Source: Methylobacterium sp. J-030
GTDB lineage: Bacteria > Pseudomonadota > Alphaproteobacteria > Rhizobiales > Beijerinckiaceae
Reading direction: 5' to 3'
Length of the DNA stretch: 64,000 nucleotides
NCBI RefSeq assembly: GCF_022829545.1
Contig: NZ_JAKSYM010000227.1
Coordinates: 1-64,000 of the forward strand
Below are positions 1 to 64,000 of the stretch, piece after piece (the first letter of the stretch is position 1; the number at the start of each line of letters is the position of its first letter). Under the pieces are notes generated by a model, which was not told the DNA's origin, did no database searches, and was given only the letters and a program-made list of their open reading frames with translations. Made by a program: the position numbers and the translations under genes.

Positions 1-241
1 CGACGTGATGGACCGCAAGTACCTGCGCCTGATCGCGGGCTCGTTCGGGGGCGGGCCGGTGGGGATCGAGACGATCGGGGCGGCGCTGTCGGAGCCGCGG
101 GACGCGATCGAGGACATCATCGAGCCCTACCTGATCCAGCGTGGCTTCGTGCAGCGCACCCCCCGCGGGCGGGTGCTCACTCCCCATGCCTACAGGCACC
201 TGGGGATGGCCGTGCCCGACCGGACCGAGGCGGCCGCGTGA
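1..241 (+). CDS. ruvB: Holliday junction branch-migration helicase RuvB, C-terminal part only
   Basis: The frame is open from the left edge (first full codon at 2) to TGA at 239-241. It is the C-terminal winged-helix DNA-binding domain of RuvB, the hexameric motor that drives branch migration on RuvA-bound Holliday junctions. Readable hallmarks are [31 protein letters not shown] and [10 protein letters not shown], in the family order and at the normal distance from the end. The AAA+ ATPase core lies outside the window. A short ending (DRTEAAA) after the last helix is normal. Internal ATG codons near position 8 are not real starts. Confidence 0.96.
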
Positions 242-446
242 GGCGGGACCTGCCCGCGGTATCGTCATCCCGGCTTCATGCGGCGCGCCCGTTTCCCGGA
301 CGCCTGGAACGCAAGTGGAAGGTGATCCGGGGGCGAAGCACCGCGCAGCGGCACAGTTTGCTGCCGGTAGACGCTTCGCGACGTTGTCCGCTGGATCCCG
401 GGTTGCATTCCGCATTCGCTGCATGCGCCCGGGAAAGGAGGTGCGC
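242..446. repeat. Intergenic stretch with REP-like palindrome (core 396-434)
   Basis: No gene is seen between ruvB and the next gene. Positions 396-402 (TCCCGGG) and 428-434 (CCCGGGA) form the outer stem of an imperfect palindrome with further pairing inside (GCAT against ATGC). Upstream, 290-330 carries another GC-rich 'cccgg...ccggg' arrangement. This resembles the mosaic intergenic repeats common in Hyphomicrobiales. It could also act as a bidirectional terminator, because ruvB and the next gene converge here. Confidence 0.4.
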
Positions 447-908
447 CTAACGCCTCTTGCTGGGTGCTTTTGCGCGAGCCCACCGACGCTGCGGCAGGTC
501 GGGGATGAAATCGCGATCGGTCAGCGCGGCCGCCACCACCGCGAGCAGGCCGAGATGCAGGGCCGCCGCCGCGAGCGCGGGGCTCAGCACTGCGCCGAGG
601 GCGATGGAGGCCCCCGCCATCGCGGGCGGTCCGACGACGTAGATCGCCGTTCGCCACGGGCCGGCGGGCCGGGCCAGGCGCCAGAAGCAGGCCGCGACCG
701 CAGCAAGTGCCAGCCCACCTTTGATCACCGCCATGAAGCGGATCACCCGGACGAGGTCGGGATCGAGGCGCGTCACGGGCGCCCGGGCCGCTGCCGCCCC
801 CGCAATCGCGAGCGCCGCGACCGTCAGCAGGACGAGCGCGGTGCGACCCGGCCGCGGCAGACTTGCTCCCCGGCCGGTGGCGGCGTCGAGCGGGATATCA
901 GCGCGCAC
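447..908 (-). CDS. Small integral membrane protein of unknown function
   Basis: About 153 residues with four hydrophobic stretches long enough to span the membrane (readable as TALVLLTVAALAIAGAAA, FMAVIKGGLALAAVAACFW, AIYVVGPPAMAGASIALG and ALHLGLLAVVAAAL), followed by a basic cytoplasmic-type tail (RRWARAKAPSKRR). The start is set at GTG 908 because GGGAGG lies five bases upstream of it. An in-frame GTG at 938 is possible but has no such site. I do not recognise the family. It converges with ruvB and is followed upstream by a separate transporter gene, so its role is unknown. Confidence 0.55.
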   Translation of the reverse strand: MRADIPLDAATGRGASLPRPGRTALVLLTVAALAIAGAAAARAPVTRLDPDLVRVIRFMAVIKGGLALAAVAACFWRLARPAGPWRTAIYVVGPPAMAGASIALGAVLSPALAAAALHLGLLAVVAAALTDRDFIPDLPQRRWARAKAPSKRR

Positions 909-1069
909 AGGTCCCTCCCGGAGTGGTGCCTCAACCACCGGTCGCCCGCGGCGCGGGGAACCGGATCGCGCAGGCCTGTCGTCGGCGTGCCGAGTGTGCG
1001 GCAGGAGCCGCTATCCGTCAAAGACCCCGCCGGACGACCCATCGCCGCGGCCGGCATCGGAGGCTCCGG

Positions 1070-2641
1070 TCACGCCTTCCGGATGTTCCAGAGGATCGGA
1101 AATCCCACGACTCGGCCCGTGAGGTTGCGCCGGTAGGAGGTCATCGACCGATAGGAGCCGACCGGCACGTAGACCACCTCGTCGAGCGCGACCCGCTGCA
1201 TGTCGGCGCAGATCGCCTTGCGCGCCGCCTCGTCGGGGGCGGCGAACCACGCGGTACGCAAGGCCTCCAGCTTCGGGATCGTCGGCCAGCCGAACCACGC
1301 GTTGGTGCCGTTCGCCCGGAGCGGCTGCAGCGCGGCCGGGTCGGCGTTGTCGAAGGACGAGAACGTGGTCAGCAGCACCGACCAGCCGCCCTTGTCGACC
1401 GGCTCGCGCGAGACCCGCCGCTGGATCACGGTGCCCCAGTCGCTCAGCGCCGTGTCCACGTTGAAGCCGATCCGCGGCAGGAGATCGGCCGCCACTTGGG
1501 TGATCGCCGAGGGCGCCAGGATGTCGGTCGGGCCGATCAGCCGGATTTTCGCGCCGTCGTAGCCCGCCGCCTTCAGGAGGACCTTGGCCTTGTCGAGGCT
1601 GCGCGGGCCCGTGAGCGCGTCGAGACCCGCCTCGGTCGCCATCGGCGTGCCCGGCGTGAAGATCCCGCAGCGGTCGTTGTAGTTGGCCGGGTCGTCGCCC
1701 GCGACCGCCGCCATGAAGTCGCTCTGGAGGATGGCCGGCAGCACCGCCCGGCGCACCGCGACGTCGTCGAAGGGCGGGTGCAGGTGGTTCATGCGCAGGA
1801 TGGCGGGGTTGGTCAGCCGGTCGAGGCCCTCCACCACGATGTCGCGGTTGCGGGCGAGCAACTGCTGCAGCTCGGGCGGGGGCTGCTCGTACCAGTCGAT
1901 CTCGCCGTTCTGGAGCGCAGCGGCCGCGGTCGCGCCGTCCGCGATGATCTGCCACTCGATCCGGTCGAAATGCGCGACCTTGCCGCCGGCGGTCAGGCTC
2001 GGCGCGCCGGGGGCGGGCACGTAGCCGGTGTGCCGCTCGTAGACCATCAGGCTGCCGGAGTTGAATTCGTCGGCCTTCCAGCGGAACGGGCCGGAGCCGG
2101 TGGCGTCCGTGATCTGCTTGAACGGGTCGGTGCGGGCGATCCGCTCGGGCATGATGAACGGCGGCTGGCTCACGCTCGCCAGCGCGTTCGGAAGCAGCGG
2201 GAACGGTTGCTTGAGCCGGAACACGATCGTGGAATCGCCGTCGGCGCTCAGCTCGTCGGTCGCCGCCATCAGCACCTGGCCGAACCCGTTCCGCGCGGCC
2301 CAGCGCCGGATGCTGGCGACGCAGTCCCGGGCCAGGACCGGCGTGCCGTCGTGGAAGCGCAGGCCCTCGCGCAGGGTGATGGTGACCCGGCGCCCGTCGT
2401 CCTCGACCCGGTGGCCGGCGGCCATCTGCGGCCGGGGCTGCAGGTCGGCGTCGAGGCCGAACAGCGTGTCGTAGATCACGTAGGCGTGGTTGCGCGTCAC
2501 GATCGCCGTCGTCCAGATCGGGTCGATCGACGTCACGTTCGCCTGGGGCACCATGCGCAGGACCCGGTCGCCCTGGGCCCGGCCGATCCTGGGGGCTGCC
2601 AGGGCCGCGGCCCCCGCGGCGAGGAATGTGCGACGCTTCAT
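1070..2641 (-). CDS. ABC transporter substrate-binding protein, family 5 (dipeptide/oligopeptide type)
   Basis: About 523 residues, normal for SBP_bac_5 (DppA/OppA-like) periplasmic binding proteins. The N-terminus MKRRTFLAAGAAALAAP..RAQ has a basic region, a hydrophobic core and an Ala-x-Ala-like cleavage site, and looks like a Tat-type signal. The mature part opens with LRMVPQANVTSIDPIW and contains the family segments GLRFHDGTPVLARD and GSGPFRWK. ATG 2641 is chosen because the signal peptide starts there; the frame is open further upstream without a signal. No permease or ATPase gene is adjacent. A paralogue lies at 6125-7741, so the permeases may be encoded elsewhere. It is divergent from the AraC-type regulator. 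The ligand is unknown. Confidence 0.88.
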   Translation of the reverse strand: MKRRTFLAAGAAALAAPRIGRAQGDRVLRMVPQANVTSIDPIWTTAIVTRNHAYVIYDTLFGLDADLQPRPQMAAGHRVEDDGRRVTITLREGLRFHDGTPVLARDCVASIRRWAARNGFGQVLMAATDELSADGDSTIVFRLKQPFPLLPNALASVSQPPFIMPERIARTDPFKQITDATGSGPFRWKADEFNSGSLMVYERHTGYVPAPGAPSLTAGGKVAHFDRIEWQIIADGATAAAALQNGEIDWYEQPPPELQQLLARNRDIVVEGLDRLTNPAILRMNHLHPPFDDVAVRRAVLPAILQSDFMAAVAGDDPANYNDRCGIFTPGTPMATEAGLDALTGPRSLDKAKVLLKAAGYDGAKIRLIGPTDILAPSAITQVAADLLPRIGFNVDTALSDWGTVIQRRVSREPVDKGGWSVLLTTFSSFDNADPAALQPLRANGTNAWFGWPTIPKLEALRTAWFAAPDEAARKAICADMQRVALDEVVYVPVGSYRSMTSYRRNLTGRVVGFPILWNIRKA

Positions 2642-2804
2642 CCGTGCTCCTGGGCCCGAGAGGCGCGAGCGTAGCAACCGCCGGACCAGACGACGAGCGC
2701 AGCTTTGCCCATGCAACCTATGCGGGCGGACGCGCGCCCGGTCCCGGATGCCGTCGTGTCGCCGTGCGCACCGGAGACGGAGTATCCCAGCCTATTTCTT
2801 GCGT

Positions 2805-2829
2805 CATAAATGCGCTGCTCAGCGTTATG
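2805..2829. promoter_or_regulatory. Imperfect inverted repeat between divergent SBP and AraC genes
   Basis: CATAA-(ATG)-CGCTG and CAGCG-TTATG face each other across two bases in the AT-richer part of the 225-bp divergent intergenic region, about 38 bp before the AraC ATG. The position suits an operator for the AraC regulator or its neighbour. Assignment to a specific protein is inference only. Confidence 0.35.
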
Positions 2830-2866
2830 ATTTGACTTCGAGCCGGCCCTCGACTTTCCTCTAGCC

Positions 2867-3961
2867 ATGTCAAGGTTGCATCGCCTCTACTATACGACGA
2901 GCGATCAGCCGGAGGAGGAAGGATTCGAGACATGGCGCCGGCTCATGGCGCCCATGTACGATATCCGCCCCGGCCGGCGGCGCGGACGTCGCCCCGGGGG
3001 CCGGACCGTCGCCTATCTCCTCGGCGACATGCTGGCCAACCGCACCTACTTCAGCGGGCAGCACGTCACGCGCGACCGGAAGCGCGTGGACAGCACGCCG
3101 GACCACATCCTGTTCCAGCTCTGGCGCACCGGCGGCTATGCCGGCGAGATCGAGGGGCAGCCGATCGTCCTCGGCGCGGGAACCGTCGCCCTGTCGGATC
3201 GGCGGCGGACCCTCGACGTCCGCTTCGCGCCGTCCGACACGATCGGCCTCGTCGTGCCGCGCAACCTCCTGCACGGGATCGATCTCGAAACGCTCGGCCT
3301 GCGCTTCGACGCGGCCCGCAACCGCCTGCTGGCGGCCTGGATCCTGGCCCTCTATCGCCGCCTGCCGGAAACCGACGCCGCCGCGATTCCCGCGCTGCGG
3401 GCGGACCTGATCGCGTTCCTCCAGCGCATCCTCGACCCGTCCAGGGCGGTCGATGTCCTCGACGGCCGGGACCTCGATGGCGGCCTCCTCGCCCTGGCCG
3501 AGGGCGTCATCCTCGGCCTCATGGGGCGGGCCGACCTGACGCCCGAGCGGATCGCGGCCGCGTTGCGCATCTCGCGGACGTCGCTCTACCGGCTGTTCGC
3601 GCCCTGTGGCGGGGTGATGGGCTACGTGTACGAGCAGCGCCTCCTCGCCATGCGCGCCGCCCTCGCGGATCCGGTCGAGCCGCGCACCATCACGCAACTC
3701 GCAGATGATCACGGGTTCGTGAGCCTGCCGCATTTCAGCCGCAGCTTCCGGGCGCGGTTCGACGTCACCCCGCGGGCTTGGCGGGCGCACGCCCTGGCGC
3801 AGGCGAAGTCCGAGGGGCAGGACGCGCCGCGACCGTTCTGGCGGTGGTTCAACAACCTCGGCACTCCCGATCTCTCGGGGCGCCTCGTGGTGGCCGACCC
3901 GCGGCCCGCCCGGATGCACAGGATGCCGGGGCTCGCCGTCGCGCCGCCGATCCCGCAATGA
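2867..3961 (+). CDS. AraC-family transcriptional regulator
   Basis: 364 residues. The N-terminal two thirds contains an AraC_binding_2-like cupin region (VDSTPDHILFQLWRTGGYAG, then VALSDRRRTLDVRF and VVPRNLL), typical of regulators that respond to small carbon or nitrogen compounds. The C-terminal part carries the double helix-turn-helix: first helix pair around IAAALRISRTSLYRLF, second around ITQLADDHGFVSLPHFSRSF, with the closing signature RFDVTPRAWR. ATG 2867 follows the divergent promoter region. It is read away from the binding-protein gene at 1070-2641 and precedes the cupin gene by about 80 bp, so it may regulate either. The effector is unknown. Confidence 0.9.
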   Translation: MSRLHRLYYTTSDQPEEEGFETWRRLMAPMYDIRPGRRRGRRPGGRTVAYLLGDMLANRTYFSGQHVTRDRKRVDSTPDHILFQLWRTGGYAGEIEGQPIVLGAGTVALSDRRRTLDVRFAPSDTIGLVVPRNLLHGIDLETLGLRFDAARNRLLAAWILALYRRLPETDAAAIPALRADLIAFLQRILDPSRAVDVLDGRDLDGGLLALAEGVILGLMGRADLTPERIAAALRISRTSLYRLFAPCGGVMGYVYEQRLLAMRAALADPVEPRTITQLADDHGFVSLPHFSRSFRARFDVTPRAWRAHALAQAKSEGQDAPRPFWRWFNNLGTPDLSGRLVVADPRPARMHRMPGLAVAPPIPQ

Positions 3962-4039
3962 TCGCCGTCCGGCCCCGTCGCAACGCGCGCTTTTCGCAGG
4001 GCGCCGAAGCCGTGCGATGATGCCCCCAGAGGATTCGAC

Positions 4040-4570
4040 ATGCACGACGGCGACGACCGGCACACCCATCCGCACGACCCTGCGCAGGCGCACGGGCATC
4101 ACCACGACGCCTCCGAGCGCTGGAAGCACGACGGCGTGCGGGTGATCCCGGGCGACCGGCTCGACGCCAACACCGCCCAGACGCCCGGCATGTTCCGGCA
4201 GGCGGCGATCAACGCCGCCCGGGTCGGCGCGCAGAAGATCTGGGCCGGCACGGTGGCGATCCAGCCCGACGCCAAGACCGGCGTCCACCATCACGGCGCG
4301 CTGGAGAGCGTGATCTACGTGGTCTCGGGCCGGGCGCGGATGCGCTGGGGCGAGCAGCTGGAATACGTCGCGGAGGCCGGCCCCGGCGATTTTATCTTCG
4401 TGCCGCCCTTCGTGCCGCACCAGGAGATCAACGCCTCGACCGACGAGCCCCTGCACTGCGTGCTGGTGCGCTCGGACAACGAGGCGGTGGTGGTCAACCT
4501 GCCCGACGTCGCGGCCGCCGAGGCGCCCGAGACGGTCTACTGGGTCGACCCGATCCACAAGCACCCGTGA
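4040..4570 (+). CDS. Cupin-domain protein with histidine-rich N-terminus
   Basis: 176 residues. Residues 1-25 contain repeated His/Asp (HDGDDRHTHPHD, HGHHHD), a likely metal-binding tail. The single cupin barrel spans about residues 60-150: motif 1 is readable as VHHHGALESVIYVVSGRARMRWG with G-x5-HxH-x4-E spacing, and motif 2 as PGDFIFVPPFVPHQE. The usual His/His/Glu and final His metal ligands are all present, so it probably binds a divalent metal. AGAGGA lies about nine bases upstream of ATG 4040. Its enzymatic or sensory role is not evident. It lies between the AraC gene and a convergent peptidase gene. Confidence 0.78.
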   Translation: MHDGDDRHTHPHDPAQAHGHHHDASERWKHDGVRVIPGDRLDANTAQTPGMFRQAAINAARVGAQKIWAGTVAIQPDAKTGVHHHGALESVIYVVSGRARMRWGEQLEYVAEAGPGDFIFVPPFVPHQEINASTDEPLHCVLVRSDNEAVVVNLPDVAAAEAPETVYWVDPIHKHP

Positions 4571-4611
4571 TCGCCCGGAGACTGGATCGATGAACCGGGA
4601 CGGGCGACCCG

Positions 4612-6111
4612 CTACCCGGCGTCGAAGGCGGGATCGCCGTAGGGGTAGAAGTCGGCGGGCTTGAGGTTCCGATAGGGGAGGGCGTCGAGATGCACCGTCC
4701 CGACGAACGGCTCGGACGGCTCGACCAGCAGGATCGTTTTCGCAGAGCCGCCGTCGTCGAAACCCCGGCGGAAATGGACCCGGGACTTGATCGCCACCAC
4801 GTCGAAATCCTCCGGCTTCAGGCCGAGGTCCCAGAGTTCCGACGGCTCCATGATCTGGACGAGGTAGGGGCTGAGGACGAGCAGGTTGCCCCGGCCGAAG
4901 GCGACGCAGAGCCAGGTGCCGGCGCCCCGGCCGGTCGTGCCGGCGACGACGGCCTGCACCGTCCCGGTGACGCGGACCGGGGCGCCCGCGGAGGGCTCCG
5001 CCTCGTCGCCCACGGGGCCGCCGACCTCCGCGTCGAACGGATCGCCGGCCTTCACGCCCCCGGCCATCAGCCGGTCCAGCACCGCCGGCGAGGCGATTGT
5101 GGCGATCAGCGTACGCTCCAGCCCCTGCGCCACCACCGCGGCGAGGAGCCAGGTCGCCCGGCCCGAGCGGTCGCTGTAATCGGCGAGCACGACCGGCGCC
5201 GCGCCCGCGCGCACGGCCTCGGCCGCCCGGGCGACCCCGTCCCGCATCGGGTGGATCGCGACGCTCGACACCAGGGCGGCCCGGTGCCGCCAGGTCCAGG
5301 CCGCCATGTCGCGGGCGATCCGGTCGGCGAGATCGGGATCGCCGTTCGTCAGGACCTGAACCGCCATGCCGGCATCCGGCACGTCCGACCAGGGGAAGCC
5401 GAAGAACACGTTGACGAAGACGTCGGGCTCCCGCGCCTCCCAGACCAGCGCGCGCTGGACGAGGTCAGACCAGGGCGGGGCGCCGGTCCACATCACCACC
5501 GTCGGGGCGAGGATCGGGATGGGGATCGTGCGGTGCGCCGGCCGGAAGCTGCCGCGGATCGTCCGCACCAGCATCCGCGCGGCGCGCTGCCCCTGGAGGT
5601 GCATGTCGTAATGCGGAAAATACTTCACCGCGAAGGCCATGTCGGCATGGCGCAGGAATTCGGCATCCTCGTTGCCGTGCGGATCGAAGGTCGCGGCGAT
5701 CGGCACGCCCGGCCCCACCACCGCCCGCACCCGCCGGGCGATCTCGGCCTCGGGCCGCTGCACGCCGCGCACCGCCATCGCCCCGTGCAGCGCGAGGTAG
5801 ACCCCGTCGAACGGCGCCCCCGCCTCCAGTTCCGCCAGCATCGCGCCGAGGAAGTGCGCGAACGCGTCCTGCGTCACCCAGCCCGAGCCGATGCCGGTGC
5901 GCGGCCAGAGCGGGGAGGTGAGGCCGACGAGGTCGACCCCCGCGTATTCCCGGGCGACCTGGACGAAGCCGCCCATGTAGCCCTTCGGATCGGTGGCGAG
6001 CAGCGCCGCGCCGCCCGCCGGGGAGCCCGGATAGACGAAGTCGTCGCGGGTCGTGTCGTTCGGCAGGAACGTCACGGTCTCGTGGGTGAACTGGAGCACG
6101 GCGATGCGCAT
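4612..6111 (-). CDS. M81-family metallopeptidase (MlrC-like)
   Basis: 499 residues, the usual size for the M81/MlrC family, named for the microcystinase C that cleaves linearised microcystin products; most relatives have unknown amide-bond substrates. The start (MRIAVLQFTHET) is typical. Metal-site candidates are conserved: HET at 10-12, LHGAM at 109-113, DPHGN at 143-147 and PHYDMH at 166-171. The C-terminal MlrC domain (GPVGDEAEPSAG onward) is complete. GAGGAG lies about nine bases before ATG 6111. It starts 13 bp after the stop of the binding protein at 6125-7741 and is surely co-transcribed, so the transporter ligand and the peptidase substrate are probably related. No signal peptide, so cytoplasmic. 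Confidence 0.9.
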   Translation of the reverse strand: MRIAVLQFTHETVTFLPNDTTRDDFVYPGSPAGGAALLATDPKGYMGGFVQVAREYAGVDLVGLTSPLWPRTGIGSGWVTQDAFAHFLGAMLAELEAGAPFDGVYLALHGAMAVRGVQRPEAEIARRVRAVVGPGVPIAATFDPHGNEDAEFLRHADMAFAVKYFPHYDMHLQGQRAARMLVRTIRGSFRPAHRTIPIPILAPTVVMWTGAPPWSDLVQRALVWEAREPDVFVNVFFGFPWSDVPDAGMAVQVLTNGDPDLADRIARDMAAWTWRHRAALVSSVAIHPMRDGVARAAEAVRAGAAPVVLADYSDRSGRATWLLAAVVAQGLERTLIATIASPAVLDRLMAGGVKAGDPFDAEVGGPVGDEAEPSAGAPVRVTGTVQAVVAGTTGRGAGTWLCVAFGRGNLLVLSPYLVQIMEPSELWDLGLKPEDFDVVAIKSRVHFRRGFDDGGSAKTILLVEPSEPFVGTVHLDALPYRNLKPADFYPYGDPAFDAG

Positions 6112-6124
6112 CGGCTTCGTCTCC

Positions 6125-7741
6125 TCAGGCCGGCCGGACGTCGTAGAATTGCGGGAAGCCGGTGCGCAGGCCCGTCAGCCCGCGATAGGCCGTGGCCTCG
6201 TAATAGGCGCCGAGCGGCAGGTACGGCACGTCGATGAAGAACTGCCGCTGGATCTCGGCGCAGATCGCCGTCTGGGCCGCCAGATCGGGTGCGGCGAACC
6301 ATTGCGCGCGCAGCGCCTCCAGCCGTGGCGCCCGGGGCCAGCCGAACCAGGCCTGGTTGCCGTTGCCGCGGATGCCGAGCTGGCCGGCGGGATCGAAGTT
6401 GTTGGTGCCGTTCAGGTAGGTGACGAAGGTGCTCCAGCCGCCCGTGTCCGGGGGCTGGCGGCTCGCCCGGCGCTGCACCAAGGTGCCCCAGTCCATCGCG
6501 ACGACGTCGACATTCAGCCCGCTCTTCTGGAACGCCTCGGCGGCCACCAGGGCCAGCGGGTGGGTGGCGGGATAGTCGGTCGGATCGAGCATGACCACGC
6601 GCTCGCCCCGGTAGCCCGCCTCAATGAGCGCGCGCTTCACCGCGCCGAAGTCGCGGGGGCCGACCAGCACCTCGGTGCCCGCCCGCGTCGCCATCGGCGC
6701 GTCGGGGCTGAAGACGCCGACATGGTCCTTCCACAGGGCGCGCTCGTCGCCCGCCACCGCGCTCATGAATTCGCTCTGGTCGATGGCGCCGAGCAGCGCC
6801 CGGCGGATCGCGGGGTTGTCGAAGGGCGGGTGCAGGTGGTTGAAGCGCAGGCAGCCGATGCCGCCGGCCGGATCGAGCACCTCCAGCCGGATCTCCGGCT
6901 TGGCCCGGAGCAGCCCCTGCAGGTCCGGCGTCGGGTTCTGCCACCAGTCGACCTCGCCCGCCGCCAGCGCGCTCGCCGCCGTGGAGGCGTCGGGCACGAT
7001 CCGCCACTCGACCCGGTCGACATGCGCGTGCTTCGGCCCTGCGGTGAAGCTCGCCGTGCCGTCCGGGCGCGGCACGTAGCCGGCGAAGCGCTCGTAGACG
7101 GTGAGCGCCCCCGGGACCCGCTCGTCCGCCTTGAAGCGGAACGGGCCGGAGCCGACCATCTCGGTGACCTGAACGTTGGGATCGGTCTTCGCCAGCCGCT
7201 CCGGCATGATGCAGGGCATCGACGTGCCGGTCTTGCCGAGCGCCGCGGGCAGCAGCGGGAAGGGCCGCTTCAGGCGGAACACCACCTCGCGGTCGGAGGC
7301 GGCGGCGAGGTCGTCGGTGGCCTCCATCAGCGCCCGGGCGAAGGCGTCGCGGGCGGCGAACCGGCGGATGCTCGCCACCGCGTCCCGCGCCAGAACCGGC
7401 TCGCCGTCGTGGAAGCGCAGGCCCTCGCGCAGGGTGAGCCGCCAGAGGCGGCCCTCCGCCTCGACCGCGTGCCCCGCCACCATCTGCGGCTCGAAATCGT
7501 AGCGCGCGGTCTGGCCGTAGAGAGTGTCGAAGACGAGGTAGCCGTGGTTGCGCGTCACGGTCGCGGTCGTCCAGACCGGATCAATGACCGCGACGTCGCT
7601 CTCCGGGATGAAGCGCAGGACCTTGGCGGGCTGGGCCACGGCGGGGCGGGCCAAGGACGCGGTGGCCAAGGACGCGGTGGCCAAGGATGCGGGAGTCAGG
7701 GACGCGGCGGCCAAGCCTCCCAGGACGTCGCGGCGCCTCAT
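6125..7741 (-). CDS. ABC transporter substrate-binding protein, family 5, paralogue
   Basis: About 538 residues, clearly paralogous to the protein at 1070-2641: both share VLRxxPxxxVxxIDPxWTTAxVTRNH, GLRFHDGxPVLARD and LMEATDxL-like blocks. The Tat-like signal MRRRDVLGG is followed by an unusual Ala/Ser/Thr/Leu stretch made of repeated ASLAT units, encoded by a 15-bp tandem repeat. ATG 7741 is preferred over the upstream GTG 7747. It heads a two-gene unit with the M81 peptidase. No permease or ATPase is nearby. The ligand is unknown; a peptide-like or amide compound is suggested by the peptidase partner. Confidence 0.88.
   Translation of the reverse strand: MRRRDVLGGLAAASLTPASLATASLATASLARPAVAQPAKVLRFIPESDVAVIDPVWTTATVTRNHGYLVFDTLYGQTARYDFEPQMVAGHAVEAEGRLWRLTLREGLRFHDGEPVLARDAVASIRRFAARDAFARALMEATDDLAAASDREVVFRLKRPFPLLPAALGKTGTSMPCIMPERLAKTDPNVQVTEMVGSGPFRFKADERVPGALTVYERFAGYVPRPDGTASFTAGPKHAHVDRVEWRIVPDASTAASALAAGEVDWWQNPTPDLQGLLRAKPEIRLEVLDPAGGIGCLRFNHLHPPFDNPAIRRALLGAIDQSEFMSAVAGDERALWKDHVGVFSPDAPMATRAGTEVLVGPRDFGAVKRALIEAGYRGERVVMLDPTDYPATHPLALVAAEAFQKSGLNVDVVAMDWGTLVQRRASRQPPDTGGWSTFVTYLNGTNNFDPAGQLGIRGNGNQAWFGWPRAPRLEALRAQWFAAPDLAAQTAICAEIQRQFFIDVPYLPLGAYYEATAYRGLTGLRTGFPQFYDVRPA
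7649..7693. repeat. 15-bp tandem repeat inside a signal-peptide coding region
   Basis: Three head-to-tail copies of GGCCAAGGACGCGGT (7649-7663, 7664-7678, and 7679-7693 with two changes) are followed by a further degenerate copy to about 7718. The unit is a multiple of three and adds five residues per copy to the hydrophobic core of the signal peptide, so copy-number change would keep the frame. Confidence 0.85.
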
Positions 7742-7846
7742 GGGCACCCGATCGGGTTGATCAGCATCGGAATTCGCATGCCCTTCGTCTCATCTCGCCC
7801 CGCAGAGTGGCGCCGGGGTGGCGGCGAGGCAAATCCAGGGCCGTCC

Positions 7847-8101
7847 TCATGGGCTCGCCTTGTCGGCGGCGTCGCCCGTGCCGCCGACCTGACCGTCGCT
7901 GCCGAGGGAGTAGACCTCGTAGGGTCCCTGGCTGCCCGGCGACCGGTACAGGTAGGGCCGGCCCCAGGGGGCGGTCAGGCCGCGCGTGGTCTCGCCCGCG
8001 ATCTGCAGGGCGAGCAGGATCCCGAGGGCGGCGACCGCGAAGGCGACAAGCACCTCGACCACCGTGAATCCGGCCTCGCCGCAAGGCTCCCGGGCGCTCA
8101 C
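7847..8101 (-). pseudogene. Chimeric pseudopilin: GspI-like N-terminus joined to GspG-like C-terminus
   Basis: 84 residues. Residues 1-40 (CGEAGFTVVEVLVAFAVAAL) are a prepilin-peptidase cleavage site with an N-methylated Phe-type helix and a GspI-like character. From about residue 43 (TAPWGRPYLYRSPG, then YSLGSDGQVGGTGDAAD) the sequence is the calcium-binding C-terminal loop typical of the major pseudopilin GspG. The middle of both proteins is missing. The simplest explanation is an in-frame deletion that removed the end of gspI, anything between, and the front of gspG. GTG 8101 overlaps the gspH stop as GTGA, the normal coupling between gspH and gspI. Whether the product is made or used is unknown. 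Confidence 0.7.
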
Positions 8102-8562
8102 CGGATCACCGCCCGGTCCACGCGGGCTGTGAGGGTGCCGACCGACAGGATTGCGCCCCCGGGCGGTCCGATCAGGATGCGGCCGCCGCTGGATCCGCCA
8201 TCCGGCAGGAAGCGGATCTCGGGCGGCAGGCCTGCCTCCGCCCCGGCGGTCTCGACGCGGATCGGGAGCGGCGCGGTCGGGATCGGCGCGGCGCCCGCGC
8301 GGGAACTGAGGAACCGGCCCGATTCGGGCTCGAAGGCGAGGCGCGTCGTCCGCCCGGAGCGGAGGGCCTCCGCGTGCAGGAGGCCGATCGCGGCGGCGAT
8401 CATCCCGGACAGGCGTCCGGCGCGGCGCCCGGCATCGAAGCCGCCGGCGAACTGGGCGGCGAGACCGGCGGCCAGCCCGATGATCGCGAGGGTCACGAGC
8501 ATCTCGACGAGGGTGAAGCCTGCGTCCTCGGCCGCGTTCCTGATCGATCCGTCCGCCGGCAC
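8098..8562 (-). CDS. gspH: Type II secretion pseudopilin GspH-like protein (orphan)
   Basis: About 154 residues. The prepilin signature DAGFTLVEMLVTLAIIGLAA has Gly(-1), Phe(+1) and Glu(+5) as needed for prepilin peptidase and helix packing. The rest fits the GspH/FimT minor-pseudopilin body: LLHAEALRSGRTTRLAFEPE, then IRFLPDGGSSGG and the terminal ILIGPPGGA. GTG 8562 is chosen as the nearest start giving a short leader; the spacing to AGAGGA upstream is long, so this is uncertain. It overlaps the following chimeric gene by four bases. No other gsp genes are present, so this looks like a remnant of a deleted type II secretion operon. Confidence 0.72.
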   Translation of the reverse strand: MPADGSIRNAAEDAGFTLVEMLVTLAIIGLAAGLAAQFAGGFDAGRRAGRLSGMIAAAIGLLHAEALRSGRTTRLAFEPESGRFLSSRAGAAPIPTAPLPIRVETAGAEAGLPPEIRFLPDGGSSGGRILIGPPGGAILSVGTLTARVDRAVIR

Positions 8563-8844
8563 TGTCGCGACGCGTCCTCTCGTCTGTGCCTCTGTCGGCT
8601 CCGCGGACGCGGCCGGGCAGACCGGATCATGGTAAAGATTGGGTTTCCGGCGACGCGATACGGGGCCGGATCCGTCGCAACCGACGCACTTCCGTGCCGC
8701 CGCCCTGATCGGCGGGTCCAGGTTCTGTCCGGCCGGCAGGATCGGCGTGCAGCATCCGCCGCGCAGTGGCTGTGCGTCGCGCTGAGCCGGCCGCGCGCGC
8801 GGCGCACGGAACTTGCACCGCCATCGGCTGACAGGAGCCGCCGC

Positions 8845-10128
8845 ATGGACACGCCCGACCGCAGCCGCTGGGTGCAACTCGCCCTCGGCCTCATCGTCAT
8901 GATGGCGATCTCCAGCCCGCAATACGTCTGGACGCTGTTCGTCAAGCCGTTCCAGGAGGCCACGAACGCCTCGCTGGCCGCCGTGCAGGTCACCTTCACG
9001 GCGGTGATCGTCCTCCAGACCTTCTTCTCGCCGGTGCAGGGCTACCTGATCGACCGCTTCAGCCCCAAACTGATGATCGCGCTCGGCGCGGGCCTCTCCG
9101 GCCTCGGCTGGGTCGCCGCCTCCGCCGTCGACACGCTACTCGGCCTCTACGCCACCTACGGCCTGCTGTGTGGTCTGGGCACCGGCATCGTCTACGTCGG
9201 GATCGTCGGGCTCATGGTCCGCTGGTTCCCGGATCGACGCGGCTTCGCGGCCGGACTCGTCGCGGCCGGCTACGGCATGGGCGCGATGATCACGACGTTC
9301 CCGATCACCGATATGATCGCGGCGTCGGGCTTCCGCCACACGCTGTTCGTGTTCGGCCTCGTCCTCAGCGTGGTCGGCGTCCTGGCGGCGTTGGGCCTGA
9401 GGGCGCCCCGTGCGGGTGAGGTTACCGCAGGCGGCACGCGCGTGGTCGGTGCGGTGACCGACACCGCTCCGGCGGCGATGCTGCGCACGCCGCTGTTCTG
9501 GCTGATGTTCGCCATGATGACGATGATGTCGACCGGCGGGCTGATGGTGGTCGCCAACTTCGCCGCCTTCGCCCGAGAATTCGGCGTCGCGGACGCGGTG
9601 GTGTTCGGCGTGGCCGCGCTGCCCTTCGCGCTCACCTTCGACCGGATCACCAACGGCCTGACCCGCCCGTTCTTCGGCTGGGTCTCCGACCGCATCGGGC
9701 GCGAGCGGACGATGACGATCGCCTTCCTGGGGGAGGCCTGCGCAATCGCCCTGCTGCTGCATTTCCGGGAGAACGCCTACGCCTTCGCCCTGCTGTCGGG
9801 CGTGGTGTTCTTCGCCTGGGGCGAGATCTTCTCGTTATTCCCCTCGCTGCTGACCGATGCGTTCGGCACGCGGCATGCAACGACGAATTACGGGTTCCTC
9901 TACACGGCACAGGGCGTCGGCTCACTGCTCGGCGGCCCGATCGCCGCACTCGTCCATGACGCGGCCGGTGGTTGGGCGCCGGTGTTCGGGATCGCGATCG
10001 GCCTCGATGTCGTAACGGCCACTCTGGCCTGGCTCGTCCTGTTGCCGGCGCGACGGCGCTACCGTGCCGCGCACGATGCGACGCCCGCCGCCCCCGGCGA
10101 TCTACGGCCCATCCCGCAGACTCCCTGA
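8845..10128 (+). CDS. oxlT: Oxalate/formate antiporter-type MFS transporter (OxlT-like)
   Basis: 427 residues with about 12 membrane helices. The start MDTPDRSRWVQLALGL followed by MMAISSPQYVWTLF is characteristic of the oxalate/formate antiporter family (TIGR04259), which exchanges oxalate for formate across the inner membrane. MFS loop motifs are present (DRFSPKLM, WFPDRRGFAAG, GWVSDRIGRERTM). AGGAG lies just before ATG 8845. In OxlT of Oxalobacter an Arg in TM8 and a Lys in TM11 are essential; here an Arg is present in NGLTRPFFGWVSD, but the TM11 segment GFLYTAQGVGS appears to carry Gln where Lys is expected, by unaided alignment. Methylobacterium species use oxalate, so the role is plausible, but no oxalyl-CoA genes are nearby. 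Confidence 0.8.
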   Translation: MDTPDRSRWVQLALGLIVMMAISSPQYVWTLFVKPFQEATNASLAAVQVTFTAVIVLQTFFSPVQGYLIDRFSPKLMIALGAGLSGLGWVAASAVDTLLGLYATYGLLCGLGTGIVYVGIVGLMVRWFPDRRGFAAGLVAAGYGMGAMITTFPITDMIAASGFRHTLFVFGLVLSVVGVLAALGLRAPRAGEVTAGGTRVVGAVTDTAPAAMLRTPLFWLMFAMMTMMSTGGLMVVANFAAFAREFGVADAVVFGVAALPFALTFDRITNGLTRPFFGWVSDRIGRERTMTIAFLGEACAIALLLHFRENAYAFALLSGVVFFAWGEIFSLFPSLLTDAFGTRHATTNYGFLYTAQGVGSLLGGPIAALVHDAAGGWAPVFGIAIGLDVVTATLAWLVLLPARRRYRAAHDATPAAPGDLRPIPQTP

Positions 10129-10172
10129 GGCGGTTTCCACGGACGCGGTCACCGGCCCGGCGGCGGACGCCT

Positions 10173-10201
10173 GCCCCGACGCAAGTCGCCCGCGTCGGGG
10201 C
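10173..10201. terminator. Bidirectional hairpin between convergent transporter genes
   Basis: GCCCCGACGC (10173-10182) pairs perfectly with GCGTCGGGGC (10192-10201) across a nine-base loop, in the short gap between the convergent genes ending at 10128 and 10206. There is no U-tract, but a 10-bp GC stem at a convergent junction is a typical terminator in such genomes. Confidence 0.72.
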
Positions 10202-10205
10202 GGCT

Positions 10206-11540
10206 TCAGCCGGGGTCGAGGGCGCGGTTGGTGTCGTCCTTGAGCAGCGCGGTTGCGATCAGGCTGATCACCGCGCAAGCGGCGATGAAGCCCGCGATGG
10301 CGTAGCCGGAATGCGTGCGCGCCAGCAGCGCGGTGGCGATCAGCGGCGCCGGCCCCCCGGCCAGGATCGAGGCGAGCTGGTAGCCGAGCGAAGCCCCGCT
10401 GTAGCGCAGCCGTCCGGGGAAGCACTCGGCGATCAGCGCGGCCTGCGGGCCGTACATGATGTCGTGCGGCACCAGCGACAGCACGATCGCAAGGACGATC
10501 AGGGCCGGACGCTGGGTGTCGAGCAGCATGAAGTAGACGACGCCGTACACGCCGGTGAGCGCCGCTCCGGCCATGTAGATCCGCCGGCGCCCGAACCGGT
10601 CGGACAGCCAGCCGGCGAGCGGGATCATCACCAGCGAGACCGCCGAGGCGGCCAGGACGGAGCTAATCAGCAGGTCGCGCGACAGCTTCAGCTCGCCCAC
10701 ACCGTAGCCGAACACGAAGGCGGTGAAGATGTAGAACGGGGCCTGCTCGCCCAGGCGGGCCAGCGCGGTGAGAGCGACCTCGCGCGGATGCCTGCGCAGG
10801 ACCTCTTTCACCGGCGCCTTCTCGACCTGTTTCCCCGCCGTCACGGCGCGGAAGGCCGGGGTCTCCTGGATGCCGAGCCGGATCCATAGGCCGAGGCCGA
10901 CGAGCAGGATGCTCAGGACGAACGGGATGCGCCATCCCCACGTGAGGAACTGGTCGCCGGAGAGCGCGCTGAAGGCGAGCACGGCGAGGTTGGCCAGGAA
11001 CAGCCCGGCCGGCACGCCGAGCTGCAGCCACGCGGCGATGAAGCCGCGGTTCCCGTTGCCGCGCGCCCACTCCATCGCCATCAGGACCGAGCCGCCCCAC
11101 TCGCCACCGACCCCGATCCCCTGAACGACCCGCAAGATCGTCAGAATGATCGCCCCCCAGTTGCCGATCGAGGCGTAGCTCGGGACGAAGGCCACGAGGA
11201 AGGTTGCGAGCCCCATCAGCAGGAGCGTCGCGATCAGGGCCGACTTGCGCCCGATGCGGTCGCCGTAGTGGCCGAAGATGGCTGCCCCCACTGGGCGGGC
11301 GACGAAGCCGAGGGCGTAGACGGAGAAGGCCTCCAGGGTTCCGCCGAGGGGATCCGAGCCCGGAAAGTACAGCTTGGCGAAAACGAGGCCGGTGACGGTG
11401 CTGTAGAGGAAGAAGTCGTACCACTCGATCGTCGTGCCGATCGTGCCGGCTATGACCGCGCGGCGGAGCTGCGCGCGGTGCTCGGCCTCGGACAGGACCG
11501 GGATGAGGTGTACGTCCGCGACGCTGCCGGTGGCCGCCAT
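10206..11540 (-). CDS. MFS transporter, metabolite:H+ symporter (MHS) family
   Basis: 444 residues, about 12 membrane helices. The N-terminal signature GTIGTTIEWYDFFLYSTVTG and the loop 2-3 motif GHYGDRIGRKSALI are typical of the MHS group (ShiA, ProP, KgtP, citrate carriers). Further marks are RVVQGIGVGGEWGGSVLMAMEW (read in parts) and the second repeat GWLSDRFGRRRIYM. It would import a small organic acid or osmolyte with protons across the inner membrane; the substrate cannot be told from sequence. ATG 11540 is clear. It is transcribed alone, convergent with the OxlT-like gene. Confidence 0.88.
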   Translation of the reverse strand: MAATGSVADVHLIPVLSEAEHRAQLRRAVIAGTIGTTIEWYDFFLYSTVTGLVFAKLYFPGSDPLGGTLEAFSVYALGFVARPVGAAIFGHYGDRIGRKSALIATLLLMGLATFLVAFVPSYASIGNWGAIILTILRVVQGIGVGGEWGGSVLMAMEWARGNGNRGFIAAWLQLGVPAGLFLANLAVLAFSALSGDQFLTWGWRIPFVLSILLVGLGLWIRLGIQETPAFRAVTAGKQVEKAPVKEVLRRHPREVALTALARLGEQAPFYIFTAFVFGYGVGELKLSRDLLISSVLAASAVSLVMIPLAGWLSDRFGRRRIYMAGAALTGVYGVVYFMLLDTQRPALIVLAIVLSLVPHDIMYGPQAALIAECFPGRLRYSGASLGYQLASILAGGPAPLIATALLARTHSGYAIAGFIAACAVISLIATALLKDDTNRALDPG

Positions 11541-11753
11541 CCCGTACCTCCCACGGCGGGAACATCGCGCTCCCTCGCGCTTCGAACGCGCCGGGGGCCG
11601 GAAAATCCCCGTGCGGGCGCGGGTGCTAGCGTGACAGGCGACATGCGGCCCGGCGGTACCGACCCGCGTGTCGCATTGCCGGCAATCTAAAGTCTCTCGG
11701 AGCGCGCTCCAAGCCTGCGAATGGCAGGTCTCGCCCCCTCCGTTCTCGGCCCG

Positions 11754-12374
11754 TCACCGCAAGGCGATCTCGAAGCCGCGCTTGACGCCCGGGCGAAGCA
11801 TCAGCGCTTCGTACCAGCGCCGGACGTGGGGGTAGTCGCCGAGGTCGATCCGATGGCGTTCGTGCCGCCACGCCCAACCCAAGATCGCGAAATCCGCAAT
11901 CGACAGCGTGCCGGCCACGTACTCGACCGCCGCCAGCCGCCGATCCAGCACGCCGTAGAGCCGCCGCGTCTCGGCCTGATAGCGCTCCAACCCGTAGGCC
12001 CGATCCGCCTCCGCCACGCCGAGGAAGTGGTGGACTTGCCCCGGCATCGGCCCGAAGCCGCCCATCTGCCACATCAGCCATTCCAGCACCGCTATGCGCT
12101 GCCGACGGTCGACGGGCAGAAACAGCCCGGTCTTCTCGCCGAGATAAAGCAGGATCGCACCCGACTCGAACACCGATAGTGGCGCGCCGTCCGGCCCATC
12201 CGGGTCGACGATCGCGGGGATGCGGTTGTTGGGGCTGATCGCCAGAAATGCGGGATCGAACTGCTGGCGGTTGGTGATGTCGACGGTCCGCACTCGATAG
12301 GGCAGACCCATCTCCTCCAACGCAACGCTGATCTTGCGCCCGTTTGGCGTGTCCCACGTGTACAGCTCGATCAT
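11754..12374 (-). CDS. Glutathione S-transferase family protein (Ure2p/YfcG-like)
   Basis: 206 residues. The thioredoxin-fold half (1-80) begins MIELYTWDTPNGRKISVALEE, has Asn/Thr near the N-terminus rather than a catalytic Cys, and keeps the cis-Pro glutathione motif NRIPAIVDPDG and the FESGAILLYLGEK segment. The all-helical half contains MWQMGGFGPMPGQVHHF and the structural motif LSIADFAILGW. This pattern matches the Nu-class disulfide-bond oxidoreductases YfcG/YghU. It probably acts on glutathione-linked disulfides or peroxides in the cytoplasm. It is preceded on the same strand by the TetR gene at 12568, with about 190 bp between. Confidence 0.88.
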   Translation of the reverse strand: MIELYTWDTPNGRKISVALEEMGLPYRVRTVDITNRQQFDPAFLAISPNNRIPAIVDPDGPDGAPLSVFESGAILLYLGEKTGLFLPVDRRQRIAVLEWLMWQMGGFGPMPGQVHHFLGVAEADRAYGLERYQAETRRLYGVLDRRLAAVEYVAGTLSIADFAILGWAWRHERHRIDLGDYPHVRRWYEALMLRPGVKRGFEIALR

Positions 12375-12554
12375 GATGGCTGATCCCTCGCCGTCGACCC
12401 GACGTTTCCGGTCTCCGTCAGTGTGCGTCCTCTGTCCGCGTCGTCCGGCGCCACGGACGTCAACATCAACCCGATTGCCGTCTGAGCCCGTCCCGGCTGC
12501 GGTCCGCTTCTCCGGCGCGGCCTCTCCGAAGCCGCCATTCTGCTTACGGCCACA

Positions 12555-12595
12555 CGCCGCCGGGGCATCACCGCGCCGGTGATGCCCCGGCGGCG
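12555..12595. terminator. Perfect 19-bp hairpin overlapping the TetR stop codon
   Basis: CGCCGCCGGGGCATCACCG (12555-12573) is perfectly complementary to 12577-12595 across a three-base loop. The stop codon (complement of 12568-12570) and the last codons of the TetR gene lie inside the stem. It would terminate or cap the TetR transcript before the downstream GST gene. Confidence 0.7.
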
Positions 12596-13173
12596 CCGTC
12601 GAGGGCCAGCATCGCGCGGTTCACCCGCTCGGCAATCTCGGCGCAGGAGCCAGCCGCACGATCGCTCAAGCGGCCGTCGAGGAACAGGCTCGCGAGGCCA
12701 TGGGTCAACGACCAGCAGCCGAGGATCAGGGCCTCGTGCTGCGCCTCGGGATAGGCGCGGGCGACAGTGCCCGAAAGGACGGCATAGGTTGCATCGCGCG
12801 CGCCACGCAGGTCCGGATCGCTGGAGCGGCACCGGGACCCGAACATCAGCCTGAACAGGGCCGGGTGATCGATGGCGTACGCGACGTAGGCGACGCCGAT
12901 GGCCACGAGCGCTTCTCGCGGGTCACCGGAGGACGAGGCGTCCTTCATCGCGGTGGCGAGCCCCTCGAAACCGTGCCGGGCGACGGCCGCCAGCAGCGCG
13001 GCCTTGTCGGGGAAGTATCGATAGGGCGCCATCGCCGAGACGCCGACGCGGCGCGCCACCCCGCGCAGGGACAGGGCGTCCACCCCCTCGGCGGCGAGCA
13101 GATCCAGGGCCGCATCGATCAGCGCGGGACCGAGGTCGCCGCGCTGGCGCTGGATCGGTTCGGCCTCGTCCAT
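12568..13173 (-). CDS. TetR-family transcriptional regulator
   Basis: 201 residues. The N-terminal helix-turn-helix (LIDAALDLLAAEGVDALSLRGVARRVGVS read in parts, then APYRYFPDKAALLAAVA) is a textbook TetR_N domain at residues 17-63. The C-terminal ligand domain (from about 90: AIGVAYVAYAIDHPALFRLMF) is of the WHG type (TetR_C_33), a group seen next to lipid or xenobiotic genes. ATG 13173 is used; GGGGGAT precedes it. It could control the downstream GST, the upstream small secreted protein, or itself. A 15-bp palindrome at 13573-13587 is a candidate operator. Confidence 0.87.
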   Translation of the reverse strand: MDEAEPIQRQRGDLGPALIDAALDLLAAEGVDALSLRGVARRVGVSAMAPYRYFPDKAALLAAVARHGFEGLATAMKDASSSGDPREALVAIGVAYVAYAIDHPALFRLMFGSRCRSSDPDLRGARDATYAVLSGTVARAYPEAQHEALILGCWSLTHGLASLFLDGRLSDRAAGSCAEIAERVNRAMLALDGAAGASPAR

Positions 13174-13276
13174 CCCATGATCCCCCAGCGGCCGTGCGTC
13201 ATCCGCACGGGACGTCGGGACCTTCTGCCACGGTCGAGGCCGGGCCGCGTGCCGCCGCGCCGCCGGCGGCGGCAAA

Positions 13277-13528
13277 TCACTCGCCGGTGTAACCAAGCGG
13301 ATTGATCGGGCTCGGCAGCCCCGGGCCGCGACGGCCCCAGTTCGCCCGGTCGCCGAACAGTTCGAGATTCTGGACCGGGGCGGTCTGAATGCTTCCGGTG
13401 GTGCGCGGCGCGGCAACCTGCGTGGCGTCGACCGCCGGGTTCGGCCGGCGCGATCCGTGATGCGGTGCGGCGGAGGCGGCGATCGTGCCGACGAGGACAA
13501 GGCCGGCGGCGAGGGCAATCGTGCGCAT
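13277..13528 (-). CDS. Small secreted protein of unknown function
   Basis: 83 residues. A clear Sec signal peptide (MRTIALAAGLVLVGTIAASA, cleavage after ASA-A) is followed by a short Pro/Asn/Gly-rich mature part (HHGSRRPNPAVDATQV, then NLELFGDRANWGRRGPG) with no cysteine and no recognised domain. Such short exported proteins ending in PINPLGYTGE-like motifs look to me like conserved hypotheticals of this order, but no function can be given. It lies upstream of the TetR gene on the same strand with about 100 bp between, and a palindrome lies in its promoter region. Confidence 0.65.
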   Translation of the reverse strand: MRTIALAAGLVLVGTIAASAAPHHGSRRPNPAVDATQVAAPRTTGSIQTAPVQNLELFGDRANWGRRGPGLPSPINPLGYTGE

Positions 13529-13572
13529 GGGAGTCTCCGTTCGTGACGGCCGGCCGCTTGGCCAGGGCCTCC

Positions 13573-13587
13573 GCTTACAATGTAAGC
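13573..13587. promoter_or_regulatory. Perfect palindrome GCTTACAATGTAAGC upstream of small secreted protein gene
   Basis: A 7-1-7 perfect palindrome about 45 bp before the start of the secreted-protein gene, in an AT-richer patch. A related half site (GTGTACGGTGTAA) lies about 25 bp further upstream. Size and symmetry fit a TetR-family operator; the nearest TetR gene is at 12568-13173. Confidence 0.5.
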
Positions 13588-13704
13588 TTGTTTCGGAGAC
13601 TTGTGTACGGTGTAAATCTTCGGATGTGCGGAAGCGCACTGGCGCCCCGAAGCAGAGTCGCGTTGGCCGGCCCACACGGGACACGACAGCACGCCGGGGC
13701 AGAT

Positions 13705-13724
13705 CGGTCGGGTGATCCCGACCG
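13705..13724. other. Perfect 8-bp hairpin of unknown role
   Basis: CGGTCGGG (13705-13712) and CCCGACCG (13717-13724) pair across a TGAT loop in the non-coding stretch 13529-14039. It could be a terminator or part of the adjacent repeat element. Confidence 0.4.
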
Positions 13725-13729
13725 ACCCC

Positions 13730-13845
13730 CTCATCCTGCGGTGACTGCGTCAGCGGGCCTCGACGGAGGGCTCCAGCCGGCCGCGCGATCCCTGGAGGGC
13801 TCCGCCGTCGAGGCCTGTGCCGTGCTCCGGCACCTGGGGATGACG
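13730..13845. repeat. REP-like palindromic repeat, copy 1
   Basis: The order CTCATCCTGCGGTG, GGGCCTCGACGGAGG, CTCCAG, CCTGGAGGGCTCC, GTCGAGGCCTG, CACCTGGGGATGAC is the same as in copy 2 at 50837-50952, with mirrored outer and inner arms. It is a nested palindrome of about 115 bp, non-coding, of the kind scattered between genes in Methylobacterium-like genomes. Confidence 0.7.
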
Positions 13846-13937
13846 GGGTTGGATTGGATGGCCGGCTTGCGGTGTCCCAGTCTCGCGTCGTGTACCGTGG
13901 GCGGGCCAACGCTTCATCCGCTCAAGTCCTCGGCGGA

Positions 13938-13986
13938 CCGCAGGCTTTCGGCGCAAAACCGGCGGCCAGTTTTGCGAAGCCTGCGG
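13938..13986. terminator. Long imperfect hairpin downstream of the SDR gene
   Basis: CCGCAGGCTT (13938-13947) pairs with AAGCCTGCGG (13977-13986), and inside it CGCAAAAC pairs with GTTTTGCG, leaving a GC-rich loop. It lies 54 bp beyond the stop of the minus-strand SDR gene and is a good terminator candidate for the SDR/monooxygenase unit. Confidence 0.6.
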
Positions 13987-14039
13987 AGTGCCGGAGCGGC
14001 TCGGGGGTGCGGGTCGGGACCGATCCGTTCTGGGGGCGG

Positions 14040-14855
14040 TCAGCGGCTGCGACGGGACAAGCGCTGCACGAGCCGCCAGTACGCGACCGGCATCAGGCGC
14101 TCGATGAGGGATACCAGCTTCGCGTCGGATCCGACGAGAACGCGCCGCCGCCGCTGCTCGACGGCCCGCACGATGATCTCGCCGGCCTGCGCCGGCGGCA
14201 TCTTGAGCAGGGCATTGATCGCCCGGCGGCCCCGCTCACCCTCCTCGGTCGAAAGGCTCGCGGGGAGCCGTGCGGAATCGGCGATGGCGGTCGCTACACC
14301 GCCGGGATGGACGACGGTGACGCCGACCGGTCCATCCGCGAGTTCGTGGGCGAGGGCCTGGGAGAAACCGCGCACGGCGAATTTGCTCGCCGCATAGGCC
14401 GTCTGGCTCGGCGGCGCGACGAGGCCGTACATGCTCGACAGGTTGACGATCCGCGCCTCGGGACGGGTCAGCAGCATCGGCAGGAAGGCGCGGGTCATCC
14501 GCACCACCCCCCAGAAATTGATCTCCATCAGCCACTCGAAATCGGCCTCGCTGACCTGCAGGAAGGTGCCCCCGAGGGCCACGCCCGCGTTGTTGACGAG
14601 GAGGTCGAGATCGCCGTGCTGCGCCGTGACGGCCGCGGGGAACGCCGCGACCGCCTCCCGATCCGCCACGTCGAGACGGTGGCGGGACACGCGGATACCC
14701 GGGGGCAGCAAGCGTGCGGTCTCGGCGGTCCCGGCCTCGTTCAGGTCCGCCAGGGCGAGGTGACAGCCGCGGCGGGCGAGCGAGACGGCGAGGGCGCGCC
14801 CGATCCCACTGGCCGCCCCGGTCACGAGGGCCGTGCGCCCCTTCAGATCGAACAT
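14040..14855 (-). CDS. Short-chain dehydrogenase/reductase (SDR)
   Basis: 271 residues, classical SDR with a Rossmann fold. The nucleotide site is TGAASGIG at 12-19, the structural motif NNAG at 88-91, catalytic Ser at 140/141 and YAASK with Tyr154 and Lys158. Asp near 37 in LALADLN suggests preference for NAD(H). It interconverts an alcohol and a ketone in the cytoplasm. It lies 43 bp downstream of the monooxygenase gene and is probably co-transcribed, so a likely role is oxidising a secondary alcohol to the ketone that the monooxygenase then attacks. The C-terminal basic helix (RLVQRLSRRSR) could make it membrane-associated. Confidence 0.88.
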   Translation of the reverse strand: MFDLKGRTALVTGAASGIGRALAVSLARRGCHLALADLNEAGTAETARLLPPGIRVSRHRLDVADREAVAAFPAAVTAQHGDLDLLVNNAGVALGGTFLQVSEADFEWLMEINFWGVVRMTRAFLPMLLTRPEARIVNLSSMYGLVAPPSQTAYAASKFAVRGFSQALAHELADGPVGVTVVHPGGVATAIADSARLPASLSTEEGERGRRAINALLKMPPAQAGEIIVRAVEQRRRRVLVGSDAKLVSLIERLMPVAYWRLVQRLSRRSR

Positions 14856-14898
14856 GGCTCCGTGCTCCCCGGCAGGACGGAAGGCGGGCGAACCGCCC

Positions 14899-16425
14899 TC
14901 ACGCCGCGCGGCGTGTCTCCTCGCGCCGGCCGCCGAACTCCATCGTGCCGTCCGCGAGACGGCCGAAGCGGAGGTTGGCGAGGTCGAGCACGTAGTTCTG
15001 GTGGAGCTTCCAGGGGCGCGCGGTCCCCTGCTTGGGCATGAGATGCCGGGCCCGCTCGATGTAGCCGGAGGTGAACCCGATCATCGGCTCCTCACCGGTT
15101 GCCGCGCCCCGGCGGGGGGCGCACCAGCGCTCGCCCCGGGCCGCCATCCGGTTCAGGAGGCGGCAGACATAGCCCGCCGTCAGCTCGCATTTCAGCGTCC
15201 AGGACGCGTTGGTGTAGCCCAGCGCCAGAGCGAGGTTGGGCACGCCGCTGAACATCATGCCCTTGTAGAAATAGGCCCCCGCCGGATCGAACGTCTTGCC
15301 GTCAATGCTGAGTTGGACCCCGCCCATCATCTTGATCCTCAGCCCGGTGGCGGAGACGACGATGTCGGCGGGCAGGGTCTTGCCCGAGGTCAGCCGCAGC
15401 CCGGTATCGGTGAAGGTCTCGATCGTGTCGGTCTCGACCGAGGCCCGCCCCGCCCGGATCGTCCGGAACAGGTCGCCGTCCGGCACGAGGCAGAGGCGCT
15501 GGTCCCACGGCTTGTAGCGCGGCGTGAAATGCGTCCCGACATCGTAGCCGGCACCGAGCTGGGTCCGGATGCCGCCGAGGATCCGGCGCGTCATGGCCTC
15601 CGGCTTCCGGCGGGCGAATTGATAGAAGAACATCGTCAGGCCGATGTTCTTCCACCGGACCAGCCGGTGGGCGAGCGCGGCCGGGAGCCGGCGCCGCAGC
15701 CAATGGGCGATGCGGTCCTTGGCCGGCAGCGCGACGATGTAGGTCGGCGAGCGCTGGAGCATCGTGACGTGGGCGGCCGCCTTGGCCAGCTCCGGCACCA
15801 GGGTGACCGCGGTGGCGCCGCTCCCGATCACCACGACGCGCTTGCCGGCGTAGTCGAGATCCTCCGGCCAGGCCTGCGGATGGACGATGCGGCCGGAGAA
15901 ATCCGCGGCGCCGGGCCATTCCGGAGCGTGTCCGCCCGTGTAGTCGTAGTAGCCGGCGCAGACGTAGAGGAACTGGCACGTATAGGTCAGGCGCTCGCGC
16001 TCCGGCCCCGCCTCGACCTCCACGGTCCAGCGCGCCTCCGGCGTGCTCCAGGCGGCCGCGACCACCCGCTGCCCGAAGCGCATCCTGCGGTCGATACCGA
16101 ATTCCGCGGCCGTCTCCCTGAGATATGTCAGGATCGCGGACGCGTCGGCGATGGATCTGTCCTCGGTCCAGGGCCGGAAGCTGAATCCGAACGTGTAGAG
16201 GTCCGAATCCGAGCGCAGGCCCGGATAGCGGAACAGGTCCCACGTGCCGCCGAGCGCGTCGCGGGCCTCCAGGATCGCGTAGCTTTTGCCGGGGCAGCGG
16301 GTCTGGAGTGCGTAGCCGGCGCTGATGCCCGAGATCCCGGCACCGATCACGAGGACATCGAGGTGCTCGATTGCGGGCGTCCGCGCTTCCCGCGCCGTGA
16401 CTGTTTGATCGTCCGCCATCCGCAT
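14899..16425 (-). CDS. Flavin-containing (Baeyer-Villiger type) monooxygenase
   Basis: 508 residues. The FAD Rossmann motif is GAGISG at 28-33 with GGTWD at 60-64, the Baeyer-Villiger/FMO fingerprint is FSGRIVHPQAWP at 177-188 (F-x-G-x3-H-x3-W-P), and the NADPH motif is GSGATA at 202-207. Overall it resembles the EtaA/MymA subgroup of flavoprotein ketone monooxygenases, which insert oxygen next to a carbonyl to give an ester or lactone. GGGAG lies eight bases before ATG 16425. It is divergent from the TetR gene at 16642, and a palindromic operator candidate lies between. The substrate is unknown; neighbours suggest an aliphatic or alicyclic ketone. Confidence 0.9.
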   Translation of the reverse strand: MRMADDQTVTAREARTPAIEHLDVLVIGAGISGISAGYALQTRCPGKSYAILEARDALGGTWDLFRYPGLRSDSDLYTFGFSFRPWTEDRSIADASAILTYLRETAAEFGIDRRMRFGQRVVAAAWSTPEARWTVEVEAGPERERLTYTCQFLYVCAGYYDYTGGHAPEWPGAADFSGRIVHPQAWPEDLDYAGKRVVVIGSGATAVTLVPELAKAAAHVTMLQRSPTYIVALPAKDRIAHWLRRRLPAALAHRLVRWKNIGLTMFFYQFARRKPEAMTRRILGGIRTQLGAGYDVGTHFTPRYKPWDQRLCLVPDGDLFRTIRAGRASVETDTIETFTDTGLRLTSGKTLPADIVVSATGLRIKMMGGVQLSIDGKTFDPAGAYFYKGMMFSGVPNLALALGYTNASWTLKCELTAGYVCRLLNRMAARGERWCAPRRGAATGEEPMIGFTSGYIERARHLMPKQGTARPWKLHQNYVLDLANLRFGRLADGTMEFGGRREETRRAA

Positions 16426-16457
16426 CGCCGAAGCTCCCGTGATGTCCGACCCATTTC

Positions 16458-16473
16458 TAAGGTATACACCTTA
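16458..16473. promoter_or_regulatory. Candidate TetR operator TAAGGT-N4-ACCTTA
   Basis: A perfect inverted repeat (TAAGGT 16458-16463, ACCTTA 16468-16473) lies 33 bp before the monooxygenase start. A further ACACCTTAA half site is at 16491-16499. It sits between the divergent monooxygenase and TetR genes, the expected place for an operator that controls both. Confidence 0.6.
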
Positions 16474-16641
16474 CGACCGTCAACGGGCAGACACCTTAAT
16501 CGAGGCTCGGGACGGGGACCGCTGATACCGCGCCCAGGGGACGACCGCCGCCGCGTCTTCGCGCGGACGAACCGCGATGAGGCAGGCGCATCAAGGTTCG
16601 GTATAAGGTCCCCGGTTGATGGGGCTTCGGACGGGATACCG

Positions 16642-17340
16642 ATGACGGGGGCGGGCGGCACGGCGCAGCCGACGATGCGGTCCAGGGCCAAGCCCGCGGC
16701 ACCCCGCAGGACGCGCCTTCGCATCCTCGATGCCTGCCGCGTCCTGTTCAACGAGCGCGGTCCGGGCGTCGTGACGACGGCCGAGATCGCCGGGGCGGTC
16801 GGCATCAACGAGGGCAACCTCTACTACCACTTCCAGCGCAAGGAGCAGGTGCTGGAGGCGCTGTTCGCCGAGTTCGAGCAGGCGCTGCGCGCCACGGCCA
16901 CGGCCTATGCCGCCAGCGACGACGGGCCGGCGCGCTACCGCACCTACCTCATGGGCTGGTTCCGCACGATGTGGGAATGGCGCTTCTTCTACCGGGACGG
17001 CAGCGTGGTCTTCCGACTCGCACCGCAACTGCGCCCGCGCCTGAGAACCCTCAGCGACGAGGGTCAAGCCCTCACCCGTCAGGCCCTGGAGGCGATGCAG
17101 CGGGCCGGGCTCGTGGCCATCCCGGCCGATGGGCTCGACCCGCTGGTGATCAACGCCTGGATCGTCTCCGCCTACTGGATCGACTACCTGCGCTCGCGCA
17201 GGGGCATCGACGCGGTGACGCCTGCCCATATCGACTGGGGGGCGCAGCAGGTCCTGAACCTGTTCCTGCCCTACCTGACGCCGCAGGGGCGGGCCGAAGC
17301 CGAGATCACCCCTGCCAGGATCGCCGATCAGCCCTTGTGA
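16642..17340 (+). CDS. TetR-family transcriptional regulator of the monooxygenase cluster
   Basis: About 232 residues from ATG 16642 (an in-frame ATG at 16675 is an alternative; neither has a strong ribosome site). The HTH is at about residues 22-68: RILDACRVLFNERGPGVVTT, AEIAGAVGINEGNLYYHF, QRKEQVLEALF. The C-terminal domain is rich in aromatic residues (MWEWRFFYRD, AYWIDYLRS) and fits the TetR_C group of regulators that bind acyl or aromatic ligands. It is divergent from the monooxygenase. Its last 13 bp overlap the end of the convergent outer-membrane gene. Confidence 0.87.
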   Translation: MTGAGGTAQPTMRSRAKPAAPRRTRLRILDACRVLFNERGPGVVTTAEIAGAVGINEGNLYYHFQRKEQVLEALFAEFEQALRATATAYAASDDGPARYRTYLMGWFRTMWEWRFFYRDGSVVFRLAPQLRPRLRTLSDEGQALTRQALEAMQRAGLVAIPADGLDPLVINAWIVSAYWIDYLRSRRGIDAVTPAHIDWGAQQVLNLFLPYLTPQGRAEAEITPARIADQPL

Positions 17341-18302
17341 AGGAGCGGTGCCGGCGCCGGGCTGGCCACCGCGCCGCCGCCGGTCGGGAATGGCACGACG
17401 ACGCGGAGCCAGCCCCGGGTCTCCTCGTTGCGCTGCCGCCGGCCGGCGGCGTTCAGCGTCTCGCGGGCGATCACCTGCCGGGTCACGTAGGTCTGCACGG
17501 CGAACCGGCCGAAATTGTAGCCCACCAGACCGCCGACCGCGACGTAACCCTGCGCCTGGTAACGCGCGTAGAGCGGGTTGCCGCGGTTCACCGGCAGATC
17601 GGTGTAGGCGTAGGCGACGGGGCCGATCTCGAAGGCGCCGAACTTCTTCGTCGCGGTCAGGTCGAGGTTCAGCGAGTCGGCGTTGGGGATCGGGCCGAGC
17701 GCCGCACCGACGAGGCCGCCATAACGGGCCGCGGGATCGAGCGTCCGGTTGTAGGTCAGCGCCGCGGTGAGATTGTAGCTGCCATCGCCGACGAAGCTTG
17801 CGAAGAAGCTTTGACGCAGGGTCGTGGAGGCGTCCTGTGGGACGAGCGGCGTCCCGCCGAAGCCGAGGCCGAGGGAGCCGCGGTCGCCGAACGGAAGGTA
17901 GGCGCCGATCAGGTAAGCCACACCGAAGCCGCCGCCGAGGTTCCAGGCGAAGGTGCTGCCGATGATCGGGTTGAAGAACACGCTGGCGTCCCGGTTCGGG
18001 ATCGGCGCAGGGTTATGAGGACTGACGAATACGGACGGAACGGCCAGGAGCGGCTCGATATGCGCTCCGAAAATCCGGTACGGGGACGACCAGACGATCA
18101 GCGGGATGTTCACCCCAATATCGGGGGCATAGCGGTAATCGGAGCGTCCGACGCTGAACGTGTCGATGGCGTAGAAACCCTCCGGCAGGGGGAAACCCGC
18201 CGCCAGGCCGACCTGCTCGCCCGGTTGCGTCACGGGCGCGGCCTGGGCGGCCGTGACGGAGCAGGCCACGGAGACCGCGGCCGCAGCAAAAACCTTTCGC
18301 AT
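17328..18302 (-). CDS. Outer-membrane protein, MetA-pathway of phenol degradation type (SphA-like)
   Basis: About 324 residues. A Sec signal (MRKVFAAAAVSVACSVTAAQA) is followed by a beta-rich sequence with alternating aromatic and Gly residues (GFYAIDTFSVGRSDYRYAP, GFGVAYLIGAYLPFG, TAALTYNRTLDPAARYGG, GYVAVGGLVGYNFG), the pattern of the PF13557 outer-membrane channel family that is linked to uptake of aromatic or hydrophobic substrates. The start at ATG 18302 is fixed by the signal peptide and a nearby GGGAGG. It is encoded within the monooxygenase/acyl-CoA synthetase block and probably supplies its hydrophobic substrate. The C-terminus overlaps the convergent TetR gene by 13 bp. Confidence 0.8.
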   Translation of the reverse strand: MRKVFAAAAVSVACSVTAAQAAPVTQPGEQVGLAAGFPLPEGFYAIDTFSVGRSDYRYAPDIGVNIPLIVWSSPYRIFGAHIEPLLAVPSVFVSPHNPAPIPNRDASVFFNPIIGSTFAWNLGGGFGVAYLIGAYLPFGDRGSLGLGFGGTPLVPQDASTTLRQSFFASFVGDGSYNLTAALTYNRTLDPAARYGGLVGAALGPIPNADSLNLDLTATKKFGAFEIGPVAYAYTDLPVNRGNPLYARYQAQGYVAVGGLVGYNFGRFAVQTYVTRQVIARETLNAAGRRQRNEETRGWLRVVVPFPTGGGAVASPAPAPLLHKG

Positions 18303-18791
18303 GATCCTCCCCACGCAGCGGTATTTTTTGGCCGGGCTCGATCGCGATGCGTGCCCGTTGACCCGGCTGGCCCGGCGATCCCTGCCGGCAAAAGCCACGC
18401 TGACGATCATGACTTATTTTGCCGGTTTGAACATATGCCTCGCCACCATGGTGCGAGTTTATCGGCCATAATGTTGCAGTACGGACACAGAATCGCGCGC
18501 TCCACGGGACAGGGAGGTCCAAAGCCGGGAGGTCGAATGACAAACGGTCGAAAAATGTTACACTATAATGCAGTATTGCGCGTCGTTGTGGACGGTGTGC
18601 GGCTGCCGAAGCATCCCGCGTCCGGACCGCCGCGCGAGGGTGTCGCGCGGACGTCGCAGGCCGGATCGCCGCCCCCTTGGGACCAGTGGCGGATCGCTGG
18701 CCTTGCGGGTGGTGATGTCGACTTGCGGCGCGGCGGCAAGGTTCGGCCGTGATCCCCGCGGTGGCCCGGCTCCACCGCGTCGGAATGTGCG
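18303..18791. other. 489-bp intergenic region, promoter area of the outer-membrane gene
   Basis: No gene is seen. 18303-18570 is AT-richer than the surroundings and carries a 10-bp perfect palindrome CACCATGGTG (18444-18453) flanked by CTCG/CGAG arms, and a TATAAT-like box at 18564-18569 without a well-placed -35. The remaining 200 bp is GC-rich with nothing recognisable. Confidence 0.4.
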
Positions 18792-20486
18792 CTATGCACC
18801 CTTGCTCCCCGCATGTGCGGCTCGATCCCGCTCTTCGGCCACCAGAACGCTGGCCAGGAGCTTGCCGGCGGGACTGCGGGGCAGGCTGTCCCGGAACTCC
18901 AGCGCGCGGGGAATCTCGTGGCGGCCGATCCGGTCTGCGAGGAAGCCTTGCAGTTCGGTGAGATCGAACGGTGCCGCACCGGGCCGCAGGGTCACGAACG
19001 CTTTGGCCGACTGTCCGCGATAAGCGTCGGGGATACCGATCACGATGACCTCGGCGACGTCCGGATGCTCGTAGATCGCGCTCTCGATGACCGTGGGGTA
19101 AACGTTGAAACCGCTGGACAGGATCATGTTCTTGCGCCGGTCGATCAGGTCGAACAGCCCGTCCTCATCGACCCGACCGATGTCGCCCGTCAGGAACCAG
19201 CCGTCGCGGAAAGCGTCGCGCGTCGCCTCCGGGTTCTCGAAATAGCCGCGGAACACGTTGGGGCCGCGGATCGCAATCTCGCCGACCTCGCCCGTGGCGA
19301 CCTCCCGGCTGAAATCGTCGAGGGCGACGACCCGCATGGCGATCCCGGGGAGCGGCACGCCGATCAGGCCGGGGCGCGGCTCCGCCTCGTCCGGCACGCG
19401 GGTCCCCGCCGGCGCGGTCTCGGTCATGCCCCAGCCGACCTGAAGCGGCTGACCGAGGATCCTCCCGAGGCGGGCCTGCACGTCGAACGGCAGGGGGGCG
19501 CCGCCGCTCATGCACAGGCGCAGCGAGGTGCAATCGATCGGCGTGCGGGTCGCCCTTTCGAGGAGGGCGAACCACATGGTCGGCACGCCATAGACGCACG
19601 TCGCTCTCTTGAGCGCGATGTCGTCGGCCAGGGCCTCGACGTCGAAACGGTGGTGCAGAAGGATCAGCCCGCCATCCCTGATCGTGCACAGGAGGACGGC
19701 GGTGAGGGCGTAGATGTGAAACAGCGGCAGCATGCCGACGACCCGGTTGTCGCGGGAGGGCATATCCGGGTGTTCGTTCCAGAGCCTGTAGATAGCGACC
19801 GCCGCGGTCAGGTTCCCCTGGGTGAGCATGGCCGCCTTCGGCAGGCCGGTGGTGCCGCCGGTGAATTGTAGGAGGAACACGTCGTCCGGCCGGCGAACCG
19901 GCCACGCGGCGGGGGGCGGAGCATCGAGCAGGCGCGCGAGGGGCACGATTCCGGCACGTTGCGGGACGCTCTGAGGCTCGGTCTCGGCGCAGGGCCCCCA
20001 GTCGCGATCCTCGGCGACGACCAGTCCATCGACGAGCCCCTGCTCCAGCAGATGGAGGGCCGCCTTGAGATAGCTCGGAAGGTTTGTGGTCAGGATGATC
20101 CGGGCGTGCGTCACCGCAAGCTTGTGGGCGAGTTCCCGGGGGGCATCGAGACCGGACAAGAGAACGACCCGCAGCCCCGCGCGCGCGGCGGCGAAGAAGG
20201 CGATCGGGTGCAGCGGGGTGTTGGGTAGGTACAGGCCGATGACCGCATCCTCTGCCAGTCCCATGGCGAGGAAACCGGCCGCCAAGCGCTCGACCTGCGC
20301 GGCGAAATCCGGATAGCTCAGGCGTCGTCCACGGAACTCGATGGCTGGTCCCTGACCGGCCGCCACACAGCCGGCGGCCAGAAGGTCGGGCAGCGTTGCG
20401 ATCTCCAGGGGCGCATCCCAGTCGCAGGCGTGTGGAAACCGCCGCCGCCATGCAGGCCAAGCGGCTTCGGGAGCCCCGCTCCGCAT
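18792..20486 (-). CDS. AMP-dependent acyl-CoA synthetase/ligase
   Basis: 564 residues, typical of class I adenylate-forming fatty-acid/aryl-acid CoA ligases. The P-loop FTGGTTGLPKA is at 208-218, the A5-like motif GWGMTETAP and the A7/A8 hinge WFLTGDIGRVDEDGLFDLIDRRKN (read in parts) are present, and the catalytic lysine is Lys542 in SPAGK. It activates a carboxylic acid with ATP and CoA. GGGAGG precedes ATG 20486 by five bases. Its place beside a ketone monooxygenase, SDR and outer-membrane channel suggests that the acid released from the monooxygenase product is activated here for beta-oxidation. Chain length cannot be judged. Confidence 0.9.
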   Translation of the reverse strand: MRSGAPEAAWPAWRRRFPHACDWDAPLEIATLPDLLAAGCVAAGQGPAIEFRGRRLSYPDFAAQVERLAAGFLAMGLAEDAVIGLYLPNTPLHPIAFFAAARAGLRVVLLSGLDAPRELAHKLAVTHARIILTTNLPSYLKAALHLLEQGLVDGLVVAEDRDWGPCAETEPQSVPQRAGIVPLARLLDAPPPAAWPVRRPDDVFLLQFTGGTTGLPKAAMLTQGNLTAAVAIYRLWNEHPDMPSRDNRVVGMLPLFHIYALTAVLLCTIRDGGLILLHHRFDVEALADDIALKRATCVYGVPTMWFALLERATRTPIDCTSLRLCMSGGAPLPFDVQARLGRILGQPLQVGWGMTETAPAGTRVPDEAEPRPGLIGVPLPGIAMRVVALDDFSREVATGEVGEIAIRGPNVFRGYFENPEATRDAFRDGWFLTGDIGRVDEDGLFDLIDRRKNMILSSGFNVYPTVIESAIYEHPDVAEVIVIGIPDAYRGQSAKAFVTLRPGAAPFDLTELQGFLADRIGRHEIPRALEFRDSLPRSPAGKLLASVLVAEERDRAAHAGSKGA

Positions 20487-21002
20487 ATCGACCTCCCAAG
20501 TCCTGCGTTTTGAAAGCAGGTTCTCCCAAGAGGTATGGGGTGCGGAACTTGTCTGTCAACGCGGGCGGACCCGACCCTTGCGGCCTGCGTTGCAACGATC
20601 GGCCATGGCGGCGGGACGGACAATCGGGTCACGTATCTGCCGTCGCGACGGACTTTCCCCAAGGCGGAGCCGCCGCATCCGGCCAAGTTACGCCGCGCCG
20701 GATCACCGCGATCCGCAAAACCAGCCGTTCAGCTTCGCACCCATCCCGGCCGTTCGAGGCGCTTCCATCCGTACCCGGAAGCAGGCGGATAATAGATCTC
20801 GATAGGGTTCGATTGACGACTTTTCCTGCCAAAATGGTAGTTTTCGCGCGATATACAGAAAATTCAATTCAGATGTTTGCAATCCCAGGCAGGCGATCAT
20901 GGGCAATCGCTCGGGCCGGGGTGATTTTGCCCGTCGGCACCGTGCTGCCAACAGAAGCTGGAATAGTTGTCATGCTCGATCTCACGGGCGACCGCCCCCA
21001 GC
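20487..21002. other. Intergenic region without a recognisable gene
   Basis: Open frames here are short and lack codon structure or homology I recognise. 20790-20890 is AT-rich (for example the run around ATATACAGAAAATTCAATTC), which may mark promoter sequence for the acyl-CoA synthetase or DNA of foreign origin. Confidence 0.35.
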
Positions 21003-21200
21003 ATGTCGAGCATCGCGACCGAGACCGTGCAACAATCGACCGCCGTGGCGGCGGCGAACCAAGCCTCGGCCAACGTCAACATCGTCGCGGCGGCGGCCGA
21101 GGAGCTTGGGGCACCCGTCGACGAGATCGGGCGGCAGGTCGCCGGCTCGGAGGACTTGGCCGGTCAGGCGGTCCGGGAGGCGGAGCAGACCGCCTCCCTG
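21003..21200 (+). pseudogene. Methyl-accepting chemotaxis protein remnant
   Basis: About 65 codons match the cytoplasmic helical bundle of alphaproteobacterial chemoreceptors: SSIATETVQQSTAVAAANQ, ASANVNIVAAAAEELGAPVD, EIGRQVAGSEDLAGQAV. There is no sensor, membrane or hairpin-tip region, and downstream of about 21200 the similarity stops. It is a short internal piece of an mcp gene and cannot encode a working receptor. Confidence 0.72.
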
Positions 21201-21309
21201 GTCCACAACCCCAATCGGGTACTCCGACTGGTTCGTTCCGTCCGAGAATGGCTGCAGCGTCAGCATCCGAGCACGGCGGACTGCACCAGCCCGCCGTGCC
21301 GATCTTCGC

Positions 21310-21810
21310 CTAACGTCCTTGCCGAGACAGCCCCGATCCGGGGGTCCACGACTGGCCCTGCGTTTCCTGCAGGGACCCGTCATTCGCCGGCAGGGTGCGG
21401 TAGGAGTTCCAACCGATCACATGGACGGGCTCGCCACCGGGTGGTGCGGGGTAGCCATGCCGGGCTAGCCAGCCGCGCATGTCGTAGATCTCGCGCTGCT
21501 GCTCGACGATGATCGCCTCGGCGAGCTGACGCGTCCACGGATCCTGGGCGCGGCTCAACGCGACCCGAGCCATATCGATGGCGCCTTGGTGGTGCGGGAT
21601 CATCTGGATGCGGAAGTCCGCATCCGGGTCGCCCGTATAGGGCTGATCCATCGCGGCCATCATCTTATGATGGGCGGCCACGAACTCCTGCGTGGCCGCT
21701 GTCTGCGCCGCGGCTGGCTTCGATCCAGCGGCGTGCAGATGATGTTGGTGCTGGGCCCACGCAGCCGTGGTGGCGGCCAGCAGCGTGGCCGCGGCAACGA
21801 GATGTCGCAT
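21310..21810 (-). CDS. DUF305-domain secreted protein (CopM-like)
   Basis: 166 residues. A Sec signal (MRHLVAAATLLAATTAAWA) is followed by a His-rich linker (QHQHHLHAAG) and a four-helix DUF305 core with FVAAHHKMMAAMD, FRIQMIPHHQGAIDMARVAL and AEAIIVEQQREIYDMRGWL. Met/His clusters in this family bind copper; CopM of cyanobacteria is a characterised member. The protein is periplasmic. It follows the His/Cys-rich lipoprotein gene by about 100 bp on the same strand and lies near a CueR gene, so a role in periplasmic copper handling is likely. Confidence 0.83.
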   Translation of the reverse strand: MRHLVAAATLLAATTAAWAQHQHHLHAAGSKPAAAQTAATQEFVAAHHKMMAAMDQPYTGDPDADFRIQMIPHHQGAIDMARVALSRAQDPWTRQLAEAIIVEQQREIYDMRGWLARHGYPAPPGGEPVHVIGWNSYRTLPANDGSLQETQGQSWTPGSGLSRQGR

Positions 21811-21914
21811 GGTACGTCCTATGGAACATGCCCCATCGACCGCTCGACGGCGGATCGCGGGCGAAGAATCGGGATGGTTGGAGATGCGCCGCGACAACCA
21901 GCGCGGGCGGCGGC

Positions 21915-22310
21915 TCAGGCGCCGAACGGTCGCGGAGGCTCGGCTGGCCGCTCGGGCTCGCACCCAGACAGGATCGGCGGCTCCGCGAAGGTGATCCGGC
22001 GACCACGATCATCCGGGCACACGACACCGGTCGCGTCGCCGATGATGGCTGGCGCGCAGCACGCTGCGCCGACATTGCAAGACGGGCAACCGGGCATCCC
22101 GTCGTGGCAGCCGTGACGGGTGGAACTCGCGCTGATCGCAGCCGAGGCCACGACACCGCCCGCAGCACTGCCGCCGTGCCTCGAATGGTCGTGCATGACG
22201 GCGTGGGATCCGCCGTGTCCCTCGTGCGCCGTCGCGGACGCAGCGGCGCCGCAGGCCGTCAGCATGACGGCGAGGAGAACGATCCGCGTCAGATACGCGA
22301 TGAGGCCCAA
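21915..22310 (-). CDS. His/Cys-rich putative lipoprotein of the copper cluster
   Basis: 131 residues from a TTG start at 22310, chosen because the N-terminus then gives a lipoprotein signal ending in the lipobox LTAC (Cys20). The mature part has a His-rich segment (HEGHGGSHAVMHDHSRHGG) and a Cys cluster (HGCHDGMPGCPSCNVGAACC), both suited to metal binding. The C-terminal part (VVCPDDRGRRITFAEPP) is unremarkable. No named family is recognised. It is the first gene of a likely two-gene unit with the DUF305 protein. Internal ATG 22265 would leave no proper signal. Confidence 0.62.
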   Translation of the reverse strand: MGLIAYLTRIVLLAVMLTACGAAASATAHEGHGGSHAVMHDHSRHGGSAAGGVVASAAISASSTRHGCHDGMPGCPSCNVGAACCAPAIIGDATGVVCPDDRGRRITFAEPPILSGCEPERPAEPPRPFGA

Positions 22311-22528
22311 GCTCAGCCTGTGATGGGTTTACAGTTCCGGTTGCCATTGGCGTAACAGTAGGCCCGGTCCGACGTCAATTCATGCGCGACGCGGTCCGAT
22401 GCTGGTATCCCCGGACACGATCCCAACAGCCGCTTCCAACCCGCTGCAGGGGGCTCGGGCGCCATTCCAGGCAGCCCGAGGCGGCACCGTCGGCACGCCT
22501 CGACCGACCGGCGCGAGACCCAGGCAGC

Positions 22529-23002
22529 TCAGCGAGCGGCACTGGCTCTCCTGCGCGGTGTCGGTGGTTCGATGGCCCCCGTCGGGGGACCCGGATGGCA
22601 GGCGGGAACGGCCGTGCCGGTCTCCAGGCTGGCGATGATCGGGCAGTCCGGACGCCCGTCCCCGTCGCACGCATCGGCAAGAGACCGCAAGGCGTCTGCC
22701 ATCGCGTTGAGCTGGCGCGCGCGGAGTTCAAGTTCCTCGACGTGCGCTTTTGCGATGGCCTTCACGTCGGCGTTGCTGCGGCCCGGGTCACTCCAGAGGC
22801 CGAGCAGCACGCGGATGCGGTCCAGCGAGAAGCCAAGGTCCCGGGCGTGCCGGATGAAGCCGAGCCGGTGCAGGTCTGCGGCGCCGTAGTCGCGGTACCC
22901 GCTGCCGCGCCTCTGCGCTGGGGGTACGAGACCGATGCTCTCGTAATGCCGGATCATCTTGGTCGAGACCCCGGAGGCCCGGCTCGCCTGTCCGATGTTC
23001 AT
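22529..23002 (-). CDS. cueR: Cu(I)-responsive MerR-family regulator CueR
   Basis: 157 residues. The winged HTH starts MNIGQASRASGVSTKMIRHYE, with the MerR pattern YESIGLVPPAQR and GYRDYG. The metal-binding loop has Cys112 and Cys120 in CDGDGRPDCPII, the same positions as in Escherichia coli CueR and with the same eight-residue spacing, which indicates response to Cu(I)/Ag(I) rather than mercury or lead. An in-frame ATG at 23011 is an alternative start. The C-terminal tail with an extra Cys (VPACHPGPP) is longer than in E. coli. Divergent from the glutaredoxin-MauE gene with a CueR-type operator between. Confidence 0.9.
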   Translation of the reverse strand: MNIGQASRASGVSTKMIRHYESIGLVPPAQRRGSGYRDYGAADLHRLGFIRHARDLGFSLDRIRVLLGLWSDPGRSNADVKAIAKAHVEELELRARQLNAMADALRSLADACDGDGRPDCPIIASLETGTAVPACHPGPPTGAIEPPTPRRRASAAR

Positions 23003-23018
23003 CGCATCCATATCCCTG

Positions 23019-23043
23019 TTGACCTTACCACGATGGGAAGGTC
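23019..23043 (+). promoter_or_regulatory. CueR-type operator with -35 box TTGACC
   Basis: ACCTT (23022-23026) and AAGGT (23038-23042) are separated by 11 bases, the classical spacing of copper-type MerR operators, and the left arm overlaps a TTGACC -35 (23019-23024). Reading to the right it would drive the glutaredoxin-MauE gene at 23139. The -10 after the usual 19-bp spacer is weak. It starts only 17 bp before the cueR ATG, so it should also autoregulate cueR. Confidence 0.75.
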
Positions 23044-23138
23044 CACGAAGGTCTGCAACCGCATCCGACCGGCTTCGCCCCAGGCACCTGCTCCAAGGCA
23101 CGGGGCGGTCCGATCCCGCACGACGAACGGAGGCTCCG

Positions 23139-23888
23139 ATGCCAACCACGGCCGCCCGTAAGGCCGACCTCTATCGCATGGTCATGCCCCAGCACGTCTG
23201 CCCCTATGGCCTGAAGGCCAGAGATCTTCTCGAACGCCAGGGGTTCGAGGTCGAGGATCACTGGCTGACGACGCGCGCGGACACGGATCGCTTCAAGGCC
23301 GAGCACGGGGTCAAGAGCACACCCCAAACCTTCATCAACGGAACGCGCGTTGGCGGCTTCGACGACCTGCAGCGCTACTTCGGCGAGGCTGCCAACGACC
23401 CGAACGCCACGACGTACACCCCCGTCGTCGCGGTGTTCTCGATGACAGCCCTGATGGCCCTGGCGGCGAGCGACGCCGTTTACGGCACTCCCCTGACAGT
23501 CCGGGCTGGGGAGTGGTTCATCGCCTTCAGCATGTGCGTGCTGGCCCTGCTGAAGCTTCAGGACGTCGAGACCTTCTCGTCGATGTTTCTCGGCTACGAT
23601 CTGCTGGGCCGGCGCTGGGTGCGCTACGCCTACGCTTATCCCTACCTCGAAGCCGGGGCCGGCGTCCTGATGGCGGCGGCCGCCCTGAACTGGCTGTCGA
23701 TCCCCGTAGCCCTGTTCATCGGCACGGTCGGCGCGGCCTCGGTGTTCAAGGCGGTCTACGTCGACAAGCGCGAGATCAAGTGCGCCTGCGTCGGCGGATC
23801 GAGCAAGGTACCGCTGGGTTTCGTCTCGCTGACCGAAAACCTGATGATGGTCGCCATGGCCGTCTGGATGTTGGTGGCGCACCACTGA
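23139..23888 (+). CDS. Glutaredoxin-MauE/DoxX-like membrane fusion protein
   Basis: 249 residues. Residues 8-85 are a glutaredoxin domain with active site CPYG (21-24) and cis-Pro motif TPQTFING (61-68). Residues 95-247 are a four-helix membrane domain of the MauE/DoxX redox-associated family, ending with a CxC pair (Cys215, Cys217) before the last helix. The layout suggests electron or disulfide transfer between a cytoplasmic glutaredoxin and membrane thiols. GGAGG precedes ATG 23139. It is divergent from cueR and probably induced by copper, which fits protection or repair of thiols under copper stress. Confidence 0.82.
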   Translation: MPTTAARKADLYRMVMPQHVCPYGLKARDLLERQGFEVEDHWLTTRADTDRFKAEHGVKSTPQTFINGTRVGGFDDLQRYFGEAANDPNATTYTPVVAVFSMTALMALAASDAVYGTPLTVRAGEWFIAFSMCVLALLKLQDVETFSSMFLGYDLLGRRWVRYAYAYPYLEAGAGVLMAAAALNWLSIPVALFIGTVGAASVFKAVYVDKREIKCACVGGSSKVPLGFVSLTENLMMVAMAVWMLVAHH

Positions 23889-24344
23889 GCGCAGAACGGC
23901 GACGATGAGCGCGGACAATGTCCACCTCGGACGAGGATCCAACGACAGATCAATAACCCCAGCCGAAGTCCTTGAGCGGCCGGTTGTGTCGACGTCGAGG
24001 ATGCTCTGACGCCGGCCGAAGGAACGGAGATTTGAGCGTTTGGTCCCTCGGCTTCGGCGTCGAGGGGCTTCGAAGCCCACCCGGCGGCAATGCGCTCAAC
24101 TCAGTCCTGCAAAGGTCGTACGCAATGACCCTGACGCGGGCATTGCCTACCGCCCGCGACAACCGCCGCGCACCTTCGGCCGATGATCAGCGAGCAAGAT
24201 GCCGGCCAGAAGGTCGTTTCTGCGGTGCGGGACGTGCATCGATACGCGGACCATCGCACATCCAGCTTTGCGTTACGGGAGACGAAACGGAGGTAGCGAC
24301 GTTATGGAGAAGCTGTCCGGTGCCGGGCAGTGAGGAGTTTGCGT
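23889..24344. other. 456-bp region without a recognisable gene
   Basis: Several short frames exist but none has a convincing start, ribosome site or domain. The last 15 bases carry GAGGAG, the ribosome site of the next gene. Its promoter is presumably in this stretch, but no clear -35/-10 pair was found. Confidence 0.35.
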
Positions 24345-26318
24345 ATGCCAACCGATGTGCCGGATGCCGTGAAGCCGCCTGCACAGGTGCCTCCGCCGCT
24401 CGTGCCGGGCCTGCGCGGCCTCCTGACCCTCGCTGTCGGCGTCGTGCTGGTTGCAGCCCTGTATTTCGGCCGCGAGGTGTTCGTTCCCCTCGTGTTGGCC
24501 ATCCTGCTCAGCTTTGTCCTGGCGCCGGTGGTCCACCTGCTGCGGCGGGTCAAGCTCGGGCGTGTTCCCTCGGTCATCGTCGCCGTCTTGCTGGCGCTGG
24601 CCGTGGTCGGCGGCATCGGCGCGGTCATCGGCACCCAGGTCGCGGGGCTCGCCGGCAACCTGCCGCAGTACCAGTCGACAATACAGAAGAAGTTCGCCGG
24701 CCTGCAGCAGGGTTGGCTCGGCGAGGCAAACAAGCTCCTCCAGAAATTCAATCACCAAGTCCAGGACGTGACGCAGAAGGCTGACGCCGCCGGCACGACC
24801 GCTGAGACCGGCCCGGCTGGCGACACGCCGAAGGCGCAACTCGTGCGCGTCCAGGAGCCCGAGCCCTCGCCCCTGGCGCTGGCCGAGAAAGTACTCGGCC
24901 CGGTCGTCTCGCCGCTGACCGACGTCGGCATCGTCCTCGTCGTCGTCGTGTTCCTGCTCCTGCAGCGTGAAGACCTGCGCAACCGCATGATCCGCCTGTT
25001 CGGGTCGAGCGACCTGCACCGCACGACAGTGGCCATGGACGACGCGGCCGGCCGGCTCGGTACCTACTTCCTCGCCCAGCTCGGCATGAACGCGGCCTTC
25101 GGCGTCATCGTCGGCGTCGGGCTTTGGCTCATCGGCGTGCCCAACCCGCTCCTATGGGGCGTGCTGTCGGCGATCATGCGCTTCATCCCATACATCGGCG
25201 CCATTATCTCGGGCGTGTTCCCGGTGGCGCTCGCCGCTGCGGTCGACCCGGGCTGGTCGATGGTGATCGCGACCGCCGCCCTGTTCCTGATCGCCGAGCC
25301 GGTGTTCGGGCAGGTCGTCGAGCCGCTGCTCTACGGCCACTCCACCGGGCTCTCGCCCTTCGCGGTGATCGTCTCGACGCTGTTCTGGGGCTTCCTATGG
25401 GGGCCCATCGGACTGATTCTGGCAACCCCGTTCACCGTTTGCCTGGTGGTGCTCGGACGGCACGTGGATAGCCTCGAGTTCTTCGACGTGCTGCTCGGTG
25501 ACCGCCCGCCCTTGACCCCCGTCGAGAACTTCTATCAGCGTATGCTGGCCGGCGACCCGGATGAGGTGCGGGAGATCGCCGAGGGCATGCTGAAGGACCG
25601 CTCGCTGTCGTCGTACTACGACGAGGTGGCGCTCAAGGGTCTCCAACTCGCGGCCAACGACCACGCCCGCGGGGTCGTCACGCCCGCCCAACTCGAGAAC
25701 ATCCGCGCTTCAGCGCGCTCACTCGTCGAGGACTTCGAGGACCTTGACGACGTCGAGCCGCCGGTCGACGACAAGGCGGTCAACCCATCCGAAACCCCGA
25801 CCCTGGCCGAGCGCGTGCATCCGAAAACCGAGGCGGTACCGGCTCATGCCCCGCCGCGGGATGCCCTGCCGGAAGCATGGCGGGCCGATACACCGGTGCT
25901 GTGCCTGGCCGGCCGCGGGCCCCTCGACGAAGCTTCCTCGGCGATGCTGGCCCAGCTCCTGCGCAAGCACGGGCTCGGCGCGCGGGCGATCTCGTACCAG
26001 GCCGCCTCCCGCGCGGCCATCCGCGAGCTCGACCTCTCCGGCGTGGCGATGGTGTGCATCTCGTACCTCGACATCACCGGGAGCCCCTCGCACCTCCGCT
26101 ACCTGCTGGAGCGGTTGAAGCGACGCGCGCCGGGTGTTCCCATCCTCGTGGGGCTATGGCCGGTCGGCGAGAAGGTGCTCACCGACGCGGCGCTCGGCCG
26201 AGCGGTTGGTGCGGACGCCTACGTCTCGTCGCTGCGCGAGGCCGTGGATGCCTGCCTGAGGGTCGCGACGGATTCCTCGCCGTCTCAGGGGTCACCCACC
26301 GTCGTACGGGCGGCTTGA
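24345..26318 (+). CDS. AI-2E/PerM-family permease with extra C-terminal cytoplasmic domain
   Basis: 657 residues. Residues 1-400 are an AI-2E transporter (PF01594) domain with about eight membrane helices and a long loop: REVFVPLVLAILLSFVLAP, MRFIPYIGAIISGVFPVAL, and the family end motif LLYGHSTGLSPFAVIVSTLFWGFLWG (read in parts). Family members move signalling molecules, organic acids or Na+/H+. Residues 400-520 are a charged linker, and about 520-640 form an alpha/beta domain (VLCLAGRGPLDEASSAMLAQ, then LDLSGVAMVCISYLDITGS, VPILVGLWPVGEK) that resembles a B12-binding or receiver-like Rossmann fold without a clear cofactor motif. GAGGAG seven bases upstream fixes ATG 24345. Confidence 0.82.
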   Translation: MPTDVPDAVKPPAQVPPPLVPGLRGLLTLAVGVVLVAALYFGREVFVPLVLAILLSFVLAPVVHLLRRVKLGRVPSVIVAVLLALAVVGGIGAVIGTQVAGLAGNLPQYQSTIQKKFAGLQQGWLGEANKLLQKFNHQVQDVTQKADAAGTTAETGPAGDTPKAQLVRVQEPEPSPLALAEKVLGPVVSPLTDVGIVLVVVVFLLLQREDLRNRMIRLFGSSDLHRTTVAMDDAAGRLGTYFLAQLGMNAAFGVIVGVGLWLIGVPNPLLWGVLSAIMRFIPYIGAIISGVFPVALAAAVDPGWSMVIATAALFLIAEPVFGQVVEPLLYGHSTGLSPFAVIVSTLFWGFLWGPIGLILATPFTVCLVVLGRHVDSLEFFDVLLGDRPPLTPVENFYQRMLAGDPDEVREIAEGMLKDRSLSSYYDEVALKGLQLAANDHARGVVTPAQLENIRASARSLVEDFEDLDDVEPPVDDKAVNPSETPTLAERVHPKTEAVPAHAPPRDALPEAWRADTPVLCLAGRGPLDEASSAMLAQLLRKHGLGARAISYQAASRAAIRELDLSGVAMVCISYLDITGSPSHLRYLLERLKRRAPGVPILVGLWPVGEKVLTDAALGRAVGADAYVSSLREAVDACLRVATDSSPSQGSPTVVRAA

Positions 26319-26467
26319 CCGATCGTCGGAAGAATCACCTGCGTGATCTGCGACGCCGCGGCGGACGGATGCCGAGATCGAAATCGAACGCTGACAGTCG
26401 CCCGGCGTCTGCCGCAGCACCGCCCGGTCCGCTTCACCGATACAGCGGGAACTTCGAAGGTTGGCCG

Positions 26468-28294
26468 TCATGCCATGGCCATGGGATGTGTCTCGGCAAT
26501 CGCGAGGCACGAATGATCTGGCATGGCGTAGGTCAGCAGGCGATCTCCCGCCGCAATGGCGGCTTGTTCGTGGTCGACGGAGATGAATTCCACTGCTCCG
26601 TCTGACTTGATGATCACCAAGCGTATCGCATCTGATTTGAGAGGGGATTCCGCAGGGACGACGTCGAATTGCCAGCCGGCGTCATGGTGTCTTGAAAAGG
26701 TGTCGAAGTCGGCCTTACCCGCACCCAGCACTTTTCCCCGGGCATCGCGGCTCACACCCGTATCCGCGTGCAGGAGGTGGTCGGCCGATGGGGCAAGTTG
26801 GTAGACGCGTTCGCGGCCGATCTCGGGGGCCAGCCGCGTACAAACCAGGGCATTGTAGAGTTCGTCGCGGGTCGCCGCGAGTAGATGGTCCGGCGGGTAG
26901 TCGGCGAGACCTTCCTCGGCATGGCGAGACAGGAGTTCGGCCTGCAGCGTCGGGACTCCGGCTTCCTGCGCCGCGTGCAAGGCCCCGGGATAGGTGTCGA
27001 TGAGAATGACCGGCACGCCCGCACGGTGGAGTGCGACGACCATATCAGTCGCCCACGGGCAGGCGCCCACGACCGCGAGCCGCTGGCTCTCGGCCGCCGC
27101 CGAGAGGCCGAACCGGCGGGAGAGCGGCCCCAGGGAAAAGCCGTGCAGGATCACCGTAGCGACGATGACCGTGAACACGGTCGGTTGGATGAGATCGCCA
27201 CCTGGATAGCCCGCCTCGGTGAGACGGGGGCCGGCCACGCCCGCGACGGCCGCCGCGACGATGCCGCGTGGCCCGATCCAGCCCACGAAGATGCGCTCCC
27301 GCCACGATAGGTCGCTGTTCAGCGTCGCCAGCCAGGTGGCGGCAGGACGGACCAGGAACACGACCGCGGCGGTCAGGCCGATGATGGGCAGGGACAACTT
27401 GCCGAGGACCCCAAGGTTCAGGTCGGCCGTCAGCACCACGAAGAGGCCGGAGACCAGCAGGACGACCAGGGCTTCCTTGAACCGCCGCAACTCCGCGATG
27501 CCCGGCACATGCTGGTTGGCGAGCGCGATGCCGAAGACCGTCGCGCCGATCAGCCCTGCCTCGTGCATGAACAGGTTCGGGACGACGTAGGCGATGAGCG
27601 CCAGTGCGAGCAGCACCGGGGTCTTCAGGGTCTCGGAAACGAGATCGCGTCGGAACGCCCAGGCCACGAGGGAGGCCGAGCCCACGCCGAGCGCGACGGC
27701 CACCATCACGCCCTCGGCGAGATGGAGCGTGAGTGCGACGACGGGGTTCTCGCCGACCTGGTGCGGCACGCCTACCAGGATCTCGATCACGACCGCCGTG
27801 AGGATCGCTCCGACCGGGTCGTTGATGATGGCCTCCCACTTGAGGAAGGCAGCCGAGCGCCGCTCCAGGCGCGCGTGACGCAGCAGCGGCAGGATCACCG
27901 TGGGACCCGTCACGACGAGGATCGCACCGAACACTGCCGCAGGGCCCCACATCATCCTGCCGACCAAGTGGGCCGCGAAAGTGCCGAGGACGAAGTTCAC
28001 AGGGAGGGCGAAGGCGGTAAGCCGTAACACTCCCTCGCCGGATGCCCGGAGTTCGCGGAAGTCGAGGGCGAGGCCGCCCTCGAACACCACGATGGCCACC
28101 GCGAGCCCGATCAGCGGCCGGAGGTTTTCCCCGAAGTCCCGGGTCGGGTGCAACAGGCCGAGCATGGGTCCGATCAAGAACCCGAAACCGAGGAGAAGCA
28201 CGAGGGCGGGGATGCGCAGACGCGCGGCGAGAACCTGGGCGGCGATTCCGCCGCCCACGATGCACAGCACAGCCGTCGTCACTCCGTGTTCCAT
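26468..28294 (-). CDS. CPA-type cation:proton antiporter with RCK/TrkA-N domain
   Basis: About 608 residues. The membrane half (1-390) has some 12 helices and the Na_H_Exchanger pattern: ALVLLLGFGFLIGP, IGLAVAIVVFEGGLALDF, VVTGPTVILPLL, WEAIINDPVGAILTAVV with the paired acidic ND(P) motif, and WIGPRGIVAAAVAG. The C-terminal 200 residues form a TrkA-N/RCK-like Rossmann domain (LAVVGACPWATDMVVALHRAG, VILIDTYPGALHAAQEAG) that in this group gates exchange according to nucleotide or redox state. ATG 28294 is used rather than the preceding TTG. It converges with the AI-2E permease gene. Likely role: K+ or Na+ efflux and pH homeostasis. Confidence 0.88.
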   Translation of the reverse strand: MEHGVTTAVLCIVGGGIAAQVLAARLRIPALVLLLGFGFLIGPMLGLLHPTRDFGENLRPLIGLAVAIVVFEGGLALDFRELRASGEGVLRLTAFALPVNFVLGTFAAHLVGRMMWGPAAVFGAILVVTGPTVILPLLRHARLERRSAAFLKWEAIINDPVGAILTAVVIEILVGVPHQVGENPVVALTLHLAEGVMVAVALGVGSASLVAWAFRRDLVSETLKTPVLLALALIAYVVPNLFMHEAGLIGATVFGIALANQHVPGIAELRRFKEALVVLLVSGLFVVLTADLNLGVLGKLSLPIIGLTAAVVFLVRPAATWLATLNSDLSWRERIFVGWIGPRGIVAAAVAGVAGPRLTEAGYPGGDLIQPTVFTVIVATVILHGFSLGPLSRRFGLSAAAESQRLAVVGACPWATDMVVALHRAGVPVILIDTYPGALHAAQEAGVPTLQAELLSRHAEEGLADYPPDHLLAATRDELYNALVCTRLAPEIGRERVYQLAPSADHLLHADTGVSRDARGKVLGAGKADFDTFSRHHDAGWQFDVVPAESPLKSDAIRLVIIKSDGAVEFISVDHEQAAIAAGDRLLTYAMPDHSCLAIAETHPMAMA

Positions 28295-28506
28295 GCGCAA
28301 GGCTCCGGACGAATGTCCGGAGATGCCCGGGGGCGTCCGAACCGGGTTTCAGGTGCTAGGGACGTCGCGGGCCGCGCGGGTCTCCCCGGGACAGGCGGAG
28401 ACTTGGCAGTGCGACAGCGACAATCGCGGTGTGGGATCCTGGTTCCTCTCAGCGCCTTCGCTCATCGCGCGGGGGGCGTCGACCGGCACCTCCGATTTGC
28501 GGGACC

Positions 28507-29601
28507 CTATCCGACGGGGAGACGCGTCGGCTCTTCGATCGTCACGGCGTTGTTCTCGGCACGGTAAGCGCGGGCGGCAGCGTAGGCGGGGCGGCGCGCC
28601 CGCATGATCGATCCAAGCGGCCGATGCGCGGCCAAGCCCGTCCAAGGATTGAACGCCAAGCGATCCTCGACCTGCTGGCGTAGTGCGTCGGACCACGTCT
28701 CCTGAGGGAGCGCGGTGATGCGTGCGACCGGGCGGTAGGGGCTCTCGTCCTCCGGCCACTTCGCGGCAGCGTCCTCGATCGGCATGGAGTCCAGGCTCGT
28801 CGCCAGCTGTACGCGCAATTCCCAGACGGCCGAGTGATTCCTGAAGTGGGCCTCGACGGACTCGCGGATGCCGTCGGGTCGGCCGGCGAGGTCGATGGCC
28901 TGCTCCGATAGGGCAACGAGTTCGGGTGAGACGGGCGAGATCGCCAGCTTGGCGAAATAGTCGCCGTGGAGGAGCGCGGCCTGCGAGTAGAAACAGTCGC
29001 CGAGTAGGTGAGTCTCAGCTTGCCCCGCCAGGGTCGTCAGCGTGGCCGACTTCACGCCAACCATTTCCAGAACAGCCTCGGCCGCACGTGACACGGCCGA
29101 TACTCCGATCTTGACGGGCTCGGCGCGGCCCGTGGTGACGGCCAACGGCCGCAACTGACGCAGAAACCCCCGGGCGTCGCCGATCTGAAACGCGGGCGAA
29201 TTCCCAAACACATAGTTCTGCGTGGTCTCGTCCTCGCTCCCGGGCAGCCGTGTGCCTGGTACATTCAGAACTTTGAGGGCGACCCCACGCGGGGTGGACA
29301 CCTTGTCGTCCAAGATGTCGCCCGGTGTCGTACTGAAGCGAAGGATTGCATCGTAGCCGGCCGGCGTCGCGAACAGCCCCTGTGCGAGCTGCGGAGAGAG
29401 CCCCGGCAGAACTTCGAAGCGCGCCCGCAGGTAGCCATGCGCCTTTGCGTGAACGGAGCGATAGGCGTGGCCGGTATCCGCATGAGTTTTTCGCTGGATC
29501 GCGAGCATCGTCTCGGTGAGGCCACGCTGCGTTTCCGCCTCGTCCTCGGCGATGGTCTCGTAGGCGGGGTCGAAACGAAGCGGGGCGAGCGTCTGGGCCA
29601 T
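28507..29601 (-). CDS. Catalase-like haem protein
   Basis: 364 residues, shorter than mono-functional catalases (about 480). The active-site His is His51 in RSVHAKAHG. The RFSTTPGD block (88-95), the PRGVALKVLNVPG strand and the distal Asn region NYVFGNSPAFQ align with catalase. The proximal haem Tyr appears to be Tyr340 in RARRPAYAAAR. This is the short catalase-family group (SrpA/KatA-related, often with peroxidase activity). The beta-barrel trimming near the C-terminus means high catalase activity is not certain. No signal peptide. ATG 29601 is clear. It stands alone between the antiporter gene and an insertion-sequence region. Confidence 0.82.
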   Translation of the reverse strand: MAQTLAPLRFDPAYETIAEDEAETQRGLTETMLAIQRKTHADTGHAYRSVHAKAHGYLRARFEVLPGLSPQLAQGLFATPAGYDAILRFSTTPGDILDDKVSTPRGVALKVLNVPGTRLPGSEDETTQNYVFGNSPAFQIGDARGFLRQLRPLAVTTGRAEPVKIGVSAVSRAAEAVLEMVGVKSATLTTLAGQAETHLLGDCFYSQAALLHGDYFAKLAISPVSPELVALSEQAIDLAGRPDGIRESVEAHFRNHSAVWELRVQLATSLDSMPIEDAAAKWPEDESPYRPVARITALPQETWSDALRQQVEDRLAFNPWTGLAAHRPLGSIMRARRPAYAAARAYRAENNAVTIEEPTRLPVG

Positions 29602-30024
29602 GGGGCATGGACCTCTTGCTGATGGAGCCGGTTGTTCGCGATCGTGAATGTCGAAGACAACGGGACGGTCGCCGCAGCTTCGCTGTCGTGCTCGATGGAC
29701 GAAGCCAATTCAGCCATCGCCGATAGGGCAACTGTATGAGCAGGGCCTTCGGATCCGGGTGCGGCGCCATGTTCTGCCAGCCGGCCCCGGACTATGTATC
29801 GCGGCTGCCGGTGTGCGATGGCCGCCTACCGTCTTGCCACCGCTCGGTCCTGTCCGTCAGTTCGTCCGGCTTTCGAACCGTTCGGACGCGGGGCGGCGTC
29901 CGGCACCGAGTTCCTCGCTCGGCTCAGGCCGCCGAGCTTCAAGCCTCCGACGTCGAGTTCATCGAGCCGCAATCAAGCACGCAGGCCGCAGCCATCCTGA
30001 TGGGCGAGATCGAGGTCGGGGCAC
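29602..30024. other. Region between catalase-like gene and IS5 remnant
   Basis: No recognisable gene. A 99-codon frame at 29736-30032 on the plus strand has no domain I know and runs into the broken 5' end of the transposase, so this stretch is probably the debris left of the insertion sequence plus the catalase promoter. Terminal inverted repeats of the element could not be identified. Confidence 0.35.
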
Positions 30025-30775
30025 TTGCGTGAGGATGCCGGTCAGTGTGAGCATGCGTTGCGCGAGGTGTTCAACGGGCTGCGATACGTCGTCAGGAGCG
30101 GCTGCCCGTGGCGGCTGATGCCCCACGACCTGCCGCCTTGGTTTGCCGTGTATCAGCAGGCCCAGCGCTGGCTGGCGGCCGGTTGTTTCGAGCAATTGGC
30201 CGAGGATCTGCGTGCGGTGCTGCGCATGGCGGCCGGTCGGGCGCCAGAGCCGAGCGCGGCCGTGCTCGACAGCCGGACCTTGCGCTCCTCACCCGAGAGC
30301 GGCGAGCGGGCCGGCTACGATGAAGCCAAGCGCAAGAAGGGCTCGAAGCTGCACATGGCGGTGGACACCCTCGGCCACCTCCTGGCGCGGCACGTCACGC
30401 CCGCCGACGCTGATGATCGCGCGCAGGTCGGCCAGTTGGCCAGAGCCGTGCAGGCGGCCACCGGCGACAGCGTCGAGGTCGCCTTCGTCGATCAGGACTA
30501 CACGGGCGAGAAGCCGGCCGCGGCAGCCCGCGAGCACGGCATCGAACTGAAGGTGGTGAAGCTACCGGAGGCCAAGCGCCGGCTTCGTGCTCCTGCCACG
30601 CCGCGTGCTCTTGCCACGCCGCCGGGTCGTCGAGCGCTCTTTCGCTTGGGCCACCCGCTTCCGCCGTCTCGTCAAAGACTACGAGCGCTATGCCAGCACC
30701 CTGGCAGGCATGCACCTCATCGCCTTCGTCTGTCTCATACTCAGACAAGCCGCTCAACGCGCAGCCAGTTCATGA
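30025..30775 (+). pseudogene. IS5-family transposase, N-terminally truncated and frameshifted
   Basis: The sequence LRYVVRSGCPWRLMPHDLPPW, GYDEAKRKKGSKLHMAVDTLG and, after a frame change, [20 protein letters not shown] are those of an IS5-family DDE transposase. Catalytic residues remain: Asp in AVLDSRTL, Asp in AFVDQDYTG, Glu in VVERSFAW. The first 30-40 residues are missing. At about 30579-30581 an extra C shifts the frame, and an 18-bp unit is duplicated in tandem (30587-30604 and 30605-30622). The product is therefore inactive. The element marks the left side of an accessory segment. Confidence 0.88.
30587..30622 (+). repeat. 18-bp tandem duplication inside the transposase gene
   Basis: GTGCTCCTGCCACGCCGC (30587-30604) is followed directly by a copy with one base change (30605-30622). 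It encodes a doubled VLLPRR, of which intact relatives have one. Confidence 0.85.
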
Positions 30776-30997
30776 CAGTCTCTAGCTCTGGCAGAGCGAA
30801 TGATAGTCTGCATGTCGCGATAGACTGGGTCACCGAGGACCATCCCACCGCTGCTCAAAGTCAAACTCAGGCCGCCGGTCAGCGCGACGATTGCACGGCC
30901 GACATCCGCTCCTCCGATGTCACCACATCGATCAGCCGCTCGCCGTCGTAATTTACCGACTGATCGTGTCCTCACCGATCCGGAGGACTGCGCCCAT

Positions 30998-32431
30998 TTA
31001 CGGCAAGCGTGCCGCCGGAATCGCTGCAACCTGCTCTGGTGCAGAGACGCTTACCTTGTCTCGACGGAGCAGACGTTCCAAGCCGATGATGACCGCTGGC
31101 GTTATGAGTGCGATATAGATGTCGTCGATCCCGAACGGATCGCCCATCATGTACCAACCCGTCGTCGTCACGGCCGCGCCAACGAGGCCGAGCGTTGCAC
31201 CACGGTTGCTGCCAAAGCGTGGAAAGTAGAAGGCGAAAACGGCCACAACCGTGACTGCCAGCCGCAAGGCCCGTGTGAAGAACGATAGATGAAGTACTTG
31301 GGGTGCAAAAATTACCAGCAGCAGCGGCAGAAAGGCAATCGGGACAGCGAGCAATCGAGATACCCGCAGCTCTCTTTCAGGATTCGGCTTAAACATTGGA
31401 ACGTAGAAATCGCGCACGATCAGCGCGGAAGCCGCAACCACTACCGTTCCGACCGAGACGAGAATCGATGCGATGATCGACACCATGACCAAGCCCGAGA
31501 GGAGTGGCGATAGGTGATTCAGGAACACCGGAAACGCGTAGAGGCTCTTCATCTCAGGAAATAGAAATTTCGCAGAGACTCCGATGAAGCCAAGGGCAAG
31601 ACTTACCGGCAAGCACAACAGCGCGGAGATGGCGCAAGCGCCGCGTACATCCTGGGGGCCCTTGAGCGACGAGATCGCCTGGACGATGAACTGCGTCGAG
31701 AAGATCGCTCCAACGCTCGCGATGGTCCATGCGATGATTGTCGTGAGCCCAATGGAGCCGTCCCAGGTAAAGTAGCTCGGCGGCAGCGCAGCGATCACGG
31801 GCGTGACACCACCGCTCATGGTCAGCGCCGCACCGCAGACGATGGCGACGCCGATGATCTTGAGGACGGTATGCATGAGCGAGACGTAGGCCGTGCTCTT
31901 CTGGCCGCCGATCATGCAGTAGGCCGTGCTGATGCCGGCGATCAAAAGTGATGAGATCCCGAGGGGAAGCCCGAAGGCGGATGCCAGGACGGCGGCACCG
32001 CTCACATATTGCGCCACGAGCACGAGAAGAAGCGCGTAGATCATGATCAGCGACACTGTGAGCTGTGTCGAGCGGCCGTATCTCTTTGCGATGGCGGCCG
32101 AAATTGTATATTCCCCGGTCGCGTATAACTTTTTCGCAAATCCGAGTCCGAACAATAGAAAGCCGAGGGCCACGCTTGCCACCGCCCACGAGGCGGCCAT
32201 GCCGGATTCGAATGCTGCCTGGGCAACGCCGATGGTCGATTTCGGCGCGATGAACTCCGACATCATCAGGACGCCGATGACGACAGCTGGGACCGAACGA
32301 CCGGCGACCATGTAATCCGCCGATGTCTTGGCGCGATAGCGGTACGTCAGCCAGGTCGTGATCGCGAGATACACGACGATCATGGCGATGGTGACCGTTA
32401 GAACGGTCCCATGTGCTTTGACTGCCTCCAT
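30998..32431 (-). CDS. Sodium:solute symporter (SSS family)
   Basis: 477 residues with about 13 predicted helices. The SSS pattern is visible: helix 1 after TYRYRAKTSADYMVAGRSVP, the conserved GLGFAKKLYATGEYTISAAI, and ISTAYCMIGGQKSTAYVSLMH (read in parts), where Na+-site Ser/Thr residues lie in related carriers. It would import an organic acid or similar solute with Na+. GGGAGGAG precedes ATG 32431. The coding DNA is AT-richer than the flanking core genes. It lies just inside the IS5 remnant and on the same strand as the epoxide hydrolase gene, so it probably carries the substrate of this module. Confidence 0.85.
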   Translation of the reverse strand: MEAVKAHGTVLTVTIAMIVVYLAITTWLTYRYRAKTSADYMVAGRSVPAVVIGVLMMSEFIAPKSTIGVAQAAFESGMAASWAVASVALGFLLFGLGFAKKLYATGEYTISAAIAKRYGRSTQLTVSLIMIYALLLVLVAQYVSGAAVLASAFGLPLGISSLLIAGISTAYCMIGGQKSTAYVSLMHTVLKIIGVAIVCGAALTMSGGVTPVIAALPPSYFTWDGSIGLTTIIAWTIASVGAIFSTQFIVQAISSLKGPQDVRGACAISALLCLPVSLALGFIGVSAKFLFPEMKSLYAFPVFLNHLSPLLSGLVMVSIIASILVSVGTVVVAASALIVRDFYVPMFKPNPERELRVSRLLAVPIAFLPLLLVIFAPQVLHLSFFTRALRLAVTVVAVFAFYFPRFGSNRGATLGLVGAAVTTTGWYMMGDPFGIDDIYIALITPAVIIGLERLLRRDKVSVSAPEQVAAIPAARLP

Positions 32432-32539
32432 GGACTTGCTCCTCCCGGGTTTACCGCGCCCTCTTTCCGAACGGGACGCTGACCCGTTTCGGCGTGACGC
32501 TGGCCTCGTTTTTCGTGCCGCCGCGTGGCGGCCCGCACG

Positions 32540-33688
32540 TCAGTGCGATGCTCGACCGGCCGCGCGCAGGAACGTCACGACCGCGTCCGCAGTCGCTTCG
32601 GGCTGCTCTTGCTGCACCCAGTGTCCGGCGCCCGCGACGAAGTGCGGCTCGCCCATGGCTGAGAAGACCGTGGTTCGCATCCGCTTCAGACCACCCGGTA
32701 TTTGGTAGGCCCCCCAGTCGCGATCACCCGAGATGAACAGCGCGGGACAATCGACGGTCCGGCCGGAGAAGAGCGCGAGGTCGCGGGCCAAGCTGCCGTC
32801 CATCCTCGTGCGGTACCATTGCAAGCCGCCCTGGAAGCCAGTGCGCGTGTACTCGCTACTGTAGAACGACAGCTCAGCTTCGGTCAGCCAAGTACAGGCA
32901 TCGATTTCCGCCTGGGAAGGCATCTCCGGGGCGACAGCCGCGGCCATATCCTGCGCCAGTGGCATGATGTAATAATGCGGCATCCGTGCAAGCTCGGTCG
33001 GCGACCACGAGGCAAGCTCGAACGGCCGATTGCCAGGCCAGTTTCCGCTCTTATAGTGATAGTACGCTCTCAAAAAGGCATGTATCCCTTGCGGGCATCG
33101 CCACAGGTCTTCGTTAGCCCGCTGTGTTGAGAAATAATACTGATAATGTTTGCGCGGGGGGCCAAGCGCAGCGAGACCGTCATTGATTGGGTCGTGCGTG
33201 CGGGGCGGCGGGAGCGGCCACGATGGCGGTCCAGCAAACGGCGAGCTCATGATCACGAGTGAGTGGAACAGATCGGGCCGCACGAGCGTGCAGGCTGCCG
33301 CGACCGACGCTCCGTAATCGTGACCGACAACACCAGAGACTGAGCGCGCGCCGAGCGCGGCGGCGAGAGCCACCATATCTCGAACGAGGTTCAGGATGCT
33401 GTAGGGCGCGAGATCGTGCGCGAAGGGGATCGGTTGTGGCGATGTTTGTCCGTATCCGCGCTGGTCCGGGGCGATGACGTGATAGCCGGCTTGCGCGATC
33501 CGCCCCATGACGTGCCGCCACGAGAAGGCGAGTTCTGGAAAGCCGTGCAGGAGGAACACGACCGGACGTCCGGGTTGTTCCCACCCGGCCTCGAGCACGT
33601 GGAACGCGAGGCCGTTCACGTCCGGCACGATCCGCGACCGAATTCCGGACGGCAGGAGGGCGGCCAGATCAACCTGCGGATCGCTCAT
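32540..33688 (-). CDS. Epoxide hydrolase-type alpha/beta hydrolase
   Basis: 382 residues. Oxyanion motif HGFPE is at 48-52, nucleophile Asp124 in GHDYGA, and the catalytic His356 in AGAGHWV. The cap contains FQGGLQWYR (285-293) with the Tyr that protonates the epoxide in this family. An Asp nucleophile with WYR-type cap points to a soluble epoxide hydrolase rather than an esterase; a haloalkane or fluoroacetate dehalogenase is the alternative. ATG 33688 is supported by the family start; the upstream frame is a run-on. It is divergent from the IclR gene and upstream of the symporter gene on the same strand. Confidence 0.85.
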   Translation of the reverse strand: MSDPQVDLAALLPSGIRSRIVPDVNGLAFHVLEAGWEQPGRPVVFLLHGFPELAFSWRHVMGRIAQAGYHVIAPDQRGYGQTSPQPIPFAHDLAPYSILNLVRDMVALAAALGARSVSGVVGHDYGASVAAACTLVRPDLFHSLVIMSSPFAGPPSWPLPPPRTHDPINDGLAALGPPRKHYQYYFSTQRANEDLWRCPQGIHAFLRAYYHYKSGNWPGNRPFELASWSPTELARMPHYYIMPLAQDMAAAVAPEMPSQAEIDACTWLTEAELSFYSSEYTRTGFQGGLQWYRTRMDGSLARDLALFSGRTVDCPALFISGDRDWGAYQIPGGLKRMRTTVFSAMGEPHFVAGAGHWVQQEQPEATADAVVTFLRAAGRASH

Positions 33689-33764
33689 GCACGGGCTCCC
33701 TGCGCGGGGTGAGGTGATCGTGTGCGGAACCATCCCGACCGAGCGCGAGGCACCGCCTGCCGTC

Positions 33765-33788
33765 TTGCAAAATCGTCGCGATTTGCGG
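33765..33788. promoter_or_regulatory. Candidate IclR operator between hydrolase and IclR genes
   Basis: GCAAAATCG and CGATTTGC face each other across three bases with one unpaired A, in the 161-bp region between the divergent epoxide hydrolase and IclR genes. Position suits autoregulation and joint control. Confidence 0.42.
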
Positions 33789-33849
33789 ACATCCGGCAAC
33801 GCCAGTCCCGGAGGGATTTGGCACCGAACAGCGGGAAGCTCTCGACCCT

Positions 33850-34632
33850 ATGACGCCGCAGGACGAGCCGGAACAGACACGCTACATCGTGACGGCGCTT
33901 CGCCGCGGCCTGTCTATTCTGACGCTTTTCCACCGTGAGAGACGAGTCATCAGCGTCCCCGACATCGCCTCCGAACTGAAGCTGTCGCGGGCGACGGCGT
34001 TCAGGATGGCCTATACCCTGGAGCGGGACGGCTACCTGCAGCGTCTTCCGAACTCCAATGCCTTTCAGCTCGGGGCAAAGGTGCTGATGCTCGGCTTCGA
34101 CTACCTCCAGGGGACGGAGGTTGTGTCGTGCGGGCGGGAGGCAGTCTACGCCCTTCGGGACCGGACCGGCTTCTCCGCCCACATGTGCGTGCGCGACGGT
34201 ACGGAGATCGTCTACGTGCTCAGTGCCGCCTCCAACCACCGCTTGCGCGGCGACATATCGGTTGGAACGCGCTACCCCTGCCACGCCGTTGCCTCGGGCC
34301 GCGCGCTCCTGTTCGGGATGAGCAAGGCCGAGCTCATGGCCCTCTATCAAGGCGTCACGATGCACGCTTTCTCCGACCAGACGCCGACCACGGCGGCGGA
34401 GCTTTTCGCGACCATCGAGCGCGAGCGCACACAAGGTTATGCCGCCAACATCTCCGGCTTCGTCAGCGGCATCGTCAGCCTGTCTGCGCCCGTGCACGAC
34501 CGGGACGGCAGCATCGTTGCGTCGATCAACGTCTCCGATTCCGAGACTGTGCTGAAGGACTTGGCGTCCGTTTGCGATGACGTGCTGACGGCGGCCGCGC
34601 GGGTGTCCGCCCAACTTGGCTGGCGGGGCTGA
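33850..34632 (+). CDS. IclR-family transcriptional regulator
   Basis: 260 residues. The N-terminal winged HTH is at about 15-80 (RRGLSILTLFHRERRVISVPD, SELKLSRATAFRMAYTLERD, GYLQRLPNSNAFQLGAKVL). The C-terminal effector domain has the IclR features SAHMCVRDGTEIVYVLSA, VGTRYPCHAVASGRALLFG and GFVSGIVSLSAPVHDRDG. IclR proteins bind aromatic or small organic acids and regulate adjacent catabolic genes. It lies between the hydrolase/symporter pair and the FAD oxidoreductase, which is on the opposite strand 26 bp beyond its stop. It is the evident regulator of the module. Confidence 0.9.
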   Translation: MTPQDEPEQTRYIVTALRRGLSILTLFHRERRVISVPDIASELKLSRATAFRMAYTLERDGYLQRLPNSNAFQLGAKVLMLGFDYLQGTEVVSCGREAVYALRDRTGFSAHMCVRDGTEIVYVLSAASNHRLRGDISVGTRYPCHAVASGRALLFGMSKAELMALYQGVTMHAFSDQTPTTAAELFATIERERTQGYAANISGFVSGIVSLSAPVHDRDGSIVASINVSDSETVLKDLASVCDDVLTAAARVSAQLGWRG

Positions 34633-34658
34633 GACCCCGCCGCCCGCATCAAAGGAGG

Positions 34659-36038
34659 TCATCGGAGTTCGTCAGCGTGCAGCGGCATCCCGATGTCGCG
34701 AAGCGCGGTTTGAACACGCTCGATAGGCACGGCGCGCACCGTGGTGTTCCCTTCGAGCGCGATGGCTGCGGCGATGCCTGCCGCCTGCCCTGTGGCCATG
34801 CAGGCCGGCACGTTGCGGCTCCGCCCGTGGGCAGCGTGGTCCGCCGAAATGCAGCGTCCGGCGACCAGCAACTGCTCAACGCCGCGCGGCACCATGCAGC
34901 CGTAAGGTAGCTCGTAGGGGCGCAGACCCTGGAAATCGACGTCGGCCCCTTTCACGTCGTGGACGTCAAAGGCGGAGACATCGGCCGCGATGCTGTCCGG
35001 GAAGGATTTGTCGCCGCGGACATCACTCTCGGTCAGCGTGTAGTCGCCGACGACGTGCCGTGTCTCCCGCACGCCCAGGACCGGGGCGATCTGAGCGATC
35101 TTCGCCTTCTCGAAACCTGGGACCTTCGCGACCAGGAACCGGGCATACTCAACGATCTGCCGGTAGCATTCCACAACGGCGGCGCTGAATTCGGTCGGGG
35201 AGAAGACGTTGACGCCAAGGACGCGCGTCGCATTGACGTACATGAGTCCGTTGGCCGTCTTGAGCGTGATGTTCTCTCGAGGCAGATCGATGTCCGTTTC
35301 CGCCCGGTAGGCCCGGATCGTGTTATTGAAGCCTGTCAGCCACAATCCGTAATCCAGATCCGCATCGTTCTCGGGAATGGCCTGCGCGGGAATGTCGTCC
35401 GTCTGCCGCGCCCAACGCGCGAGGGCGACCACATCGACGTCCGACATAGTGAAGTACATGCCCACCGGCTGCATCTTCATCGCGTCGCCGTCCTCCCCCG
35501 ATCCCATTACGAACGGGGCGCCAGCGCCAGCCGCGACGTCGCCATCGGCCGAGCAATCGATGACGACCTTCGCGCCAATGAAGCTGCGGCCAGCCTTGTT
35601 CTCGACCACGACGCCGGTTACGGCATCCCCTTCCAGAACCGGTCGCGAGACGACCGTCTCAAACAGAATCTCGACTCCCGCATCTGCGCACATGCGGGTC
35701 AGCAACATCTTCATGATTTCGGGATCACAAGGCGAAGCAATCTTAACCTTTCCCGTCTTGGTGCCCGCGAAATAGTCGAGCCCGGCCGCGCCTGATGCGC
35801 GCGCCAAGGTCCACAGTTCCAGAGGTATTCCGCCGACGAGCGCACCGGACGGCTTCGTGTTCAGGCCAAGCGTGAGATTTCCGCCGAGGGAGCCGAAGCG
35901 CTCGATCAGGACGACCTTCTTGTTGCGGCGTGCGGCGGCGACAGCCGCTATCGGGCCCGTCGTGCCGCCCCCAACGACGACGATGTCGACGTCCAACAGG
36001 ACGGGGATCTCGCGTGCTGGCTCATGAATCGTGCGCAT
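34659..36038 (-). CDS. FAD-dependent oxidoreductase (PF12831 type)
   Basis: 459 residues from ATG 36038, chosen because GGAGG lies six bases upstream and because an operator-like palindrome would overlap the alternative start region at 36062. The dinucleotide motif GGGTTGPIAAVAAARRNK (about 23-40) has the G-x-G-x-x-G/P pattern, followed by ERFGSLGGNLTLG, the FAD_oxidored signature of fumarate-reductase-like dehydrogenases. The C-terminal FAD contact LLVAGRCISADHAAHGRSRN is typical. Cytoplasmic; the substrate is unknown. It probably oxidises the compound taken up by the symporter or the diol made by the hydrolase. Confidence 0.83.
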   Translation of the reverse strand: MRTIHEPAREIPVLLDVDIVVVGGGTTGPIAAVAAARRNKKVVLIERFGSLGGNLTLGLNTKPSGALVGGIPLELWTLARASGAAGLDYFAGTKTGKVKIASPCDPEIMKMLLTRMCADAGVEILFETVVSRPVLEGDAVTGVVVENKAGRSFIGAKVVIDCSADGDVAAGAGAPFVMGSGEDGDAMKMQPVGMYFTMSDVDVVALARWARQTDDIPAQAIPENDADLDYGLWLTGFNNTIRAYRAETDIDLPRENITLKTANGLMYVNATRVLGVNVFSPTEFSAAVVECYRQIVEYARFLVAKVPGFEKAKIAQIAPVLGVRETRHVVGDYTLTESDVRGDKSFPDSIAADVSAFDVHDVKGADVDFQGLRPYELPYGCMVPRGVEQLLVAGRCISADHAAHGRSRNVPACMATGQAAGIAAAIALEGNTTVRAVPIERVQTALRDIGMPLHADELR

Positions 36039-36054
36039 CCGCTTCCTCCGATCG

Positions 36055-36072
36055 TGCTTCATATTCGAAGCA
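36055..36072. promoter_or_regulatory. Perfect inverted repeat TGCTTC-N6-GAAGCA before FAD oxidoreductase gene
   Basis: A symmetric 18-bp site (TGCTTC 36055-36060, GAAGCA 36067-36072) lies 17 bp upstream of ATG 36038 in AT-rich DNA. Size and symmetry match IclR operators; the IclR gene is the closest regulator. Confidence 0.55.
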
Positions 36073-36309
36073 TCAGTTCATTTTATTGGATGCTATCAGG
36101 TCTGGGGCGCTGGTCAAAGGGGCCGTCATGACCGGGTCTCGAGTGATATGTCGGTTTCACCCAGCAGGCGGCAGCCGATCAGGAAGGCGCCTCGGTCGCC
36201 TCGGGCGACCTAGACCCAAGCGCGACACAGCCGGACAAATGTAACTCGACAGGTGAATTCGGAGACCCTTACGGGAAGAACAGAGGGCCACCCCAGCAGG
36301 AGCCCACCG

Positions 36310-36887
36310 TGATCTTCCACCGTGCCCTCGGTGAAACCTTCATCAACGCCTGCGCTGGAAAGCATCTGCGGGGATTGGTGGTATGACGCGCTGCGGAACG
36401 CCAGTCTCACCCGCCGCATCGCCGAGGGGCTCGTAGGCCACGAGGGCTTCGCGGTCGACGCCAGCCTGATCACGGTCGATGCCAACCGGCGAAGGGGCGT
36501 CGAGGGTACGAACGGCCTGCTACCCGAGACCGTCAGCCGCTGCGCTACCGCGCGAGCAAGCACGACCGCGATGCCTGCGCGCTGAAGCCGCGATGCTGCC
36601 CCAACGCATCCGCCTGCAAAATCCCACGCTCGATCCATGAGGGCGCCCGGCAGATGGCGCGTGACATCTGTGCCTCGGAGGCGGGCCGTACCTCGCGGCG
36701 GAAGCGCAGGAAGGTCGAGATGCTGCTTGCCCAACTGAAGCGGATCCTGAAGCTGGAACGGCTTCGATTGCAGGGGCCGGATGGAGCCCGGGACGAGTTC
36801 CACCGCGCGGCATGCTTCAGGGGCGTATTGCGCGCACTGAAATTGCAACCGCTCCTAGTCATCGTGAGGAGGCCGGCATCTGCTGGT
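36310..36887 (+). pseudogene. IS1182-family transposase, decayed
   Basis: Two pieces of one transposase in different frames. 36400-36520 gives RIAEGLVGHEGFAVDASL and DANRRRGVEG, the first catalytic-Asp region. 36540-36880 gives RYRASKHDRDACALKPRCC, then NASACKIPRSIHEGARQMAR (the Cys-rich block) and RRKVEMLLAQLKRILKLERL followed by GARDEF, the family's C-terminal signature with its Glu. The N-terminus and most of the middle are absent, so the gene is dead. It marks the right side of the accessory module 30998-36038. Confidence 0.82.
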
Positions 36888-37317
36888 TCTGATCCACGCC
36901 TGCTCTGCCCACCCGACCGCAGACGGGATGGGCGGGCGTGGATGCGCGCTCAGCAAGCCGGAAACCGCTTCCGGTTACGAAAAACGACGCCGCTTCGCAG
37001 TTCGTCACCTCGTCGTCCATCACCGTCGAGGTCGCGTTGAGGAGGGTCCCTGCGGCTTGGCCCTCGTGAGGAGCAGGACGCACCGCTGACGCCGGCGCCG
37101 AGCCTCCTCCAGGAAGGCGACCTCCCCGGCCCGCACGAGGCCCCCGCGTCGCGCCATTCTGCCACCGCATCGGCCGAGCGCAATTGAGAGGTTGCATGCG
37201 GTCCAGGATACAGCGGAGCGTAAGCGGGCGCCGGCCGCAATGCCTCGGATTGGTGAGCCTGAGATCCAGCCCTGCCTGTACCAGTGATCAGGCTTCCGGC
37301 CATCATCTTCCAGAGCG
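36888..37317. other. 430-bp region without a recognisable gene
   Basis: Only overlapping short frames on both strands, none with a domain or a good ribosome site. It adjoins the IS1182 remnant and is probably debris. Confidence 0.3.
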
Positions 37318-37551
37318 TTAGGAACTCGCAGCCGCTTTCGATGCTTCCACTGCCTGGGTTTGCGTATCACGCCGATGAACAGGCGCCGGGCGGCGCAAGA
37401 CCATCAATAAGACCGCCCCGCACAAGACCGTCACCGTGCTTCCGACGGGCATCACAAGAATTGCGCCACATCCCCAGTGCGGCCACGTGAAGACAAAAAC
37501 CAGGCCGCCACCCGCGAAGGAGCATAAGGCAAAGAAAATAACGTTCATCAT
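37318..37551 (-). CDS. Small two-helix membrane protein, unknown
   Basis: 77 residues. Two hydrophobic helices (MMNVIFFALCSFAGGGLVFV and GCGAILVMPVGSTVTVLCGA) are followed by a charged tail (RRPAPVHRRDTQTQAVEASK). GGAGG five bases before ATG 37551 and the hydrophobic pattern argue that it is a real gene although no family is recognised. No obvious operon partner. Confidence 0.5.
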   Translation of the reverse strand: MMNVIFFALCSFAGGGLVFVFTWPHWGCGAILVMPVGSTVTVLCGAVLLMVLRRPAPVHRRDTQTQAVEASKAAASS

Positions 37552-38024
37552 CGATGCCTCCAATATTGGCTTGAGCAAACACTCTCGGCCAAGCGATGAT
37601 GCACCCCTAGCATCGAGCCAGAATTACAACCACCGGTATTCATTCGGTGAGAACGCGGTTGCACAAATACCGATCATCAAGGTTAAATTGCGTTGCGTCG
37701 CCGATGCGACCGCGGCGCGGGCGATCACGATTGAAATAGACCTGCGGTGCCGCGCGTTCTTAGAAAAAGCCCTCGATCCAGGGCATGTCGTCGCCTGAAC
37801 GAAACAGTATTGCGGGGGGCTGAGCGTCGGACGAAGAACAGCCGAGCCCTGGAGCTGTGGTCTCGCGGTGCTGCCCCTTCGGCGCGGACGCGCCAGGCCC
37901 GCACCTGGAACACCCGGGCGGGTTTTTCACATCAGGTGGGCGACGGGGGCTATCTCAACCCTTGTTGTGTAAGGTCGCTTCTGGCCGCAAAGTCGCCCGC
38001 CCGCGCCTGCCGTAGCTCGGCCGT
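37552..38024. other. 473-bp region without a recognisable gene
   Basis: AT content is higher than average around 37560-37760. Frames here are short and not homologous to anything I know. The promoter of the small membrane protein presumably lies at the left end. Confidence 0.3.
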
Positions 38025-38430
38025 ATGGCCTCCGAACAGGCTGCAGCCATGCTCCCCGATGCCGCCGCTGTGTGGCGCAGCGCTATCCTCCAGGATCTAT
38101 CGCCGCACGCCTCGCCATGCCGGTATCTGACCCCAGCCAGGTGGGTGCCGCTGCGGGAGGCCGCTGTCGACCTCGGCGGCCGGCTCGGGGCTGAAGCCGA
38201 TCATCTCGGCTGGACGGCGGCCGTGTTTTTCGCCCGTCATCCGGAGCACGGGACACTGCGCGTCGAGGTCGGCGGGTGCTGGTGATCTCCGGCAGCAAGG
38301 CCCTGGCGGTCGGGCCGACCCGGGTCGTGTTCGATCAGGGACGGGCTACCGGACCAAGCAAGGGCGGGCCTGGGGCATTCCGGATGGGCGTTTACCAAGC
38401 AGGCCGCAGGCCAGCGAACGCACGGCCTTA
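38025..38430 (+). pseudogene. Hypothetical protein, probable frameshift
   Basis: A frame at 38025-38285 (MASEQAAAMLPDAAAVWRSA, ending FARHPEHGTLRVEVGG) stops at the point where the next frame continues sensibly (VLVISGSKALAVGPTRVVFD, 38276 onward). One base lost near 38275 would join them into a protein of about 130 residues. The family is not recognised, so the frameshift rests only on how smoothly the two frames join. Confidence 0.35.
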
Positions 38431-38490
38431 CGCCGGTTGGTCTCTCACGCGGAACAGCTTGCAGCAGCCTCTGGAGTGGTGCGGTTGCTA

Positions 38491-38667
38491 TCACTCATCC
38501 TCGGTCGACTCAGCATGCGCCTCGTCGCGCCGTCGGATCTCGACGGCCAGTGCGTAAAGCAGCATCCGCGAGGCCGTCTGCATCTCGGACGAGCCATGTC
38601 TCATAATTTTTTCGTGATTGGCGATGCAGGCTTGAGCCATCGCCTCAAACTCCTCTTTCTCGCCCAT
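38491..38667 (-). CDS. Small hypothetical protein
   Basis: 58 residues, highly charged and helical (MGEKEEFEAMAQACIANHEK, then LYALAVEIRRRDEAHAESTE). AGAGGA five bases before ATG 38667 supports translation; the frame stays open upstream without such a site. No family recognised, and it lies in a stretch of remnants. Confidence 0.45.
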   Translation of the reverse strand: MGEKEEFEAMAQACIANHEKIMRHGSSEMQTASRMLLYALAVEIRRRDEAHAESTEDE

Positions 38668-38874
38668 ACCAGTCCTCTCGAGGGCTTTAGATGCAGAATC
38701 GCACGCCCTAAGTCGGTAGTTTTGTACCGGTATAGACCGCTGCACGGACTGATTGAATGGCAAAGATTTCACAATTTACGCTATTGTAAAACCGGCTTTG
38801 ATGCGCGATCCCAGCGACTGGTTTCGGGAGAACCCGCTTTGTGTGATGAGGCCGTGATCGCTGGAAAGGCGCAA

Positions 38875-39072
38875 ACCAAAGGTGCGGTCCGCTTGAGGGA
38901 GATTGCTCACCTGTTGGGTGAGCGTGAGGATTTTTTTTTCGATCAGCCGATGGGTGGGGCGGAGTACAGCGATGCCTTTGAGCTGCTACAGCTCTGTCGG
39001 GGCATGAAGAGCGCAGCTGACCGGCAGAAGCTGCTAAATTTTGCTCAAACCCTCGCAGTGGGACGGAAGTAG
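38875..39072 (+). pseudogene. XRE-family regulator, C-terminal remnant
   Basis: 65 codons, VRLREIAHLLGEREDFFFDQ, SDAFELLQLCRGMKSAADRQ, KLLNFAQTLA, resemble the end of lambda-repressor-like regulators common in Rhizobiales (an HTH followed by an aromatic FFF/FFY stretch and a helical tail). The helix-turn-helix proper is absent. A run of nine T at about 38931-38939 encodes the FFF part and is prone to slippage. Confidence 0.5.
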
Positions 39073-39172
39073 CGCTGATCGGCTGGATCCCTCTGCCCCG
39101 CAGCGGCGACCAAGCTCAGCACTTCCCGCCGTCGCATCGGATGCAGCCCACGACATTCGCAGACCGCTCGCC

Positions 39173-40624
39173 TCAGAACTCGCCGGCCAAGCCCGCACGG
39201 GCGCCGAGCGCATTATTGCCGCTATAGGCGACCCCCGCCGTGATCGCGATCGGAACACAGCAGGTCGGCAGCCGATGTGCCACCGCCACGCCGCCCGCCC
39301 ATTCACCGCGATAGGTCGCCCCGTTCGTGGCCCAGGTGGTCTTGCCGGGCGCGGAGGGCATCGGAGCCGTCGCCATGGCGATCGCCATCGCGACGCCCTG
39401 CCGAGCCTCCTTGCGGGCCTGGACGGCATAGCGCTGCATGGCGTCGGTCTTGGCCTCCAGGGTGTTTACCTGCGACTGGACCGCATCGACGCGGCCGCCC
39501 AAGCTTGCGACGGTCGACGGTCCGTAGGCTGACGCCGCAAGATTGCCGTTGGCGTCTGTGGTCACGAAGTTCGTCGGGCCGCTCTGAGCGGCCGCGCTCG
39601 CTTGCGAGGAGATGCCGGCCAGCGTGTAGGTGCTGCCGGCGGTGCCGATGGCCACTTGATTAGCTCGTGTCGTCTGAGCGTTGGCTCCGATGGCGACCGC
39701 ATTGGCCTGATCTGCGCGAGCGCCGCTGCCCAAGGCGACGCTGTTATCCCCGGCCGCCGAAACGGTCGCGCCGATCGCCGTAGATCCGGACCCGGCCGCA
39801 CCGGCGGCGAAACCCAGGGCGGTACTTCCATCGCCAACCGCAGCCGACGCCGTGCCTACCGCCGTGCTCCCGATGCCCTGGGCGCCGGCTGCGTAGCCGA
39901 GGGCGACGCTCCCGGTTTGGGCTGCGCGGGCACCGGTGCCGACGGCCGTCGATGCGGGACCCGACGCGCTCGCACCGTAGCCGACAGCCAGGGCGTCCTC
40001 GCCGAGCGCACTCGGACCGGCCAGGCGGCTCGTGTTGTTGGTCGCGATGCCCGCCGTCTCCGAGAAGGACGAGAGCCGAAGGTCGGTGACGACGAGTTGC
40101 CCTCCGGACGGGGCGACCGCGCCCGTGACGATATACACGCCCTGGCCACCGCCCGCTCCGCTGCCCGTGCCGCCGATCGCGCCACCCTCACCGCCGCCCA
40201 TATTGCCCGCACGGGCCGCCCCGAGCGTGAGTCCAGTCCCGAGCAGGCCGTCGCCGGGGCCCGTCGTGCCGACGAGCACTCCGGTGCCCAGAACGCCCGT
40301 CCCGGACGCGCCGACAGTCAGGCCGGTCCCAATCACGCCGCTGCCGGGTGAGGTGGTGCCGATCCCGAGGCCGCTCCCGAGAAGGCCTGCGCCGGATGTG
40401 CTCACCGTGAGGCCACTCCCGACGAGACCGCTGCCCGGCGTCGTGGTGCCGAGCGACAGGCCAGTGCCAAAAATACCGCCACCGGTTGTATCAAGCGCGC
40501 CCCTGAGCTGCTGCGCCTGCGCCGGCGTCACAGCCAAGAACCCAAAAAATCCGGCATAGAGCACGAGCGCTCTGACACTTACGCATCGCTGAATGCTGAT
40601 CTTAACGGTATCGAGACGCGACAT
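39173..40624 (-). CDS. YadA-like trimeric autotransporter adhesin
   Basis: About 483 residues. A signal peptide (to AVTPAQA, about residue 37) is followed by a Gly-rich ladder (55-140) of alternating 16- and 14-residue units of the type GLxxGTTxPGSGLxGT. Then come YadA-head repeats (about 200-330: ALGEDALAVGYGASA, STAVGTGARA, SVALGYAAGA) that form a left-handed beta-roll. A coiled coil (SLGGRVDAVQSQVNTLEAK) leads to a 70-residue YadA anchor (QGVAMAIAMATAPMP ... GLAGEF) ending in Phe, which forms the trimeric barrel in the outer membrane. Short for the family. The start choice (ATG 40624 over 40645) is uncertain. The 5' region is AT-rich. Confidence 0.88.
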   Translation of the reverse strand: MSRLDTVKISIQRCVSVRALVLYAGFFGFLAVTPAQAQQLRGALDTTGGGIFGTGLSLGTTTPGSGLVGSGLTVSTSGAGLLGSGLGIGTTSPGSGVIGTGLTVGASGTGVLGTGVLVGTTGPGDGLLGTGLTLGAARAGNMGGGEGGAIGGTGSGAGGGQGVYIVTGAVAPSGGQLVVTDLRLSSFSETAGIATNNTSRLAGPSALGEDALAVGYGASASGPASTAVGTGARAAQTGSVALGYAAGAQGIGSTAVGTASAAVGDGSTALGFAAGAAGSGSTAIGATVSAAGDNSVALGSGARADQANAVAIGANAQTTRANQVAIGTAGSTYTLAGISSQASAAAQSGPTNFVTTDANGNLAASAYGPSTVASLGGRVDAVQSQVNTLEAKTDAMQRYAVQARKEARQGVAMAIAMATAPMPSAPGKTTWATNGATYRGEWAGGVAVAHRLPTCCVPIAITAGVAYSGNNALGARAGLAGEF

Positions 40625-41576
40625 GACGCAGTTTTCTCCAGGCATATGAAAATCGTTCGCAGATTAGAACTCGGCGGTCCTGGGCGCCCTGAATGGCCGA
40701 TGATCAACAGCCTGTGGTTGAATGATTGATTTCGTCTTAAGATTGTATTTTTTGATCGATACAACCTGACGCGGCGCGCGATGGCGCTGGATCGGGCTTT
40801 GTCGGCTTTGCTGAGGGCAGTGCTGGACGCCTGCGCAACGCGCCGGAGGGTGCTGTGCGAAGCCGCGTTCACAGGACTCGGACGCTCTTGGTAGGCCTCG
40901 GGGCGAGCGGTCAAACGGGCAGAGCAACGCCAGCGCGATCAGTGCCCAGGCGCGCGCCTTCGCTTCGATGTCGGATGCGGCAGCGGACGGATCGTCGGCA
41001 TTGGCGCGGCACAGCGTTGACCGCCCCTGCTCGACACTTTGGCCGATGACCTGAAGGAAGCTGCCCAGGGGGCTGCCATCCGCTCGCGCGGCCGCTCGCT
41101 GTCCGCTCCTGGCTCACCCTTGAACCGGGAAACCCAAGACCACGGCGGTCCGCACCATCGTGCGGCGCAGGACCGGCGGCGTCGCCTTGTCAGCCGCGAG
41201 CGACTTTGCCCGGGGGGCTGCTTGTCGGCTTTCGCCACGTCGACCCGGTGGCCGGACGTGAACACGAACGGCGGGGCGCCCTCGTCCGACAGATAGGCCG
41301 CGATGGCCGCCTCGATCCCGTCGTCCGACATCTCGGACTTCCGGCCCAGGTCGCCAACGCTGGAGATTTTTTAGGCCATGGCCGGGGGGGGGGGTAGCGC
41401 GAGCCGGCGGGCACGTCGAGGAGTGTCGCCAGGACTAGGACGGCTTCTGGTCCGGCCCCCACGCGCCCGTCAGCGTCAGCGTCGCCGTGTCGACAACCGC
41501 CCCGGCCTAATCGCGGACGACGGCAGAGAAGGTTCGGCCATCACCGTCCGGTATCTTCTCACGAGCCATATCCGCT
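40625..41576. other. Region of phage or plasmid debris with 11-G run
   Basis: No intact gene. 40650-40790 is AT-rich and probably holds the adhesin promoter. Around 41329-41200 on the minus strand a short open start (MSDDGIEAAIAAYLSDEG, then FTSGHRVDVAK) looks like a real N-terminus that decays into low-complexity Arg codons. 41384-41394 is a run of 11 G. Together with the terminase piece that follows this looks like the wreck of a prophage. Confidence 0.4.
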
Positions 41577-41720
41577 TGGCTCGGCGAGTTCGAGAAGGAG
41601 ATCCTGGCCGTCACGCACGGCCGCCACGACGATCAGGTCGACGCGATGAGCCAGTTCCTGATCTGGGCGCGCGACGACCTCGACGCCGGCCCGCGCATCC
41701 GCTCCTTTGACGACGATTGA
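41577..41720 (+). pseudogene. Phage terminase large subunit, C-terminal remnant
   Basis: 47 codons read WLGEFEKEILAVTHGRHDDQ then VDAMSQFLIWARDD and end at TGA 41718-41720. The block G-R-H-D-D-Q-V-D-A is the nuclease-domain end of terminase large subunits (large ATPase-nuclease that packages phage DNA). The upstream frame is open only to about 41559. Nothing else of the packaging module is intact. Confidence 0.7.
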
Positions 41721-41843
41721 GAAGCCTGCCAGCGGCCCTCGGAGGGCATCGAGGGTCTATGTGGCGGGCGGGGGGGCGTCGGCGATGCTCGGCACCCCAC
41801 CCGGTCTATTCGGCGGCGCTGCCGAGCGCCCTATACCGCTCCC

Positions 41844-43004
41844 ATGCATACCAGCCCGACCTTCTCGCTCCCGCTCCTCGATCGCCTGGGCGACCGGCTG
41901 GAGGCCGACGCTGCCGCAGGTGCCATCGCGGGCGCAGATCTGCTCATCGGCGGCACCGGCGGCGAGATCTGGCGGCGCACCGCAGGCTTCCGCGACACCG
42001 TCACCGGTGATCCCCTCAAGCCGGACGCGGTCTGGCGCATCTACTCCATGACCAAGGTCATGGTGTCGGTGGCCGCCCTCGTCCTCGCCGAGCGCGGCGC
42101 CCTGCGCCTCGATCAGCCGGTCGCCGATTTCATCCCCGCCTTCGCGCGCCTCTCCCGGGTCAACGCCGACGGCACGCGCGTCCCGGCCACCGCGATGCCC
42201 ACCATCCAGGATCTGCTGCGGCACACGGCCGGGATCGCCTACGGCTATCTCGGCGACGGGCCGACGCGCCGGGCCTACGAGGCCGACGGGCTGCTCGCCG
42301 AGGATCTCGACAACGCGGCCTTCGCCGAACGGATCGCGCGACTGCCGCTGGAGCACGAGCCCGGTACGGTCTGGCACTACTCGCACGCCACGGACGTGCT
42401 CGGCCGGGTGCTGGAGGTGGCCGGTGGCGCGGAAATGCAGGGCGTGCTCGATGCGGCCCTGCTCGAGCCGCTCGGCCTGGTCGATACCCGCTTCCGGATC
42501 CCGGCAGGGGCGGCGGGTCGCGTGGCGCAACCCCTGCCGCAGGCGACCGGGCAGCGGCCGGCCTTCCACGATCCGGCTTTGCCCAAGCGCGGGCAGCGCG
42601 GCAACGGCGGCCTCGTGTCGACCGTGGCGGACTACGCCGCCTTCCTGCGCATGCTGCTCTCCGGCGGCAGCCTCGGCGGCATGCGCGTTCTGGCGCCGAC
42701 GAGCGTGCGGCTCATGACCGCCGACCATCTCGGGACGACGATCGCGAAGGGCGCCTACTACCCGCCTGGGCCGGGCTACGGCTTCGGGCTCGGGGTGGCG
42801 GTGCGGCTCGTGGCGGGCGAGGCGGCGTTTCCCGGCAGCGTCGGCGACTGGTTCTGGAGCGGGGTCGGCGGCACGTACTTCTGGGTCGATCCGGCGGCGA
42901 GCTTCTTCGCCCTCCTGATGATGCAGACCTCATCGGCCGTGCAGCGCCAGCACTATCGCACCTTGATCCGCGCCATGGTCTACGCCGCGCTCGACGTTCC
43001 ATGA
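41844..43004 (+). CDS. Serine hydrolase, beta-lactamase/transpeptidase-like (class C fold)
   Basis: 386 residues. The catalytic S-x-x-K is SMTK in WRIYSMTKVMVSV (residues about 67-79). The second motif is Tyr in WHYSHATDVLGRVLE. A third, HTAGIAYG, and the C-terminal GVGGTYFWVDP resemble the EstB/PBP4*-like esterase-lactamase group. No signal peptide, so it probably acts on cytoplasmic esters or amides, not on cell-wall antibiotics. The start is at ATG 41844. It stands alone, next to the phage debris on one side and the amide operon converging on the other. Confidence 0.85.
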   Translation: MHTSPTFSLPLLDRLGDRLEADAAAGAIAGADLLIGGTGGEIWRRTAGFRDTVTGDPLKPDAVWRIYSMTKVMVSVAALVLAERGALRLDQPVADFIPAFARLSRVNADGTRVPATAMPTIQDLLRHTAGIAYGYLGDGPTRRAYEADGLLAEDLDNAAFAERIARLPLEHEPGTVWHYSHATDVLGRVLEVAGGAEMQGVLDAALLEPLGLVDTRFRIPAGAAGRVAQPLPQATGQRPAFHDPALPKRGQRGNGGLVSTVADYAAFLRMLLSGGSLGGMRVLAPTSVRLMTADHLGTTIAKGAYYPPGPGYGFGLGVAVRLVAGEAAFPGSVGDWFWSGVGGTYFWVDPAASFFALLMMQTSSAVQRQHYRTLIRAMVYAALDVP

Positions 43005-43193
43005 GCTGAGAGGATCCCGCTGCGGCCGCCGCGCATCTTGCTTACGGGCCGAAAGCGGCAAGCCCGCTCTCGGCCTCAAACGTCACAGATGCAGACATTC
43101 GCTGCAGTAGGGGCCGTTCCAAGAACGAGAGCGGAGAAGCCTCGACGGCGTCATGCAACATAAAGCTCGCTGAGGCTCTGCAAGCTCGATAGA

Positions 43194-44243
43194 TCAGAGA
43201 TGAGGCGGCCCTTCGCCCTTACCGACGAAGGGGATACCCTCTATCGGACATTCGTCGGTCCCGACACTCTGTCGCGTGATAGCCCGCACAGCATCACGGG
43301 TTCCGTCGGGATCCTCGATCCAGCGCCGGTAGAAGTCGTAGGGGCATTCCGATAGCCCGTGCCGGTTCTCCTTCGAGTTGATCATGCCCGTATAGCCGCG
43401 GTGCAGGAGCTTGAAGAGGTGGTTCTCCGACTGACCGTGGGCGCGGAAGTCCCGGATCAGGAACTTGGAGAGGGCCGCGTACTGGATGCCCATCTCCTCC
43501 TCGCCGCACTCGCCGAGCGTCCGGCCGTCGAAGCCGATGATCGCCGAGTGTCCGAAATAGGTGTAGACGCCGTCAAATCCGGCCGCGTTCGAGACCGCGA
43601 CGTAGACGTTGTTGGCAAACGCCATGGCCTTCGAGATGACGACCTGCTGCTCCTTGGCCGGGTACATGTAGCCCTGGCAGCGGATGATCAGCTCGGCGCC
43701 CCGCATGGCGCAGTCGCGCCAGATCTCGGGATAGTTGCCGTCGTCGCAGATGATCAGGCTGATCTTCAGGCCCTTCGGCCCGTCCGACACGTAGGTCCGG
43801 TCGCCCGGATACCAGCCCTCGATCGGCGTCCAGGGCATGATCTTGCGGTATTTCTGCACGATCTCGCCCTGGTCGTTCATCAGGATCAGGGTGTTGTAGG
43901 GCGCCTTGTTGGGGTGCTCCTCGTGGCGCTCGCCGGTGAGCGAGAACACGCCCCAGACCTCGGCCTCCCGGCAGGCGGCGGCGAACACCTCGGTCTCGGC
44001 GCCCGGGACCATCGAGGCGGTCTCGTACATCTCGGCGGCGTCGTACATGATGCCGTGGGTCGAGTATTCCGGGAAGATCACGAGGTCGAGGCCGGGCAGG
44101 CCGGACTTCATCCCGACGATCATCTTGCCGATCGCCTTGGCGTTCTCCAGCACCTCCGCGCGGGTGTGCAGGCGCGGCATCTTGTAGTTCACGACGGCGA
44201 CGCCGACGCTGTCCTGGCTGGACGAGATGTCTCCATGCATCAT
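43194..44243 (-). CDS. amiE: Aliphatic amidase AmiE
   Basis: 349 residues, near-complete match to the well-studied Pseudomonas aeruginosa amidase. The catalytic triad is Glu59 (FPEYS), Lys134 (KYRKIMPW) and Cys166 ([14 protein letters not shown]), exactly the family positions. It hydrolyses short-chain amides (acetamide, propionamide) to acid and ammonia in the cytoplasm as a homohexamer. The start [19 protein letters not shown] aligns with MRHGDISSS, fixing ATG 44243. It is the last gene of the urtABCDE-hydrolase-fmdA-fmdB-amiE unit; the 210-bp gap before it holds a long inverted repeat, so it may also have its own promoter. Confidence 0.96.
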
Positions 44244-44286
44244 GGCGTGATGTCCTCCTGGTGTTCGGGCTCGAAGGGTGCCGTTT

Positions 44287-44445
44287 CCTCCCCCCTCTGC
44301 GGGGGAGGGTGGCCCCCGAAGGGGGTCGGGAGAGGGGAGCGCCGCGTCCGGACAGGGCGCGACCGGCGTGACATCCTGACCTGTCGCGCTGCCCCTCTCC
44401 CGCCCCGCATCCGCGGGGCACCCTCCCCCGCGGAGGGGGGAGGGT
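44287..44445. repeat. Long imperfect inverted repeat between fmdB and amiE
   Basis: The left arm (44287-44338) and the right arm (44392-44445) are near-complementary over about 52 bp, and each contains its own small hairpin (CCCCCGAAGGGGG on the left; CCCCGCATCCGCGGGG on the right). The loop is about 53 bp. It is a nested, non-coding, GC-rich element of the intergenic mosaic type found in alphaproteobacteria. It could reduce amiE read-through or protect an mRNA end. Confidence 0.75.
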
Positions 44446-44455
44446 GATTGGTGGT

Positions 44456-44770
44456 TCAGTGGCTGATCATCCAGGGCCGCGCCGCCGGAAAGCTCTTGGC
44501 GGCGGCCGGTGCGGCTGTCTTCTTCGGTGTGCAGCAGCCGCAGCCCGCCCCGTGGCTCCCCGAGCGCCGCGGCGCGTGGCGGCTGCGCTCGTTGGTGGCG
44601 TGGGCCGCTTTCAGCCCGGCATCCATCCCGGAAATCCGCGGGGCGGTGATGAAGGCCCGCTGGCAGGCCTCCCCGCAATCCGGGCAGGCGTGCGGATCCT
44701 TGAACTCCGCCATCGGCCGCATGGCGGTGAACGGCCCGCAGGCCTCGCAGGCGTAATCGTAGACCGGCAT
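44456..44770 (-). CDS. fmdB: FmdB-family zinc-ribbon protein
   Basis: 104 residues. The N-terminus [12 protein letters not shown] with CxxC at 8-11 and CPDCGEAC at 29-36 gives the four Cys of the FmdB zinc ribbon. FmdB of Methylophilus methylotrophus is a regulator of the formamidase operon by genetic position; small Zn-ribbons of this type are common. The C-terminal half is basic with a further Cys cluster ([12 protein letters not shown]). It starts two bases after the stop of fmdA, so translation is coupled. Confidence 0.88.
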
Positions 44771-44772
44771 GA

Positions 44773-46002
44773 TCACAGATCCGGCGAGAGCGGCATCTGG
44801 ATCGAGCCGTCCAGGAACTTGGTCGGTCCGTCGGCGCCGGGATTGATGTCGAACTCGAAGATCTTGGTCGGAATCCACAGCGTCGCGCAGGCGTTCGGGA
44901 TGTCGACCACGCCCGAGATGTGGCCCTGGACCGGTGCCGTGCCCAGGATCGAGTAGGCCTGCGCGCCCGAGTAGCCGAACTTCTTCAGGTACTCGATCGC
45001 GTTCAGGCAGGCCTGCCGGTAGGCGATGTGCACGTCGAGGTAGTGCTGGCCGCCGTGCTCGTCGACCGAGATGCCCTCGAAGATCAGGTGGTCGTCGTAT
45101 TTCGGCGTGATCGGCGACGGCTTGAAGATCGGGTTCTTGATCCCGTACTTGGCCATGCCGTCCTTGATCAGCTCGACCTTGAGATGCACCCAGCCGGCCA
45201 TCTCGATGGCGCCGCAGAAGGTGATCTCGCCGTCGCCCTGGCTGAAGTGCAGGTCGCCCATGGAGAGGCCGGCGCCGGGCACGTAGACCGGGAAGTAGAT
45301 TTTTGACCCGCGCGACAGATCCTTGATGTCGCAATTGCCGCCGTGCTCGCGGGGTGGGACCGTGCGGGCGCCGGTGGCGGCCGCGGCGTCCTTCGCGTCG
45401 CCCTGGAGGCGGCCCATATGGGCGGTCGGGCCGAAGGGCAGGGTGGCCAGCGCCGGCACGCGCTCGGGATTGGTGTCGTAGAGCGCCTTCTCGCGGGTGT
45501 TCCAGGTCTCCAGCATCTTCGGATCGGGCAGGCAGCCGATCAGGCCGGGGTGGATCAGGCCGGGGAAACGGACGCCGGGCACGTGGCGGGATTTCGTGAA
45601 CATCCCCTCGAAGTCCCAGATCGACTTCTGGGCCTGCGGGAAGTGCTCGTCGAGGAAGCCGCCGCCGTTCTTCTTCGAGAAGAAGCCGTTGAAGCCCCAC
45701 TGGCTCTCGGGCTTGGCGCCGATATCGAGGAGGTCGACCACCAGCAGGTCGCCGGGCTCGGCGCCCTCGACGCCGATCGGGCCCGAGAGGAAGTGCACGA
45801 TCGACAGGTCGATGTCGCGCACGTCGTCGGCGGAATCGTTGTTCTTGATGAAGCCGCCGGTCCAGTCGTAGGTCTCGACGATGAAGTCCGCGCCGGGCTT
45901 CACATAGGCAACCATCGGTATGTCCGGGTGCCAGCGGTTGTGCACCATGTCGTTGTCGTAGGCCGATTGCGTCAGATCGACCTTGATCAGCGTCTCGGGC
46001 AT
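44773..46002 (-). CDS. fmdA: Formamidase/acetamidase FmdA
   Basis: 409 residues, full length for the FmdA_AmdA family. The start [27 protein letters not shown] (read in parts) is characteristic. The block [20 protein letters not shown] and the metal/active-site region [20 protein letters not shown] are intact. It hydrolyses formamide, and to a lesser degree acetamide, in the cytoplasm. This enzyme family is unrelated to AmiE, so the operon encodes two different amidases with overlapping substrates. It is preceded by the MetX-like hydrolase gene on the same strand. Confidence 0.95.
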
Positions 46003-46064
46003 GTTCTGTCTCCAGCTCCCTAGAACCTTGGGGCGGACCCCATCCGCGCGCCGTTGCGCGAACC

Positions 46065-47084
46065 TCACCCGCTCGCGAGCAACTCCTTGAGCGCGTCGTC
46101 GAGGACCTTGATGTCGTCCGGGCTGGTGCCGGGCCCGCCTGCGAAATGGCCCCACCACGTGTCGATCACGCGCAGCTCCGCGTTCGGCATGGCGGCCGCC
46201 TCAATGGCGTTGTCCTCGGGCGGGAAATACAGGTCTGTCGAGGCGGGCATCAGGATCGCCTTCGCGCGGATGGCGCCGAGGGCAGCCTTGAAGTCGCCCC
46301 TGAAGGTGTCGTTGGCGCTGATGTCGCCATGCTGCCACGTCCACAGCATGGCGAGCAGGTTGTTGGCGTCGCGTTCGTAGAACAGGCCTTCCCAGAACCC
46401 GATCAGGAAGTCCTCCAGCGAGGCGTAGCCCATGTGGGTGATGTCGGCTTCCAGCCGGTAGAAAGTCTGCGACAGGCCCCAGCCGGCGTAGACCCGGCCG
46501 AAGGCGCGCAGGCCCCGGGTCGGCGGGCTCGTGTACCAGCCCTCCGCCCAGGCGGCGTCGGCCTGGAGCGCCGCCTTGGCGCCCTCCAGGAAGACGTAGT
46601 TGTGCCGGGAGCACTTGGCCGAGCCCTGAAACGGCAGGATCTTCGGCACCATGTCGGGGTACATCGACGCCCAGTGGTAAGTCTGGAGCGCGCCCATCGA
46701 CCAGCCGGTGACGAGGACCAGTTTCTCGATGCCGAAATGCTCAGTGACGAGGCGGTGCTGGGCGCGGACGTTGTCGTAGGCGGTGACGTTGGGGAAGCGC
46801 GGCCCGTTCCAGGGCGCGGGCGTATTGCTCGGCGAGGACGAGAGCCCGTTGCCGAACATGTTCGGGATGATGATGAAGTACTTGTCCGGGTCGAGCGCCT
46901 TGCCGGGGCCGATCAGCCACGCGTTCTCGGTGTGCTGGCCCGAATACCAGGTCGGGTAGACGATGGCGTTGTCCCGGGCAGCGCTCAGCGTCCCGAAGGT
47001 CTTGAAGGCGAGCTTGGCCGCGCGCAGCGTCTTGCCGCACTGGAGCACGAAGTCGCCGAGTTCGAAGATCTCGTAATCGGCCAT
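46065..47084 (-). CDS. MetX-like alpha/beta hydrolase
   Basis: 339 residues. The start MADYEIFELGDFVLQCGKTL and the block TAYDNVRAQHRLVTEHFGIE resemble homoserine O-acetyltransferase-like hydrolases. The nucleophile is Ser in GWSMGALQTYHW (G-x-S-x-G), and a His lies in WWGHFAGGPG near the C-terminus. True MetX specificity is doubtful, as no methionine gene is near. Its place between urtE and fmdA suggests an ester or N-acyl substrate linked to amide use, but no reaction can be assigned. It begins nine bases after urtE. Confidence 0.75.
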   Translation of the reverse strand: MADYEIFELGDFVLQCGKTLRAAKLAFKTFGTLSAARDNAIVYPTWYSGQHTENAWLIGPGKALDPDKYFIIIPNMFGNGLSSSPSNTPAPWNGPRFPNVTAYDNVRAQHRLVTEHFGIEKLVLVTGWSMGALQTYHWASMYPDMVPKILPFQGSAKCSRHNYVFLEGAKAALQADAAWAEGWYTSPPTRGLRAFGRVYAGWGLSQTFYRLEADITHMGYASLEDFLIGFWEGLFYERDANNLLAMLWTWQHGDISANDTFRGDFKAALGAIRAKAILMPASTDLYFPPEDNAIEAAAMPNAELRVIDTWWGHFAGGPGTSPDDIKVLDDALKELLASG

Positions 47085-47093
47085 GCTGCGCCC

Positions 47094-47858
47094 CTAGACC
47101 GACAGGAACCGGGCGACGGCGGCCTCGTCGATCCCGTCGCGCGGGGCCTCGTGGACGATGGCGCCGTTCTCCATGACGATCACCCGGTCGGCGACGTCGA
47201 GGGCGAAGCTCAGGACCTGCTCGGAGACGACGATCGACAGGCCGCGCTGATCGCGGATCTTTTTGAGGGTCCGGCCCATCTCCCGGATGATCGAGGGCTG
47301 GATGCCCTCGGTGGGCTCGTCGAGGAGCAGCACCTTCGGGCGGCTCGCCAGCGCCCGGGCGATGGCGAGCTGCTGCTGCTGCCCGCCCGAGAGGTTGCCG
47401 CCGCGCCGTCCCTTCATCTCCAGCAGGACCGGGAACATGTCGTAGAGGTCCTGCGGGACCTTGCGGGTGCCGGTCACCGTCAGGCCGGTCTCGATGTTCT
47501 CCTGGACCGTCATGGTGGAAAAAATCATCCGGCCCTGCGGCACGTAGGCGAGGCCCCTGGCGACCCGGGCATGGCTCTTGAGGGCGGCGACATCCGTGCC
47601 CTCGACCTGGATCGACCCGGCCTTGACGGGCACGAGGCCCATCAGGGTCTTCATCAGCGTGGTCTTGCCCATGCCGTTGCGGCCCATCACGGCGACGATC
47701 TCGCCCGGCGCCACCGAGAAGGTGAGCCCGTGCAGGACCTCGCTCTGGCCGTAGGCGGCGTGCAGATCCGCGACGGCGAGCGCCGGCGTCGCGGCCGGGA
47801 TGGTGGCGAGGGGCGGCGCCTGGATTCCTGGGGTATGCGCGGTCTGAAGCGACGCCAT
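47094..47858 (-). CDS. urtE: ABC transporter ATP-binding protein UrtE-like
   Basis: 254 residues, LivF-type ATPase. Walker A is GRNGMGKTT, the signature LSGGQQQQLAIARAL, Walker B VLLLDEPTEG. The sequence PVKAGSIQVEGTDVAALKSHARVA fits UrtE. An N-terminal 28-residue extension (MASLQTAHTPGIQAPPLATI...) precedes the core; a later in-frame start is possible but not preferred, because ATG 47858 lies two bases from the UrtD stop. It drives uptake of a short-chain amide or urea together with UrtBCD. Confidence 0.92.
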   Translation of the reverse strand: MASLQTAHTPGIQAPPLATIPAATPALAVADLHAAYGQSEVLHGLTFSVAPGEIVAVMGRNGMGKTTLMKTLMGLVPVKAGSIQVEGTDVAALKSHARVARGLAYVPQGRMIFSTMTVQENIETGLTVTGTRKVPQDLYDMFPVLLEMKGRRGGNLSGGQQQQLAIARALASRPKVLLLDEPTEGIQPSIIREMGRTLKKIRDQRGLSIVVSEQVLSFALDVADRVIVMENGAIVHEAPRDGIDEAAVARFLSV

Positions 47859-47860
47859 CG

Positions 47861-48646
47861 TCAATGTCCCAAATAAACTTCGATGACCTTCGGGTCGTTC
47901 TTGACCCGCTCCATCGACCCCTCGGAGAGCACCTTGCCCTGGTGCAGGACGGTCACCCGGTGGGCGATGTCCTCGACGAACTTCATGTCGTGCTCGATCA
48001 CCAGCACCGAGCGGCCCTTGATGATCTGGTTGAGGAGTTCGGCGGTCTTGATCCGCTCGCCGACGCTCATCCCGGCCACCGGCTCGTCGAGCATCAGCAG
48101 CTCCGGGTCCTGGATCAGCAGCATGCCGATCTCCAGCCACTGCTTCTGGCCGTGGCTCAGGAATTCGGCCCGCTCCTTCAGCTGGTCCTTCAGGAAGATC
48201 GTCTCGGCGATGGCGTGGATGCGGTCGCGGACCTCCGCATCCCGCTTGAACGTCAGCGCGCCGAACACCGAGCGGCCCCGGGGGAACGAGATCTCCAGGT
48301 TCTCGAACACCGTGAGGTCGTCGTAGATCGACGGCGTCTGGAACTTGCGGCCGACCCCGGCCTGCACGATGGCGCTCTCGGAGAGCTTGGTCAGTTCCTG
48401 GCCCTTGTACTTGATCGAGCCGGCGCTCGCCTTGGTGCGCCCGCAGATCAGGTCGAGGACCGTGGTCTTGCCGGCGCCGTTCGGGCCGATGATCACCCGG
48501 ATCTCGTCGGGTTCGACGTAGAACGACACGTCGTTCACCGCCTTGAACCCGTCGAAGGAGACGGTCAGGGCCTCGACGGCGAGGAGATGGTCGGGCGGGG
48601 CCGCCTCGGCGCCGACCACGGGGGAGGAGAGGATCGCGGCGTTCAT
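47861..48646 (-). CDS. urtD: ABC transporter ATP-binding protein UrtD-like
   Basis: 261 residues, LivG-type ATPase. Walker A is GPNGAGKTT. The signature LSHGQKQWLEIGMLL is specific to UrtD rather than LivG, and Walker B is LLMLDEPVAGMS. It pairs with UrtE as the ATPase dimer of the permease. It starts nine bases before the urtC stop region and ends two bases before urtE. The UrtD identity argues for a urea/short-chain-amide importer rather than a branched amino acid system. Confidence 0.94.
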   Translation of the reverse strand: MNAAILSSPVVGAEAAPPDHLLAVEALTVSFDGFKAVNDVSFYVEPDEIRVIIGPNGAGKTTVLDLICGRTKASAGSIKYKGQELTKLSESAIVQAGVGRKFQTPSIYDDLTVFENLEISFPRGRSVFGALTFKRDAEVRDRIHAIAETIFLKDQLKERAEFLSHGQKQWLEIGMLLIQDPELLMLDEPVAGMSVGERIKTAELLNQIIKGRSVLVIEHDMKFVEDIAHRVTVLHQGKVLSEGSMERVKNDPKVIEVYLGH

Positions 48647-48654
48647 TCAGGTCC

Positions 48655-49827
48655 TCACTCGGCTGGGGCGCCGTGGGGCGGGACGATCGCGGGCGGTGGA
48701 GCGCGCAGACCCTTCACCCGGCGGGTGAGACGCGGCTCGATATGCTCCCGCCAGATCCCGGCGAGACCGTTCGGGAAGGCCAGAACCACCGCGATGAACA
48801 GGGCGCCGAGGCCGAAGAGCCAGAGATCCGGAAAACTCTCGGAGAAGCTGGTCTTGGCCCAGTTGACCAAGAGCGTGCCCCAGACCGCGCCGAACAGCGA
48901 CAGCCGCCCGCCGACCGCGGCGTAGATCACCATCTCGATCGAAGGGACGATGCCCACGAAGGAGGGCGACATGAACCCGACCTGCAGGGTGAACATCGCC
49001 CCGCCGATCGCCGCCAGGCCGGCGGCGAAGCAGAAGGCGAAGACCTTGAACCCCGCCACCGCGTAGCCGGAGAAGCGGACCCGGTCCTCCTTGTCGCGCA
49101 TGGCGACGAGGATCCGGCCGAGCTTCGACTTCTTCACGTACTGCGCCGCCAGGATGCAGGCGATCAGCAGGCCGCCGTTGACGAAGTACAGGATGGTCTT
49201 TGCGCCATCGGTGCGGATGTCCCAGCCGTGGAGGGTGCGCAGGTCGGTGATGCCGTTGATCCCGCCGGTATAGCCCTGCTGGCCGACGATCAGGATCGTC
49301 AGGATAGCGGCGATCGCCTGGGTGATGATGGCGAAGTAGGTGCCGCCGACCCGGCGCTTGAACATCGCGTAGGAGATCAGCATCGCGAACAGGACCGGGA
49401 CGGCGACCACGAGGATCAGCGTCAGCGGCAGGCTCTTGAACGGCTGCCAGAACCACGGGATCGCGGTGATCTGGTTCCAGTCCATGAAATCCGGGATGCC
49501 GGGCGTCGACTGGATCTTCGTATTCGCAACGCTCGAGGCTTCGAGCTTCAAGTACATCGCCATGCAGTACCCGCCCAGGCCGAAGAACACGCCTTGGCCG
49601 AGGGACAGGATGCCGGCATAGCCCCAGCAGATCACCAACCCAAGGGCCACGAAGGCGTAGGTCAGGTACTTGCCGACGAGGTTGAGGCGGAAGCTGTCGA
49701 GCACCATCGGCAGGACCACCAGGATCACCCCGGCCAGCAAAGCCAAGCTCAGCCACTCGACCGGCTTCATGAACGGGTTGTCGTTGACGGTGACGGATTT
49801 GGTGAGGGTCTGGACCGGATTCGTCAT
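48655..49827 (-). CDS. urtC: ABC transporter permease UrtC-like
   Basis: 390 residues, LivM-type membrane subunit with about ten helices. Readable are YAFVALGLVICWGYAGILSLGQ (family motif, read in parts), ISYAMFKRRVGGTYFAIITQAI, the loop between TM helices typical of LivM, and EHIEPRLTRRVKGLR at the C-terminus. ATG 49827 is 14 bases after the urtB stop. It forms the channel with UrtB. Confidence 0.92.
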   Translation of the reverse strand: MTNPVQTLTKSVTVNDNPFMKPVEWLSLALLAGVILVVLPMVLDSFRLNLVGKYLTYAFVALGLVICWGYAGILSLGQGVFFGLGGYCMAMYLKLEASSVANTKIQSTPGIPDFMDWNQITAIPWFWQPFKSLPLTLILVVAVPVLFAMLISYAMFKRRVGGTYFAIITQAIAAILTILIVGQQGYTGGINGITDLRTLHGWDIRTDGAKTILYFVNGGLLIACILAAQYVKKSKLGRILVAMRDKEDRVRFSGYAVAGFKVFAFCFAAGLAAIGGAMFTLQVGFMSPSFVGIVPSIEMVIYAAVGGRLSLFGAVWGTLLVNWAKTSFSESFPDLWLFGLGALFIAVVLAFPNGLAGIWREHIEPRLTRRVKGLRAPPPAIVPPHGAPAE

Positions 49828-49840
49828 GGTCGAAAAATCC

Positions 49841-50767
49841 TCAGCGCCGGACCTTGAGGGTGAAGAGGCCCTGCGGCCGCAGCATCAGGATGCCGACCAC
49901 CGCGAGCAGGGTGATCACCTTGGCCATCGAGCCGGAGAGGAAGAATTCCAGGGTCGACTGCGTCTGGGAGATCGAGAAGGCCGACGCGATGGTGCCCAAA
50001 AGGCTCGCGGCGCCGCCGAACACGACGATCAGGAAGGTGTCGACGATGTAGAGCTGGCCCGAGGTCGGCCCGGTCGAGCCGATCATCGTGAAGGCCGAGC
50101 CGGCGATCCCCGCGATGCCGCAGCCGAGTCCGAACGTGTAGCGATCGACCTTCTCGGTATCGATGCCCACTGCCCCCGCCATGGCGCGGTTCGACATCAC
50201 GGCGCGGACCTGCTGGCCGAAGCGCGAGCGGTAGATCAGCAGCGCGACGCTGACCGTGATCAGGATGGTGACGGCCATGACGAACAGGCCGTTGATCGGG
50301 ATCTCGATCGTGTCGGTGACCTGCACCGAGCCGATCAGCCAGGAGGGCAGCTCGACGCCGACCTCGCGGGCGCCGAAGATCGACCGGTAGGCCTGCTGAA
50401 GAATCAGCGAAAGGCCCCAGGTGGCGAGGAGCGTATCGAGCGGGCGCTTGTAGAGGAACCGGATCAGGCCCCATTCCACCAGCATGCCCAAGGCCCCGGA
50501 GGCAAGGAACGCCAGGCCCATCGCGATGAAGAAGTAGATCGGGAAGAGCGCCGGCAGATAGGTCTGGAAGAAGGTCGAGCAGAGGTAGGTGACGTAGGCG
50601 CCGAGGATCATGAACTCCCCGTGGGCCATGTTGATCACCCCCATCTGGCCGAAGATGATCGCGAGCCCGAGCGCCATCAGCACGTAGACGGAGAACAGGA
50701 TCAGGCCGGCGAAGCCCTGCATGGCGAAGATGGCGCCGAGATCGCTGAGGGAATAGTCGCCGAGCAT
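49841..50767 (-). CDS. urtB: ABC transporter permease UrtB-like
   Basis: 308 residues, LivH-type with about eight helices. GLAIIFGQMGVINMAHGEFMI is the family motif (read in parts). SVYVLMALGLAII near the start and SLLGTIASAFSISQTQSTLEF near the end are further marks. This short form lacks the N-terminal extension of many UrtB proteins. The start is at ATG 50767; the gap of about 220 bp from urtA contains REP copy 2. Confidence 0.92.
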   Translation of the reverse strand: MLGDYSLSDLGAIFAMQGFAGLILFSVYVLMALGLAIIFGQMGVINMAHGEFMILGAYVTYLCSTFFQTYLPALFPIYFFIAMGLAFLASGALGMLVEWGLIRFLYKRPLDTLLATWGLSLILQQAYRSIFGAREVGVELPSWLIGSVQVTDTIEIPINGLFVMAVTILITVSVALLIYRSRFGQQVRAVMSNRAMAGAVGIDTEKVDRYTFGLGCGIAGIAGSAFTMIGSTGPTSGQLYIVDTFLIVVFGGAASLLGTIASAFSISQTQSTLEFFLSGSMAKVITLLAVVGILMLRPQGLFTLKVRR

Positions 50768-50836
50768 GGTCCCGTATCTCCAGACCGAGATGCGCTCCGC
50801 CCGCGGCGGAGGCCCGTGATCCCACTCAGATCATCT

Positions 50837-50952
50837 CATCCTGAGGTGCCGAAGCGCAGCGGAGGCCTCGAAGGAGGACTCCAGAAGTCGCGCGGATCCT
50901 GGAGGGCTCCTTCGAGGCAGGGCGATCGATGATCGCCCTGCACCTCAGGATG
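50837..50952. repeat. REP-like palindromic repeat, copy 2, between urtA and urtB
   Basis: Nested symmetric arms: CATCCTGAGGTG (50837-50848) against CACCTCAGGATG (50941-50952), GCCTCGAAGGAG (50865-50876) against CTCCTTCGAGGC (50907-50918), and the small hairpin CAGGGCGATC..GATCGCCCTG (50918-50940). It has the same architecture as copy 1 at 13730-13845. Within the operon it could tune the high ratio of binding protein to permease. Confidence 0.8.
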
Positions 50953-50985
50953 AGGTCGCGTGTTGGATGCGCGTTATGCGCCTGC

Positions 50986-52254
50986 TTACTGATAGCCCTT
51001 CGGGAACGGATCCGGCTTGATCAGCTCCGGGCTGGTGTAGACGATCTCGAACTGGCCATCGGTCTTCGCCCGGCCGACCCGGGTCTTCGACCAGAGGTGA
51101 TGGTTCGGATCGATCCGGACGTAGCCTTCCGGCGCGCCCTTGAATTCCAGGCCTGGCGAGGCCGCCACCACCTTGTTGACGTCGAACGAGCCGGCCTTCT
51201 CGCAGGCCATCTTCCAGAGATGCGGCCCGAGATAAGCCGCCTGCGTCACGTCGCCGATGACGGTCTTCTCGCCCCACATCTTCTTGAAGGCCGCGACGAA
51301 CGCCTTGTTGTTCTCGTTGTCGATCGACTGGAAGTACTTCATGCAGGCATAGGCCCCGGCGATGTTCTCGCCGCCGATGCCGTCGATCTCGTCCTCGGTG
51401 ACCGAGATCGTCATCAGGACCTGCTTCGACAGGTCGATACCCGCCGCCTTGAGCTGCTTGTAGAACGCCACGTTCGAGCCGCCGACCACGTCGGCGAAGA
51501 TCACCTTCGGCTTGGTCAGCTTGATCTTGTTGATCACCGAGTTGAACTGCGTGTGGCCGAGCGGGAAGTACTCCTCGCCGACGACCTTGCCCTTGAGCAC
51601 GTTCTCGACGTGCTTGCGGGCGATCTTGTTGGAGGTGCGCGGCCAGATGTAGTCCGAGCCGATGAAGTAGAAGCTGTCGCCGCCCTTCTCCTTGTGGACC
51701 CAGTCGAGGCCGGCGAGGATCTGCTGCGTCGCCTCCTGGCCGGTGTAGAAGACGTTCTTCGACTGCTCCAGCCCCTCGTAGAAGGTCGGGTAGTAGAGCA
51801 GGCCGTTATACTGCTCGAAGACCGGCAGAACCGCCTTGCGCGAGGCCGAGGTCCAGCAGCCCATCACGGCCGCGCAATGGTCGTTGACCAGGAGCTTCTT
51901 GGCCTTCTCGGCGAAGGTCGGCCAGTCGGAGGCGCCGTCCTCCTGGATGATCTTGATCTTGCGGCCGAGCACGCCGCCGGCCTCGTTGATCTGGGCGATC
52001 GCGAGTTTTTCCGCTTCCTGCGCGCCCGTCTCGGAGATCGCCATCGTGCCGGTGATCGAGTGCAGGATGCCGACCGTCACCTCGCTGTCGGTCACCGCGA
52101 GGCCAGTGGTGTTCACCGAAGCGGTGGTCGGCGCGGCCCAGGCGGTGCGCGGCATCAGTGCGAGCGCCGGGGCGCCGGCCAGCCCCATCAGCAGCTTGCG
52201 CCGCAACGGGGAGCGCAAGCCGTGATCCGCGCCCTTGTCGGTGTCGTCTGCCAT
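50986..52254 (-). CDS. urtA: Urea/short-chain-amide ABC transporter substrate-binding protein UrtA-like
   Basis: 422 residues. The Tat-like signal is at 1-42 (LRRKLLMGLAGAPALALMPR, Ala-x-Ala cleavage at AWA). The Peripla_BP_5 body has VTVGILHSITGTMAISETGAQ, ASDWPTFAEKAKKLL, and the characteristic MGCWTSASRKAVLPVFEQYN and LLYYPTFYEGLEQSKNVFY, as in UrtA/AmiC/FmdD. Ligand is probably a short amide given the two amidases in the same operon, although urea cannot be excluded. It is the first gene and divergent from the sensor kinase. An inverted repeat lies about 90 bp upstream. Confidence 0.93.
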   Translation of the reverse strand: MADDTDKGADHGLRSPLRRKLLMGLAGAPALALMPRTAWAAPTTASVNTTGLAVTDSEVTVGILHSITGTMAISETGAQEAEKLAIAQINEAGGVLGRKIKIIQEDGASDWPTFAEKAKKLLVNDHCAAVMGCWTSASRKAVLPVFEQYNGLLYYPTFYEGLEQSKNVFYTGQEATQQILAGLDWVHKEKGGDSFYFIGSDYIWPRTSNKIARKHVENVLKGKVVGEEYFPLGHTQFNSVINKIKLTKPKVIFADVVGGSNVAFYKQLKAAGIDLSKQVLMTISVTEDEIDGIGGENIAGAYACMKYFQSIDNENNKAFVAAFKKMWGEKTVIGDVTQAAYLGPHLWKMACEKAGSFDVNKVVAASPGLEFKGAPEGYVRIDPNHHLWSKTRVGRAKTDGQFEIVYTSPELIKPDPFPKGYQ

Positions 52255-52529
52255 CTGCCTGACCCTGTTCCCGTCCGGGGCCTTTGAGGGGCGGCCGCGG
52301 ATCGACGGGGGCAGGCTAGGGCGCTCGCCGCGGTGCAGCATATACGCTGTTTTGCGTATGGCCGGGCTCTTGCCTCTGCGGCACCGTCGATCCGACTCGT
52401 TCAGGAACCGATGACGCTCGGAGTCGCGTATTCACGCCGCGTAAGGGCGTTTTGTGCTGCGCGTTGCAAGTCACGCGCGGTTGTGGCCGCTTGCCTTGGC
52501 GGCAACGGCCGGGTCCGGATCGGCGGCCG
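52255..52529. other. Divergent promoter region between urtA and sensor kinase
   Basis: 275 bp with no gene. It contains the ATACGC-N6-GCGTAT inverted repeat (52342-52359) and two further GCGTA half sites (about 52426 and 52439). No sigma-54 -24/-12 pattern was found on either strand. Confidence 0.5.
52342..52359. promoter_or_regulatory. Perfect inverted repeat ATACGC-TGTTTT-GCGTAT
   Basis: An 18-bp symmetric site 88 bp upstream of the urtA start and 170 bp upstream of the kinase start. It is the most symmetric element in this region and the natural candidate for binding of the LuxR-type response regulator encoded at 55912-56823. Confidence 0.55.
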
Positions 52530-55500
52530 ATGAGCGCCCCGCAGCGCATCATCCCGATCCGGCGCGACTACAACCGCTTCGTCGCGGACGAGACGCTCGA
52601 GGATTACGCGCTCCGCTTCACGGCCAAGAAAGCCCGACGCTGGTCCGGCTTCGAGGTCGCGCAGACGGCGCTCGGCTCGATCTCGTTTCTGGCGCTGGAG
52701 GCGATCGGCGGCACGCTCGTCCTCACCGCGGGCTTCGTCAACGCCCTGGCGGCCATCCTCGTCGTCGGCCTGATCATCTTCGCCACCGCCGTGCCGATCA
52801 CCACCTATGCCGCGCGCTACGGCGTCGACATGGATCTGCTCACCCGCGGGGCCGGCTTCGGCTATCTCGGCTCGACGGTGACGTCGCTGATCTACGCGAG
52901 CTTCACCTTCCTGTTCTTCGCCATCGAGGCGGCGATCATGGCGCTGGCGCTGCAGCTCTGCCTCGGGTTGCCGCTCTGGATCGGGTATCTCGTCTGCGCG
53001 AGCGCGGTGATCCCGCTCGTGGCCTACGGCATCCGCCTGATCAGCCGGCTGCAGATCTGGACGCAGCCGCTCTGGCTCGCCCTGGGCCTGCTGCCCCTCG
53101 TCTGCATCGCCGTCCAGGATCCCGCTGCGCTGCAGGCTCTGACGGCGTTCCCCGGTCTCGACGGGCGGGGCGACGGCTTCGACCTCGCGCGGTTCGGCAC
53201 CGCCACCGGCGTGCTGCTGGCGCTGCTGGCGCAGGTCGGCGAGCAGGTGGATTTCCTGCGCTTCGTGCCCGAGCCGGAGTCCGCGCGCGACCGGACCTGG
53301 TGGCTGGCTGTGCTGGCGGGCGGCGCCGGCTGGATCCTGCCCGGCATGGTCAAGATCCTCCTCGGGGCCGGGCTCGCGGTCCTCGCCCTCGCGCACGGCG
53401 TCCCGCCCGACGCGGCCGCCGAACCGACCCAGATGTACCGCGTCGCCTTCGGCTACGTGACGGGCGGGAACGGCCAGGCGGCGCTGCTGCTGATGGGGGC
53501 CTTCGTCTTGGTCTCGCAGCTCAAGATCAACCTGACCAACGCCTATGCCGGCTCGATCGCGTGGTCGAACTTCTTCTCGCGCCTCACGCACAGCCATCCG
53601 GGCCGGGTCGTCTGGCTCGTCTTCAACGTCGCCATCGCCGTGCTGCTGATGATGCTCGGCATCGACAAGACGATCGAGAGCACCCTTCCGCTCTATGCCT
53701 GCGTCGTCTCGGCCTGGGTCGGGGCGCTCGCCGCCGATCTCGCCGTCAACAAGCCCCTCGGGCTGTCACCGCCCGGCATCGAGTTCAAGCGGGCGCATCT
53801 CTACGCGGTCAACCCGGTCGGCACCGGAGCGATGCTGCTCGCCCTGGCGGCAGGCTGCCTGCTGCACCTGGGTCTCGGGGGCGCGACGCTGCAGGCCTTC
53901 GCTCCGATGCTGACGCTCGCCATCGCGTTCTGCGCGGCCCCCACCCTGGCCTGGGCGACCGGCGGGCGCTGGTACCTCGCCCGGACACCGCGCACCGACT
54001 GGGGCGCGGGCGAGATCACCTGCCGGGTCTGCGAGCTGCCCTTCGAGGGCGAGGACATGGCCCATTGCCCGGCCTACGACGCGCCGATCTGCTCGCTCTG
54101 CTGCTCCCTCGACGCGCGCTGCGGCGACCTCTGCAAGCCGCACGGCCGGCTGGAGGTCCAGGCCCAGCAGACCCTCGGTCATATCCTGCCCCGCCGCACG
54201 GCCGCCTGGATCGGCGCGCCGCTCGGGCGCTATCTCGCGGTGATGCTGACGCTGTGCACGGTGATCGGCCTGATTCTCGGGGTCGTGCATGCGGGCGCGA
54301 GCCTCGCCCATCCGGACCATCGCGAGGTCCTGCGCGCGGCGCTGACCAGCGTCTTCTTCATCCTCGTCGTCATCCTCGGGATCGTCGCTTGGCTGTTCGT
54401 GCTCGCGCAGGAAAGCCGGCGGGTCGCCCAGGCCGAGACGCGACGCCAGACCGCCCTCTACGAGGCCGAGATCGCGGCGCACAAGGTGACCGACGCCAAG
54501 CTCCAGGAGGCCAAGGAGCGCGCTGAGGCCGCCAATCAGGCGAAGAGCCGCTACGTCGTCGGCCTCAGCCACGAATTGCGAACCCCGCTCTCCAGCGTGT
54601 TCGGTTACGCCCAGCTGCTCGAGACGGACCCGACGATCCCCGCGGCCCGCCTCAACGGCATCCGGGTCATCCGGCGCAGTGCCCAGCACCTCTCAGGCCT
54701 GATCGACGGGCTTCTCGACATCTCGCGGATGGAGGCGGGTCGCCTGCAGATCAACCGCGACGAGATCCGGCTCTCGGACTTCCTCGACCAGCTCGCCGAC
54801 ATGGTCCGGCTCCATGCCCGCGAGGCCGGATTGGACTTCCGCTTCACGCGTCCCGAGACCCTGCCGCAGGTCGTCGCCACCGACGAGAAGCGCCTCAGGC
54901 AGGTGCTGCTCAACCTGCTGTCGAACGCCATCAAGTTCACGGCGCGCGGTACCGTCTCGCTCGATCTGAGCTATCGCAGCCAGGTCGCGGTCTTCACGAT
55001 CCGCGACACGGGACCCGGCATCCCGGAGGCGGACCGCGCCCGGATCTTCGAACCCTTCGAGCGCGGCTCGACGCCGGCGGCCCGCAGCACGCCCGGTACC
55101 GGCCTCGGGCTCACCATCGCCAACCTGCTGGCGCAACTCCTCGGCGGCGAGATCACGCTGGCGGCGGCCCCGGGTGGCGGGACGCAGGCACGGCTGCGCC
55201 TGATGCTGGCCGCGGTGACGCAGCCCGCGGTCACGCCCGCACCCGCGCCGCCGGCCCGCGCGGAATCCGGTTATGCAGGACCGCGCAGAACCGTCCTCGT
55301 GGTCGACGACGATACCGCGCACCGCACCTTGATGCGGGCCATCCTCGAACCGCGCGGGCTCACGGTGCGCGAGGCCGAGACGGGACTCGCCTGCCTCGCG
55401 GCCGTCGCGGAGGCGACGGAGTCCGAGGGGATCGATCTGATTTTTCTCGACATCGCGATGCCTGGCATGAGCGGTTGGGACGTGGCGGCGGCCCTGCGCG

Positions 55501-55919
55501 CGCGGGGTCATGTCGGGCCGATCGCGATGATGTCTGCCAACGTCCACGAACTCGGCCCCCTGCGCGGCGACAGTCCGCCCCATGACGCGATCCTGACCAA
55601 GCCGTTCGACCTACGCGACGTGCTGGACCGGACCGGCGCCTTGCTGCGCCTCGACTGGACGGAGGCGCCGGGGATGTCCCCTCCGGCTGCGGAGCCCGGG
55701 CATCGGCCCGCATCGGGCCGCCCCAGCGCCGGCCAGATCGGCGAACTGCTGCAGCTTGGTCGCATCGGACATATCCGGGGCATCGAGGCGAAGCTTGCGG
55801 CGCTGGAACAGGACGAGGCCGTGTCTCCGGCCTTCGTGCTGCAGATGCGCGGCCTGATCGCCGGCTATGACCTGCGCCGCTACCTCACGGTCTTAAAGGA
55901 GCACGCCGGCGATGATTGA
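52530..55919 (+). CDS. Transporter-type hybrid sensor kinase: NCS1 permease domain + Cys cluster + HisKA/HATPase + receiver
   Basis: 1129 residues. Residues 1-480 are a complete NCS1 (purine/cytosine permease-like, PF02133) domain with about 12 helices, beginning with the family start LEDYALRFTAKKARRWS. Residues 498-535 carry eight Cys (498, 501, 513, 521, 524, 525, 531, 535) in a zinc- or FeS-like cluster. Two further helices are at 565-588 and 602-626, then a coiled coil. The kinase core has His681 (SHELRTP), the N box LLNLLSNAIKF (793-803), G1 DTGPGI (826-831) and G2 GTGLGL. The receiver is at 920-1040 with Asp926-928, phospho-Asp974 and Lys1024. A helical C-terminal tail follows. It is divergent from the amide operon, which suggests that it senses an amide. 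Confidence 0.9.
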   Translation: MSAPQRIIPIRRDYNRFVADETLEDYALRFTAKKARRWSGFEVAQTALGSISFLALEAIGGTLVLTAGFVNALAAILVVGLIIFATAVPITTYAARYGVDMDLLTRGAGFGYLGSTVTSLIYASFTFLFFAIEAAIMALALQLCLGLPLWIGYLVCASAVIPLVAYGIRLISRLQIWTQPLWLALGLLPLVCIAVQDPAALQALTAFPGLDGRGDGFDLARFGTATGVLLALLAQVGEQVDFLRFVPEPESARDRTWWLAVLAGGAGWILPGMVKILLGAGLAVLALAHGVPPDAAAEPTQMYRVAFGYVTGGNGQAALLLMGAFVLVSQLKINLTNAYAGSIAWSNFFSRLTHSHPGRVVWLVFNVAIAVLLMMLGIDKTIESTLPLYACVVSAWVGALAADLAVNKPLGLSPPGIEFKRAHLYAVNPVGTGAMLLALAAGCLLHLGLGGATLQAFAPMLTLAIAFCAAPTLAWATGGRWYLARTPRTDWGAGEITCRVCELPFEGEDMAHCPAYDAPICSLCCSLDARCGDLCKPHGRLEVQAQQTLGHILPRRTAAWIGAPLGRYLAVMLTLCTVIGLILGVVHAGASLAHPDHREVLRAALTSVFFILVVILGIVAWLFVLAQESRRVAQAETRRQTALYEAEIAAHKVTDAKLQEAKERAEAANQAKSRYVVGLSHELRTPLSSVFGYAQLLETDPTIPAARLNGIRVIRRSAQHLSGLIDGLLDISRMEAGRLQINRDEIRLSDFLDQLADMVRLHAREAGLDFRFTRPETLPQVVATDEKRLRQVLLNLLSNAIKFTARGTVSLDLSYRSQVAVFTIRDTGPGIPEADRARIFEPFERGSTPAARSTPGTGLGLTIANLLAQLLGGEITLAAAPGGGTQARLRLMLAAVTQPAVTPAPAPPARAESGYAGPRRTVLVVDDDTAHRTLMRAILEPRGLTVREAETGLACLAAVAEATESEGIDLIFLDIAMPGMSGWDVAAALRARGHVGPIAMMSANVHELGPLRGDSPPHDAILTKPFDLRDVLDRTGALLRLDWTEAPGMSPPAAEPGHRPASGRPSAGQIGELLQLGRIGHIRGIEAKLAALEQDEAVSPAFVLQMRGLIAGYDLRRYLTVLKEHAGDD

Positions 55920-56823
55920 GCCCAGCCGCGACGTGGTCCTCGTGGTCGACGATTCGCCCGAGACGCTGAGCTTCCTGACGGAGGCGATCGAGCGCTCGGG
56001 CGCGACCGTGCTGATCGCGGTGGCGGGCGATCTCGCCCTCGCCCTCGTTGACGAGGTCACCCCCGACGTGATCCTGCTCGATGCGGTCATGCCCGGCCTC
56101 GACGGCTTCGAAACCTGCCGCCGCCTGAAGGCGAAGCCGCACCTTGCCGGAGTTCCGGTGATCTTCATGACCGGCCTGAGCGAGACCGAGCACATCGTCC
56201 GCGGCCTCGACGCCGGCGGCGTCGACTACGTGACGAAGCCCATCGTCCCCGACGAACTCCTGGCCCGCATCCGCACCCACCTTGCCGGGGCGCGTTCCAC
56301 CCGCAGCGCCCGCACGGCTTTCGACGCGATCGGCCGGACCCTGCTGGCGGTTTCGGCGAATGGACGGGTTCTATGGTGTACGCCGCAGGCAGGGCAGATC
56401 ATCGCCGCCCTGGCTCCGACGCGCGACGGCGTGCTGTCCCTGCCACCCGAAGCTGTCGCTTGGCTGCGGTCCTGTCTCGCCGGGACGGCAGCCGGCTCCA
56501 TGGCTCTGAAGGAGTCGCGTGGACCTCCGCACACGCTCACGTTCGTCGGCGGCACGGCCGAAGAGATCCTGCTGCGCCTATCTCAGGACGATCCGGCCCT
56601 AAATCTCGCCCGGTTGCGGGCGAGCCTGCCCATCACCGCCCGTGAGGCGGAGGTGCTGTTCTGGCTGTCCCAAGGCAAGTCGAGCCGGGATATCGGGGAA
56701 ATTCTAGGTCTTAGCCACCGGACCGTAACCAAGCATCTCGAAGCCATCTATGCTAAGCTTGGGGTTGAGAACAGAACTGCGGCCTCGATAATTGCCAATC
56801 GTTACCTGCAAGGCGGCAGTTGA
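55912..56823 (+). CDS. LuxR-type (NarL-like HTH) response regulator
   Basis: 303 residues. The receiver is at 1-125 with Asp13/Asp14, phospho-acceptor Asp57 (ILLDAVMPG) and Lys109 (YVTKPI). A linker of about 100 residues follows. The C-terminal HTH at about 238-300 reads ITAREAEVLFWLSQGKSSRD and LGLSHRTVTKHLEAIYAKLG, which is the GerE/LuxR signature. It overlaps the kinase gene by eight bases, so translation is coupled and the two are a cognate pair. Its target is probably the urtA promoter. Confidence 0.93.
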   Translation: MIEPSRDVVLVVDDSPETLSFLTEAIERSGATVLIAVAGDLALALVDEVTPDVILLDAVMPGLDGFETCRRLKAKPHLAGVPVIFMTGLSETEHIVRGLDAGGVDYVTKPIVPDELLARIRTHLAGARSTRSARTAFDAIGRTLLAVSANGRVLWCTPQAGQIIAALAPTRDGVLSLPPEAVAWLRSCLAGTAAGSMALKESRGPPHTLTFVGGTAEEILLRLSQDDPALNLARLRASLPITAREAEVLFWLSQGKSSRDIGEILGLSHRTVTKHLEAIYAKLGVENRTAASIIANRYLQGGS

Positions 56824-56961
56824 AATTTTTCTTTGCGCCGAGAACGACGACGGACCCGCACGCGAGCGATCCGCATACAGGGACGCACACGTTGGGTGCA
56901 AATTTCTCCGGCTCGAGACTGTAGTCAAGTGTCGCGGCTCCCAAAGAACAGCGCCGATACG

Positions 56962-57696
56962 TTAGTGAGGGAGAACCTTACTCAGGAAGCGTTGCGCCCG
57001 TTGCGAGAGTTTCCCCGGATCGCCGAAGAAGACATCGGTCGCGCAATCCTCGACGATAGCTCCGTCCTCCATGAAGACGACCCGGTCGGCAACGCGCCGG
57101 GCAAATCCCATCTCGTGGGTCACCACCATCATCGTCATGCCCTCGCGAGCCAAGGCGGTCATCACATCGAGAACCTCGTTGACCATTTCGGGATCGAGGG
57201 CGGAGGTCGGTTCATCGAACAACATCACCTCGGGGTCGAGGGCGAGCGCACGTGCGATCGCGATGCGCTGTTGCTGGCCGCCGGAGAGCTGGGCGGGCAG
57301 AGCGGAACATTTCTCGCGGAGGCCGACGCGGTCCAACAGCGCCGAAGCCCGTTCCTCGGCCGCCGACCGCGACCGTTTGAGAACGGTGCGTTGGGCGAGA
57401 CACAGGTTCTCCATGACATCAAGATGCGGGTAGAGCTCGAAGTGCTGGAACACCATCCCGACCCGCCGGCGCAGGGCGCGGGCGTCGAGCGACCCTCGAC
57501 CGAGCACAGTCTCACCGACCCGGATCGTACCGGACTGGAACGGCTCGAGCGCGTTCACGCATTTGATCAGCGTCGACTTGCCGGAGCCCGACGGCCCACA
57601 GACGACGACCACTTCGCCTTGCCGGACGTCAAGGCTGACCTCGCGCAGCACCGGTCTGTCGCCATAGGACTTGTCGACCCGTTCGAACGTGATCAC
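56962..57696 (-). CDS. Polar amino-acid ABC transporter ATP-binding protein (GlnQ/ArtP-like)
   Basis: 244 residues from GTG 57696, which overlaps the permease stop as GTGA. Walker A is GPSGSGKST, the Q-loop [11 protein letters not shown], the signature [15 protein letters not shown], Walker [15 protein letters not shown] and the H-loop VTHEMGFA. The pattern is that of the polar amino-acid group. It is the last gene of a five-gene operon (HAD, binding protein, two permeases, ATPase). Confidence 0.94.
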
Positions 57697-58331
57697 GGAG
57701 CGCTCCGACGCATCTTGGCGACCGCCGCGGTCGCGGCGAGGCAGACGAGGTAGTAGACGAGGCAAGCCAGCAGGTAGGTCTCGACCAGCCTGCCAGCCCG
57801 ATTGGCGACGATCGCGGCCGCGGTCAGGAAGTCGTGCAGTGACACGACGAAGACCAGCGATGTATCCTGGAAGAGCACGATCGCCTGCGTCAGGAAGACG
57901 GGCATCATGGCCCTGAAGGCTTGTGGCAGAACGACGTAGCGTAGCGCCGCCACACGGCTCATCCCGCAGGCGAGCGCGGCGTTCATCTGTCCGGGACGAA
58001 CGCTGGCGAGACCGCCGCGGATGATCTCGCTGTAATAGGCGGCTTCGAACAGGACGAAGGCGACGACCGCCGAGGCGAAGGCCCCGACCGGCCGTCCCAG
58101 GATCAGCGGAACCATGAAGTAGAACCAGAAGATCACCAGGATCAGCGGCACGGCCCGAAACGCGAAGACGTAGACGTCGACCACCGCGCCGCCGGCGCGG
58201 CCGCCGAACAGGCGCAGGGCGGCGAGCGCTGTCCCGAGCGAAAGGCCGCCGAGGACTCCGATCACCGTCAGGCCGAGGCTAAGGGCCAGCCCTTCGGCCA
58301 GAAACGCGGCATTGTCCCAGAGCGCGTTCAT
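57693..58331 (-). CDS. Polar amino-acid ABC transporter permease (HisM/GlnP type), second subunit
   Basis: 212 residues, about five helices. The EAA-like loop is [20 protein letters not shown], then [20 protein letters not shown], as in HisM/GlnP permeases. It pairs with the permease at 58335-59039. Its stop overlaps the ATPase start by four bases and its start lies three bases after the preceding gene. Confidence 0.93.
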
Positions 58332-58334
58332 GGC

Positions 58335-59039
58335 TCAGGTCCTTGCTGCGAGTGCGCTTGGCCGAAGCCGCGCCGCCATCCGGTCGAGTCCAAACGCGAT
58401 CACGACATAGATCAGCGTCGCCGCCCCGAACGCCTCGAAACCGTGGAAGGTCATGTCCTCGATCTGGCGGCTCTCTGCGGTCAGCTCGAGGACCCCGATC
58501 GTGAGGGCGATCGACGAGTTCTTGACGATCGAGAGGAACTCCGATGTCAGCGGTGCCAGGATGATGCGAAAGGCCTGCGGCAGGATCACGTACTGGTAGG
58601 CCTGAGCGCGGGTCAGGCCACAGGCGAGCGCGGCCGAGACCTGCCCGCGGGGCACCGCGTCGATGCCGGACCGAAACAACTCCGCCAGGCGGCCCGATGT
58701 GTACATGCCGAGCGCCACCACCGCGGTCGTGAATTCGGGCTGAGGCATGTCGCGCTTCACCCACAGGCCGAGATCGCGCGGCAGCAACTCCGGCACGACG
58801 AAGAACCACACGAACATCTGGAGGATCAGCGGGATGTTGCGGAACACCGAGACGTAGAACCCGGAAAGCCCCCGGATCGCGGGCGAGCCCAGCACCCGCG
58901 AGAGCGCGACAGGAAGGGCGAGGATGAGGGCGAGGGCCCATCCGGCCGCCGAGAGCGCGAGCGTCCAGGCGACGCCCGCAACCAACCACCCCGCATAGGG
59001 TTCTCGGAGCACGAGACTCCAATCCCAGGCGTAGTTCAT
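58335..59039 (-). CDS. Polar amino-acid ABC transporter permease, first subunit
   Basis: 234 residues, about five helices. The family motif ELFRSGIDAVPRGQVSAALA, GLTRAQAYQYVILPQAFRII is present, and the N-terminal hydrophilic start MNYAWDWSLVLREPYAGW resembles GltJ. ATG 59039 overlaps the stop of the binding protein (ATGA), so the genes are coupled. Confidence 0.93.
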   Translation of the reverse strand: MNYAWDWSLVLREPYAGWLVAGVAWTLALSAAGWALALILALPVALSRVLGSPAIRGLSGFYVSVFRNIPLILQMFVWFFVVPELLPRDLGLWVKRDMPQPEFTTAVVALGMYTSGRLAELFRSGIDAVPRGQVSAALACGLTRAQAYQYVILPQAFRIILAPLTSEFLSIVKNSSIALTIGVLELTAESRQIEDMTFHGFEAFGAATLIYVVIAFGLDRMAARLRPSALAART

Positions 59040-59908
59040 TCGGGGATTCCCTCGATCTTGAAGAGGGCGGCGGTATCCGCATCGATCGGGCCGGCGTAGG
59101 GAGCCACCCAGCGCCCGTAGAGGCCCTGCAATTCGCCCGACCGGGCGAGGCGTGCGATGACGCCGTTGATCACGGTGAGCAGCCCCGAATTGTTCTTGCC
59201 GACCATGAAGGCGACCTGCTCGAAGGAGAGCGGCGTGCCGACGACGGCGAAGCGGTCGGGCTCGGCCGCCGTGCGGACCACGCCGCCGAGCAGCACCGCG
59301 TCGTTGATGAAGGCGTCTGCGCGCTGCGAAGCGACAGCCGGGAGACCCTCGCCGTTGTCCCGGACGGTGAGGATGCGGGCAGTGATCTTGCGTGCCTCCA
59401 GCGCTGTCCGAACGTAGCGGTCCGCGGTGGTTCCGGCGGCCAGCGCGATCACCTTGCCGGCGAGATCGGGCAGATCGCGGATCCCGGAATCCTTGCGGAC
59501 GAGGAGCTTGCCCTCGCTCAGCGCGACCGCGTAGCTGAAGTCCACCTGCTGCTGGCGGGCCAGCGCATTGACCGTCGTGCCGCACTCGACATCGACGGTG
59601 CCGTTGGCGATCAGAGGGATCCGGGTCTGCGGCGTGACCGGCACGAAGCGGGTGCGGATCTCGTCGACCTTGAGGGCCTGAGCCAACGCGCCGGCGACGC
59701 GCCGGCAGAGTTCGACCGAGTAGCCGGATGGCTGTTGCGAGCCGTCGAGGAACGCGAAGGGCTCGGCCGACTCGCGAAAGCCGATGGTCAGCGTCTTCGT
59801 CTCCTGGATCCGGTGCAGGGCGGTGTCGGCGACCTGCGCGGAGGCCGGCAGCGATCGGGCAGCCAAAAGGGCGGCGCAGAGCGCCAGGACTGGGGCGACG
59901 ACGCGCAT
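59036..59908 (-). CDS. Polar amino-acid ABC transporter substrate-binding protein (GltI-like)
   Basis: 290 residues. A Sec signal is at 1-24 (VLALCAALLAARSLPASA), followed by the SBP_bac_3 domain: IGFRESAEPFAFLDGSQQPS, GYSVELCRRVAG, ANGTVDVECGTTVNALARQQ, VDFSYAVALSEGKLLV. The GTTVN/ECG region resembles GltI-type glutamate/aspartate binders. Probable ligand: an acidic amino acid or a hydroxy derivative. Confidence 0.92.
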   Translation of the reverse strand: MRVVAPVLALCAALLAARSLPASAQVADTALHRIQETKTLTIGFRESAEPFAFLDGSQQPSGYSVELCRRVAGALAQALKVDEIRTRFVPVTPQTRIPLIANGTVDVECGTTVNALARQQQVDFSYAVALSEGKLLVRKDSGIRDLPDLAGKVIALAAGTTADRYVRTALEARKITARILTVRDNGEGLPAVASQRADAFINDAVLLGGVVRTAAEPDRFAVVGTPLSFEQVAFMVGKNNSGLLTVINGVIARLARSGELQGLYGRWVAPYAGPIDADTAALFKIEGIPE

Positions 59909-59919
59909 CGGGCGGGCTC

Positions 59920-60630
59920 CTAGGCGAGCAGCGGCAGAAGGGAGGCGACGTCGTCGAGGATGACGTCGGGCCGCGGCACGGCGGGATCGAGTGCGACGCC
60001 GCGGCGGTTGACCCAGGCGATCGTCAGCCCGAGGGGCTTGCCGCCGACAAGATCGGTGAATTGGGATTGTCCGGCGTGCAGGATCCGGTCGAGCGGTACG
60101 CCGGTCTCCCGGATCAGGTATCGGAACAGCGACCCGTCCGGTTTGTAGCCGCGGGCGCGCTCAGCGGTGCAGGCGAGAGCGATGCCGGAGGGCAGCCGCG
60201 TGCGCGCCAGGAGGTCGTCGTCGATATTCGACACGATCGCGAGGCGCCGCCTCTCGCCGATCCGGGCCAGCGTCGCCTCGACATCGGGATAGAGCGGAAA
60301 GCCCGGGAAGGCGTCGAAATAGCGCTCGATCAATGCGACGTCGCCGTGGAGGCCGTAGTGAGCGAAGGATTCTTCCAGGGACAGGGTGCAGATATCCCTG
60401 TAGCTGCGGTATGGCCCCCAATAGTGTGCGATGTTGCGGTGTTCCCAGAACTCCCAGAAATCTTGCAGATTGACACGATTGCCGGCGCAATCGTCAAGGA
60501 TGGATTGAAAGGCCGCGTAAGAACCCTCACGGACACTGATCAGCGTCCCGAAAACATCGAAGGAGACCCAGGTCGGGTCGTAATGCGGGGGAGGATCGTG
60601 ATCCGGCGGCGGGATGTCGGCTTGGTCCAT
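59920..60630 (-). CDS. Haloacid dehalogenase-like hydrolase (type II group)
   Basis: 236 residues. The nucleophile Asp25 lies in SFDVFGTLI, the Ser motif in IVSNIDDDLL, the conserved Lys in RGYKPDGSLFRY, and the acidic end motif in HAGQSQFTDLVGGK, where one of the usual acidic residues is replaced by Gln. The small cap fits (S)-2-haloacid dehalogenases and phosphatases of that branch. ATG 60630 is chosen over the upstream GTG. It is the first gene of the amino-acid transporter operon, divergent from the LysR gene at 60923. The natural substrate is unknown. Confidence 0.82.
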   Translation of the reverse strand: MDQADIPPPDHDPPPHYDPTWVSFDVFGTLISVREGSYAAFQSILDDCAGNRVNLQDFWEFWEHRNIAHYWGPYRSYRDICTLSLEESFAHYGLHGDVALIERYFDAFPGFPLYPDVEATLARIGERRRLAIVSNIDDDLLARTRLPSGIALACTAERARGYKPDGSLFRYLIRETGVPLDRILHAGQSQFTDLVGGKPLGLTIAWVNRRGVALDPAVPRPDVILDDVASLLPLLA

Positions 60631-60922
60631 CACAGGGCGACCCCTTTAGTATCGCATCAACAGAGGCGGCGACGCTCGGTGACCGGGACGACGAAGCGGG
60701 GCCGACGATGGTTGATCCCGCATCGCCCGCGTCCGACATCGACGGACATCGCCATGCCGTCATTGCTTCTCTGCGCTCGCAAAGACGGATCAGCGGGGAT
60801 GATCCAGGAATGACGGAAAGTGCTCCAGGCCTGCCGCGGCGAGGCAAACCAACGCTACTGCGCGATCGGTAGCTGGGCAAAAGATACCTTTTCAGGGGGT
60901 ATTGAGTTTTCTACAACACCCC
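60631..60922. promoter_or_regulatory. Divergent promoter region, LysR site 60884-60902 and small repeat
   Basis: No gene. ATACC (60884-60888) and GGTAT (60898-60902) flank nine bases and lie 20 bp before the LysR start, in the position of a LysR autoregulatory site. 60752-60815 holds a palindromic sequence (CCGTCATTGC..., ...AATGACGG) of the kind common between genes in Hyphomicrobiales. Confidence 0.45.
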
Positions 60923-61852
60923 ATGGTCCACATCCCGCCCCTTGCCGCCCTGTCGGCCTTTGAGGCCACAATCCGCCTGGGCGGATTTGCCCGGGCCGCG
61001 GCGGAGTTGAATGTGTCCACCAGCGCCGTGAGTCATCGGATCCGGGCGCTTGAGCGCGACCTGGGGACCCGGTTGCTGGAGCGGAGCACCGGAATCGGCG
61101 GCATCCGTGTGACGCCCGCCGGCGCGCGGCTCCTGCCGGCCGTCGAACGGGCGCTGTCGGTCCTGGAAGAGGCCTGCACAGGGATCAAAGGGATCAGGAA
61201 CAGGCTGACCGTATCGGCGAACCTGCCGTTCTCGACGATGTGGCTGCCGCGACGGCTCGCGGATTTTGCGAAAGTCCATCCGGACTATTCGATCAACGCG
61301 ATCATCCAACCCGATGAACCCGACTTCTCGCGCCATCCGATCGATCTCGCGATCGTCTATGCGCCGGCCAAGCATATCCGAACCGATGATGTCGTCCTGT
61401 TGGCCGAGCATGTCTTTCCCGTCTGCAGTCCGAGTCTGACCCCGGTCACACCCGATGTCTTTCGCCGGCACCGGCTCTTGCAGGAGGAGTGCGAGGGCAG
61501 TCCGGAGCTGGACTGGAACAACTGGGCTTCGGAGCTTGACCTGCCGGGCGATGTCGAGCCTCGCGTGATCCGATATGCGAGCTTCAGCCAAGTTATTGCG
61601 GCCGCCCTCGATGGCGCCGGGCTCGCACTCGGCCGCTCGCCGCTGATCGATTCCGAACTCGCCAGCGGACGCCTCTTGCGGATTGAGCCGTTTGCCTCCC
61701 GGGTCGCCTCCTGGCGCTTCGTCGCACGCTCGGGTGTGGGTCGCCCCCACAGGTTGGTGGCCCCGCTCATCGAGTTCCTGCGGACGGAGGCGGTCGGAGC
61801 AGAAGAGATTGGTCTGCCTGGGACGGGCCGGTCCCGGGGAGGAGACACCTAG
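60923..61852 (+). CDS. LysR-family regulator (GcvA-like)
   Basis: 309 residues from ATG 60923. The HTH is PPLAALSAFEATIRLGGFAR, then VSTSAVSHRIRALERDLGTR, the GcvA-subgroup pattern. The effector domain is readable as RLTVSANLPFSTMWLPRRLA and GAGLALGRSPLI. It is divergent from the transporter/HAD operon and probably its regulator. An in-frame TTG at 60902 lies within the palindrome and is not used. Confidence 0.9.
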   Translation: MVHIPPLAALSAFEATIRLGGFARAAAELNVSTSAVSHRIRALERDLGTRLLERSTGIGGIRVTPAGARLLPAVERALSVLEEACTGIKGIRNRLTVSANLPFSTMWLPRRLADFAKVHPDYSINAIIQPDEPDFSRHPIDLAIVYAPAKHIRTDDVVLLAEHVFPVCSPSLTPVTPDVFRRHRLLQEECEGSPELDWNNWASELDLPGDVEPRVIRYASFSQVIAAALDGAGLALGRSPLIDSELASGRLLRIEPFASRVASWRFVARSGVGRPHRLVAPLIEFLRTEAVGAEEIGLPGTGRSRGGDT

Positions 61853-61879
61853 GCGTGGGTTCTTCTCCCTGGGGCAGGA

Positions 61880-62827
61880 TCAAACGCCTTGTGCCATGTC
61901 GGTGGGATGCCGATGCTCGCGCCACGGGAGCGGATCGAGCGATTGCCTCAGCGCCGCCAGGAATCTCTCGGTCCTCGCCGCACGCGCTCGCCGTTTTGAC
62001 CCGAGCAGCGCCACGACTGGAGCGGGCGGCAGAGCATGACCGTCGAGGACGCGAACAAGCCGCCCGGTCCGCAGGTCGTCCGCGACATCCCACTCTGAGC
62101 GCACGATCAGGCCGAGGCCGGCGAGGGCCCAGCTCCGCACCACCTCGCCGTCGTTGCTGACTAGACCCGCCTCGATCCGGACGCGCTCTTCCGTGTCGTC
62201 GGCCGAGCAGAAGCGCCAGAGCGTGACATCCTCGTCGTTCTCGCGCAGCGCGATGCAGACGTGATCCTTCAAGGCAGCGGGCGTGAGGGGCGCCCGCTGC
62301 TGCGCCAGATAGGCGGGAGCCGCGCAGAGGACGCGGTCGTTCGGCGCAAGCGCGCGGACAGTCAGGCTCGGGGTCGCTTCTCTGATCTCGCCCACGTGGA
62401 TGGCGAGGTCCCACATCTCGGACGGCATACGGCCGAGGCGGTCCGAGAGCAGAAGGTCGATTCTGACGCCCGGATGCTGGACCCGGAAGGCCGCCACGAC
62501 CGGAGCGATGTACCGGCGTCCGAATCCGAAAGGCGCGACGATCCGCAGGTGGCCGATCACCTCCCCGCGACGCTCGGCCAGCGCGTCGTCGAGGTCGTCG
62601 AAGGCGGCGAGAAGGTCGCGGCCGTGCTCGGCGAGCAGTTCACCCTCGTCGGTGAGCGTGAGGCCGCGACCAGTTCGGTCCACCAAGTGCACCCGCAGGC
62701 GTTTCTCCAGAGCGCGCAATCGCTGCGTCACGGCGGGCGGTGACACATTCAGACTGCGTGCGGCAGCGGCGAGCGAAGAGCTGGCCGCGACTGCGGCGAA
62801 GAAGCGGAGATCGTCCGTGTCGAGCAT
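61880..62827 (-). CDS. LysR-family regulator (divergent from PLP enzyme)
   Basis: 315 residues. The HTH is DDLRFFAAVAASSSLAAAAR, SLNVSPPAVTQRLRALEKRL. The effector domain contains GHLRIVAPFGFGRRYIAPVV and LGLIVRSEWDVADDL. Its 3' end converges on the other LysR gene 27 bp away. It is divergent from the PLP-enzyme gene at 62922, with a palindrome overlapping its start codon, so it is the likely regulator of that gene. Confidence 0.9.
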   Translation of the reverse strand: MLDTDDLRFFAAVAASSSLAAAARSLNVSPPAVTQRLRALEKRLRVHLVDRTGRGLTLTDEGELLAEHGRDLLAAFDDLDDALAERRGEVIGHLRIVAPFGFGRRYIAPVVAAFRVQHPGVRIDLLLSDRLGRMPSEMWDLAIHVGEIREATPSLTVRALAPNDRVLCAAPAYLAQQRAPLTPAALKDHVCIALRENDEDVTLWRFCSADDTEERVRIEAGLVSNDGEVVRSWALAGLGLIVRSEWDVADDLRTGRLVRVLDGHALPPAPVVALLGSKRRARAARTERFLAALRQSLDPLPWREHRHPTDMAQGV

Positions 62828-62842
62828 TAAGGTCAGCCTTAA
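62827..62842. promoter_or_regulatory. Palindrome TTAAGG-TCAG-CCTTAA at the LysR start
   Basis: A perfect 6-4-6 inverted repeat whose first base is part of the ATG of the LysR gene. It lies 80 bp upstream of the PLP-enzyme GTG. Binding here would block LysR translation or transcription initiation, consistent with autoregulation. Confidence 0.55.
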
Positions 62843-62921
62843 CTCGATATGAAGTGAGGATTAATGGCGTTCTCCCTTCCACAATGATTTCAAGCACGGA
62901 TCGGCAAGCAGGGAGACGGAT

Positions 62922-64000
62922 GTGCTCAGCACGGGATCCGACACCACGATCAATCCGGGGACGGCCCCCTTGGCATCGCCCCTGCTCACGACCCCGTGCC
63001 TTCTGCTGGACGAACCGCGTCTCCGGGCGAACCTCGTGGAGATGCAGGCGCATCTGGGGCGGCTAAGCGTCGGCTTCCGTCCACACCTCAAGACGGCGAA
63101 GTCGATCGACGTCGCCCGTCTCGCCATGACCAGCACGGCGGGTCCCGCAACGGTCTCGACGCTGCGCGAGGCGGAATACTTCGCCGAAGGCGGGGTCCGC
63201 GACATCCTCTACGCGGTCGGCATCGCCCCTCAGAAGCTCGATCGCATCGACGCGATCCGACGGCGTTGGGACACGACGCTCACCGTGCTGCTCGACTCAG
63301 TCGAGCAAGCGGAGGCGGTCGCGTCCTGGGGCGCTCGGACCGGGAATTTGCTGCCGGCGCTGATCGAGATCGACGCTGACGGACACCGCTCCGGCGTGAC
63401 GCCGGACGACGCGCAGACGATCCTGGCGATCGGACGCGCGTTGGGCGCGGCGCTGCGGGGGGTATTGCTGCACGCCGGCGACAGCTACGGCCTCGACGAA
63501 CCCGGGGCGCTCGCCGAGGCCGCGGAACGTGAGCGGGCGGCGGCGGTGACCGCGGCCGCCATCCTGCGCGGCGGTGGTTTGCCTTGCCCGGTGGTCAGCG
63601 TCGGGTCGACCCCGACCGCGCGCTGGGCCCGGGACCTCTCCGGTGTCACCGAGGTCCGCGCCGGTGTGTTCATGTTCGGCGACCTGTTCCAGGCAGGGAT
63701 CGGCTCCGTTGCGGTCGAGAATATCGCGCTCAGCGTGCTTGCCACCGTCATCGGTCATCGCCGCGACAGGGGCTGGATCATTACCGATGCGGGCTGGATG
63801 GCGCTGTCACGGGACCGGAGCACGGCCCGGCAGGTGGTGGACCAGGGATACGGCCTTGTCTGCGACCTCGCTGGCCGCCCCTATCCCGATTTGCTCGTGG
63901 CCGAGGCCAACCAGGAACATGGCATTCTCGCCCTCCGCCCGGGCGCCGGAATTGATCTGCCCGACCTGCCCGTCGGCGCGCGGGTTCGCATCCTGCCGAA
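62922..64000 (+). CDS. D-threonine aldolase/D-serine dehydratase-like PLP enzyme (3' end outside window)
   Basis: 359 codons are visible with no stop before the right edge. The start is GTG 62922 with AGGGAGA five bases upstream; an overlapping ATG at 62920 is in another frame. The fold is an alanine-racemase-like barrel: RPHLKTAK holds the PLP Lys57, then TVSTLREAEYFAEGGVRDIL and EIDADGHRSGV, and late in the frame EVRAGVFMFGDL and ANQEHGIL. The family ends in a zinc site with His and Cys in a PNHAC motif, just beyond the edge (RVRILP is the last readable part). Members cleave D-threonine, D-3-hydroxyaspartate or deaminate D-serine; which one cannot be decided. Confidence 0.88.
   Translation, partial: MLSTGSDTTINPGTAPLASPLLTTPCLLLDEPRLRANLVEMQAHLGRLSVGFRPHLKTAKSIDVARLAMTSTAGPATVSTLREAEYFAEGGVRDILYAVGIAPQKLDRIDAIRRRWDTTLTVLLDSVEQAEAVASWGARTGNLLPALIEIDADGHRSGVTPDDAQTILAIGRALGAALRGVLLHAGDSYGLDEPGALAEAAERERAAAVTAAAILRGGGLPCPVVSVGSTPTARWARDLSGVTEVRAGVFMFGDLFQAGIGSVAVENIALSVLATVIGHRRDRGWIITDAGWMALSRDRSTARQVVDQGYGLVCDLAGRPYPDLLVAEANQEHGILALRPGAGIDLPDLPVGARVRILP

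Follow-up and report, generated by a model that had tools for sequence, protein, structure and literature searches.

To our knowledge, only a few histidine kinases fused to a transporter have been characterised, and these are built on SLC5/STAC or Amt scaffolds. The publications on the closest systems were available only in part, and the comparisons made here are limited to those parts. In CbrA of the Pseudomonas CbrA/CbrB system, a LeuT-fold transporter domain and a histidine kinase are joined in one protein, with an SLC5 scaffold, STAC and PAS domains, histidine as the ligand and a lysine, K196, at the Na2 site (PMC13022988). The transporter-fused kinases of CrbS/CrbR (MxtR/ErdR) and RpuS/RpuR govern genes for nutrient use or import; CrbS is of the hybrid type, and an imperfect inverted repeat is required by CrbR (PMC5436829, PMC5715377, PMC9100948). 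CrbS and RpuS are of the SLC5/STAC type and respond to acetate or pyruvate. In the kinase-fused Ks-Amt5, a nutrient transporter with the Amt fold and ammonium as ligand has been recruited as a sensor (PMC5764959). Control of amidases and of amide/urea uptake is known from AmiC/AmiR, a binding protein with an antiterminator (PMC13209695), and from the Methylophilus fmd cluster, and no transporter-fused kinase is mentioned in the accessible portions of that literature.

We analysed a window of 64,000 nucleotides from Methylobacterium sp. J-030 (the whole stretch examined; contig NZ_JAKSYM010000227.1), in which a kinase gene lies divergently to an amide/urea operon (Table 1). Like CbrA and Ks-Amt5, its product joins a nutrient transporter domain to a histidine kinase, and like CrbS it is a hybrid kinase. 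It differs from CbrA in having an NCS1-like scaffold, a cysteine module, two additional helices, a hybrid receiver and a REC-LuxR partner, and from CrbS, RpuS and Ks-Amt5 in its scaffold and proposed ligand. By analogy, the best reading is that the kinase would work like CbrA and CrbS, on an NCS1-like scaffold instead. We consider it likely that the protein acts as a receptor, with short-chain amides and/or urea as ligand, and controls the urt-fmd-amiE genes through a shared dyad, although the ligand, any transport and the DNA binding are inferred and untested.

Table 1. Features of the kinase-regulator locus and the divergent amide/urea operon (window positions)
Feature	Position	Strand	Remark
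amiE, aliphatic amidase	43194..44237	-	passes curated NCBIfam aliphatic amidase cut-off
fmdB, zinc-ribbon protein	44456..44770	-	
fmdA, acetamidase/formamidase	44773..46002	-	
alpha/beta-hydrolase-fold protein	46065..47084	-	role unknown; within operon between urtE and fmdA
urtE, ATPase	47094..47858	-	
urtD, ATPase	47861..48646	-	
urtC, permease subunit	48655..49827	-	
urtB, permease subunit	49841..50767	-	74% identity to annotated UrtB of L057
urtA, binding protein	50986..52254	-	passes curated NCBIfam UrtA cut-off
TAGCCT within CCTAGCCT	52313..52318	-	CCTAGCCT in most Methylobacterium relatives shown
Dyad TACGCTGTTTTGCGTA (TACG-N8-CGTA)	52343..52358	.	predicted operator of regulator
NCS1-like permease/hybrid histidine kinase ORF	52530..55919	+	ATG start, 1129 aa
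NCS1-like permease domain	52530..53984	+	residues about 1-485
Eight-Cys module	54012..54149	+	residues 495-540; prediction weakly RING/PHD/FYVE-like
Two extra hydrophobic helices before kinase part	54219..54404	+	residues about 564-625
HisKA	54543..54740	+	Pfam, residues 672-737; phospho-acceptor H681
HATPase_c	54879..55208	+	Pfam, residues 784-893
Receiver (Response_reg)	55293..55628	+	Pfam, residues 922-1033; likely phospho-acceptor D974
REC-LuxR (GerE) response regulator	55912..56823	+	303 aa; 8-base overlap with kinase gene

The architecture was observed directly. The fusion of permease, eight cysteines, two helices, kinase and receiver, as described in the original prediction, was borne out by Pfam, hhalign, fold comparison and alignment, and the two open reading frames overlap by eight bases as it had stated. 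The extra helices were placed at residues 564-593 and from residue 595 onward. With a HisKA histidine, a HATPase domain and a receiver aspartate, the protein qualifies as a hybrid histidine kinase; no PAS domain was matched in it by Pfam at E<=1. H681 and the receiver residues D926, D927, D974 and K1024 show no variation across 24 aligned kinases (of 26 copies known at that point, L042 and the broken L051 were excluded). The partner contains Response_reg (residues 9-121) and GerE (241-294) domains, a receiver and a helix-turn-helix as in LuxR/NarL-type regulators, and its D13, D14, D57 and K109 are unchanged across 20 chosen regulators. This gene lies directly 3' of the kinase gene in all 24 intact copies and overlaps it in 23. 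Since the fusion, the overlap and the divergent order are repeated in many genomes, the arrangement of the locus is not due to chance.

The permease part is related to NCS1 transporters by kinship and fold, not by Pfam. PF02133 did not match the window kinase at E<=1, any protein of the Methylobacterium sp. J-030 genome at E<=0.001, or two stand-alone cousins of the permease at E<=10, and the part is therefore called NCS1-like. As a detector of the family across 61 genomes of the order, PF02133 gave matches above the cut-off in only four, all of them unrelated permeases. The search that had been proposed, for PF02133 together with HisKA/HATPase in one protein, thus fails to detect the family. 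NCBIfam permease models matched none of four stand-alone cousins and matched the window permease only at chance level, and a profile search of PDB sequences with the permease did not reach NCS1. An hhalign comparison with an NCS1 profile gave 98.2% probability (E 6.2e-14), rising to 99.7% (E 3.7e-27, 404 columns) with more sequences; the profile of this stronger comparison consisted of CodB and 12 further proteins from PF02133 matches, with L056, L243, L249 and L250 omitted. In a Foldseek search with the predicted permease fold (model pLDDT 78.7), ranks 1-5 were all Mhp1 or CodB, and VIA-align Z-scores of 34.8 for CodB, 27.5-29.9 for Mhp1 and 24.7 for the next family place this LeuT-type fold nearest to Mhp1 and CodB. 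NCS1 structures outscored SLC5 structures, and SLC5-type and STAC families are absent from the Pfam matches of the kinase (for STAC this is informative only if Pfam has a model for it). By fold and by distant sequence relationship the permease is thus connected to CodB, Mhp1 and MetT, an NCS1 member with a non-cyclic substrate according to the available part of its report (PMC13390362), although these transporters carry no kinase.

Opposite the kinase, the predicted divergent order of urtABCDE-fmdA-fmdB-amiE was confirmed, but the list of genes was incomplete, as the alpha/beta-hydrolase-fold gene between urtE and fmdA had been missed. For urtA, the start at 52254 is likelier than the listed start at 52341, which abuts the edge of the dyad; by inference, TAGCCT is a possible -10 element of this gene. 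The permease part has a match in 26 of the 385 class genomes and in 53 of the 398 phylum genomes, and also in 528 plasmid records, of which 342 are from Klebsiella. The neighbourhood in other genomes, set beforehand as a test, met the expectation: urt genes lie near 20 of 25 homologous loci and fmdA near 11 (class sample, evenly drawn, own window excluded, 8-20 kb fetched per locus). All 17 class genomes with an FmdA at least 78% identical, our own included, also hold the kinase. The hydrolase may be FmdA, AmiF or AmiE, and the uptake system is either UrtABCDE or AmiS/UreI, but the amide theme is constant.

A narrower reading, in which urea is the sole ligand and the amidases are secondary, is unlikely. 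UrtA clears the cut-off of the curated model for urea-binding proteins, and urease genes occur in the loci of 11 fused rows and ahead of one stand-alone cousin, in a Klebsiella record; since some members lie beside urease, urea may be the ligand or one of several, or ligands may vary between subfamilies. However, 79 fused rows combine amidase and urt genes without a urease match in the fetched stretch, against one with both. The Methylovirgula and Paracoccus copies adjoin fmdA without this urtABCDE, and the co-occurrence of the kinase with close FmdA also argues against urea alone. A clean split of the permease tree into amidase and urease contexts was rejected, as the urease rows are scattered and 22 changes are required against a minimum of 11. 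The context labels are nevertheless clustered: shuffled labels required 28.5 changes on average and in none of 200 shuffles as few as 22. For this tree L051 and L107 (<300 residues) were dropped, followed by L110, L115 and near-copies of >78% identity.

The analysis further revealed a shared dyad, TACG-N8-CGTA, between kinase and urtA. A perfect copy is present in 70 of 87 kinase-urtA regions, and other spacers from 3 to 15 gave none except two at 14; in shuffled regions the mean was 0.25 and the maximum 3. Ten of the 17 regions without a perfect dyad hold a one-mismatch copy. After dereplication at 78%, 26 of 37 regions contain a perfect dyad and 31 one within a single mismatch; at 65% the numbers fall to only 5 and 7 of 12. 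Among 133 loci, a few of which are the same place taken twice from different sources (e.g., L039 with L207), 120 perfect dyads were counted, 112 of them with a kinase, urt, amidase or cousin gene downstream. The 6.92-Mb genome of the strain itself holds 12 sites, that of the window and 11 others. The dyad also occurs in trans: in three genomes whose kinase and operon are on separate contigs, it lies above urtA. These genomes belong to one genus and count as one independent case. Together with the trans occurrences, the dyad adds evidence for regulation of the urt/amide genes, and it is probably the operator of the REC-LuxR regulator, for which no DNA-binding data are available. The printed CrbR motifs in the accessible texts, e.g. 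TACTACCATCGTCGAAT, differ from it, and no ErdR motif was obtained from PMC9927547.

Could the dyad belong to a different regulator, with the kinase pair merely travelling with the operon? G051 has three sites of the stricter pattern TACGY-N6-RCGTA, two of which flank genes read as TRAP-transporter genes, and the dyad may therefore serve other ligands or regulators. Several urt loci of the kinase family have no dyad near urt even at one mismatch (L034, L035, L043, L045, L135). A perfect dyad was likewise not found in the fetched stretches of the urease loci L200, L202 and L204-L206. This explanation is quite unlikely, however, as none of the five fetched fmdA loci that lack a linked kinase showed a perfect copy (a site with one mismatch is present in one of them), and Tistrella-type genomes carry the dyad above the kinase and also above an unlinked urtA. 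No dyad was found in the fetched stretches of the Moraxella and Klebsiella-record loci, in which no kinase lies.

In the preferred reading of an amide and/or urea receptor, the inferred ligand (formamide, acetamide and/or urea) would bind the former transport site of the permease, and a conformational change would reach the kinase via the cysteine module and the two extra helices. Phosphorylation of H681 would follow and, by an inferred route, phosphate would pass to the receiver within the fusion and/or to the regulator translated with it. The latter is presumed to bind TACG-N8-CGTA and to activate urtABCDE-fmdAB-amiE, an inferred direction of control, and perhaps its own divergent operon as well; the outcome would be amide taken up and hydrolysed to ammonia. 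The original proposal that an amide signal is translated into regulation of amide uptake and hydrolysis is thus supported by neighbourhood and dyad, while ligand, transport and DNA binding remain undemonstrated.

Alternatively, the permease may itself import amide or urea, with signalling that follows its transport cycle, a mechanism put forward for CbrA. Histidine uptake by the SLC5 domain of CbrA is described in the available part of its report (PMC13022988), and the permease has stand-alone cousins (39-49% identity in three measured) in similar gene settings. Three of the five, from Moraxella, Methylovirgula and G1044, lie near fmdAB, and that of the Klebsiella record lies downstream of urease genes; no such neighbours were recognised in the Arthrobacter locus. 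The Methylovirgula and G1044 loci also contain a kinase, whereas no kinase of the permease-fused family was found within the fetched stretch of the Moraxella locus or the Klebsiella record. E57, E133, K332, N334 and Y339 are fixed in all 60 dereplicated fused forms; E133, K332, N334 and Y339 are identical in the stand-alone forms, and E133 and K332 are present in all 66 pocket rows (L110, L196 and near-copies left out). L115 was scored as stand-alone in this set but resembles a fused gene with an early frame end, so the stand-alone count is five. Such bifunctionality is possible but doubtful. An ABC importer is usually adjacent, in 20 of the 25 class-sample loci, and Ks-Amt5 binds its ligand without translocation, as far as the available text goes (PMC5764959). 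Moreover, the fused forms have F53 and E57 in TM1 (60/60), against Y53 and F or Q at 57 in the five stand-alone forms, which could mark lost transport; these five form a single clade in the permease tree. In a remote profile alignment, on which this pocket mapping depends, an invariant lysine of the fused permease aligns to the Na2 site; in CbrA, K196 is the lysine at that site. Of the columns of CodB Trp108 and Phe204, whose base-sandwiching roles are given in the accessible part of PMC9379551, the first holds F in 53 and L in 7 of 60 fused forms against W/Y in 13 of 13 NCS1 rows, and the second, with a gap nearby, I/V/L in 54 of 60 against F/W in 9 of 13. The CodB Na2 threonines are not general among the 13 NCS1 rows (T/S in 6 and T in 7).

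Between permease and kinase, Cys 498, 501, 513, 521, 524, 525, 531 and 535 are invariant across the 24 aligned kinases. Pfam found nothing there in the window protein and matched FYVE in one of the 24 members at E 0.022, and fold matches were weak and RING/PHD/FYVE-like (best E 0.26), so that "zinc finger" is a putative, inferred designation. These cysteines, in a locus set for nitrogen scavenging, could instead let the kinase report on nitrogen state, redox or a metal, and not on a ligand of the permease. We regard this as very unlikely: among 17 chosen rows, the stand-alone Methylovirgula cousin retains all eight (the module is reduced in other cousins), indicating that the module is tied to the permease and not only to signalling.

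As had been supposed, a literature search found no NCS1-type kinase among the matches listed; most subscription papers were outside its coverage. Klebsiella plasmids (L057, L212) carry a urtABCDE-amiF operon divergent from a kinase of this family, and from gene content we infer that it is the published UTS (UrtABC/AmiF) of ST307/CG307. The terms "histidine kinase" and "two-component" are absent from the main text, as far as available, of the UTS papers (PMC5506382, PMC13060141).

Taken together, the gene company and the shared upstream dyad suggest that the kinase senses small amides or urea. NCS1-like permeases would then represent a third scaffold for transporter-fused kinases, and since stand-alone cousins occur in similar settings, the step from transporter to receptor can be tested by exchange of positions or domains. 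The dyad can serve directly as a reporter and defines a predicted regulon. The kinase pair is a proposed regulator for the urt-fmdA and the plasmid urt-amiF operons, suggesting that a plasmid system whose annotation is urea uptake may respond to formamide or related amides.

In the kinase, the permease fusion of the locus, Pfam recognized HisKA, HATPase_c and receiver domains, and in the LuxR-type regulator it recognized REC and GerE. Divergent from the kinase gene lie urtA-E, a gene of the alpha/beta-hydrolase fold, fmdA, fmdB and amiE. The original prediction had listed this amide operon as urtABCDE-fmdA-fmdB-amiE; its order stood, but the hydrolase-fold gene had been omitted.

Features of the kinase locus and its predicted operator in the window
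Feature	Position	Strand	Remarks
Dyad TACG-N8-CGTA, predicted operator of the regulator	52343-52358		roughly 90 bases upstream of the probable urtA start
Kinase	52530-55919	+	1129 residues
REC-LuxR regulator	55912-56823	+	303 residues; 8-base overlap with the kinase gene
Alpha/beta-hydrolase-fold gene	46065-47084		within the amide operon; present in many Methylobacterium and Methylorubrum loci

The N-terminal half of the kinase had been described as a complete NCS1 domain that a PF02133 search would detect. Since PF02133 gave no match to this half, it is not a member of NCS1 by Pfam's definition; kinship and fold, however, were supported. When a profile built from 66 family members after dereplication was compared with CodB plus 12 further proteins taken from PF02133 hits, the alignment spanned 404 columns (99.7%, E 3.7e-27), and the same comparison with fewer sequences gave 98.2% and E 6.2e-14. 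With residues 1-650 modeled by AlphaFold (pLDDT 78.7, pTM 0.79), Foldseek ranks 1 to 5 were all Mhp1 and CodB entries, and VIA-align gave a Z of 34.8 for CodB (rmsd 3.3, 397 aligned), 27.5-29.9 for Mhp1 and 24.7 for the next family. Judged by profile and model, the permease part is a divergent clade overlooked by curated models, and it is named NCS1-like here.

Pocket columns were mapped through the 66-member profile alignment with CodB/NCS1, in which column matches are remote; residue roles at the CodB pocket and Na2 site follow the available part of PMC9379551. CodB W108 corresponds to F129 (Phe in 53 and Leu in 7 of 60 fused forms), and CodB F204 to residue 233, which is Ile, Val or Leu in 54 of 60; a gap adjoins this position, and residue 232 is aliphatic too. 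Mhp1 Q121 is replaced by E133 and the Na2-site Thr278 of CodB by K332, each in 66/66 sequences. The Na2 threonines also vary among the 13 NCS1 rows, and CbrA likewise has Lys in its Na2 site (available text of PMC13022988). E57 and F53 are fixed in all 60 fused forms and both differ in the five stand-alone forms, a single clade. From the alignment we infer that the pocket accommodates a small polar ligand independently of Na+.

Across 24 kinases the eight Cys never vary; the module they form, predicted with middling confidence (pLDDT 70.9), weakly matches RING, PHD and FYVE fingers. Because stand-alone cousins also carry Cys (all eight in Methylovirgula, a reduced set in Moraxella, nearly none in Arthrobacter), the module goes with the permease.

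The permease part was found in 26 of 385 class genomes and 53 of 398 phylum genomes (own genome counted in both), in at least 597 stretches and at least 566 relatives, 80 of them retained, among 84,980 species genomes, and in 528 of 72,556 plasmid records, of which 342 carry a Klebsiella name; these counts take in a few stand-alone cousins. Class-sample matches lay in frames of at least 1,124 aa in 25 cases, and one (L026/L051) was broken. In L051 (10436-12850, genome G326) the kinase frame breaks off in TM6, and a different frame further on encodes the receiver and the end of the HATPase. This looks like the result of an internal deletion, or else of faulty assembly; the regulator gene beside it is intact.

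The regulator directly follows the kinase in 24/24 intact copies, overlapping in 23. As predicted, homologues were found beside amidase or urt genes: urt in 20 and fmdA in 11 of 25 class-sample loci (window excluded; 8-20 kb per locus). In two further class-sample loci (G230, G343) contigs stop within the urt operon and fmdA is on a separate contig. A reverse search located FmdA in 21 of 385 genomes, at 22 places. All 17 genomes with FmdA identity of at least 78% also carry the kinase. At the remaining five places (61-68%) no kinase is linked, and 4/5 of those genomes lack one altogether. Locus variants preserve the amide theme: Klebsiella plasmids have urtABCDE-amiF, Paracoccus has fmdA-AmiS/UreI-fmdB and a shorter kinase, and Methylovirgula has fmdAB and amiE but no urt. 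A further set of kinase copies is next to urease.

In L211 (8896-12623), L194 and L195, the kinase near fmdA-AmiS/UreI-fmdB is shorter, its open frame spanning 863-893 aa. These loci, none of which has a perfect dyad, are a second version of the system; in L211 the regulator is separate from the kinase. In L057 and L212, both on Klebsiella plasmids, kinase, regulator and a perfect dyad lie alongside a urt-amiF cluster that is probably the published UTS.

The dyad occurs in 70 of 87 regions between a kinase and a divergent urtA (one in the window, the rest in 86 loci), while mononucleotide shuffles gave a mean of 0.25 and a maximum of 3. In the same regions, spacers of 3-7, 9-13 and 15 gave none and a spacer of 14 gave two. 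Over 1.58 Mb of these loci, 75 of 91 occurrences fell inside the 23.5 kb of divergent regions. After dereplication at 78% identity, 26/37 regions had a perfect dyad and 31/37 one with at most one mismatch; at 70% these were 13/23 and 17/23 (Markov controls 0.05 and 1.55), and at 65% 5/12 and 7/12. Across 133 loci, a few being one place taken from two sources, there were 120 perfect dyads, of which 112 lay no more than 700 bp above a kinase, urt, fmdA, amiE or cousin gene and 8 elsewhere; Alcanivorax-like loci have one above fmdA within the operon. The own genome (6.92 Mb) holds 12 sites, against 101 for the reversed pattern. Further down from the window dyad lies CCTAGCCT, common to most Methylobacterium relatives.

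No perfect dyad was found in 17 of the 87 regions, 10 of which have a single-mismatch copy, and in five loci (L034, L035, L043, L045, L135) allowing one mismatch still reveals no dyad close to the urt genes. The fetched stretches of kinase copies beside urease (L200, L202, L204-L206) also lack a perfect dyad, and these copies may use another operator. The urt loci without a dyad favor the alternative that the dyad is owned by another regulator, which we regard as unlikely. Dyads in trans tie the regulator studied here to the operon more directly than neighborhood does, because the dyad stands above an unlinked urtA and no perfect copy was found in the fetched stretches of the five fmdA loci without linked kinase (one has a single-mismatch site). 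The trans cases are three genomes from a single genus (G033, G162, G260), each with the kinase pair on one contig and urtABCDE-fmdAB on another; a perfect dyad lies immediately above urtA in 3/3 and also above the kinase. The kinase-less Moraxella locus and Klebsiella record show no dyad in the stretches fetched. Counting against the tie, in G051, where the kinase has no urt neighbor, two of three stricter-pattern sites (L236 8204 and 12078, perfect dyads) flank genes reading like TRAP-transporter subunits.

Five stand-alone cousins form one clade inside a group of short and long kinases (quick tree, SH-aLRT), a place that fits gain or loss of the kinase; the tree cannot tell which. The Moraxella osloensis cousin (547 aa) is divergent from fmdAB, and those of Methylovirgula and G1044 lie near fmdAB and amiE, with a kinase in each locus too. 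In the Klebsiella record (L208 8989-10596) the cousin follows urease genes; ureD, A, B, E, F and G are listed, with an IS element in the expected place of ureC. Its annotation, 'cytosine permease', may be a misnomer for a permease of urea or an amide. This record is a plasmid by label yet looks chromosomal, since it holds rpsU-dnaG-rpoD. No amide gene was recognized in the fetched stretch around the Arthrobacter plasmid cousin. The position of four of the five near formamidase or urease gives the best hint that members of this clade deal with small amides or urea.

According to the accessible parts of the sources, transporter-fused kinases are known on the SLC5/STAC scaffold (CbrA, CrbS, RpuS; PMC13022988, PMC5436829, PMC9100948) and the Amt scaffold (PMC5764959); no NCS1-type one stood among the matches listed in the literature searches. 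The main text, as far as available, on the Klebsiella urt-amiF cluster (PMC5506382, PMC13060141) has neither 'histidine kinase' nor 'two-component', nor does the available text on Pseudomonas urtABCDE-fmdAB-amiE, where formamide uptake is suggested (PMC13209695). In one genome paper, a legend to a figure of nitrogen genes mentions a hybrid kinase and a LuxR regulator. We consider it rather likely that the kinase is an amide/urea receptor on an NCS1-like scaffold whose regulator acts through the dyad on urtABCDE-fmdAB-amiE, our confidence being reduced by the urt loci without dyad and the varying Na2 residues. The NCS1-like permease kinase adds a specific, testable regulon to the transporter-fused kinases.
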